From: Elioraea sp. Yellowstone
GTDB lineage: Bacteria; Pseudomonadota; Alphaproteobacteria; Acetobacterales; Acetobacteraceae
Reading direction: 5' to 3'
Assembly: GCF_006704265.1 (NCBI RefSeq)
Contig: NZ_VIKA01000022.1
Location: 1 to 34,890, forward strand
DNA length: 34,890 nt
The position numbers and the translations under genes were made by a program. Positions 1 through 34,890 of this stretch are shown piece by piece (position 1 is the first letter of the stretch; each line of letters opens with the position of its first letter). The notes under the pieces were generated by a model. The model was not told the DNA's origin and searched no databases. It saw only the letters and a list, made by a program, of their open reading frames with translations.

Positions 1-2
1 GC

Positions 3-1118
3 CGGCTGGCGCACTCGCTGCGCGCGCGCGCTCGCGAGGGCGATCGCCTCGCGCGCGAGGCCGGCCGGATCGTCGAGAGCCTGCCGGATCCGCTGATCGT
101 GCTCGACGCCGAGGCGCGGCCGACCGTCCTGAACGCGGCGGCACGCGAGATCTTCACGCCGCCGGGCGGACGTGCGCCCGATCTCGGCGCGCTGCTGCGC
201 CACCCGGCGCTGCGCGCAGCGCTCGATCGCGTCGTCGCCAACGGCGCGGCGGAGAGCGTGGCGGTCACGCTGCCCGTGCCGGTGGAGCGCGAGCTGATCG
301 TCCACGCGATCGGGCTCGAGCCGGAGCCGCCGGACCGCGGGCGGATCGTGCTCGTGCTGTCGGACCGCACGCGCGAGCGCCGCATCGAGCAGATGCGCGC
401 CGACTTCGTCGCCAACGCGAACCACGAGCTGCGCACGCCGCTCACGAGCCTGATCGGGTTCATCGAGACGCTGCGCGGCCCTGCGGCCGAGGACCGCGAG
501 GCGCAGGCGCGCTTCCTTGCCATCATGGCCGAGCAGGCGCAGCGGATGAGCCGGCTGATCGACGACATGCTCTCGCTCTCGCGCATCGAGATGACCGAGC
601 ATACCCCGCCCAAGGGCAGCGCCGATCTCGCCGTCCTGGCGCGCCGTTCCGCCGAGGCGCTCGAGCCCCGCTTCGCGGCACGGCGGATGCGCATCGAGCT
701 CCAGATCGCCGATGGGGTGCGGCCGATCGTTGCCGACCAGGATCAGATTGCCCAGGTCCTGGCCAATCTGCTGGACAACGCCGCGAAGTACGGCCGCGAA
801 GGCGGACGGGTCGTCATCCGGGTGGCGCCCGCGCCGCCGCACGGGGGGCGGCCGCCGGGGATCACGGTCGCGGTGAGCGACGACGGCCCGGGCATCCCGC
901 GCCAGCACATCCCGCGCCTGACCGAGCGCTTCTACCGTGTCGATGCGGCGCGGTCGCGCGCGATCGGCGGTACCGGGCTCGGGCTCGCGATCGTCAAGCA
1001 CATCCTCAACCGCCACCGCGGCAGCCTCGAGATCGCGAGCGAGGAGGGCCGGGGCGCGACCTTCACGGTCTGGCTGCCGGCGGCGGAGCCAGAAGCCGGG
1101 GCCGCGGCGCGCGGGTGA
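3..1118 (+). CDS. phoR: PhoR-like sensor histidine kinase (5' truncated)
   Basis: Membrane-type sensor kinase of a two-component system; the nearest family is PhoR (phosphate limitation). The reading frame is open to the left edge, so the N-terminus, with any membrane segments, lies outside the window; the GTG at 99 falls inside a PAS-like stretch (SLPDPLIVLDAEARPTVLNA) and is not the true start. A HisKA domain follows with the phospho-acceptor His in NANHELRTPLTSLIG, then a HATPase_c domain with the N box (NLLDNAAKYG), G1 box (DDGPGIP), F box (ERFYRVD) and G2 box (GGTGLGLAIVKH). The H box FVANANHELRTPL is typical of PhoR. The stop abuts the stop of the convergent alanine dehydrogenase gene with no base between. 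PhoB and the pst genes are not visible, so the phosphate role rests on similarity only. Confidence 0.85.
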   Translation, partial: RLAHSLRARAREGDRLAREAGRIVESLPDPLIVLDAEARPTVLNAAAREIFTPPGGRAPDLGALLRHPALRAALDRVVANGAAESVAVTLPVPVERELIVHAIGLEPEPPDRGRIVLVLSDRTRERRIEQMRADFVANANHELRTPLTSLIGFIETLRGPAAEDREAQARFLAIMAEQAQRMSRLIDDMLSLSRIEMTEHTPPKGSADLAVLARRSAEALEPRFAARRMRIELQIADGVRPIVADQDQIAQVLANLLDNAAKYGREGGRVVIRVAPAPPHGGRPPGITVAVSDDGPGIPRQHIPRLTERFYRVDAARSRAIGGTGLGLAIVKHILNRHRGSLEIASEEGRGATFTVWLPAAEPEAGAAARG

Positions 1119-2237
1119 TCAGGGCACGATCGCCTCCTCGGCGCGCCAGAGCCTCTGGCCCAGCGCGGACGCCACCGCAGGATGCGTGATCCGTCCCGCA
1201 TGCACGTTCAGTCCGGCGAGCAGGTGCCGGTCCTCGGCCATCGCACGGCGCCAGCCCTTTCCGGCGAGCGCCAGCACGAAGGGCAGGGTGGCATTGTTCA
1301 GCGCCGCTGCCGAGGTGCGGGCGACCGCGCCCGGCATGTTGGTGACGCAGTAGTGCACGATCCCGTCCACCACGTAGGTCGGCTCGGCATGGGTGGTCGG
1401 GCGCGAGGTCTCGAAGCAGCCGCCCTGGTCGATCGCCACGTCCACCATCACCGAGCCGGGTTTCATCCTCGCGACCGTGGCGCGGCTGACGAGCTTGGGC
1501 GCCGCCGCGCCGGGCACCAGCACCGCGCCGATCACGAGGTCCGCGCGCAGCACCTCGCGTTCGATCGCGTCCATGGTGGCATAGACGGTCGCCACGCTGC
1601 CGCCGAACTCCTGGTCGAGCGCGTCGAGGCGGCGGAGGTTCTTGTCCAGCACCGTGACGCGCGCGCGCATGCCGACCGCGATGCGCGCGGCGTTCGAGCC
1701 GACCACGCCGCCGCCGATGATGCAGACGCGGCCCGGCCGCACCCCGGGCACGCCGGAGAGCAGGATGCCGGCGCCGCCGGCCTCCTTCTCGAGACAGCGC
1801 GCGCCCACCTGCACCGCCATCCGGCCCGCGACCTCGCTCATCGGCGCGAGCAGGGGCAGCCCGCCGGCCGCGTCGGTGACCGTCTCGTAGGCGATCGCCG
1901 TCGCGCCCGAGGCCATCAGCGCCTCGGCCTGCGCGGGATCGGGCGCGAGATGCAGATAGGTGAACAGCACCTGGCCCGGCCGCAGCATGGCGCACTCGGC
2001 CGGCTGCGGCTCCTTCACCTTCACCACGAGCTCCGCCGCGGCGAACACCGATTCCGCGTCGGGCAGGATGGTCGCGCCGGCGGCGCGGTAGGCGTCGTCG
2101 GTGAAGCCGATCCCGGCGCCCGCGCCCGTCTGCACCACGACCTCGTGGCCGCCGTGCACGAGCTCGCGCACGGACGCAGGCACGAGCCCGACGCGGTACT
2201 CGTGCACCTTCACCTCGGTGGGAACCCCGATCTTCAC
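1119..2237 (-). CDS. ald: Alanine dehydrogenase
   Basis: Catalyses L-alanine + NAD+ + H2O to pyruvate + NH4+ + NADH in the cytoplasm. The product is 372 aa, the normal length (about 371). The N-terminus [20 protein letters not shown] carries the substrate-binding Arg, VVKVKEP carries the catalytic Lys, and FTYLHLAPD the catalytic His. The NAD-binding Rossmann motif is [12 protein letters not shown], and the C-terminal [15 protein letters not shown] is diagnostic. The start is GTG at 2237, preceded by a GGCGGAGG-type Shine-Dalgarno; no ATG fits the conserved N-terminus. It is convergent with the PhoR-like gene and lies 23 nt downstream of the DUF486 gene on the same strand, so it may be cotranscribed with it. 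Confidence 0.95.
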
Positions 2238-2260
2238 GCGCTGCCTCCGCCTGCCCGCCG

Positions 2261-2629
2261 CTACTTCTGCACCGGCAGGAAGATGAATACCACGGCGGCG
2301 ACGAGGCAGATGGCGGCGGCGAGGTAGTTCCAGGTGAGCTGCTCCTTGAGGAACCAGACGGCGAAGGCGGCGAACACCGCCATGGTGATCACCTCCTGCA
2401 TCACCTTGAGCTGCTGCGCGGTGTAGGCGCCGAAGCCGATGCGGTTGGCCGGCACGGCGAGGCAGTACTCGAAGAAGGCGATGCCCCAGGAGGCGACGAT
2501 GGCAAGCCCCAGGCTCCAGTGCGGCCGCTTCAGGTGGCCGTACCAGGCGAAGGTCATCAGCACGTTCGAACCGATCAGCAGCAAAGGCGGCAGCACCCAG
2601 GCAAGCCACGGTGCAGGCAGCGGGATCAT
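2261..2629 (-). CDS. DUF486 (DMT superfamily) membrane protein
   Basis: A 122-aa integral membrane protein with four predicted helices: about residues 8-29, 38-60, 77-94 and 102-120. The sequence LLLIGSNVLMTFAWYGHLK, the central NRIGFGAYTAQQLKVMQEV and the final AAVVFIFLPVQK fit the DUF486 family, a half-size relative of drug/metabolite transporters that presumably works as a dimer. The substrate is unknown. The ATG overlaps the stop of the AmpG-like gene as ATGA (2626-2629), so the two are translationally coupled. The ald start follows 23 nt downstream. Confidence 0.85.
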   Translation of the reverse strand: MIPLPAPWLAWVLPPLLLIGSNVLMTFAWYGHLKRPHWSLGLAIVASWGIAFFEYCLAVPANRIGFGAYTAQQLKVMQEVITMAVFAAFAVWFLKEQLTWNYLAAAICLVAAVVFIFLPVQK

Positions 2630-3906
2630 GCGGTCTCTCCGTTCTCGCGCGGCGGGAAGCGGCGCAGCAGGACGAGCATCAGCGCCATGCCGGGCAGTGC
2701 GGCGGCGGTGGTCAGGAGGAAGAAGGGCGTCCAGCCCAGGGCCTCGGCGAGATAGCCGCTCGAGGCGCCGAGCGTGCGCAAGGGCACCGCGGCAAGCGAG
2801 GAGAGGAGCGCATACTGCGTCGCCGTGAAGGCGGTGCTGGTCAGGCCGGACAGATAGGCGACGAAGGCGGCGTCGGCGAGCCCGTCGGTGGTGTTCTCGA
2901 CCGCGACCTGCAGCCAGAGCATCGGCACCGACCGGCCGGCCTCGGCGAGCGCGACATACATCAGGTTCGAGAGCATCTGCATCAGGCCGGTCGCGATCAG
3001 CGCGCGGCCGACGCCGATGCCGGCGACCAGCACGCCGCCGAGCGTGACGCCCGCGAGGGTCGCGGCCAGGCCGAACACGCCGGAGACGGCGGCGACGTCG
3101 AGGCGCGAGAAGCCGAGCGCGCGGTAGAACGGCGCCGTCATCACCCCGGCCAGCGCCTCGCCCAGCTTGAAGAGCGCGACGAAGCCGAGGATCAGCGGCC
3201 AGCCGGGTCGCGTCAGCATGTCGCGGAACGGATCCACCACCGCCAGACGCAGCCGCGCCCCCCAGCCCGCCGGCGCCGGGATGGCGCGCGCGCGCAACTC
3301 GCGCGCGACGAACAGCGTGGTCGCAAGGCCCACGCCCATCAGCGCGGCGAGGCTGAGGAAGGCCACGCGCCAGCCGGCGTATTCGGCGATCGTGAAGGCG
3401 CCCGGGCTGGCGGCGAGCAGGGCGATCCGGTAGCCCCAGACATAGGCGGCGAGGCCGAGCCCCTGCCGGCTCGGCGGCAGCGATTCGATGCGGAACGCGT
3501 CGATCGCGATGTCCTGGGTGGCCGAAAGGAAGGCGATCGCGACGGCGACCAGCACGGTGGCGCGCGCATCCCCGGCCGGGTCGGTGAAGGCGAGCGCGGC
3601 GATCGCCAGCGCAAGCGCGATCTGCACCGGCGCGAGCCAGCCGCGCCGCCGCCCGAGCGCGGCGAGCGGCGGGCGGGCGTGGTCGAGCACGGGCGCCCAG
3701 ACGAACTTGAAGGTGTAGGCGAGACCGATCAGCGCCGTCAGGCCGATCTCGCCGAGCGGGACGCCGGCCTCCGCGAACCACTGGCGCAGCGTGAAGCCGG
3801 TCAGGGGCAGAGGCAGCCCGGCCGAGAAGCCGAGCAGCAGCAGCGCCGCGAGCGCACGGTCGGGGCGCGGCAACGGCGGAGGGATGCGGCGAAGGCGAGC
3901 GCTCAC
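2626..3906 (-). CDS. ampG: AmpG-like MFS permease
   Basis: A 426-aa major facilitator protein with about 12 hydrophobic segments, similar to AmpG, the inner-membrane permease that imports GlcNAc-anhydroMurNAc peptides for cell-wall recycling. AmpG-like features are the opening LLLGFSAGLPLPLTGFTLRQW, the loop AYTFKFVWAPVLDH and FLSATQDIAIDAFRIE in helix 4. GlcNAc-anhydro-muropeptide import follows from the family and was not tested here. The start chosen is GTG at 3906; the Shine-Dalgarno is poor, so a slightly different start is possible. It overlaps the DUF486 gene by 4 nt and diverges from the M48 protease gene, with 151 bp between them. Confidence 0.85.
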   Translation of the reverse strand: MSARLRRIPPPLPRPDRALAALLLLGFSAGLPLPLTGFTLRQWFAEAGVPLGEIGLTALIGLAYTFKFVWAPVLDHARPPLAALGRRRGWLAPVQIALALAIAALAFTDPAGDARATVLVAVAIAFLSATQDIAIDAFRIESLPPSRQGLGLAAYVWGYRIALLAASPGAFTIAEYAGWRVAFLSLAALMGVGLATTLFVARELRARAIPAPAGWGARLRLAVVDPFRDMLTRPGWPLILGFVALFKLGEALAGVMTAPFYRALGFSRLDVAAVSGVFGLAATLAGVTLGGVLVAGIGVGRALIATGLMQMLSNLMYVALAEAGRSVPMLWLQVAVENTTDGLADAAFVAYLSGLTSTAFTATQYALLSSLAAVPLRTLGASSGYLAEALGWTPFFLLTTAAALPGMALMLVLLRRFPPRENGETA

Positions 3907-4057
3907 GCGGCGGATCGACGGGCGACGATGGCCATGGGGACGGCGGGCTCCGGCTCTGCGCCCCGTTCATCGCTGCGCGACCAGCCGGGCGGCACGGATG
4001 ATCGGAACGGGATGGGATGATACCCTCGCCCCGATGGATCGGAAGCGGGGACGGTTC

Positions 4058-4921
4058 ATGACCAGCCGGAGTGATGGCGCGCCTGCCGCGCCTGCCTATG
4101 CGCATCGTCGGCGTGACCTGATCGCCGCGGGCGCGAGCGTGCTCACCGCGATGGCGCTCGGCCTGCCGCTCGGCGGCTGCCAGCAGAACCCCGCGCTCGG
4201 GCGATCGCAGCTCATCCTCGTCTCCGAGGAGGAGCTCGAGCAGATGTCGAACATGGCCGAGCGGGACATCCGCCGCCGCACCGGCGTGCTGCGCGATCCG
4301 GAGCGGCAGCGCCGCCTCGAGCGGCTCGCCGACCGGCTCGGCAGCGTCGAGGACGCACCCCGGCCGCGCCGCGGCTTCCGGCCGGAACTGCTCGATGATC
4401 GTTCCGTCAACGCCTTCGTGCTGCCCAACGGATACTCCGGCTACTACGACGGGTTGTGGCGGTTCACCCGCGGCGACGACAGCGAGCTCGGCCTGGTGAT
4501 GGGCCACGAGATGGGCCATCTCGCCGGCCGTCATGCGCAGGAGCGGGTGAGCCAGCAGCTCGCCCTCTCGATCGGCGCCGTGGTGGTCGGCACCGCCGCC
4601 GGCGCCGCCGTCGGCCGCCGCTACTCGCCGGCGATCGGCGCGGCCCTGGGGCTCGGCGTCGCCCTTGGCGGCGCTGCCTTCTCGCGCAGCCACGAGTACG
4701 AGGCGGACCGGCTCGGCCTGCTCTATGCCGCGCGCGCCGGATATGATCCGGAGGCCGGACAGCGCTTCTGGGACCGGATGGAGGCCCAGGAGGGTCGAAG
4801 CGGCGGGCCGAGCTTCCTCTCCACCCACCCCTCCTACGGCGACCGGCGCGAACGGCTCGCGCGTCTGGTGCGCGAGGATCCCGAGATCGTCGCGGCGCTG
4901 CGGGCGAAGGGCCGCGCGTGA
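4058..4921 (+). CDS. M48 family lipoprotein metalloprotease
   Basis: A 287-aa zinc endopeptidase, probably tethered in the periplasm and involved in envelope protein quality control as in the BepA/LoiP group. The zinc site is HEMGH (His150, Glu151, His154) plus Glu213 in SHEYEADRLG. The N-terminus has a basic RRR (residues 17-19), a hydrophobic stretch and a lipobox LGGC ending at Cys41, so it reads as a lipoprotein signal. The RRRDLIAAG start also resembles a Tat signal. Start choice: ATG 4058, 8 nt after a GGGGACGG stretch; an in-frame ATG at 4034 would add 8 residues. There are no TPR repeats, unlike BepA. A GC hairpin lies 12 nt after the stop. It stands alone, convergent with infC. Confidence 0.88.
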   Translation: MTSRSDGAPAAPAYAHRRRDLIAAGASVLTAMALGLPLGGCQQNPALGRSQLILVSEEELEQMSNMAERDIRRRTGVLRDPERQRRLERLADRLGSVEDAPRPRRGFRPELLDDRSVNAFVLPNGYSGYYDGLWRFTRGDDSELGLVMGHEMGHLAGRHAQERVSQQLALSIGAVVVGTAAGAAVGRRYSPAIGAALGLGVALGGAAFSRSHEYEADRLGLLYAARAGYDPEAGQRFWDRMEAQEGRSGGPSFLSTHPSYGDRRERLARLVREDPEIVAALRAKGRA

Positions 4922-4932
4922 TTGCGGCCGCG

Positions 4933-4950
4933 GCCCGGCGTCAGCCGGGC
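4933..4950 (+). terminator. Hairpin after M48 protease gene
   Basis: GCCCGGC-GTCA-GCCGGGC forms a perfect 7-bp all-GC stem with a 4-nt loop, 12 nt past the stop at 4921. There is no T tract after it, so it may be a weak intrinsic terminator or a 3'-end stabiliser. Confidence 0.4.
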
Positions 4951-5031
4951 GCCGCCGCCCGGGCGAGCGCGACAACGGCGAGCGTCAGCGGAGATCCGGG
5001 GCAGGCTGGTTGAGCGAGCACGCCCATGTCC

Positions 5032-5056
5032 ATCCACGTCATGAGTGGACGTGGAT
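5032..5056 (-). terminator. Hairpin downstream of infC
   Basis: ATCCACGTC and GACGTGGAT pair perfectly (9 bp) around the 7-nt loop ATGAGTG. It sits 45 nt downstream of the infC stop on the minus strand and also lies between two convergent genes. No T tract follows on either strand, so a terminator role is inferred from position. Confidence 0.4.
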
Positions 5057-5100
5057 CGGGTTCCTGGAGCGGCGCGGCCGCGCCGGGCGGTTGGCCCGCT

Positions 5101-5640
5101 TCAGCGCGGCGCCAGCACCATGATCATCTGCCGGTTCTCCATGCGCGGCATCTGCTCGACCTTGGCGATCCCGTCGAGTTCGCCCTTGACGCGCTCGAGC
5201 ACCTTCATGCCGAGATCGACATGGGCGAGTTCGCGGCCGCGGAAGCGGAGCGTGACCTTCACCTTGTCGCCTTCGCCGATGAAGTTCCGGGCCTGGCGCA
5301 TCTTCACGTCGTAGTCGTGGTCGTCGATGTTGGGCCGGATCTTGATCTCCTTGATCTCGACGACCTTCTGTTTCTTTCGCGCCTCGTTCTTCTTTTTCTG
5401 CTGTTCGTATTTGTACTTGCCGAAGTCGAGGATCTTGCAGACGGGCGGATCGGCGTTGGGGGAGATCTCCACGAGATCCAGCCCCGCCTCCCGGGCGCGC
5501 CAGAGCGCCTCGCGGGTCGGCAGGACGCCGATCATCTCCCCCTCGGCGCCGATCAGGCGGACCTGGGGGATGCGGATGTCTTCGTTGACGCGCGGACCCT
5601 CGCGGGTCGGCGGCGCCAGGGTGGTCGGACGCGGTGGGAT
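5101..5640 (-). CDS. infC: Translation initiation factor IF-3, ATC start
   Basis: IF-3 binds the 30S subunit, blocks premature 50S joining and checks the start codon. The N-domain opens with [14 protein letters not shown], followed by the linker [16 protein letters not shown] and the C-domain ([20 protein letters not shown]). Start choice: there is no ATG in a sensible position. An ATC at 5640 sits 8 nt after a perfect AGGAGG (5654-5649) and gives 179 aa, the family length. The only upstream ATG, at 5703, would overlap the end of thrS and add 21 residues with no family match. Discrimination against AUU/AUC-type starts by IF-3 is the known basis of infC autoregulation in E. coli. rpmI and rplT do not follow in this window. 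Confidence 0.93.
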
Positions 5641-5648
5641 GGCTCGAG

Positions 5649-5654
5649 CCTCCT
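5649..5654 (-). promoter_or_regulatory. Perfect Shine-Dalgarno deciding the infC ATC start
   Basis: The minus strand reads AGGAGG-CTCGAGCC-ATC: a full anti-SD match with an 8-nt spacer before the in-frame ATC at 5640-5638. No ATG, GTG or TTG lies at a usable distance. Confidence 0.8.
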
Positions 5655-5686
5655 CTGCCGTTGTGGACGCGTAGAGAATGGGCCGT

Positions 5687-7645
5687 TCAGGCGGCGGCTT
5701 CAACCGTCGCCGGCGCGCGCAGGTCGGGCGGGCTCGCCTCCTCCGCCAGCGCCTTCACCACCTGGTCGAGCGGCATGATCTGCTGCGCCTCGCCGCCGAG
5801 CCGGCGCAGCGCGACCGTGCGCGCCTCCGCCTCCTTGCGGCCGACCACCACGATCACCGGCACGTGCGCGACCGAATGCTCGCGGATCTTGGCCTGGATC
5901 TTGGCGTTCGAGAGATCCGCCTCGACCGCGAGCCCGGCGCGCGCAAGCGCGGCCGCGACCTCGCGCGCGTAAGGATCCGCATCCGAGGTGATGGTCGCCA
6001 CCACCGCCTGAACGGGAGCGAGCCAGAGCGGGAAGCGGCCGGCATACTGCTCGATCAGGATGCCGAGGAACCGCTCGAAGCTGCCGAGGATCGCGCGGTG
6101 CAGCATCACCGGCCGGCGGCGCGACCCGTCGGCCGCGACGTAGAGCGCATCGAGCCGTTCGGGCAGCACGAAATCGACCTGCAGCGTGCCGCACTGCCAG
6201 TCGCGCCCGATCGCGTCGCGCAGCACGAACTCGAGCTTGGGGCCGTAGAACGCGCCCTCGCCCGGGTTCAGCGTGTAGCCGACCCCGGCCTTTGCGCAGG
6301 CCTCCTTCAGCGCCGCCTCGGCCTGGTCCCACACCGCATCGCTGCCGGCGCGCCTGGCCGGCCGGTCGGAGAACTTCACCTGGAAGCTCGCGAAGCCGAA
6401 GTCGCGATAGACCGAGGAGAGCAGGTCGACGAAGCGCACCGTCTCGTCGGCGATCTGGTCCTCGGTGCAGAAGATGTGCGCGTCGTCCTGGGTGAAGGCG
6501 CGCACGCGCATGATGCCGTGCAGGGCGCCCGAAGGCTCGTAGCGGTGGCAGGAGCCGAACTCGGCCATGCGCAGCGGCAGGTCGCGGTAGGAGCGGATCC
6601 GGGTGTTGAAGATCTGCACGTGGCAGGGGCAGTTCATCGGCTTGAGCGCGAGCACGCGCGATGCCTCGTCCTCGTCCTCGACGCTGGCCACGAACATGTT
6701 CTCGCGGAACTTCTCCCAGTGGCCGGAGGCCTCCCAGAGCGCGCGGTCGACCAGCTGGGGCGTCCTCACCTCGACATAGCCGGCGGCCTCGAGGCGGCGG
6801 CGCATGTAGCTCTCGGCGGTGCGGTAGAGGCGCCAGCCCTTGGGGTGCCAGAACACCGAGCCGACCGCCTCCTCCTGGAGGTGAAAGAGGCCCATCTCCT
6901 TGCCGATGCGCCGGTGGTCGCGCCGTTCCGCCTCCGCGAGCTGGTGCAGATAGGCATCGAGCTCCTTGCGGTCGCGCCACGCGGTGCCGTAGATGCGCGA
7001 GAGCATCGCGTTGCGATGGTCGCCGCGCCAGTAGGCGCCCGCGACCTTCATCAGCTTGAACGCGTCGCCCACGTGCCCGACGGTCGGCATGTGGGGGCCG
7101 CGGCAGAGATCGATCCACTGGCCCTGGCGGTAGAGGGTGATCGTCTCGCCCTGCGGCAGGTCCTGGATGAGCTGCACCTTGTAGGTCTCGCCCTTGGCCC
7201 GGAACAGCTCGATCGCCTCGTGGCGGGTGGTGACGATGCGCTCGAAGGCCGCGCCGCGCGCGATGATCTCGCGCATCTTCGCCTCGATCGCAGGGAAGTC
7301 CTCGGGCGTGAACGGAGTGTCGCGCGCGAAGTCGTAGTAGAAGCCGTTCTCGATCGGCGGCCCGATCGTCACCTGCGTGCCGGGGAAGAGCTCCTGCACG
7401 GCCTCGGCCAGAACGTGCGCGCAGTCGTGGCGGATCAGCTCGAGCGCCTCCGGATCCTTGCGGGTGATCAGGCGCACGCGCGCGTCCCTCTCGATCGGGC
7501 GCGAGAGGTCCCACAGCGCGCCGTCCACCTCGATCGCGATCGCCGCCCTGGCGAGGCCGGGTCCGATCGCGGCCGCGATCTCCGTGCCCGTGACGGCGGC
7601 GTCGAAGCGGCGCACGGATCCGTCGGGCAGGGTGATGGCGGGCAT
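5687..7645 (-). CDS. thrS: Threonyl-tRNA synthetase
   Basis: Charges tRNA-Thr with threonine in the cytoplasm. At 652 aa it is full length. Domain order: TGS ([15 protein letters not shown]), editing domain ([12 protein letters not shown]; later [20 protein letters not shown]), class II catalytic core with motif 2 region ([28 protein letters not shown]) and motif 3 ([17 protein letters not shown]), then the anticodon-binding domain. The zinc ligands are the Cys of MNCPCH and downstream His residues. ATG 7645 is preceded by GAGGAA with a 6-nt spacer. The infC Shine-Dalgarno begins 33 nt after the thrS stop, so thrS-infC are very likely one transcript, a common bacterial pairing. Confidence 0.97.
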
Positions 7646-7679
7646 GGGTGTTCCTCGGCCGTTCTCGGGCAGGGGGCGT

Positions 7680-8627
7680 CTATGCGGGCCGGGCGGCGGG
7701 GGCGTCAAGCGCGGCGGCCGCCGCGATCACCCGGGCGGGCGGCAGATCGCGCAGGTCGGGCACGCGCAGGATGCGCACCTCGCGCCCGCGCGGGGCGCAG
7801 AGGGCAGGGTCGCTCGCGGCCGAGAACAGCACCACCGAAGGCGTGCCGAGCGCGGCGATCAGATGCATCGGCCCGGTGTCGTTGCCGATCGCGAGCGCGG
7901 CACGGCGGGCGAGCGCGGCGATGTCGCCGATCGTGGTCTGTCCGGTGAGGTCGCGCGCCTCGGGGCAGCCCGTGCGGATCGCGTCGGCCAGCGGCGCCTC
8001 GGCCGCGGTGCCGAGGATGACGGGGGTCAGTCCGATGCCGGCCAGCCGCGCGGCGAGCGCGCCGTAGTGTCGTGCCGGCCAGCGCTTGGCCGGCCGATGC
8101 GGCGCCGCGCCGGGGATCACGAGCGCGATCCGCCCCGGCAGGGCGAAGCGCGACACGTCGCCGTCGAGCCAGGCAAGGTCCGGGGCGGGAAACGACGTCA
8201 CGCCAGCGCTCGCGAGCTGTTCGCGCTGGCGGTCCTGGGTGTGCATCGCGTCGCGGCCGGGATTGGCATGCGGGTGCGAGGCCCCGCGCGCGATGCCGCT
8301 CCATTCCGGATATGTGCCGAACAGGCGCATCCCGCGGAGCAGGCGCGAGGAGCGCGCCGAGGTCTGCAGGTCGTAGACGCGGCCGTAGCCGCCGCGGGCG
8401 AGTCGGCGCGCGAGGGCCGCCTGCGCGGGCAGGTTCCACCAGGGCGGACGATCGTCCGTCAGCACGCGGTCGAACCAGGGCGCCCGGGCCATCAGCGCGG
8501 CGAAGGGCGGGGTGGTCAGAAGGTCGATCCGCGCGCCCGCATGGTGCGCGCGGATCGCCGCGAAGGGCCCGAAGGCCTGCACCAGGTCGCCGAGCGCACC
8601 ATGCTTGATCACCAGGATCGCGGTCAT
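7680..8627 (-). CDS. Glycosyltransferase family 9 (heptosyltransferase-like)
   Basis: A 315-aa GT-B fold transferase of family GT9, which moves heptose or a similar sugar onto the LPS core at the inner face of the membrane. Visible marks are the N-terminal [19 protein letters not shown] (the GDxxxxxP-type start of GT9), the mid-protein [18 protein letters not shown], and the nucleotide-sugar signature [16 protein letters not shown] near residues 248-263. The acceptor and sugar cannot be told. It lies 34 nt upstream of thrS and 47 nt downstream of the TRAP-type binding protein gene. A strong hairpin (8642-8662) sits just before its weak ribosome site, so expression may be damped relative to the upstream gene. 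Confidence 0.85.
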
Positions 8628-8641
8628 GGCGCGCGCGTCAC

Positions 8642-8662
8642 CGGGGGGCCGGCGGCCCCCCG
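8642..8662 (-). terminator. 9-bp all-GC hairpin between SBP and GT9 genes
   Basis: CGGGGGGCC and GGCCCCCCG pair perfectly around a 3-nt loop. It starts 12 nt after the binding-protein stop and ends 14 nt before the GT9 ATG on the minus strand. There is no U tract. It could end transcription partly or hide the GT9 ribosome site. Confidence 0.5.
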
Positions 8663-8674
8663 CAAACGTCCCGT

Positions 8675-9763
8675 TCAGAGATACTTGAAGTCGAGCCGCC
8701 GCATCCGCGCATAGGGCTCGTCCGTCAGCCCGCTCTGCTCCATCAGCGCGGTGCGCGCCTTGATGAAGCTCTCGACGGTCTTCCGCGTCAGCGGATCGCC
8801 CGCATCGCGCAGCTCGGCCAGGATCTCGCCGGCGGCCTTGCCGAGCGCGACCGCGATCTCGTCGGGCAGCATCCTCACCTGCACGCCGAACTCGCTCACC
8901 AGCCGGCGGAGCGCGGTGATGTTGTTGGCCTCGAAGTCGGCCGCGACCTGGTCGTAGTCGGCCTGGATTGCAACCTCGAGGATGCGCTTCAGGTCGGCCG
9001 GCAGCGCGTCGAACTTGCGCTTGTCCACCGAGCACTCGGCGGCGAGGCCGGGCTCGATCACCGAGGGCCAGTAGTAGAACTTCGCCGCCTGGTGGAAGCC
9101 GAGCGCGAGATCGGTGACGGGGCCGACGAACTCGGCCGCGTCGAGCGCGCCCGACTGGAGGTTGGGCAGGATCTCGCCCGCGCCGAGATTGACCACCGCC
9201 GCGCCGATCCGGCGCCAGCACTCGCCGCCCAGGCCGGGGGTGCGGAACTTGAGCCCGCGGATGTCGGCGACGGTGTTGATCTCCTTGCGGAACCATCCCG
9301 CCGCCTGCAGCCCGGTGTCTGCCGCCATGAAGCCCTTGAGGTTGAACTGGGCGTAGATCTCGTCCCAGATCTCCTGTCCGCCCATGTAGCGGATCCAGGC
9401 GCGGATCTCCTTCGAGGTCATGCCGAACGGCACGCCGGTGAAGAAGTTCAGGCCGCGGTTGCGGTTCTGCCAGTAGTAGGAGGCGGTGTGCATCATCTCG
9501 GCGCCGCCCTGCGTGACCGCGTCGAACACGCCGAGCGGGGGCACGAGCTGGCCGGCGGCGAAGACCTGGATGGTGAACCGCCCGCCCGACATCTCGGCCA
9601 CGTGGCGTGCGATGCGTTCGGCGCCGACGCCGAGGCCCGGGAAGCCGCGCGGCCAGGACGTCACCATGCGCCACTGCACGCGGCCCTGGGCGATCGCCGG
9701 GGTGGCGAGCGTGGTGGCCGCGGCGGCGGCGCCGCCCGCGGCGAAGAGGGTGCGACGCTTCAT
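8675..9763 (-). CDS. TRAP transporter solute-binding protein (DctP/TakP-like)
   Basis: A 362-aa periplasmic receptor of the DctP family, closest by eye to the TakP/2-oxo-acid binding branch: VQWRMVTSWPRGFPGLG near the mature start, HTASYYWQNRNRGLNFFTGVPFGM, and the GLKFRTPGLGGE region that holds the carboxylate-binding Arg. The signal peptide is residues 1-25 (MKRRTLFAAGG...PAIA), with an RR start that may make it a Tat substrate. No DctQ or DctM membrane subunit is in the window, so this is an orphan receptor here. Start ATG 9763 is preceded by GGGAGG with a 10-nt spacer. The ligand is likely a small organic acid, by family only. Confidence 0.87.
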   Translation of the reverse strand: MKRRTLFAAGGAAAAATTLATPAIAQGRVQWRMVTSWPRGFPGLGVGAERIARHVAEMSGGRFTIQVFAAGQLVPPLGVFDAVTQGGAEMMHTASYYWQNRNRGLNFFTGVPFGMTSKEIRAWIRYMGGQEIWDEIYAQFNLKGFMAADTGLQAAGWFRKEINTVADIRGLKFRTPGLGGECWRRIGAAVVNLGAGEILPNLQSGALDAAEFVGPVTDLALGFHQAAKFYYWPSVIEPGLAAECSVDKRKFDALPADLKRILEVAIQADYDQVAADFEANNITALRRLVSEFGVQVRMLPDEIAVALGKAAGEILAELRDAGDPLTRKTVESFIKARTALMEQSGLTDEPYARMRRLDFKYL

Positions 9764-9790
9764 GCGGAGGAGCCTCCCTGAAGGACTGGC

Positions 9791-9807
9791 GCGGGCTTGC
9801 TGCCCGC
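9791..9807 (-). terminator. Hairpin between DUF4149 and SBP genes
   Basis: GCGGGC-TTGCT-GCCCGC forms a 6-bp GC stem with a 5-nt loop, 43 nt after the DUF4149 stop and 28 nt before the binding-protein start on the minus strand. It may be a terminator or a leader structure for the binding-protein gene. Confidence 0.35.
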
Positions 9808-9849
9808 CTGCGCCAAGCTTTAGCCGAAGCCCCTGCGGCGCGGAAGCGG

Positions 9850-10281
9850 CTACCAGGCGCGCCCGGCGAAGCCGACCAGCACCAGCGCGGCCAGCAGCAT
9901 CTGGGCGAGGTTGATCGCGACCGAGAGCCGATGCAGCCCGACGAAACGCGCCTGCGCGGACGCATCGCCCGCCCGCGCGGCGTCGCGATAGGCGTTGATC
10001 CGCGGCATCAGCGCCTGGCGGGCGAAGACGAAGCCGGCCGCCACGATCGCCATCACCCCGGCCGCCTCCCAGGCCAGGGGCACGAGCGCAACGGCGGCGG
10101 TCGCGGCCATGCCGGCGCACCAGACGTAGTAGACGGGGAACAGCCGGCGCAGGAACGCCCCGGCCGCCTCGGCACCGAGCGCGCGGAACACGGCCGGCGC
10201 GACGACGAAGGCGAAGAACGCCATCCCGCCCAGGAGGAGGGCGGTCGCGAACAGGCCGACCCCGGTGGCGAGGGCCTCCAT
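9850..10281 (-). CDS. DUF4149 membrane protein
   Basis: A 143-aa inner membrane protein with four predicted helices (about residues 5-30, 48-70, 72-90 and 118-140). The sequence FFAFVVAPAVFRALGAEAAGAFLRR fits the DUF4149 family of unknown function; related TMEM205-like proteins share this pattern, and the conserved FP-Y and final short helix are in place. ATG at 10281. It sits 64 nt downstream of ahcY and 86 nt upstream of the TRAP binding protein gene, on the same strand. No function can be inferred from the neighbours. Confidence 0.75.
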   Translation of the reverse strand: MEALATGVGLFATALLLGGMAFFAFVVAPAVFRALGAEAAGAFLRRLFPVYYVWCAGMAATAAVALVPLAWEAAGVMAIVAAGFVFARQALMPRINAYRDAARAGDASAQARFVGLHRLSVAINLAQMLLAALVLVGFAGRAW

Positions 10282-10345
10282 CGGGCTCAGGCCGCGCGTG
10301 CGGCGCCGTGCCCGGCGGCGGTGACGGGTGCGACCCGCGCCACGG

Positions 10346-11767
10346 TCAGTAGCGGTAGGTCTCGGGCTTGAACGGGCCGGACTGCGGCACGCCGATATAC
10401 GCGGACTGCTTGGGCGTGAGCTTCGTCAGCTTCGCGCCGAGCTTGGCGAGATGCAGCGCCGCCACCTTCTCGTCCAGCGCCTTGGGCAGCACATAGACCT
10501 TCCTCTGGTACTTGCCCGGGTTCGTCCAGAGCTCGATCTGCGCGAGCGTCTGGTTGGAGAACGAGGAGGACATCACGAAGGAGGGGTGGCCGGTGGCGTT
10601 GCCGAGATTGACCAGCCGCCCTTCGGACAGGAGGATGATGCGCTTGCCGTCCGGGAACTCGATCTCGTCCACCTGCGGCTTCACGTTGTGCCATTTGAAG
10701 TTCCGCAGGGCGGCGACCTGGATCTCGGCATCGAAATGACCGATATTGCAGACGATCGCCCGGTCCTTCATCGCCCGCATGTGCTCGATCGTGATGACGT
10801 CGACATTGCCGGTGGCGGTGACGAAGATGTCGGCGCGCGGCGCGGCATCCTCCATTGTCGTCACCTCGTAGCCCTCCATCGCCGCCTGGAGCGCGCAGAT
10901 CGGATCGACCTCGCTCACCATCACGCGGCAGCCGGCGCTGCGCAGGCTCGCCGCCGAGCCCTTGCCGACATCGCCGAACCCGCAGACCATCGCCACCTTG
11001 CCGGCCATCATCACGTCGGTGCCGCGGCGGATGCCGTCCACCAGGCTCTCGCGACAGCCGTAGAGATTGTCGAACTTCGACTTGGTCACGCTGTCGTTGA
11101 CGTTGATGGCGGGAAACAAGAGCCGCCCCTCCTTCTCCATCTGGTAGAGCCGGTGCACGCCGGTGGTGGTCTCCTCGGAGACGCCGCGGATCGCCTCGGC
11201 GAGCCTGGCGAACCAGCCGGGCCGGGTCCTGAGCGTGTCCTTGACCAGCGCGAACAGGACCTCCTCCTCCTCGTTGCCGGCCTGCTCCAGGAACGCCGTG
11301 TCGCCGCCTTCCGCGCGCACGCCGAGATGGACGAACAGCGTCATGTCGCCGCCGTCGTCGAGCAGCAGGTTGGGCACCCCGCCGTCGCCCCAGGTGAGCG
11401 TGCGGCGCACGTAATCCCAGTATTCGGCGAGCGTCTCGCCCTTCACGGCGAAGACCGGCGTGCCGGAGGCGGCGACCGCGGCCGCGGCATGGTCCTGGGT
11501 CGAGAAGATGTTGCAGGACGACCAGCGCACGTCGGCGCCGAGCGCCTTCAGCGTCTCGATCAGCACCGCGGTCTGGATCGTCATGTGCAGGCAGCCGGCG
11601 ATGCGCGCGCCCTTGAGCGGCTGCTTCGGCCCGTACTCGGCGCGGATCGCCATCAGCCCGGGCATCTCGGTCTCGGCGATCGCGATCTCCTTGCGGCCCC
11701 AGTCGGCCAGGGCAAGGTCGCGGACGACGTAGTCGGCGGGGGCGCCGGGCATCGGGCTCTCGGGCAT
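10346..11767 (-). CDS. ahcY: S-adenosylhomocysteine hydrolase
   Basis: Splits S-adenosylhomocysteine into adenosine and homocysteine with bound NAD+, clearing the product inhibitor of methyltransferases. At 473 aa it matches the long bacterial/plant form with the extra insertion (around [14 protein letters not shown]). Conserved motifs are [34 protein letters not shown], the NAD fold [26 protein letters not shown], and the C-terminal tail ending KPETYRY. Start ATG 11767 has GAAGGA 8 nt upstream. A short CGGGT/ACCCG hairpin (10325-10337) follows the stop. I looked for an SAH riboswitch in the 146-bp leader and saw none. Confidence 0.97.
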
Positions 11768-11837
11768 CGGGACGGTCCTTCGCTGGATGCTGCGGCCTAG
11801 CACGGGGGGGCGGGGTTTGCCACCGGTGCGGCAGAGA

Positions 11838-11863
11838 TTGCGAATGACTCGCATTCTCGCATG
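11838..11863. promoter_or_regulatory. Fur-box-like palindrome
   Basis: The sequence TTGCGAATGACTCGCATTC followed by TCGCATG contains GAATG-ACTCG-CATTC (5-bp dyad) and outer GCGA...TCGC arms. It closely resembles proteobacterial Fur sites of the GCGAATGATTCGCATT type. It is the only AT-rich island in this intergenic region and lies 51 nt upstream of the small secreted protein gene, where a possible -10 (TATACC, 11872-11877) follows. The site could also act on ahcY in the other direction. The binding protein is inferred. Confidence 0.5.
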
Positions 11864-11913
11864 CAGTCTCGTATACCGTGCCGACCCCGACACCCCGAGA
11901 CCACGGAACGCCC

Positions 11914-12216
11914 ATGCCCCACCGCCTCGTCCTCGCCGCCGCCCTCACCCTGCTGGCCCTGCCCGCTGCCGCCGAGACGGCGTGCTGGATCGACTACGCC
12001 GAGTTCGAGAACAACGTGCCGCATCTCGATGTCGGCGCCTGCCCGGACGGCGCTCCGACGCCGGAACGGGGCTTCTGCCGGCTCGGCATCGCCGGCGATG
12101 CCGTCACGATCTACGTCTTCGAGTTCAAGGACGGGGCGTCCTGCCTGACCCGTGCCCAGCGTCTCAGCCTGCCGGAGTTCCTCGACCGTTTCGGCGCGAC
12201 CTATCGCAGGCCCTGA
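11914..12216 (+). CDS. Small secreted four-cysteine protein
   Basis: A 100-aa protein of unknown function. Residues 1-20 ([20 protein letters not shown]) are a clear Sec signal peptide with an Ala-X-Ala cleavage site; the mature part of about 80 residues has four cysteines (24, 43, 55, 77), enough for two disulfides, and aromatic-rich segments [10 protein letters not shown] and [12 protein letters not shown] do not recognise a named family. Codon third positions are strongly G/C like the neighbours. ATG 11914 has a weak GGAA upstream. The Fur-box-like site 51 nt upstream suggests iron-responsive expression of a periplasmic protein. It is followed by a hairpin terminator shared with the convergent lyase gene. 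Confidence 0.72.
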
Positions 12217-12246
12217 CCGGACCGGTGCCGCCGCTGGCGCGGCGTT

Positions 12247-12265
12247 CCCTGCCATGCCGGCAGGG
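12247..12265. terminator. Bidirectional hairpin between convergent genes
   Basis: CCCTGCC-ATGCC-GGCAGGG gives a perfect 7-bp stem, 30 nt after the small secreted protein gene stop and next to the lyase stop at 12268. No T tract is present. Confidence 0.45.
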
Positions 12266-12267
12266 GG

Positions 12268-13617
12268 TCAGTCCCGCGCGGTCAGCATCCGATCGACCAT
12301 GGCCGGCGCGAGGCCGAGATAGGTGGCGGGGTCGCAGTGCGCCGCGACGGCATCCGCGCCGCCGAGCGCCTCGACGACCTCCGGAACCGCGCCCAGTGCC
12401 TCGACCAGCGGCACGCCGCGCGCCTGCGCGTCGCGGCACGCCGCGTACACCAGGTCGTGCGCGCGCTGCCGGCCGAGCACGGGGGCGGCCGCCATCATCA
12501 CCGCCTCGGCGACGATCAGCCCGCGGCTCAGCGCGAGATTCGCGCGCATGCGGTCCGGATGCACCTCGAGCCCCGCCAGCATGAAGCGTGCCTGGGCGAG
12601 GCAGCTGGCAGCGAGCAGGAACGCCTCCGGCACGGCAAGCCATTCGAGATGCCACGGCCCCGTGGCGCGCTCGAAGTCCGCGAGCATCGCATCGAGCGCC
12701 AGCCCGACCTGCTGGCGCACCGCCCTGGCGGTGGCGAGGATCAGCTCGCAGGAGATCGGGTTGCGCTTCTGCGGCATGGTGGACGAGGCGCCGCGCCCGG
12801 GCACGAAGGGCTCCATCACCTCGCCCCCGAACTCGGTCGCCATCATCAGCGCCACGTCGGTCGCGATCTTGGCGAGCGAGCCGGTGACCAGGCCGAGCAG
12901 CGCGACCACCTCGGCGATGCCGTCGCGCGCGACATGCCAGGTGATCGGCGGCACGGCGAGGCCGAGCTCGGCGCAGAACGCTTCCTGCACCGCGAAGCCC
13001 CGATCGCCGAGCGAGGCGAGCGTGCCGGCCGCGCCCGCGAACTGCCCCATCTCGACGCGCGGGCGGAGCTGGGTCAGCCGTTCCGCGTGGCGATCGAGCA
13101 TCGACAGCCACACCGCCGCCTTGTAGCCGAAGGTGACGGGCAGCGCCTGCTGGAGGTGCGTGCGCCCCGCCATCGGCGTGCCGCGATGGGCGCGCGCGAG
13201 CTCCGCCAGGATGCCGCGCAGCGCCGCGATGTCGGCCGCGACCAGGTCGAGTGCGGCGCGGAGCTGCAGCACGGTCGCGGTGTCCATGATGTCCTGGGTG
13301 GTCGCACCCCAGTGGACGTAGCGCCCGGCCGCGCCGGCGGCCTCGGCGAGCTGGTGCACGAGCGGCAGGATGGGATAGCCGACGGTCTCGGTCTCGCGGC
13401 GCAGCCGTTCCCAGTCGATGGCGATCGTGCGCGCCGCCGCGTCGATCGCGCGCGCCGCCTCCTCGGGGATCACGCCGAGGCGCGCCTCGGCGCGCGCGAG
13501 CGCGGCCTCCACCTCGAGCCAGCGCGCGACCAGGGCGGCGTCGTCGAACACCGCGCGCATCGCCGCCGTGCCGACCATGTCGCGGAAGAGCCTGCTGTCG
13601 AACGGGGTCGCGGCCAT
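12268..13617 (-). CDS. PcaB/PurB-type lyase (fumarase superfamily)
   Basis: A 449-aa member of the aspartase/fumarase superfamily. Signature loops are GRTHLQQALPVTFGYK, YVHWGATTQDIMDTA and the flexible catalytic loop GASSTMPQKRNPIS. The STMPQKRNP form and LQQALPVTFG favour 3-carboxy-cis,cis-muconate cycloisomerase (PcaB-like) over adenylosuccinate lyase, which usually has SSAMPHKRNP; either substrate class is possible. No other protocatechuate genes are nearby. ATG 13617 lies 5 nt after the ptsI stop with no clear Shine-Dalgarno, so translation is probably coupled to ptsI. The final residues before the stop (MLTARD) are normal; no truncation is visible. Confidence 0.85.
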   Translation of the reverse strand: MAATPFDSRLFRDMVGTAAMRAVFDDAALVARWLEVEAALARAEARLGVIPEEAARAIDAAARTIAIDWERLRRETETVGYPILPLVHQLAEAAGAAGRYVHWGATTQDIMDTATVLQLRAALDLVAADIAALRGILAELARAHRGTPMAGRTHLQQALPVTFGYKAAVWLSMLDRHAERLTQLRPRVEMGQFAGAAGTLASLGDRGFAVQEAFCAELGLAVPPITWHVARDGIAEVVALLGLVTGSLAKIATDVALMMATEFGGEVMEPFVPGRGASSTMPQKRNPISCELILATARAVRQQVGLALDAMLADFERATGPWHLEWLAVPEAFLLAASCLAQARFMLAGLEVHPDRMRANLALSRGLIVAEAVMMAAAPVLGRQRAHDLVYAACRDAQARGVPLVEALGAVPEVVEALGGADAVAAHCDPATYLGLAPAMVDRMLTARD

Positions 13618-13622
13618 CGGCG

Positions 13623-15455
13623 TCAGGCGTCGATCTTCTGCCAGAACGCCGCGACGAGCTCGGCGATGCGCGCGGGATCGGACTGCTCCATCACCGTGCG
13701 CGCGAAGCGGGCGCAGTCGTCGATGGCGACCGACCGGACCGCCTGCTTCACGCGCGGCACCGCCCCCGAGGACATCGACAGCGAGCGGATGCCCAGGCCC
13801 AGAAGAAGCGGCGTCAGGCGCGGATCGCCCGCGATCTCGCCGCAGACCGAGACGGGCATGCGCATCCTGAGCGCGGCCTCGGTGGCGAACTGCATCAGCC
13901 GCAGCACCGCCGGGTGCAGCGGGTCGTAGAGGTGCGCCGCCTCGCTCTCGGCGCGATCGACCGCGAGCGTGTACATCGCGAGGTCGTTGGTGCCGATCGC
14001 GAAGAAGTCGGCCTCCAGCGCCAGGCTGTCGGCCGCCAGCGCTGCCCCCGGCGTCTCGATCATGATGCCGAGGGGCGGCAGCGGGTCGGGCAGGTCGAGC
14101 CCGCGCCGCTTCAGCCGCCGCGCGACCCGCTCGTAGATCTCGCGCGCCGTGCGCACCTCCGCGGGCGTCGTCACCATCGGCAGCAGCACGCGCACCGGCC
14201 CGCGCATCGCCGCGCGCAGGATCGCGGCGAGCTGGGTCTCGAAGAGCTCGGTCTCCTTCAGCAGCAGCCTGAGCCCGCGCACGCCGAGGGCGGGGTTCTC
14301 GCCGCCGGAGCCGGGCACCCAGCCATGTGCGATCAGGCTCTCGATCTGCTTCTCGCCGCCCCAGTCGAGCACGCGGACGGTCACCGGATCGCCCTGCATC
14401 GCATCGACGATCTGCCCATAGGCCTCGGCCTGGGCGTCCTCGTCGGGCACGTCGTCGCGGTTCATGAACAGGAACTCGGTGCGCAGCAGCCCGATGCCGA
14501 CCGCGCCCGACTGCGCGATCATCGGCAGCTCGATCGGCAGTTCGAGGTTCGCCTGCAGCTCGACCGGCTCGTCGTCCCTGGTCACCGCGGGCAGGCGGCG
14601 CAGCTTGGCGAGACGCTGGTTCTCGCGCGCGAAGGCGGCGACGGCCTTGCGCGCCGCGGCGAGCGTCTCGGCCGAGGGGTTGAGGGTGACGAGCCCGGCC
14701 GTGCCGTCCACGATCGCGAGATCGCCCGGCTTCGCGGCATCGGTCAGCCCGGCCGCGCCGAGCACGGCCGGCAGGCCGAGCGCGCGCAGCATGATCGCGG
14801 TGTGGCCCTCCATGCCGCCCTCCTCGGCGGCCACCGCGGCGAGCTTGGCCGGCTCGAGCAGGGCCGCGTCGGAGGGGGTGAGCGCCTCGGTGACCAGCAC
14901 GCTGCCCTGCGGCAGGCCGGCATAGCTGCGCCACGGGGTGCGCGTCAGGTTGCGCACGAGCCGCCGGCCGATCTCGCGCACCTCCTCGGCGCGGCGCTGG
15001 CGCCCGGCGCGGTCGTCGTCGCCGGCGAGGAAGAGGGCGGCGATCGCCTCCGCCTCCTCGCCCACCGCGGCCTCGGCATTGATCCTCGCCTCGGCGATGC
15101 GCTTGCGCACGCCGCGCGTCAGCCGGGAGTTGCCGAGCATCTGCGCATAGGCGTCGAGCAGCGGGGCGAGCTCGCGATTCGCCTCCTCGGGCAGGATCGA
15201 GAGCCGGGCCTTCAGCTTGGCGAGCTGCTTGCGCGACAGCCCCACCGCCTCGTCGAAGCGGGCGATCTCGTGCGGCACCTGGTCGTCGAAGAGGTCGCGC
15301 CGCTCGACCTCGACCGGCGCCTGGGCGGCGAGGGCGATGGGCCCGATTCCGATGCCGGGCGAGACCGCGAGGCCGGCCAGCACACGCTCCGGGCCTCCGG
15401 GTCCGGCCGTGCCGCGCAGCCGCCGTGTCGGGCGCGGCCTGGCGTCAGTCCTCAT
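13623..15455 (-). CDS. ptsI: PTS enzyme I (PEP-protein phosphotransferase)
   Basis: First enzyme of the phosphotransferase relay: takes phosphate from PEP onto its His and passes it to HPr. At 610 aa it has a 25-30 residue N-terminal extension (MRTDARPRPTRRLRG...) before the canonical LAGLAVSPGIGIGP. The phospho-His is His218 in GGMEGHTAIMLRALG. The PEP site includes GIGLLRTEFLFMNRD and FFAIGTNDLAMYTLA, and the catalytic Cys538 lies in VCGEIAGDP. There is no GAF domain, so this is EI and not the nitrogen form EI-Ntr (PtsP). Its ATG at 15455 overlaps the ptsH stop by 11 nt. Confidence 0.94.
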   Translation of the reverse strand: MRTDARPRPTRRLRGTAGPGGPERVLAGLAVSPGIGIGPIALAAQAPVEVERRDLFDDQVPHEIARFDEAVGLSRKQLAKLKARLSILPEEANRELAPLLDAYAQMLGNSRLTRGVRKRIAEARINAEAAVGEEAEAIAALFLAGDDDRAGRQRRAEEVREIGRRLVRNLTRTPWRSYAGLPQGSVLVTEALTPSDAALLEPAKLAAVAAEEGGMEGHTAIMLRALGLPAVLGAAGLTDAAKPGDLAIVDGTAGLVTLNPSAETLAAARKAVAAFARENQRLAKLRRLPAVTRDDEPVELQANLELPIELPMIAQSGAVGIGLLRTEFLFMNRDDVPDEDAQAEAYGQIVDAMQGDPVTVRVLDWGGEKQIESLIAHGWVPGSGGENPALGVRGLRLLLKETELFETQLAAILRAAMRGPVRVLLPMVTTPAEVRTAREIYERVARRLKRRGLDLPDPLPPLGIMIETPGAALAADSLALEADFFAIGTNDLAMYTLAVDRAESEAAHLYDPLHPAVLRLMQFATEAALRMRMPVSVCGEIAGDPRLTPLLLGLGIRSLSMSSGAVPRVKQAVRSVAIDDCARFARTVMEQSDPARIAELVAAFWQKIDA

Positions 15456-15807
15456 CGAAGCCGGCCTCGACTAGGCCGGCCAGTGCGTCGAGCGCCTCGC
15501 GCGCGTCCCAGCCTTCGGCCTCGAGCACCACGTCGCAGCCAGGGCCGGCTCCCAGCATCATCAGGCCCATGATCGAGCGCGCCGAGACCGCTTGGCCGTT
15601 CCGTCGCACTGTCACGCAGGCGGAGAACTGCTCGGCGAGCTTGACGAACTTGGCGGCGGCGCGCGCATGCAGCCCGCGCTTGTTGCGGATGCAGACGGTA
15701 CGCGTGAGCACCGGTCCCGACCCGGTGCAGGGCTCGAGCACCGGGAAGGGATCGTCCGGGTCGCGCGGGAGGCGCTCCTCACCGGCTTCATGCGGCCATT
15801 CGTTCAC
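15445..15807 (-). CDS. ptsH: PTS phosphocarrier protein HPr
   Basis: Small phosphocarrier between EI and EIIA. The core TRTVCIRNKRGLHARAAAKFV carries the phospho-His (His47 with this start) and AVSARSIMGLMML the regulatory Ser78; the 31-residue gap equals His15-Ser46 of E. coli HPr, so both PEP- and HprK-dependent phosphorylation are possible. Start GTG 15807 has a near-perfect GGGAGG 5 nt upstream and gives 120 aa, with an acidic, Pro-rich 32-residue extension before the core. A later GTG (codon 33) would give a canonical length but has no good Shine-Dalgarno. It lies 31 nt after the EIIA gene. Confidence 0.9.
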   Translation of the reverse strand: MNEWPHEAGEERLPRDPDDPFPVLEPCTGSGPVLTRTVCIRNKRGLHARAAAKFVKLAEQFSACVTVRRNGQAVSARSIMGLMMLGAGPGCDVVLEAEGWDAREALDALAGLVEAGFDED

Positions 15808-15838
15808 GCCGACCTCCCGTGCGGCCCGGCCGGGCGCA

Positions 15839-16246
15839 TCATCGCGACGTCTCCGGCAGCAGCCGGCTGGCCGCGGCGATGTACTTGCGCCCAGCATCCT
15901 GGGCGCAGCCGACCGCCTGGCCGAGCGGATGGGTGGAGCGGATCGAGGCGAGCTTGACGAGCATCGGCAGGTTCACCCCGGCGATCACCTCGACGTTCTT
16001 GCGGTCCATGGTCGAGATGGCGAGGTTGGAGGGGGTGCCGCCGAACATGTCGGTCAGCAGCACCACGCCGTCGCCCGTATCCACCGTGTCGATGCCGCGC
16101 AGGATGTCCTGCCGGCGCTTCTCCATGTCGTCCTCCGGCCCGATGCAGACCGTGGCGACGCCCTTCTGGGGACCGACCACGTGCTCCATCGCCAGCCGAA
16201 GCTCCTCGGCCAGCCGCCCGTGCGTCACCAGCACCAGACCGATCAT
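15839..16246 (-). CDS. PTS EIIA, mannose/fructose family
   Basis: A 135-aa EIIA-Man-type domain that accepts phosphate from HPr on His9 (MIGLVLVTHGRLAEEL). The family marks LLTDMFGGTPSNLA and VIAGVNLPMLVKLAS are clear. In alphaproteobacteria this EIIA is encoded with hprK, ptsH and ptsI without EIIB/C/D and is thought to end an incomplete relay with a regulatory role. ATG 16246 lies 10 nt downstream of the rapZ stop; the Shine-Dalgarno (GAAGG) overlaps the rapZ end. It may be called manX or ptsM in annotated relatives. Confidence 0.92.
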   Translation of the reverse strand: MIGLVLVTHGRLAEELRLAMEHVVGPQKGVATVCIGPEDDMEKRRQDILRGIDTVDTGDGVVLLTDMFGGTPSNLAISTMDRKNVEVIAGVNLPMLVKLASIRSTHPLGQAVGCAQDAGRKYIAAASRLLPETSR

Positions 16247-16256
16247 CTGAGGACCT

Positions 16257-17201
16257 TCACCTGACCTCGGCCGCCGCCGCCGCGTCGGGCGGGGGGGCGG
16301 GCCTGGACGCACCCGTCTCCGGCGGCGCGGACTTCCAGAGTTCGCGATGGACGACCGTCGCGCGCCATCCCTGCGTGCGCAGATGCGTCGCCATCCTCTC
16401 GGCGACCGCGACGGAGCGATGGCGTCCGCCGGTGCAGCCGAAAGCGATGGTGAGATACTTCTTCCCCTCCCGCACGTAGCGGGGCAAGAGGGCATCCAGA
16501 AGCCCGGTCATGCGAGCCCAGAATGCCCCGAAATCCGGGTCGGCGGCAACGTAGGCGTCCACCGCGGCGTCCTGGCCGGTGAGCGGCCGCAGCGCGTCGA
16601 CATAGTGCGGGTTGCGCAGGAAACGCACGTCGAACACGAGATCCGCCTCACGCGGCAACCCGCGCGCGTAGGAGAAGCTGACGACGCCGATGGTGATCGC
16701 GCCCTGGTTGTCGCCGCCGAATTGCGCCTCGATCATCGCGCGCAGATCGGCCGGCGCGAGGGCGGAGGTGTCGAGCACGATGTCCGCCGCCGCGCCCAGG
16801 GGTTCGAGGAGCGCCCGCTCGCGCGCGATCCCGTCGCTCACGCGGCCCTGGGGGGCGAGCGGGTGGCGCCGGCGCGTCTCGGTGTAGCGGCGCAGCAGCA
16901 CCTCGTCCTCGGCGATCAGGAAGAACAGCGTGACGTCGAGATCCGCGCGCGCGCGCAGGTCTTCGACCAGGCGTTCGGCGGCGGCGCCGTCGAAGTCGGT
17001 GCGGCGCGCGTCGATGCCGATCGCGAGCGGCGCAGCCCCGGCCGGCTCTCCGCCCAGGAGTTCGCCCACCATCCTGAGCGGCGGGTTGTCGATCGCCTCG
17101 AAGCCGAGATCCTCGAGGGCGCGCAGCACCGAGGACTTGCCGGCGCCGGAGAGCCCGGTCACCACCACGACCGGGCGGCGCGGCCGGGGATCGGTCGTCA
17201 T
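16257..17201 (-). CDS. rapZ: RNase adapter RapZ (YvcJ/YhbJ family)
   Basis: A 314-aa nucleotide-binding protein. The N-terminal P-loop is GLSGAGKS (residues 16-23) with a Walker B-like region, and the C-terminal domain has GVVSFSYARGLPREADLVFDVR and GCTGGRHRSVAVAERM, both typical of the family. In E. coli RapZ senses glucosamine-6-phosphate and guides RNase E to the GlmZ sRNA; in alphaproteobacteria the role is less clear, and the link with hprK and the PTS genes suggests signalling in the same relay. The start overlaps the hprK stop as ATGA (17198-17201). The C-terminal tail is Pro/Ala-rich. Confidence 0.95.
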   Translation of the reverse strand: MTTDPRPRRPVVVVTGLSGAGKSSVLRALEDLGFEAIDNPPLRMVGELLGGEPAGAAPLAIGIDARRTDFDGAAAERLVEDLRARADLDVTLFFLIAEDEVLLRRYTETRRRHPLAPQGRVSDGIARERALLEPLGAAADIVLDTSALAPADLRAMIEAQFGGDNQGAITIGVVSFSYARGLPREADLVFDVRFLRNPHYVDALRPLTGQDAAVDAYVAADPDFGAFWARMTGLLDALLPRYVREGKKYLTIAFGCTGGRHRSVAVAERMATHLRTQGWRATVVHRELWKSAPPETGASRPAPPPDAAAAAEVR

Positions 17202-17662
17202 CGGGCGGCCTGGATGTGGTCGCCGAGCGCGCCGCAGCGGCTGGCGGCCCGGCCCTCGAGCACGGCGAGGGCGGCGCGCAGGCGCGCCACCGCCGAGGGA
17301 GCGGTCGGGTCGAGCCGGATCACCGGCAGCCGCACGCCGAGCAGGTCCTCGGTCGCGGGTTCGGGCAGCCGGTCGATCGTCGCAGCGGGCGCGAGGTCGG
17401 CGAGCAGGCCGAGCCGCGCGGCGACCGCGGCGCCGAGATCGAGGATGCCGAGGCCCCGGATCTCGATCAGCCCGGCGAGCGCGGGCGGGGCGGAGGCGGT
17501 CACGGCGCCGTCCGCGGCGACGAGCTCGACCCGGTCGTCGGCAACCAGCTGGAAGCCGGCATCGACGAGACGCAGCGCCAGATCGGATTTGCCGCTTCCG
17601 GGCGTGCCGCGCAGCAGCACGCCGAGACCGCTCCACGCGCAGCAGCTTGCATGAACCTGCAT
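17198..17662 (-). CDS. hprK: HPr kinase/phosphorylase, short alphaproteobacterial form
   Basis: Phosphorylates and dephosphorylates HPr on its regulatory Ser. At 154 aa it holds only the catalytic domain and lacks the N-terminal domain of the approximately 310-aa Gram-positive enzyme, as is usual in alphaproteobacteria. The P-loop is GTPGSGKS (residues 19-26), preceded by VHASCCAWSGLGVLLRG and followed by LVADDRVEL and IEIRGLGILDLG, the family signature that holds the catalytic residues. The start ATG 17662 has GAGG just upstream. Transcription probably begins in the 152-bp gap after chvG, or reads through from chvG; no clear promoter is visible there. Confidence 0.93.
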   Translation of the reverse strand: MQVHASCCAWSGLGVLLRGTPGSGKSDLALRLVDAGFQLVADDRVELVAADGAVTASAPPALAGLIEIRGLGILDLGAAVAARLGLLADLAPAATIDRLPEPATEDLLGVRLPVIRLDPTAPSAVARLRAALAVLEGRAASRCGALGDHIQAAR

Positions 17663-17814
17663 CGCACCTCGCGCACCCGTGGCCCGGGGCCTCCTCCGGC
17701 CGCGCCGCGGGCGCCGCCAGCATGTTGACCGGATTGTGGCAGGGTTCAAGGGCCGGCCCCCGACCCGCGGCCGGCATGACGAGCGAGGCGGCCCCGATCG
17801 CCGGCGGCCTCCCC

Positions 17815-19479
17815 TCACGCCTCGGGCAGCCGCACCACGAACCGCGCGCCGATGACCGCCCCCTTCTCGTCGCGCCGGTTCTCGGCGACGATCCGCCCGC
17901 GCAGCGCCTCGACGATCTGGCGCGAGATCGACAGGCCCAGCCCGGAATGCGTGCCGAACTGCTCCCCCTGCGGCCGCTCCGAGTAGAACCGCTCGAAGAT
18001 GTGTTCGAGCTTGGCCTCGGGAATGCCGGGCCCCTCGTCCTCGACCGCGACCTCCACCATGCCGCCGGTGCGCCGCCCGATCAGCCGGATCGTCCCGCCC
18101 TTCGGGCTGAACGACACCGCATTGCCGATCAGGTTGCGGAACACCTGGACCAGTCGTCCCTCGAGACCGTTCACCGTCAGCCCGGCGGCAGGCGCCTCCA
18201 GCACGAGCCGCGGCGCGTCGGGGGTGCGCGTGGTCTCGTGGATGTCGGCGAGCGTCGCCAGGATCGGCGCGATGTCGACGCGTTCGACGGCGACGCGCGA
18301 GAGCTCGGCATCCACCCGGCTCGCGTCGGAGATGTCGCTGATCAGCCGATCCAGCCGCTTCACGTCGTCGGCGATCACCGCGAGCAGGCGCTGCTGGCGT
18401 TCCGGGTCCTGCACCCGGCGCAGGGTCTCGATCGCGCTGCGGATCGAGGTGAGGGGGTTCTTGATCTCGTGCGCGACGTCGGCGGCGAAGCGTTCGATCG
18501 CGTCCATTCGGTTCCAGAGCGCGGTCGCGCTCTCGTCCAGCGCCTGGGCGAGCGCGCCGATCTCGTCGCGCCGCGCCCTGAGCGAGGGCTGCACCGTGCC
18601 GCGCCGGCCGCGGCCCTCGCGCATCCGCTCGGCGGCGCGCGCAAGCCTGAGCAGCGGGCGCGCGATCGTGGTGGAGAGGTAGAAGGACAGCGCCACGGTC
18701 AGGGCGAGGGCGAGGCCGAAGGCGGCGAGGATCGTCATGCGCACCTGGAACAGGGCCTCGTCCACCTCGCGCGCCTCGCGCGTCAGCAGCACCACCCCGA
18801 CCGTCTCGCGGTTGCGGATCGCCGGCACCGCGACCGACACCACCAGCCGGCCGTCGGCCGTGCGCCGCACCAGGGGCGCACCCTGTCCCTCCACCGCGGC
18901 GGCCAGCAGGGGCCTGATGTCGGGGTTCCATTCGTCGCTCTCGCCGATGACGGGGTAGGACGTCGTGCGGGGCAGGAGCGTCATGACGGCCTCGTAGGCG
19001 GCGACGATCGCGGTGGCGAAGGGCCCACGGCGGGGCGGCGGGGGCGGCAGGGGCTCGGTCGTCACCGCCCCGCCCGGTCCGGTGCGCACGCGGCTGTCGG
19101 CGACGAGTTCGCCCGCGCGATCGTAGAGCCGCGCCTGGGCGAAGGGTGTCGGCTCGACCAGGCGGCGCAGCAGCGGGCGGGCGAGATCCGGCACCAGCAC
19201 CGGACGCTGCGGGTCCTCGATCGAGGTCGCGCTCTCGCCGATCGCGCCGGCGAAGACCTGGGCCTGGACGCGCAAGGAGGCGGCCTCGGCGTCGATCAGC
19301 CCGTCCTGGTAGGTGTCAAGATAGAGGAGGGCCGCCACCAGCAGGCCGAGCGGCAGCGCATTGACCAGCAGGATCCGCCGCAGCAGCGGCGAGAAGACGA
19401 GCTTGCGCAGCCGCCGCGGCGTCCCGCGCGCCGCCCCCTCCGCGGGGCGGGCGCGGCTCAGCGTTCCCGAATCGGGCAT
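17815..19479 (-). CDS. chvG: Sensor histidine kinase ChvG (ExoS family)
   Basis: A 554-aa membrane sensor. Helix 1 is about residues 33-53 (RILLVNALPLGLLVAALLYL), followed by a periplasmic domain of about 200 residues that includes a Pro-rich run (PLPPPPPRRG), then helix 2 near ILAAFGLALALTVALSFYL. HAMP and HisKA domains follow with the phospho-His in DVAHEIKNPLTSIRS, then HATPase_c with NLIGNAVSFSPKGG, DEGPGIP and HSGLGLSISRQIVEA. ChvG/ExoS kinases respond to acid and envelope stress in rhizobia and Agrobacterium. It lies 19 nt downstream of chvI, so the two are cotranscribed. The ATG at 19479 fits the family N-terminus. Confidence 0.94.
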   Translation of the reverse strand: MPDSGTLSRARPAEGAARGTPRRLRKLVFSPLLRRILLVNALPLGLLVAALLYLDTYQDGLIDAEAASLRVQAQVFAGAIGESATSIEDPQRPVLVPDLARPLLRRLVEPTPFAQARLYDRAGELVADSRVRTGPGGAVTTEPLPPPPPRRGPFATAIVAAYEAVMTLLPRTTSYPVIGESDEWNPDIRPLLAAAVEGQGAPLVRRTADGRLVVSVAVPAIRNRETVGVVLLTREAREVDEALFQVRMTILAAFGLALALTVALSFYLSTTIARPLLRLARAAERMREGRGRRGTVQPSLRARRDEIGALAQALDESATALWNRMDAIERFAADVAHEIKNPLTSIRSAIETLRRVQDPERQQRLLAVIADDVKRLDRLISDISDASRVDAELSRVAVERVDIAPILATLADIHETTRTPDAPRLVLEAPAAGLTVNGLEGRLVQVFRNLIGNAVSFSPKGGTIRLIGRRTGGMVEVAVEDEGPGIPEAKLEHIFERFYSERPQGEQFGTHSGLGLSISRQIVEALRGRIVAENRRDEKGAVIGARFVVRLPEA

Positions 19480-19498
19480 TCCGGCACCGCGGCGGAGG

Positions 19499-20260
19499 TC
19501 ATTCCTCCTTGTAGCGGTAGCCGATGCCGTAGAGGGTCTCGATCTGCGCGAAGCCGCTGTCGACCGCGCGGAACTTCTTGCGGATGCGCTTCACGTGGCT
19601 GTCGATCGTGCGGTCGTCGACGTAGATGTTCTCGCCATAGGCGGCGTCGATCAGCTGGTCGCGGCTCTTGACGATCCCCGGCCGCGCGGCGAGCGCCTTG
19701 ACCAGCAGGAACTCGGTCACCGTGAGCTGCACCGGCTGGCCCTTCCAGGTGCAGAGATGGCGGTTCTCGTCCAGCGAGAGCGACCCGCGGACCATCACGC
19801 CGCCGGGCGGCTGGCCCGAACCCTCGCCGCGCGCGAGCTCGTTGCGGCGCAAGAGCGCGCGGATGCGCTCGATCACGAGGCGCTGGCTGAACGGCTTGGT
19901 GATGTAGTCGTCCGCGCCGAGCCTGAGACCCATCAGCTCGTCCACCTCCTCGTCCTTGGAGGTGAGGAAGATCACGGGCAGCGCCGTCTGCTTGCGCAGG
20001 CGCTGCAGGAGTTCGAGCCCGTCCATGCGCGGCATCTTGATGTCCAGCACGGCGAGATCGACCGGCTTGGTGGTGAGCCCATGCAACGCGCTCTCGCCGT
20101 CCGTATAGGTGCGGACCTGGTATCCCTCGGCCTCGAGCGTCATCGCGAGCGAGGTGAGGATGTTGCGGTCGTCGTCGACCAGGGCGATCGTCTGCGGCAT
20201 CGGGGCCTCGACCAGTGGCGCGGGCTGGGTGGAGGCCTGGGCGGTCATCGCGGTCTGCAT
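19499..20260 (-). CDS. chvI: Response regulator ChvI
   Basis: OmpR/PhoB-type transcription factor phosphorylated by ChvG. The receiver domain starts [24 protein letters not shown], with the phospho-acceptor Asp in [12 protein letters not shown] and the conserved Lys in [11 protein letters not shown]; the winged-helix domain has [12 protein letters not shown] and [17 protein letters not shown]. Start choice: ATG 20260 (253 aa) keeps a G/C-ending codon pattern from the first codon. ATG 20248, or ATG 20200 with GAGG 6 nt upstream (233 aa, nearer the family length), are real alternatives. The N-terminal 20 residues are low-complexity. Divergent from the HugZ-like gene with only 55 bp between starts if 20260 is right. 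Confidence 0.93.
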
Positions 20261-20315
20261 GGCCCCCAGGTTCGCGCGCCATTGTGGCCGATCTCGGACG
20301 GAACAGGAACGGATC

Positions 20316-21077
20316 ATGGCACGCGCACCGGACAACGCAGCCCCCCCACCCGAGGTTGCAGCCCGCCGCCTGATCCGGGCTGCGAAGGAGGCGACGCTCG
20401 CGACCATGGCGGCAGGCGGCCAGCCCTTCGCCTCGCTGGTCACGCCGGCGACCGCGGGGGACCTTTCGGTGCTGCTCTGGCTCTCGCGGCTCTCCGCGCA
20501 TACCCGCCATCTCGCAGCCGATCCGCGCTGCGCGCTGCTGTTCGCCGGCGCGGCGCGGGGCCCCAATCCGCAGCGCCGGCCGCGCGTGACGGTGACAGGC
20601 CTCGCCCAGCGGCCCGGCCCCGAGGAACGGGCCGCGCTGAAGGCCCGCTGGCTGGCGCGCCACCCCTATGCCGGGCCCTACGCCGAACTCGGCGACTTCG
20701 ACCTCTGGCGGGTCGTGCCCCAGGAGGCGCTCTATGTCGGCGGGTTCGCGCTGGCGCGGCGGATCGCCGGCACGGCGCTGCGCCCGTCGGCCGAGGCGGT
20801 GGCCGCCCTCGCCGGCGCCGAGCCGGGCATCCTCGCCCATGTCAACGCCGACCATGCCGACGCGGTCGACGCCATCGCGCAGGGGCTGCTGCGCCGCCGT
20901 GGGACGGGCTGGCGCCTCGTGGCGGTGGACACCGACGGCTGCGACCTCGCGCGCGGGAACCAGGTGGTGCGTCTCGCGTTCTCCTCGCCGGTCGGCGACG
21001 CCGGCGGGGTGCGCGAGGCCCTGGTCCTGGCGGCGAGGCACGCCCGGGCACGGCTCAAAAACAAGCGGCTGTCGTGA
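20316..21077 (+). CDS. HugZ-like FMN-binding split-barrel protein with DUF2470
   Basis: A 253-aa protein. The N-terminal half is a pyridoxamine 5'-phosphate oxidase-like split barrel ([40 protein letters not shown]), and the C-terminal domain has [13 protein letters not shown] near residues 175-187, the DUF2470 signature. This pairing is found in HugZ/HutZ heme-degrading or heme-storage proteins; enzymatic heme breakdown is a family inference. Start ATG 20316 follows AGGAACGG. It stands between chvI and pckA, which are usually direct neighbours in alphaproteobacteria, so a shared promoter region with chvI is possible. No heme uptake genes are visible. Confidence 0.82.
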
Positions 21078-21091
21078 AAATTTGTCATCTT

Positions 21092-21120
21092 TTGACCGCG
21101 TTCGCGCGCCAGCGTATCCA
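21092..21120 (+). promoter_or_regulatory. Sigma-70-type promoter of pckA
   Basis: TTGACC (21092-21097), a 17-nt spacer and TATCCA (21115-21120) form a good housekeeping promoter 57 nt upstream of the pckA ATG. It lies in an AT-rich patch (AAAATTTGTCATCTTTTGAC) that also holds a GTCA-N5-TGAC dyad overlapping the -35. A regulator such as ChvI could bind there; that is a guess from gene order. Confidence 0.6.
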
Positions 21121-21176
21121 GGCGCCGATCCTGCCCGGCCGTCCCAGCCCATGAGAAACGACGCGAGGAGACGTTC

Positions 21177-22766
21177 ATGTCCGCGCCTGTCCTCGACATC
21201 CCCGGTCTTGCCCCCACCGCGGCGGTGCGCGCCAACCTCTCGGCGCCCGCGCTGATCGAGCTCGCCGTCGCGCGCGGCGAGGGCCGGCTCGCCGCTTCCG
21301 GCGCGCTCGTGGTCAACACCGGCCAGCACACCGGTCGCAGCGCGCGCGACAAGTTCGTCGTCGAGGAGCCCTGCGCGCGCGACGAGATCGACTGGGGCGC
21401 GGTGAACCAGCCGCTCGCGCCCGAACGCTTCGCCGTCCTGCGCGGCCGCGTCGCCGCCCATCTCGGCGCCCGGCCGCTCTTCGTGCAGGACCTCTTCGCC
21501 GGTGCCGATCCCGCGCACCGGCTGCGGGTGCGCGTGATCACCACCGGCGCCTGGCACGCCCTGTTCGCGCGCAACATGTTCATCCGCCCCGCCGCCCGGG
21601 AGCGCGCCGGCTTCGTCCCCGACTGGACGATCCTGCACGCGCCCGAGTTCCGCGCCGACCCGGCGATCGACGGCACGCGCAGCGACTGCGCGATCGCGCT
21701 CTCCTTCGAACGGCGCGAGGTTGTGATCTGCGGCACCGGCTACGCGGGCGAGATCAAGAAGTCGATCTTCACCGTGATGAACCACGTCCTGCCCGCGCGC
21801 GGCGTGCTGCCGATGCACTGTTCGGCCAATGTCGGCGAGGCGGGCGACGTCGCGCTGTTCTTCGGCCTTTCCGGCACCGGCAAGACCACGCTCTCCTCCG
21901 ATCCCGCGCGCCGGCTGGTCGGCGACGACGAGCACGGCTGGGCCGAGGGCGGCACCTTCAACGTCGAGGGCGGCTGCTACGCCAAGGTGATCCGCCTCGA
22001 TCCCGAGGCCGAGCCGCAGATCTGGGCCGCGACGCACCGTTTCGGCACCGTGCTCGAGAACGTGGTGATGGACGAGGCGACCGGCGAACTCGACCTTGCC
22101 GATGCCCGCTTCACCGAGAACACGCGCGCCTGCTACCCGATCGAGTTCATCTCCGGCGTGCTGCCGGGCGGACGCACGGGCCAGCCGAAGCACGTCTTCA
22201 TGCTCACCGCGGACGCCTTCGGCGTCCTGCCGCCGATCGCGAAGCTCACGCCGCAGCAGGCGATGTACCACTTCCTCTCCGGCTACACCGCGCGCGTCGC
22301 CGGTACCGAGAAGGGGCTCGGCAAGGAGCCGCAAGCGACGTTCTCCGCCTGCTTCGGCGCGCCCTTCCTGACACGCCCCGCCGCGGTGTACGGGCGGATG
22401 CTGCAGGACCTCATCGCGCGCCACCGCACCGCCTGCTGGCTCGTCAACACCGGCTGGACCGGCGGCCGGCACGGCGCGGGGCGGCGCATGAGCATCCGCG
22501 ACACGCGCGCGCTGCTCGCCGCCGCGCTCGACGGCAGCCTCGCGCGCGCCGAGATGCGCACCGATCCGTTCTTCGGCCTCAGCGTGCCGACCGCCTGCCC
22601 GGGCATCGATCCGAAGCTGCTCGACCCGCGCGCGACCTGGGCCGACCCGGTCGCCTACGACGCCGCCGCGCGCGACCTCGTCGCCCGCTTCGAGCGGAAC
22701 TTCGCCGCCTTCGCCGCCGAGGTGGACGACGGCGTGCGCCAGGCCGCGATCCGCGCGGCGGCCTGA
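21177..22766 (+). CDS. pckA: Phosphoenolpyruvate carboxykinase (ATP)
   Basis: Converts oxaloacetate + ATP to PEP + CO2 + ADP, the entry step of gluconeogenesis. The 529-aa product is full length. The N-terminal ALVVNTGQHTGRSARDKFVV, the metal/phosphate site GTGYAGEIKKSIFTVMN, the P-loop FFGLSGTGKTTLSSD (GLSGTGKT at 230-237) and the adenine site region WLVNTGWTGG are all intact. ATG 21177 is preceded by GAGGAG with a 7-nt spacer. In Agrobacterium pckA sits beside chvI-chvG and responds to acid; the same linkage is seen here, interrupted by the HugZ-like gene. The PTS genes beyond chvG extend the carbon-control theme. The stop is 8 nt from the convergent small CobW-like gene. Confidence 0.98.
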   Translation: MSAPVLDIPGLAPTAAVRANLSAPALIELAVARGEGRLAASGALVVNTGQHTGRSARDKFVVEEPCARDEIDWGAVNQPLAPERFAVLRGRVAAHLGARPLFVQDLFAGADPAHRLRVRVITTGAWHALFARNMFIRPAARERAGFVPDWTILHAPEFRADPAIDGTRSDCAIALSFERREVVICGTGYAGEIKKSIFTVMNHVLPARGVLPMHCSANVGEAGDVALFFGLSGTGKTTLSSDPARRLVGDDEHGWAEGGTFNVEGGCYAKVIRLDPEAEPQIWAATHRFGTVLENVVMDEATGELDLADARFTENTRACYPIEFISGVLPGGRTGQPKHVFMLTADAFGVLPPIAKLTPQQAMYHFLSGYTARVAGTEKGLGKEPQATFSACFGAPFLTRPAAVYGRMLQDLIARHRTACWLVNTGWTGGRHGAGRRMSIRDTRALLAAALDGSLARAEMRTDPFFGLSVPTACPGIDPKLLDPRATWADPVAYDAAARDLVARFERNFAAFAAEVDDGVRQAAIRAAA

Positions 22767-22773
22767 ACGGCGC

Positions 22774-23109
22774 TCAGGGCTCCGCCGCCAGGCGGAAGCG
22801 CGAGGCCACGAGGGGGTCCGCCAGCGCGGCGGGATCGACGCGCGTGCTGCGCACCTCGACGCGATCGAACCACGGCGCCGCGCCCTGCGCGCGACGCAAG
22901 AAGAGCCGATGCAGCGCCGTCGCCAGCGCGGCGCGCGGTGCGCAGCACGGGCAGGCGGCGGCATGGCCCGCACGACCGGGCGCGAGGCGCTCGATCAGAG
23001 GGTGCGACCGCGGAACGAGCGCGCTCCACTCCACCACCAGTGCCGTACCGGGCGGCGGGCCGCCGGGCGCGGGGGGGACGATCCTCACAGGGATCCGGTC
23101 GTCGGACAT
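22774..23109 (-). CDS. Small CobW/COG0523-like protein without P-loop
   Basis: A 111-aa protein. Its middle ACPCCAPRAALATALHRLFL and following RRAQGAAPWFDRVEVRSTR, then DPLVASRFRL, align by eye with the segment of COG0523 (CobW/P47K) GTPases that runs from the metal-binding CxCC through the FDRV-ETTG-L-DP region. The P-loop that should precede it is absent: the N-terminal half is GIPVRIVPPAPGG-like and Pro/Gly-rich. So it may be a stand-alone metal-binding relic or a conserved small paralogue. Start ATG 23109 avoids the palindrome at 23127-23147; an upstream ATG at 23142 lies inside it. It follows korB on the same strand and converges with pckA. Confidence 0.65.
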   Translation of the reverse strand: MSDDRIPVRIVPPAPGGPPPGTALVVEWSALVPRSHPLIERLAPGRAGHAAACPCCAPRAALATALHRLFLRRAQGAAPWFDRVEVRSTRVDPAALADPLVASRFRLAAEP

Positions 23110-23126
23110 TGCGCGAACAGCACCGT

Positions 23127-23147
23127 GGGGGATGACGGTCATCCCCC
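23127..23147. repeat. Perfect 21-nt palindrome (terminator or operator)
   Basis: GGGGGATGAC-G-GTCATCCCCC: 10-bp arms around one base. In RNA it can form an 8-bp stem with a 5-nt loop. It lies 19 nt after the korB stop and 17 nt before the small CobW-like gene on the minus strand. No U tract follows. It could end the kor transcript or bind a dimeric regulator of the small gene. Confidence 0.6.
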
Positions 23148-23166
23148 CTGCGCGGGGTCGCTCCGG

Positions 23167-24219
23167 TCAGCGCAAGGCGGCGTTGATCTTCTCCAGCGCC
23201 GCCGCCCCTGGGCAGAGCGCGGCATCGTCGAGACGGTTCAGCGGCGTGGCCACCGTGCCGAGGCGCCGATGCAGGTCCTCGGCCTCGGCATTGACGTACA
23301 GGAGCCCCGTGACGATCTCGCCCATCGCCCGGTGGCGCGCGAGATAGGTCATCGCCGCCACGCGATCCGTCGGGTCGTGGTCCTCGTGCCGCTTGCGCAG
23401 GCGCAGCACCGACCCGTCATGCTGTGTCACCTCGACGAGCTCGCCCGGCGCATAGGACGCCGTGATCTCGCTGCGATCGAAGAACACGTCCAGCCGGTTC
23501 ACCGCCTCGTTGTGCTCGCGCACATAGTCGTAGCTCTTGGTGCTGCCATCGTGGTTGTTGAATGCCACGCACGGGCTGATGCAGTCGATGAAGGCGACCC
23601 CGCCATGCGTGAGCGCGCCCTTGATCAGCGGCACGAGCTGCTCCTTGTCGCCCGAGAAGCTGCGCGCGACATAGGTCGCGCCGAGCTCGATCGCGAGCGC
23701 GACGAGGTCGATCGGCTGGTCGGCGTTCACCGTCCCCCGCTTCGCCTTCGAGCCCTTGTCGGAGGTGGCCGAGAACTGGCCCTTGGTCAGGCCGTAGACG
23801 CCGTTGTTCTCGACGATGTAGGTCATGTTCACCCCGCGGCGCATCAGATGCATGAACTGGCCGATGCCGATGTTCGCGCTGTCGCCGTCGCCCGAGACGC
23901 CGAGATAGACCAGCTCGCGATTGGCGAGGTTGGCGCCCGTCAGCACCGAGGGCATGCGCCCGTGCACCGAGTTGAAGCCGTGGCTCGCGCCGAGGAAGTA
24001 GTCCGGCGTCTTCGAGGAACAGCCGATGCCCGAGAGCTTCGCCACGCGGTGCGGCGCGATGCCGAGCTCCCACATCGCCTGGATGATCGCGGCACTGATC
24101 GAGTCGTGCCCGCACCCGGCGCAGAGCGTGGAGATCGAGCCCTCGTAGTCGCGCCGCGTGAGGCCGAGCGCGTTGACCGGCAGCTTGGGGTGATGCAGGG
24201 CAGGCTTCAGGTAGCTCAT
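23167..24219 (-). CDS. korB: 2-oxoacid:acceptor oxidoreductase, beta subunit
   Basis: The thiamine-diphosphate subunit of a 2-oxoacid:ferredoxin oxidoreductase, probably acting on 2-oxoglutarate (to succinyl-CoA). At 350 aa it is normal length. STLCAGCGHDSISAAIIQ holds the cysteines near the iron-sulfur/TPP site, GDGDSANIGIGQFMHLMRR and VENNGVYGLTKGQFSATS are the TPP-Mg motif region, and ISPCVAFNNHDGSTKSY follows. ATG 24219 overlaps the korA stop as ATGA, so the subunits are made in step. Pyruvate as substrate cannot be excluded from sequence, but the fused alpha subunit and this beta form are usual for KorAB. Confidence 0.93.
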   Translation of the reverse strand: MSYLKPALHHPKLPVNALGLTRRDYEGSISTLCAGCGHDSISAAIIQAMWELGIAPHRVAKLSGIGCSSKTPDYFLGASHGFNSVHGRMPSVLTGANLANRELVYLGVSGDGDSANIGIGQFMHLMRRGVNMTYIVENNGVYGLTKGQFSATSDKGSKAKRGTVNADQPIDLVALAIELGATYVARSFSGDKEQLVPLIKGALTHGGVAFIDCISPCVAFNNHDGSTKSYDYVREHNEAVNRLDVFFDRSEITASYAPGELVEVTQHDGSVLRLRKRHEDHDPTDRVAAMTYLARHRAMGEIVTGLLYVNAEAEDLHRRLGTVATPLNRLDDAALCPGAAALEKINAALR

Positions 24220-26048
24220 GACACGGTCTTCCGCAGCGGCACCACGTCGAGCGAGCGGGCCTGGCGGCCGATCGCGGTGCGGATGAAGCGGGCGGTGATC
24301 GGCGTGCCGTCGTAGTGAAGGATCGGCACCAGCCTGGCGGGATCGATCCCGCATTCGGTCGTGATCAGCGTGCGTAGCTGCGCGTCGCGGTTCTGCTCCA
24401 CCACGAACACCGTCTCGTGCGCCTCGATGAACCGCACCACGTCGTCATGGAACGGGAAGGCGCGCACGCGCAGCGCGTCGAGATGCACCCCGTCCTCCTC
24501 GAGTCCGGCCAGCGCCTCGCGCATCGGCGCGGCGGTGCTGCCGTAGTGGATCACGCCGTAGGGGGTGGCGCGGCCGGCCTTGCGCTCCACCGGCCGCGGC
24601 ACCAGCGACTTCGCCGTCTCGAACTTCCTGAGCAGGCGCTGCATGTTGTCGACATAGGCCGCGCCCTGCTCGGTGTACCGCGCGAAGCGGTCGCGCGAGG
24701 TGCCGCGCGTGAAGAACGCGCCCTTCGAGGGATGCGTGCCGGGATAGGTGCGGTAGGGGATGCCGTCGCCGTCCACGTCGAGATAGCGGCCGAAGACCGC
24801 GCCCGCCTCCAGCATCTCGGCGGTCATCACCTTGCCGCGGTCCATCCGCCGCGCATCGTCCCAGGCGAAGGGCTCGCACAGCCAGTCGTTCATGCCGATG
24901 TCGAGATCGAGCATGACGAAGATCGTGGTCTGCAGCCGGTCGGCGAGGTCGAAGGCGGCTGCGCCGAACTCGAAGCACTCGCGCGGGTCCTCGGGCAGCA
25001 GCAGCACGTGCTTGGTGTCGCCATGGCCGGCATAGGCCGCGGCGAGGATGTCGGCCTGCTGCGTGCGCGTCGGCATCCCCGTCGAGGGGCCGGCGCGCTG
25101 CACGTCGAAGATCACCGCCGGGACCTCGGCGAAGTAGGAGAGGCCGACGAACTCCTGCATCAGCGAGACGCCTGGCCCAGAGGTCGCGGTGAAGGCGCGC
25201 GCGCCGTTCCATCCTGCGCCGATCACGATGCCGATGCTCGCGAGCTCGTCCTCGGCCTGCACGATCGCGTAGCGCTTGCGCCCGTCGGGATCGGTGCGGA
25301 AGCGCCGGCAGTGGCGCTCGAAGGCCTCCGCGAGCGAGGTCGAAGGCGTGATCGGGTACCAGGCGCACACGGTCGCCCCGCCATAGAGCGCGCCGAGCGC
25401 CGCGGCCGAGTTGCCGTCCACGTAGATGCGGTTGCCCACCGCGTCGGCTGGCTCCAGCCTGAGCCCGATCGGCGGCAGGTTGGCCGCCGCCCAGTCGCGG
25501 CCCATGTGGAACGCCTCGCGGTTCGCGCCGGCGAGGCGCTCCTTGCCCTTGTACTGCTCGGCGAGCAGCTGCTCGACCTTCGCCGGATCGATGCCGAGCA
25601 GGTGCGAGAGCGCGCCCACGTACATGATGTTCTTGAACAGTTGCCGCTGGCGCGCGTCCGTGTAGCGGGCGTTGCACATCTCGGTCAGCGGCACGCCGAG
25701 CACGGTGACATCGTCGCGGAACCTGCTCCTCGGCAGCGTCTTGGTGCTGTCGTAGAGCAGGTAGCCGCCCGGCTCGATCTCGGCGATGTCGCGATCCCAG
25801 GTCTGCGGGTTCATTGCCACCGCCATGTCGACCCCGCCGCGCCGCCCGAGATGGCCCGCGCCGCTGACGCGCACCTCGAACCAGGTCGGCAGGCCCTGGA
25901 TGTTCGAGGGGAAGATGTTGCGCGAGGCGATCGGGATGCCCATGCGCAGGATCGACTTCGCGAACAGCTGGTTGGCCGAGGCCGAACCGGAGCCGTTGAC
26001 GTTCGCGAACTTGACGACGAAGTCGTTGACGGCCGTCAGCGTCTGCAT
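24216..26048 (-). CDS. korA: 2-oxoacid:acceptor oxidoreductase, alpha subunit (gamma-alpha fusion)
   Basis: A 610-aa subunit in which the gamma domain comes first (residues 1 to about 185: NGSGSASANQLFAKSILRMGIP, CoA/subunit binding) and the alpha domain follows (GNSAAALGALYGGATVCAWYP, ITPSTSLAEAF, QAEDELASIGIVIGA, ATSGPGVSLMQE). This fused layout is standard for KorA of aerobic bacteria. The final domain (VHLDALRVRAFPFHDDVV, VFVVEQNRDAQLRTLI) completes it. ATG 26048 lies within the end of the upstream flavoprotein gene (13-nt overlap). The oxidoreductase could run in the citric acid cycle in place of 2-oxoglutarate dehydrogenase or in reductive carboxylation. Confidence 0.94.
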   Translation of the reverse strand: MQTLTAVNDFVVKFANVNGSGSASANQLFAKSILRMGIPIASRNIFPSNIQGLPTWFEVRVSGAGHLGRRGGVDMAVAMNPQTWDRDIAEIEPGGYLLYDSTKTLPRSRFRDDVTVLGVPLTEMCNARYTDARQRQLFKNIMYVGALSHLLGIDPAKVEQLLAEQYKGKERLAGANREAFHMGRDWAAANLPPIGLRLEPADAVGNRIYVDGNSAAALGALYGGATVCAWYPITPSTSLAEAFERHCRRFRTDPDGRKRYAIVQAEDELASIGIVIGAGWNGARAFTATSGPGVSLMQEFVGLSYFAEVPAVIFDVQRAGPSTGMPTRTQQADILAAAYAGHGDTKHVLLLPEDPRECFEFGAAAFDLADRLQTTIFVMLDLDIGMNDWLCEPFAWDDARRMDRGKVMTAEMLEAGAVFGRYLDVDGDGIPYRTYPGTHPSKGAFFTRGTSRDRFARYTEQGAAYVDNMQRLLRKFETAKSLVPRPVERKAGRATPYGVIHYGSTAAPMREALAGLEEDGVHLDALRVRAFPFHDDVVRFIEAHETVFVVEQNRDAQLRTLITTECGIDPARLVPILHYDGTPITARFIRTAIGRQARSLDVVPLRKTVS

Positions 26049-27835
26049 GCGTGCGCCCCGCTCGCGTAGGTCTTCGCGGTTTCCAGGTAGAACTTCTGCA
26101 TGTCCCATGCGCCGGTGGGGCAGCGTTCCGCGCACAGGCCGCAGTGCAGGCAGACGTCCTCATCCTTCACCATCACCCGGCCGGTCTTCAAACCGTCGGC
26201 GAGGTAGAGATCCTGATCGGGGTTGATCGCCGGCGCCTTCAGCCGCGTGCGCAGCTCGTCCTCGGGGCCGTTCTCGGTGAAGGTGATGCAGTCGGTCGGG
26301 CAGATGTCCACGCAGCCGTCGCACTCGATGCAGAGCTTCGCGTCGAACACGGTCTGCACGTCGCAGTTGAGGCAGCGTTCCGCCTCCTTGTAGGCGAGGT
26401 CGCGGTCGTAGCCGAGCTCCACCTCGACGCGGATGTCGCGCAGCGCGATCCGCTCCTCGACATGCGGCACCTTGTAGCGGAGGTCGATCGAGACGTCGTT
26501 GTCGTAGCTCCACTCGTGGATGCCCATCTTCTGGCTGGACATGCGCACATGCGGGTCGGGCCGCGCGTGCACGTCCTCGCCGCGGCAGAACAGGTCGATC
26601 GAGATCGCGACCTCGTGGCCGTGCGCCACCGCCCAGATGATGTTCTTCGGCCCGAACGCCGCGTCGCCGCCGAAGAACACGCTCGGCAGCGTCGATTGCA
26701 GCGTCACCGGGTCGAGCTTCGGCAGTCCCCGGCGGTCGAACGCGATCCCGATGTCGCGCTCGATCCAGGGGAAGGCGTTCTCCTGGCCGATCGCCACCAG
26801 CACGTCGTCGCACGCGAAGGTCACCTCCGGCTCACCGGTGGGGACGAGGGTGCGCCGCCCCTCGGCGTCGTGCTCGGCCTTCACCTTCTCGAACACCATC
26901 CCGGCGAGCCGGCCGTTCTCGTGCAGCACGCGCTTCGGCACCAGCCAGTTGAGGATCGGGATGCCCTCGCGCATCGCGTCCTCCTTCTCCCACGGCGACG
27001 CTTTCATCTCCTCGAAGCCGGAGCGGACGATCACCTTCACGTCCTCGCCGCCCAGCCGGCGCGCGGAGCGGCAGCAGTCCATCGCCGTGTTGCCGCCGCC
27101 CAGCACCAGCACGCGCCTGCCGATCCGCTCGATGTGGCCGAACGAGACCTTCGCCAGCCACTCGATGCCGATATGGATGTTCGCTGCGGCCTCCTTGCGC
27201 CCGGGCACGTCGAGATCGCGGCCGCGCGGCGCGCCGCAGCCGACGAACACCGCGTCGTAGCCTTCAGCGAGCAACGCCTTCAGGCTCTGCACGCGATGAT
27301 TGTAGTGCGTGACCACGCCGCCGCGCCCGGTGATGTAGCCCACCTCCTCCTCAATCACGCTCTCGGGCAGGCGGAAGCGCGGGATCTGGGTCCACATGAA
27401 CCCCCCGCCCTTGGCCTCGGAATCGTAGATGTGGACCTCGTAGCCGATGAGGGCGAGATCGCGCGCCACCGTCAGGCTTGCCGGGCCGGCGCCGACGCAG
27501 GCGATGCGCTTGCCGTTCTTCAGTGCCGGCACGGGCGGCATCCGGCGCAGCACCTCGTCCTTGTTGTCGGCGGCCACGCGCTTCAGCCGGCAGATCGCCA
27601 CCGGCTCCGCCTCCACCCGGCCGCGGCGGCAGGCCGGCTCGCAGGGGCGGTCGCAGGTCCGCCCGAGGATGCCGGGGAAGACGTTGGAGTGCCAGTTGAT
27701 CATGTAGGCGTCGGTGTAGCGCCCCGCCGCGATCAGCCGGATGTATTCCGGCACGGGGGTATGCGCCGGGCACGCCCACTGGCAGTCCACCACCTTGTGG
27801 AAGTGGGTGGGGGTGTTGAGGTCGGTCGGCTTCAA
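26036..27835 (-). CDS. GltD-like FAD/NAD(P) oxidoreductase fused to two [4Fe-4S] clusters (KorC-like), TTG start
   Basis: A 599-aa iron-sulfur flavoprotein. Residues 1-80 have GltD-type cysteines (CQWACPAHTPVPEY; GRTCDRPCEPACRRG), followed by an FAD fold (CVGAGPASLTVARDLALIGY) and an NAD(P) fold (VLVLGGGNTAMDCCRSARRL). The C-terminal domain is a 2x[4Fe-4S] ferredoxin (CIECDGCVDICPTDC; CLHCGLCAERCPTG). It begins the kor operon, and the likely role is to move electrons between KorAB and NAD(P)H or ferredoxin, as described for the flavoprotein subunit of 2-oxoglutarate:NADP oxidoreductase in Azoarcus-type bacteria. The start is TTG 27835 with GGAGGAA 5 nt upstream; no ATG or GTG near the N-terminus competes. 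Confidence 0.9.
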   Translation of the reverse strand: MKPTDLNTPTHFHKVVDCQWACPAHTPVPEYIRLIAAGRYTDAYMINWHSNVFPGILGRTCDRPCEPACRRGRVEAEPVAICRLKRVAADNKDEVLRRMPPVPALKNGKRIACVGAGPASLTVARDLALIGYEVHIYDSEAKGGGFMWTQIPRFRLPESVIEEEVGYITGRGGVVTHYNHRVQSLKALLAEGYDAVFVGCGAPRGRDLDVPGRKEAAANIHIGIEWLAKVSFGHIERIGRRVLVLGGGNTAMDCCRSARRLGGEDVKVIVRSGFEEMKASPWEKEDAMREGIPILNWLVPKRVLHENGRLAGMVFEKVKAEHDAEGRRTLVPTGEPEVTFACDDVLVAIGQENAFPWIERDIGIAFDRRGLPKLDPVTLQSTLPSVFFGGDAAFGPKNIIWAVAHGHEVAISIDLFCRGEDVHARPDPHVRMSSQKMGIHEWSYDNDVSIDLRYKVPHVEERIALRDIRVEVELGYDRDLAYKEAERCLNCDVQTVFDAKLCIECDGCVDICPTDCITFTENGPEDELRTRLKAPAINPDQDLYLADGLKTGRVMVKDEDVCLHCGLCAERCPTGAWDMQKFYLETAKTYASGAHACRR

Positions 27836-27952
27836 GCGCTTCCTCCGCGCCCCGCGACGGTTGCGCCGCGAAGGCCTTATCGCGTTCCGCAGGGATCATC
27901 ATGGGGGCAGACCGGCGCGGCGACAACCGCGCGCGGCTCCGTCGCACCAGCA

Positions 27953-27975
27953 CCGGACGGCGAGGGGCCGTCCGG
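27953..27975. promoter_or_regulatory. Strong hairpin in the kor/ggt divergent intergenic region
   Basis: CCGGACGGC-GAGGG-GCCGTCCGG is a perfect 9-bp dyad with a 5-nt centre, roughly midway in the 227-bp gap between the TTG of the KorC-like gene and the GTG of the gamma-glutamyltransferase gene. It could be an operator acting on both genes or an attenuator. I found no convincing -35/-10 pair here. Confidence 0.35.
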
Positions 27976-28062
27976 CGCAAGGGGGCCTGCCGGCGGGCTC
28001 CCTTCCGCGCATCGGCGGATGGCCGCAGACTGGCCTGACACAGTGGGAGAGGGAGCGCCGAC

Positions 28063-29634
28063 GTGGCCATCGTCCACCGCACGCAGAACTGGACCATCAC
28101 CAAGCCGCACGCGACCGGCCGCAAGGGCATGGTCGTCGCGCAGGCGCGCACGGCGGCCGAGGCCGGCGTCGCCATGCTCGAGGCGGGGGGCAGCGCGGCG
28201 GATGCCGCGGTCGCCACGGCCTTCGCCCTCGCCGCGGTCGAGCCCTGGAACTCCGGGCTGGGCGGGATCGGCTTCGCGCTCGTCCATCCCGCGGGAGAGG
28301 CGGCCAGGGTGGTGGATTTCGGTCCGGTCTCGCCGCGCCGCCTCGATCCTCGCCTGTTCCCGATCGTCAGCGGCCATTCCGAACACCTGTTCGCCTGGCC
28401 GAACGTGCAGGACGAGCGCAACGTGCACGGCCCGCTCTCGGTGGTGATCCCCTCGGCGGTGGCCGGCTATGCCGAACTCCACCGGCGCTGGGGCCGGCTG
28501 CCGCTCAAGGAGGTGCTCGCCCCGGCGATCGCGCTCGCCAGGGCCGGGCTGCCGGCCGACTGGGTCACCGCCCTGAAACTTGCCTCCGCCGCGCGCGACC
28601 TGCGCCGCTATGCCGAGAGCGCGCGCCTCTACCTGCCGGAGGGCCTGCCGCCGGCGCCGCCCTATGTCGGTCCGCCGAAGCGGCTCGTGCTCGGCAACCT
28701 GCCGGCGACCCTCGAGCGCCTGGCCGAGGCGGGGCCCGAGGACTTCTATCGCGGCGAGATCGCCGCAGCGATCGCGGCCGACATGGCGGAGCACGGCGGC
28801 GTGCTGGATGCCGCCGATCTCGCCGGCTGTGCCGCGCGCCTGACCGAGCCGAGCCTCTCCCCCTGGCGCGACCGGGTGATCCAGGGCGCGGGCGGGCTCA
28901 CCGCGGCGCCGACCATGCAGCGCGTGCTCGACCACCTCGCCGGCGCGCGCTTCGGCCGCACCCCGGACGCCGCCTTCTTCGCCGCCTTCGCCGCCGCGAT
29001 GCAGCGCGCCTATGGCGAACGCCTCGCCGGCCTCGGCGACACCACCGGCGCGAATCCGCGCGCGGCCGAGGCCTGCACGACGCACCTGACCGCCGTGGAT
29101 GGCGACGGGACGATGGTGTCGATGACGACGACGCTCCTCTCCTCCATGGGCAGCCGGATGGTGCTGCCGCGCACCGGCATCCTGATGAACAACGGCGTGT
29201 TCTGGTTCGATCCGCGCCCCGGCCGGCCGAACAGCATCGGCCCGGCGAAGCGCCCGCTCTGCAACATGAGCCCGGTGATCGTGACGAAGGACGGCCGGGC
29301 GGAGATCGCCGCCGGCGCCTCCGGCGGGCGGCGCATCCTCGCCGCCGTGCTGCAGATGCTGCTGTTCGTGCTCGAGTTCGGCATGGATCCGGTGGCGGCC
29401 GCGCATCATCCGCGCATCGACGTCAGCGGCGAGACCGGTGTCGCGGCCGATCCGCGCCTGCCGGCCGACGTGCTGGCGGTGCTGCGCGAAGAGTTCGGCG
29501 CCACGGAGGTCGAGCACACGGTGATGCCGGTGAACTACGCCTGTCCGAACCTGATCGCGATCGCGCCGGACGGCACGCGCACCGGCATCAGCGATGTGGC
29601 CAGTCCGTGGAGCGCCGCGGTCGCCCAGGCCTGA
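28063..29634 (+). CDS. Gamma-glutamyltransferase-like Ntn hydrolase
   Basis: A 523-aa member of peptidase family T3, which self-cleaves before a Thr nucleophile and hydrolyses or transfers gamma-glutamyl or similar amides. The nucleophile is expected at Thr339 in ACTTHLTAVDGDGTMVSMT. The large-subunit marks GMVVAQARTAAEAGVAMLEAGGSAADAA and GGIGFALVHPAG, and the oxyanion/substrate region LSSMGSRMVLPRTGILMNNG, are present. No signal peptide is visible, so unlike GGT of E. coli it should be cytoplasmic and may act on another gamma-amide. Start GTG 28063 has GAGGGAG 8 nt upstream. It converges with the CE4-like gene (23 nt between stops). Confidence 0.88.
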   Translation: MAIVHRTQNWTITKPHATGRKGMVVAQARTAAEAGVAMLEAGGSAADAAVATAFALAAVEPWNSGLGGIGFALVHPAGEAARVVDFGPVSPRRLDPRLFPIVSGHSEHLFAWPNVQDERNVHGPLSVVIPSAVAGYAELHRRWGRLPLKEVLAPAIALARAGLPADWVTALKLASAARDLRRYAESARLYLPEGLPPAPPYVGPPKRLVLGNLPATLERLAEAGPEDFYRGEIAAAIAADMAEHGGVLDAADLAGCAARLTEPSLSPWRDRVIQGAGGLTAAPTMQRVLDHLAGARFGRTPDAAFFAAFAAAMQRAYGERLAGLGDTTGANPRAAEACTTHLTAVDGDGTMVSMTTTLLSSMGSRMVLPRTGILMNNGVFWFDPRPGRPNSIGPAKRPLCNMSPVIVTKDGRAEIAAGASGGRRILAAVLQMLLFVLEFGMDPVAAAHHPRIDVSGETGVAADPRLPADVLAVLREEFGATEVEHTVMPVNYACPNLIAIAPDGTRTGISDVASPWSAAVAQA

Positions 29635-29657
29635 CCGGCCGTCCGGGAGGGGTGGCG

Positions 29658-30587
29658 TCAGCGCCCCTTGGGCGTCAGCCCCGCCTGTTCGGCGCACCAG
29701 CGCGCCACCTCTTCGTGTGTGCCGAACCACACGCCCGGCTTCGCCTTCATGTAGGCGACCAGCCGGTCGAGCAGCGGCAGGCGCGAGCGGTGGCCGATCA
29801 CGTGCGGATGCATGGTGAGGAGGAACATGCCGCCCTCCTCGTAGGCGCCGTCGAACTCGGCGCGGAAGATCTCCTCCACCGCGGAGGGCGGCGTGTAGGG
29901 GCGCAGCGCCGAGAACCGAACCATGTTGAAGTAGACCGCATCGTCGCGGATCCACTCGGGCGGCAGCTCGACGATCCCCGTCGGCTCGCCGTCGGCGACC
30001 AGCTCGTAGGCGTCGTCGTCCGCCATCAGGCTGGAGTCGTAGAGCAGGCCGAGCTCGCGGATGATCGACAGGGTCGCGGTCGAGAAGTCCCACGAGGCGG
30101 TGCGCATGCCGACGGGCCGACGGCCGGCGATCCTCTCCAGCGTGTCGGCGGCGCGGAAGGTGAGGTCGCGCTCCGCCGCGGCGGGCAGGGTGGTGTTCGC
30201 CTCGTGGATCCAGGAGTGGATGCCGATCTCGTGGCCTTCGCCGGCGACCGCGCGCACCTCGTCGGGATAGAGCAGCGCCGAGACCGCCGGATAGAAGAAG
30301 GTGGCGCGCACGCCGTGCCGGTCGAGCAGGCGGCGGATGCGCGGGATCGCCTGGCGGCTGCCGTACTGGCCCTGGCTGATGCGCATCGGGCTCTCGTCAG
30401 CGTCGCGCAGCGGGATCGTGTCGTGATCGGCGTCGAAGGAGAGCGTGACGCAGCAGCGCGCCCCGCCGGGCCACGCGGCGGGGCGGAGCGACCGGCCGGC
30501 GCGCGCGCGGCCGACGATGCCGCGCCACACCTCCTCGGGCCACTGCCAGGGCTGGCCGTGCTTGCGCGTCGTCTCGGTCTCGGGCAT
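29658..30587 (-). CDS. Polysaccharide-deacetylase-fold (CE4) hydrolase, PuuE/cyclic-imidase-like
   Basis: A 309-aa cytoplasmic NodB-fold enzyme without signal peptide. The metal/base motif is SFDADHD (Asp52, Asp54, Asp56) and the second is HSWIHE (His124, His128). The long N-terminus and the pattern ATFFYPAVSALLYPDEVRAV and MRTASWDFS fit the intracellular branch that holds PuuE allantoinase and cyclic imide hydrolases rather than true chitin or peptidoglycan deacetylases. ATG 30587 is preceded by a strong GAGGAGG with a 6-nt spacer. It diverges from an amidase gene 98 bp away and converges with the gamma-glutamyltransferase-like gene, which together suggest amide or imide breakdown. The substrate is unproved. 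Confidence 0.85.
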   Translation of the reverse strand: MPETETTRKHGQPWQWPEEVWRGIVGRARAGRSLRPAAWPGGARCCVTLSFDADHDTIPLRDADESPMRISQGQYGSRQAIPRIRRLLDRHGVRATFFYPAVSALLYPDEVRAVAGEGHEIGIHSWIHEANTTLPAAAERDLTFRAADTLERIAGRRPVGMRTASWDFSTATLSIIRELGLLYDSSLMADDDAYELVADGEPTGIVELPPEWIRDDAVYFNMVRFSALRPYTPPSAVEEIFRAEFDGAYEEGGMFLLTMHPHVIGHRSRLPLLDRLVAYMKAKPGVWFGTHEEVARWCAEQAGLTPKGR

Positions 30588-30685
30588 CGCTCGCCTCCTC
30601 GTGTCGCACCCGCGCGACGATGTCCCGTTGCCGGCGCGCCCGCAAGCCGCCACCGTGCGACGCGCCTTGCGGAGAAACGACACGC

Positions 30686-32077
30686 ATGACCGATCTCGCC
30701 ACCCTGTCCGCCGCCGCGCTGGTCGCAGGCTATGCGCGCGGGGCGTTCTCGCCGCGCGAGGTGATCCGCGCCTGCCTCGAACGCATCGCCCGCCACGAGC
30801 CGCTGCTCAACGCGATGGTGCTGGTGGACGAGGCGGGTGCCGAGCGTGCCGCGGCGGAGAGCGAGCGGCGCTGGCTCGCCGGCCGCCCGCTCGGCCCGCT
30901 CGACGGCGTGCCGGCGACGGTCAAGGATCTGATCGATCTCGCAGGCTTCCCCACCCGGCGTGGCAGCCGCGTCACCGATCCCGCGCCGGTCACGCACGAT
31001 GCGCCATCGGTGGTCGGGCTGAAGTCGGCCGGCGCGGTGATCCTCGGCAAGACCACGACGACGGAGTTCGGCTGGAAGTCGCCCGGCGACTGCCCGCTGA
31101 ACGGGGTCACGCGCAATCCGTGGAACACGGCGGCCACGCCGGGCGGATCCTCGTCGGGCGCGGGCGCGGCCTGCGCGGCGGGGTACGGGCCGTTGCATGT
31201 CGGCACCGATGCCGGCGGGTCGATCCGCATTCCCGCCGCCTGGTGCGGCATCGTCGGGCTGAAGCCGAGCTTCGGCCGGGTGCCGCAATGGCCGCTCGGC
31301 GCCTTCGCCACCGTCGCGGTGGCCGGGCCGATGACGCGCAGCGTGGCGGACGCGGCCCTGATGCTGGGGGCGATGGCCCGCTTCGACTGGCGCGACCCCT
31401 TCGCGCTGCCCGATCCCCCCGCGGACTGGCCCGGACGCATCGAGCCGGAGGTCGCCGGGCTGCGCATCGCCGTGGTGCGTCGGCTCGGCTTCGCCCCGCC
31501 GGCCGACGCGGCCGCCTGGGCCGCGGTCGAACGCGCTGCCGCCGCGCTCGACGAACGCGGCGCGATCGTCGAGGAGGCGGATCCCGATCTGCCCGACACG
31601 CGCGCGGTGTTCGTGCAGGTGTGGTCGAACGCGCTCGCCCGCCTGGTCGACGCGCTGCCCGAGGAGAAGCGCGCGCTGCTCGATCCGGGGCTCGCGGCGC
31701 TGGCGCAGCGCGCCCAGCCGATCTCGGCGCGCGCGTATCTCGCCGTGCAGGCCGCGACGATCGAGACCGCGCACGGCATGGCACGGTTCCACCGCCGGTT
31801 CGATGCGCTGCTGTGTCCGGCCGTGCCGCAGGCCGCGCTGCCGGCGGACGCGCCGCTGATCGCCCCGGAGGAGGATCTCTGGCAGCGCTGGGCGCCCTGG
31901 ACCTTCGCCTTCAACCTCTCGCGCCAGCCGGCGATGACGGTGCCGACGGGTCTCGATGCCGATGGCCTGCCGCGCGCGGTGCAGGTCGCCGCGCCGCTCT
32001 ACGCCGATGCGCTCGCGCTGCGCGTCGCCGCTGCGATCGAGGCCGCGCTCGGCCCGCCGCCGCTGGCGCCGTGCTAG
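30686..32077 (+). CDS. Amidase (amidase-signature family)
   Basis: A 463-aa amidase-signature hydrolase. The Ser-cisSer-Lys triad fits Lys80 (PATVKDLID), Ser155 (TPGGSSSGAG) and Ser179 (GTDAGGSIRIPAAW); spacings of 75 and 24 equal those of FAAH. GatA subunits belong to the same family, but no gatB or gatC is near and the sequence is not GatA-like in its middle, so a small-molecule amidase is likely. ATG 30686 has GGAGAAA 9 nt upstream. It is divergent from the CE4-like gene and ends at the repeat/hairpin before the convergent selD fusion. Confidence 0.93.
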   Translation: MTDLATLSAAALVAGYARGAFSPREVIRACLERIARHEPLLNAMVLVDEAGAERAAAESERRWLAGRPLGPLDGVPATVKDLIDLAGFPTRRGSRVTDPAPVTHDAPSVVGLKSAGAVILGKTTTTEFGWKSPGDCPLNGVTRNPWNTAATPGGSSSGAGAACAAGYGPLHVGTDAGGSIRIPAAWCGIVGLKPSFGRVPQWPLGAFATVAVAGPMTRSVADAALMLGAMARFDWRDPFALPDPPADWPGRIEPEVAGLRIAVVRRLGFAPPADAAAWAAVERAAAALDERGAIVEEADPDLPDTRAVFVQVWSNALARLVDALPEEKRALLDPGLAALAQRAQPISARAYLAVQAATIETAHGMARFHRRFDALLCPAVPQAALPADAPLIAPEEDLWQRWAPWTFAFNLSRQPAMTVPTGLDADGLPRAVQVAAPLYADALALRVAAAIEAALGPPPLAPC

Positions 32078-32170
32078 GGCAGATCGCATGCGGTTGGGAT
32101 CGGCCGCAGGCGTGAACATGCTCGCAAGGACAGGCTGGAGCGGTTTCCACTCATGCGGAGACCGCTCCAA
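32078..32170 (+). repeat. Intergenic repeat, copy 1
   Basis: Two structured parts: CGCATGCGG...CCGCAGGCG (imperfect dyad) and the 13-bp hairpin at 32136-32169, joined by GGCGTGAACATGCTCGCAAGG. The same order (GTGAACATGC, an AGGA, GAGCGG-TT-CCAC, then CGGA) is found diverged on the opposite strand at about 34715-34806. The style matches dispersed intergenic repeats of alphaproteobacteria; copy number in the genome is unknown. Confidence 0.5.
32136..32169. terminator. Strong hairpin between amidase and selD fusion
   Basis: TGGAGCGGTTTCC and GGAGACCGCTCCA pair over 13 bp with one G-U wobble around the 8-nt loop ACTCATGC. The stop codon of the leftward selD fusion (32151-32153) lies inside the loop. 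It stands between convergent genes and may end both transcripts. No T tract follows. Confidence 0.55.
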
Positions 32171-34454
32171 GCCCCTTCAAGGGATCGCCGCAGTCTCGCA
32201 GCACCACCGGTTCGATCGCTCCGGACCGTGCCGCGACCCGGCCGATCACCGCCGCGCAGCCATATCCGGCCGCGCGCAGTGCGGCGACGCAGGACTCGGC
32301 GCTGTCGGCCGGCACGCCGGCCAGAAGCCCGCCCGCCGTCTGCGGATCGAACAGCAGCGGATAGAGCGGCAGCACCTCCGCCGCGGCGAGTTCGCGCACC
32401 GCCCGGCGCAGACGGAGGTTCTGCGGCTGCAGCGAGGAGAACACCCGGCGCGCCACCATCTCGCGCGCACCCTCGAGCACGGGGATGCGCTCGATCACGA
32501 GATGCGCATCGACACCGCTCGCACGCGTCATCTCAAGCAGATGGCCGAGCAGGCCGAAGCCGGTGACGTCGGTCATGGCGGTGGCGCCATGTGCGGCGAG
32601 GAGCGCCGCCGCGCGGCGGTTCGAGACGCACATCTGCGCGATCGCCGCCTCGACCCAGCGCGCGCGTGCGACCCCGCGCATCTGGCCGGCGAGCAGTGCG
32701 CCGGTGCCGATCGGCTTGGTGAGCACCAGCGCATCACCCGGCCGGAGCCCGCCCTTGCGCAGCATGCGGTCGCGCGCGACCAGTCCGTTCACCGCGAAGC
32801 CGAGCGCGAGTTCCGCGCCCTCGCTCGTGTGCCCGCCCACCAGCGCGCAAGCGGCCTCGCGCAGCACCGCGTTCGCGCCCGCCATCATCGCCGCGAGATC
32901 CGCCTCGACCTTCGCCTCGCGCCCATAGGGCAGGGTCGCGATCGCAAGCGCCGTATGCGGCTCGGCCCCCATGGCGTAGAGGTCGCCGAGCGCGTGGTTG
33001 GCGGCGATCATGCCGAAGCGGAACGGATCGTCGATGATGGCGCGGAAATGGTCGACCGAGTGCACCGCAAGGCGCGGGCCGCCCGTGTCCACCACCGCGG
33101 CGTCGTCCGGCGCGTCGAGCCCGACCAGCACATCCGGGTTCGGTGCCGGCTCGAGCGCCTCGAGGACGCGCGCGAGCACGGTCGGGCCGATCTTGGCGCC
33201 GCAGCCGCCGCAGCGCATCGCGATCGCCGGGATCTCCCGCAGCGCCTCGGTGTCGGCGAGCGGTAGGGCAGGACCGGCGGCGCGCTCCGCCATCTCGGGC
33301 AGGTCGTTGAAGCGGCGCATGAAGCGGCGGTCGATCCTGTCCTTCCAGCGCCATACCCAGGCGCCCGCGACGGTGATGCCGTTGCGTGTGGCGATCGCAT
33401 AGGGCTCGCCGGTCCCGACGATGGAGAGCGCGTCGCGCTGCGGACGGTAGCGGCGCAGCCGGCCACCGGCGAGCGCGGCACGGATGTTGTCCGCCAGCAC
33501 CGGCCCCGCGCGCACCGAATAGACGCCCGAGCGCGGGATCGATGCGGGGTCGAAGGCGATCGTGTCGCCGGCGGCGAAGACGTCCTCGCGGCCGATCGCG
33601 CGCAAGGTCGCGTCGACGCGGAGGAAGCCGCGCGCATCGACCGCCAGCCCCGTCTCGGCGATCCAGCGCGCGGGCGCGGCCTCGGTGGTCCAGAGGATCT
33701 CGTCGGCGGCGAGACGCGTACCGCCCTCCCCGAGCACCACCGCGCCGGCCTCGACCGCCGTGACGTCCATGCCCTCGTGCACGGCGATGCGCCGGGCGGA
33801 CAGAACGGAGGCAAAACGCCTTCGGAACGCGCCGGGGAACCGCGGCAGGAGTCCGTCGATCCCGGTGACCAGGGTGAAGCGCAGCGCCGCATCGTCGCCG
33901 CCGGCCGCGGCGAGCTCGCGTCGCAGCCGGCGCTCGACCGAGAGCAGCAGTTCCACCCCGCCCGCGCCGCCGCCCACCAGCAGCACGTGGCGCGACCGTC
34001 CGGCCAGCACGCGCGCCTTCAGCGCCGCGAAGCGCGCGAGGAACCCGTCGATCGGCTTGACCGGGATCGCGTGCGCCTCCGCGCCCGGCACGTCTCCGGT
34101 ATTGGGCCGCGAGCCGATGTTGATGGAGAGCAGGTCGTAGGGCACGGGCGGGCGGTGCCGGCAGAGCACGTGCCGGCGTGCGAGGTCGAGCCCGACCACC
34201 TCGTCGGGATAGAGCCGCGCGGCGGCGAAGCGCGCGAGCGGTCCGGTGTCGATATGCGCCTCGTCGAACGCGTAGTGGCCCGCGATCAGGCCGGGCAGCA
34301 TCCCGGAATAGGGCGTGTGCAGCTCGCGCGTGATCAGGGTGAGGCGTACGCCCTCGAGCGGGCGCATGCCGAAGCGGCGCAGCACCTGGACGTGCGCATG
34401 GCCTGCGCCGACCAGCACGACATCCTTGACGACAGGCCCCGTCGCCCCGCGCAT
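32151..34454 (-). CDS. selD: FAD/NAD(P) oxidoreductase-selenophosphate synthetase fusion
   Basis: A 767-aa two-domain protein. Residues 1 to about 370 are a type II NADH dehydrogenase-like flavoprotein: VLVGAGHAHVQVLRRFG (FAD, from residue 13), HTPYSGMLPG, VGGGAGGVELLLS (NAD(P), near 155-167) and AAGDTIAF. From about residue 405 it is SelD, which makes selenophosphate from selenide and ATP: MRCGGCGAKIGP carries Cys418 and Lys421, matching the catalytic Cys17 and Lys20 of E. coli SelD, followed by DDAAVVD and VGGHTSEGAEL. The catalytic site is Cys and not Sec. ATG 34454 has GGAGG 7 nt upstream. selA, selB and selC are not visible. The stop lies in a hairpin loop. Such fusions are known in some bacteria and algae. 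Confidence 0.94.
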   Translation of the reverse strand: MRGATGPVVKDVVLVGAGHAHVQVLRRFGMRPLEGVRLTLITRELHTPYSGMLPGLIAGHYAFDEAHIDTGPLARFAAARLYPDEVVGLDLARRHVLCRHRPPVPYDLLSINIGSRPNTGDVPGAEAHAIPVKPIDGFLARFAALKARVLAGRSRHVLLVGGGAGGVELLLSVERRLRRELAAAGGDDAALRFTLVTGIDGLLPRFPGAFRRRFASVLSARRIAVHEGMDVTAVEAGAVVLGEGGTRLAADEILWTTEAAPARWIAETGLAVDARGFLRVDATLRAIGREDVFAAGDTIAFDPASIPRSGVYSVRAGPVLADNIRAALAGGRLRRYRPQRDALSIVGTGEPYAIATRNGITVAGAWVWRWKDRIDRRFMRRFNDLPEMAERAAGPALPLADTEALREIPAIAMRCGGCGAKIGPTVLARVLEALEPAPNPDVLVGLDAPDDAAVVDTGGPRLAVHSVDHFRAIIDDPFRFGMIAANHALGDLYAMGAEPHTALAIATLPYGREAKVEADLAAMMAGANAVLREAACALVGGHTSEGAELALGFAVNGLVARDRMLRKGGLRPGDALVLTKPIGTGALLAGQMRGVARARWVEAAIAQMCVSNRRAAALLAAHGATAMTDVTGFGLLGHLLEMTRASGVDAHLVIERIPVLEGAREMVARRVFSSLQPQNLRLRRAVRELAAAEVLPLYPLLFDPQTAGGLLAGVPADSAESCVAALRAAGYGCAAVIGRVAARSGAIEPVVLRDCGDPLKGLGAVSA

Positions 34455-34813
34455 CACCGTGCCTCCGTCTGCAGGTCGGCGGACGGCAGCCCGGCTGGCC
34501 GTCGATCCCGCGCCGCCGCCCCCGCCTGCGCGAGCGCGCCTCGATTGCCCCGTCCTCGCGGCGGGCAGGCGCACGCCCGCCGAGAATGCCCGACACGGGT
34601 CGATCGCGCACCGCGATTCTCGTGGCGGCAGGGCGGTGATGCCGATCGCCGCCGCCCTCGTCCCTCCGCTTCGCCGCACCCGCCTTGCGTGGGAGCCGGA
34701 GCGACGGCCGGCAGCGTGCCAGGTGCAGTTCCGACCCGTGGCAACCCGCTCGGGGTTTCCTGGTGCGCATGTTCACCCGATCGGGCGCGTCCGGCGGATC
34801 GGAATGGTCGCTA
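34455..34813. other. Gene-free stretch upstream of the selD fusion
   Basis: About 360 bp with no supportable gene on either strand. It holds an AGGGCGG/CCGCCCT dyad (34630-34636 and 34652-34658) and, toward its right end, a diverged copy of the repeat found after selD. I looked for a selC tRNA (anticodon TCA, acceptor stem, T-loop) and saw none. No clear promoter for the selD fusion was found. Confidence 0.5.
34715..34806 (-). repeat. Intergenic repeat, copy 2 (diverged, inverted)
   Basis: Read on the minus strand it contains GGGTGAACATGC, CCAGGA, GAGCGGGTTGCCAC and CGGAAC in the same order and nearly the same spacing as copy 1 at 32078-32170. The exact shared core is GTGAACATGC (34776-34767). 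The hairpin arm is decayed. The limits are approximate. Confidence 0.4.
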
Positions 34814-34833
34814 GGACACCTCGAAAAACCCGC
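34814..34833. mobile_element. Possible left end of an insertion sequence
   Basis: GGACACCTCGAAAAACCCGC looks like the terminal inverted repeat of an IS5-type element (ends with a CGAAAAAC core). It is preceded by CTAG, a common target, and followed after 27 nt by a gene start. The other end is beyond the window, so this is unproved. Confidence 0.25.
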
Positions 34834-34860
34834 TGATCGGGCGCTGCTGAGGGGCTGTTG

Positions 34861-34890
34861 ATGGCGCCGTTGAATGCGGACCGGCCGTTT
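34861..34890 (+). CDS. Start of an unknown gene (3' truncated)
   Basis: ATG at 34861 is followed by ten open codons (MAPLNADRPF) to the window edge. A strong GAGGGG ends 6 nt before the ATG, so the start is well supported. The product cannot be named. If the upstream CGAAAAAC element is an insertion-sequence end, this may be a transposase gene. Confidence 0.4.
   Translation, partial: MAPLNADRPF

Follow-up and report, generated by a model that had tools for sequence, protein, structure and literature searches.

The homocysteine domain of cobalamin-dependent MetH needs a thiolate-bound Zn, and we know of no dedicated factor to which the filling of this site in the cell has been assigned. Genes for the COG0523 or CobW-type GTPases (PF02492 and PF07683; E. 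coli YjiA, CobW) are often Zur-regulated. As set out in part of PMC7895991, the CxCC motif of this parent family is taken as a site for Co(II) or Zn(II) rather than for corrinoids, and the high-affinity Co site of CobW needs Mg and the gamma-phosphate of GTP. According to passages of a survey of the group, members of COG0523 subfamily 13 are found together with corrinoid methyltransferases in archaeal genomes (Haas et al., 2009, PMC2770081). The main text of a study of SahR in Proteobacteria describes a 20-bp palindrome as the binding site of this regulator and places metH in its core regulon (Leyn et al., 2014, PMC4239095). In the open-access literature we found neither a COG0523 protein without a P-loop nor a dedicated MetH metallochaperone.

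The gene studied here lies at 22774..23109 on the minus strand of a 34,890-nucleotide stretch of DNA from Elioraea sp. Yellowstone (hereafter the window) and encodes a CobW-derived, P-loop-less protein of 111 amino acids (start ATG 23109, stop 22774-22776). A longer open reading frame, 22774-23142(-), contains this ATG in frame, and homology with relatives favours it as the start over the in-frame ATG at 23142. GC content at codon positions 1/2/3 is 0.79/0.64/0.88, compared with 0.71/0.53/0.95 in pckA and 0.67/0.47/0.89 in korB, two neighbours to which, as to korA, Pfam domains could be assigned. On one side lies korB (23167..24315, minus strand; Pfam TPP_enzyme_C), named by context as the beta subunit of a 2-oxoacid:ferredoxin oxidoreductase, and on the other pckA (21177..22766, plus strand; Pfam PEPCK_ATP), the ATP-dependent PEP carboxykinase, which by neighbour clustering also adjoins the short gene in genomes G002 and G003. 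A sequence-only reading had described a COG0523-like protein without the GTPase P-loop, directly after korAB, and both statements hold: the protein has CPCC followed by a helix, FDRVEV and DPLVASRFRL, a scan of its sequence finds no GxxxxGK[ST], homology to CobW extends over its whole length and the gap to korB is 57 bp. Taken alone, the window protein found no match in Pfam, nor in a PDB sequence search as single query; within genome G000, of which the window makes up all of contig C144, the one further match is to a full-length CobW on contig C321 (E 3e-7, 35% identity).

Of 60 relatives' genomes, 36 match the window protein at E <= 0.01, with many of the matches being short genes and some full-length CobW. 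From 29 short genes we built a family alignment, and the resulting profile matched 184 of 220 genomes of the taxonomic family (Elioraea and relatives; NCBI lineage of Elioraea: Acetobacterales, Elioraeaceae) at E <= 1e-3. E-value alone cannot split short forms from full-length CobW, which reach 8e-19, and the figure of about 169 of 220 genomes with the short gene comes from sorting by hand. It comprises 162 genomes with matches at E <= 2.4e-12 (part of them opened, the rest counted on E-value), three more that were opened (G076, G183, G197) and four counted as carriers on short or contig-edge frames (G127, G175, G210, G225). Fifteen matching genomes were excluded: 14 of them match best within frames of at least 338 aa, and G020 matches best through a full-length CobW (L032) and has no short gene beside its metH. 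None of the 29 aligned members passes a Pfam or NCBIfam threshold: cobW (PF02492) is listed for two of them at E <= 1 (best E 0.13) and NF008578, 'GTPase', for three (best E 0.013). The short gene forms an uncatalogued family, which both collections miss. Members as low as 25% identical to the window protein over the whole length still keep the metal motif, and dN/dS across the family, a comparison that the sequence-only reading had proposed, has a median of 0.33 and a maximum of 0.59 (75 pairs); the family is under purifying selection. In some genera (L141, L127, L132 and similar) the frames run to about 170-190 aa, with extra residues N-terminal to the conserved core.

With the COG0523 GTPases the short protein shares strand 1, strand 2 with the switch region, the CxCC motif, the helix and strand that follow it, the DP..ARFRL segment and, in all likelihood, the use of a metal. 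It differs from them in having no P-loop and no ExxG, in ending before NKxD and CobW_C, in an extra invariant His before CxCC and in its linkage to metH. As a GTPase it falls outside COG0523 on four sequence features (P-loop, ExxG, NKxD, CobW_C) and on the Pfam threshold. Where CobW has the P-loop GxxGxGK[ST], hhalign leaves a gap; the stretch aligned with the Walker B motif hhhExxG reads VEVRSTRVD, without ExxG; the chain stops before the [NST]KxD region and ends at residue 111, without CobW_C and with no Pfam match; and CxCC is present in 29 of 29 aligned members. The missing P-loop and first helix map to codons 12-21 (23047..23076, minus strand), where the AlphaFold model joins strand 6-11 to strand 22-27 with no helix between, and the strand that precedes ExxG in CobW maps to codons 83-86 (22852..22863, minus strand), modelled as a strand at 83-87 and paired by hhalign with VIIETTGLADP. 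Subfamily 13 is alike in its clustering with corrinoid-dependent methyltransferases, but its members are counted among the GTPases and neighbour mta genes in archaeal and clostridial genomes, and the corresponding passages of the survey describe no short P-loop-less form (PMC2770081). In a search of 337 genomes of the class at E <= 1e-9 (a threshold that weaker short forms could escape), all matches outside the taxonomic family lie in frames of at least 321 aa except one, in G414. This CobW homologue (family f100, L168:4213-5007) likewise has CxCC and no P-loop; it differs in its length (265 aa, in a frame of 269 aa), in keeping CobW_C, in having no His before CxCC and in not standing beside metH, which is on another contig, and it represents an independent loss of the GTPase P-loop. 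The short family is derived from COG0523 and distinct from it.

The proposed metal site is the motif HxxxCxCC (H-A-A-A-C-P-C-C, codons 49-56; 22942..22965, minus strand). Five positions are invariant in the 29 aligned genes, namely P7, H49, C53, C55 and C56; the spacing is H-x3-CxCC in 28 of these genes and H-x5-CxCC in one. Over a wider set, His precedes CxCC in 82 of 82 genes, at the H-x3 spacing in 80 (53 of 54 genes, 23 of 23 later members, mostly picked for weak match, and four more) and at H-x5 in two (G025, G123). The His is missing at that place in all 30 full-length CobWs of three sets (10 + 5 + 15), and in the 14 full-length CobWs of the tree alignment the residue there is Leu, Met or Thr. 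Relative to CobW the motif has been altered by an added His, not merely retained. Three thiols and one imidazole would make a complete tetrahedral ligand set, and it is from this set that we infer metal binding. The earlier suggestion that a fragment of a GTPase has become a metal-binding partner stands as regards the fragment, with CobW homology over the full length, GTPase motifs lost and an invariant His with CxCC; for metal binding itself these ligands make a presumptive case.

Neighbour clustering pointed to metH. In 26 of 29 loci the short gene adjoins one protein of ~1160 aa, which is full-length MetH (the spurious locus L065 was left out of these counts, and L114, L147 and L169 are uninformative stubs of 50-100 bases). 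Among the 118 genomes with a metH match that were compared, drawn from 150 listed short-gene rows, the short gene and metH are divergent and no more than 3 kb apart in 111; 23 of these pairs are direct (gap <500 bp), and in the other 88 a stretch of 0.9-1.8 kb, in nearly every case close to 1 kb, separates the two genes. The seven non-adjacent cases are G000, which is the window genome, G018, G028, G236, G072, G202 and G121. In G018 (L049, contig C311) the short gene lies ~1.5 kb from a full-length CobW, convergent with it, and metH is on another contig. Scored by TIGR02082 at E <= 1e-80, MetH is present in 195 of the 220 genomes of the taxonomic family; the short gene is found in 169 of these 195 and in none of the 25 MetH-less genomes (Fisher 4e-19, uncorrected for kinship). 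Those 25 consist of 20 listed genomes, spread over 13 genera, and five deduced from numbering gaps (G198, G219, G222, G228, G238), none of which is among the family-profile matches at E <= 1e-3; five MetH-less genomes have weak profile matches, and these are full-length CobW. We found no short gene in 26 of the 195 MetH-positive genomes, some of which have metH at a contig end, so that MetH can do without it and the gene is accessory rather than an absolute need. The link of the short gene to MetH is nonetheless strong. Near metH we also observed a Cation_efflux (CDF) cluster in 13 of 29 loci (for instance L041:13354-14238 and L042:15392-15967) and a cobalamin adenosyltransferase (Cob_adeno_trans) cluster in seven of 29, the identity of each cluster being taken from one member. 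In G004 (contig C43), an Elioraea genome that is 81% complete, metH matches come in four pieces, two with internal stop codons, and no short gene was found, which may reflect joint decay or poor assembly.

Wherever it was opened, that is in 17 clustered loci, L038 and L047, which represent part of the 88 genomes, the gene of ~1 kb between the short gene and metH encodes an ArsR-type HTH and a methyltransferase; in L047 Pfam places HTH_5 and Methyltransf_11 in one gene. SahR has this fused architecture, and we call the gene SahR-like by its architecture and its genomic context rather than by a tree. Upstream of the short gene stands a 20-bp palindrome, ACATAA-N8-TTATGT, found with at most two mismatches in 45 of 54 loci, in 44 of the 45 within 40 bp of the profile match; downstream control stretches have it in 0 of 53 at this stringency and in one at three mismatches. 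The E. tepidiphila palindrome separates the start codon of the short gene from that of the sahR-like gene. Its 20-bp length and the SahR-like gene alongside suggest that in most loci the palindrome is of SahR type. A tie to Zur, our first idea, was set aside, since the palindrome has the length of a SahR site and adjoins a SahR-like gene. Five genomes (G020, G081, G124, G088, G163; loci L145, L146, L148, L150, L151) have a perfect palindrome upstream of metH and no short gene beside it. The arrangement is thus like the published SahR regulon in its ArsR-type regulator, its 20-bp palindrome and metH as a core target; it differs in that the main text of that study names no CobW-like target and contains neither 'cobw' nor 'cog0523' (PMC4239095).

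We propose, with a probability of about 0.5, that the short protein, a derivative of COG0523, acts on its own and without GTP as a metal-binding helper dedicated to cobalamin-dependent MetH; metal binding and chaperone action are what we infer, and the metal is most likely Zn2+. More tentatively, at somewhat under even odds, we would specify it as a GTPase-less metallochaperone, a CobW-derived, nucleotide-independent carrier that holds its metal on His and three Cys and has MetH as its single client. S-adenosylhomocysteine would lift repression by SahR, and the short protein would then be made together with MetH. The added His and the three Cys would offer a ready-made, four-ligand tetrahedral site that replaces the Mg-GTP-built site of CobW, Zn would be carried on H49, C53, C55 and C56 without GTP, and the protein would hand the metal to the thiolate Zn site of the MetH homocysteine domain or protect that site. 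In support we count the ancestry by hhalign and structural match, the motif counts, the metH linkage, the palindrome, dN/dS, the Cation_efflux and Cob_adeno_trans neighbours and the published findings on the Co site of CobW and on subfamily 13; against it we count the 26 MetH-positive genomes without the short gene, the low model confidence around the motif, the Foldseek result, the Z-score below 8, the failure of single members to reach Pfam or NCBIfam thresholds, and the window species, whose gene lies away from metH and the palindrome. A small conserved protein with an invariant thiol and His motif and a near-exclusive bond to metH makes the filling of the MetH Zn site a directly testable question. 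If the proposal is true, MetH would have a metal-delivery factor of its own, and the protein would exemplify a G3E GTPase pared down to the metal site; and should GTP-gated binding be replaced by a ready-made site that includes the added His, the GTPase cycle of COG0523 would serve control and not delivery as such.

The same linkage to MetH, together with the cobalamin adenosyltransferase cluster near metH, could also be expected of a helper on the cobalamin side, which would use its thiols to bind the cobalt of cobalamin or a domain of MetH, aiding loading or reactivation of the cofactor instead of carrying Zn. We consider this unlikely, given that the parent CxCC is treated in PMC7895991 as a Co(II)/Zn(II) and not a corrinoid site and that the added His completes a four-ligand set; the structural matches include no cobalamin-binding domain, which is not an exclusion. 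Doubtful to the same degree is a regulatory or buffering protein, one that responds to Zn or to the thiol state and inhibits or modulates either MetH or the SahR-like repressor, or one that just holds Zn. Its small size and invariant ligands, the shared regulatory region and the tolerated absence in some lineages would suit such a role, but 23 of the 111 adjacent genomes have the short gene directly at metH with no ~1 kb gene between, and from these pairs the constant partner at the locus is MetH, not the regulator.

Returning to the preferred reading of a COG0523-derived helper, its ancestry was assessed by profile and by structure, as the sequence-only reading had proposed. In hhalign, the family profile aligned with that of ten full-length CobW G-domains with a probability of 98.8 and an E-value of 6.7e-17 over 114 columns. 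The match starts at strand 1, breaks at the P-loop and helix 1 and resumes at the switch region and CxCC, and the short proteins end just after the ARFRL segment; they thereby cover the CobW G-domain up to about residue 138, minus the P-loop and first helix. An AlphaFold (AF2) model of the short protein (pLDDT 88, pTM 0.81; least confident around the motif, with pLDDT ~68 at residues 41-60) has Zn-bound YjiA as its best structural match (Z 6.7 over 91 residues, 2.8 A; next Z 4.6), although the aligner cautions that a Z under 8 may reflect merely a common arrangement. Short and full-length forms (29 and 14 sequences) fall into separate groups in a tree, which has few columns and no reliable rooting. 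A profile search whose best match was a fatty acid hydroxylase (E 0.48) gave no lead. That an unrelated small CxCC zinc protein resembles CobW by chance, as the middling Z, the single sequences below the Pfam cobW threshold and a Foldseek search with nothing below E 0.001 (YjiA ranked first at E 1.5) might hint, is very improbable beside a profile-profile match that covers both flanks of the motif, a structural alignment to YjiA that is collinear (model 3-111 to chain 1-127) and full-length CobWs of other families that match the family profile down to E 8e-19. The short protein is descended from a COG0523 GTPase over its full length.

In the window the gene has lost its usual setting. In E. 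tepidiphila, contig C12, with pckA and the short gene, is collinear with positions 17815-23103, and contig C20, with korBA, is collinear with 23167-27009, which places a rearrangement joint at 23104..23166, in the interval from the korB stop to the start of the short gene. The best match to the palindrome upstream of the window gene has five mismatches. In the same genome metH is on contig C315, which starts inside the sahR-like gene (L108:1-702), and C31:8755-9096 (L179) holds the beginning of that gene together with a perfect palindrome. What used to be one intergenic region is thus split over two contigs, with other sequence following on each, and this favours a real rearrangement; as the assembly is in 358 pieces, a misjoin has some residual probability. 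The palindrome on C31 now faces a different gene, whose start looks RecO-like by eye. A functional tie to kor or pckA, which the sequence-only reading had suggested as context, was rejected on the neighbour clustering, the adjacency to metH elsewhere and the rearrangement here: korB is a neighbour through the rearrangement, the usual partner is metH, and the position in this species would mislead an annotator to kor.

The window copy itself shows neither decay nor acceleration. Its dN/dS is 0.26 against G003 and 0.20 against G002, pairwise values that also cover the time before the move and are not proof of constraint since; the protein is 52-56% identical to three other aligned Elioraea, much as G002 and G003 are (51-57%), and departs at one of 25 conserved columns. 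The earlier idea of a decaying pseudogene of a CobW paralogue, to which the loss of the GTPase motifs and of the upstream palindrome in the window copy might lend colour, is hardly credible given these values, the gene's presence in about 169 of 220 genomes and a motif kept even at 25% identity, and no homologue with a complete P-loop and a frameshift at that place was seen; for the family, the sequence comparisons refute it. A terminator scan found no T-tailed stem at 23127-23147, in the interval between korB and the short gene, where a perfect 21-nt inverted repeat, GGGGGATGACGGTCATCCCCC (23127..23147), has one match in the window and none in 100 shuffles.
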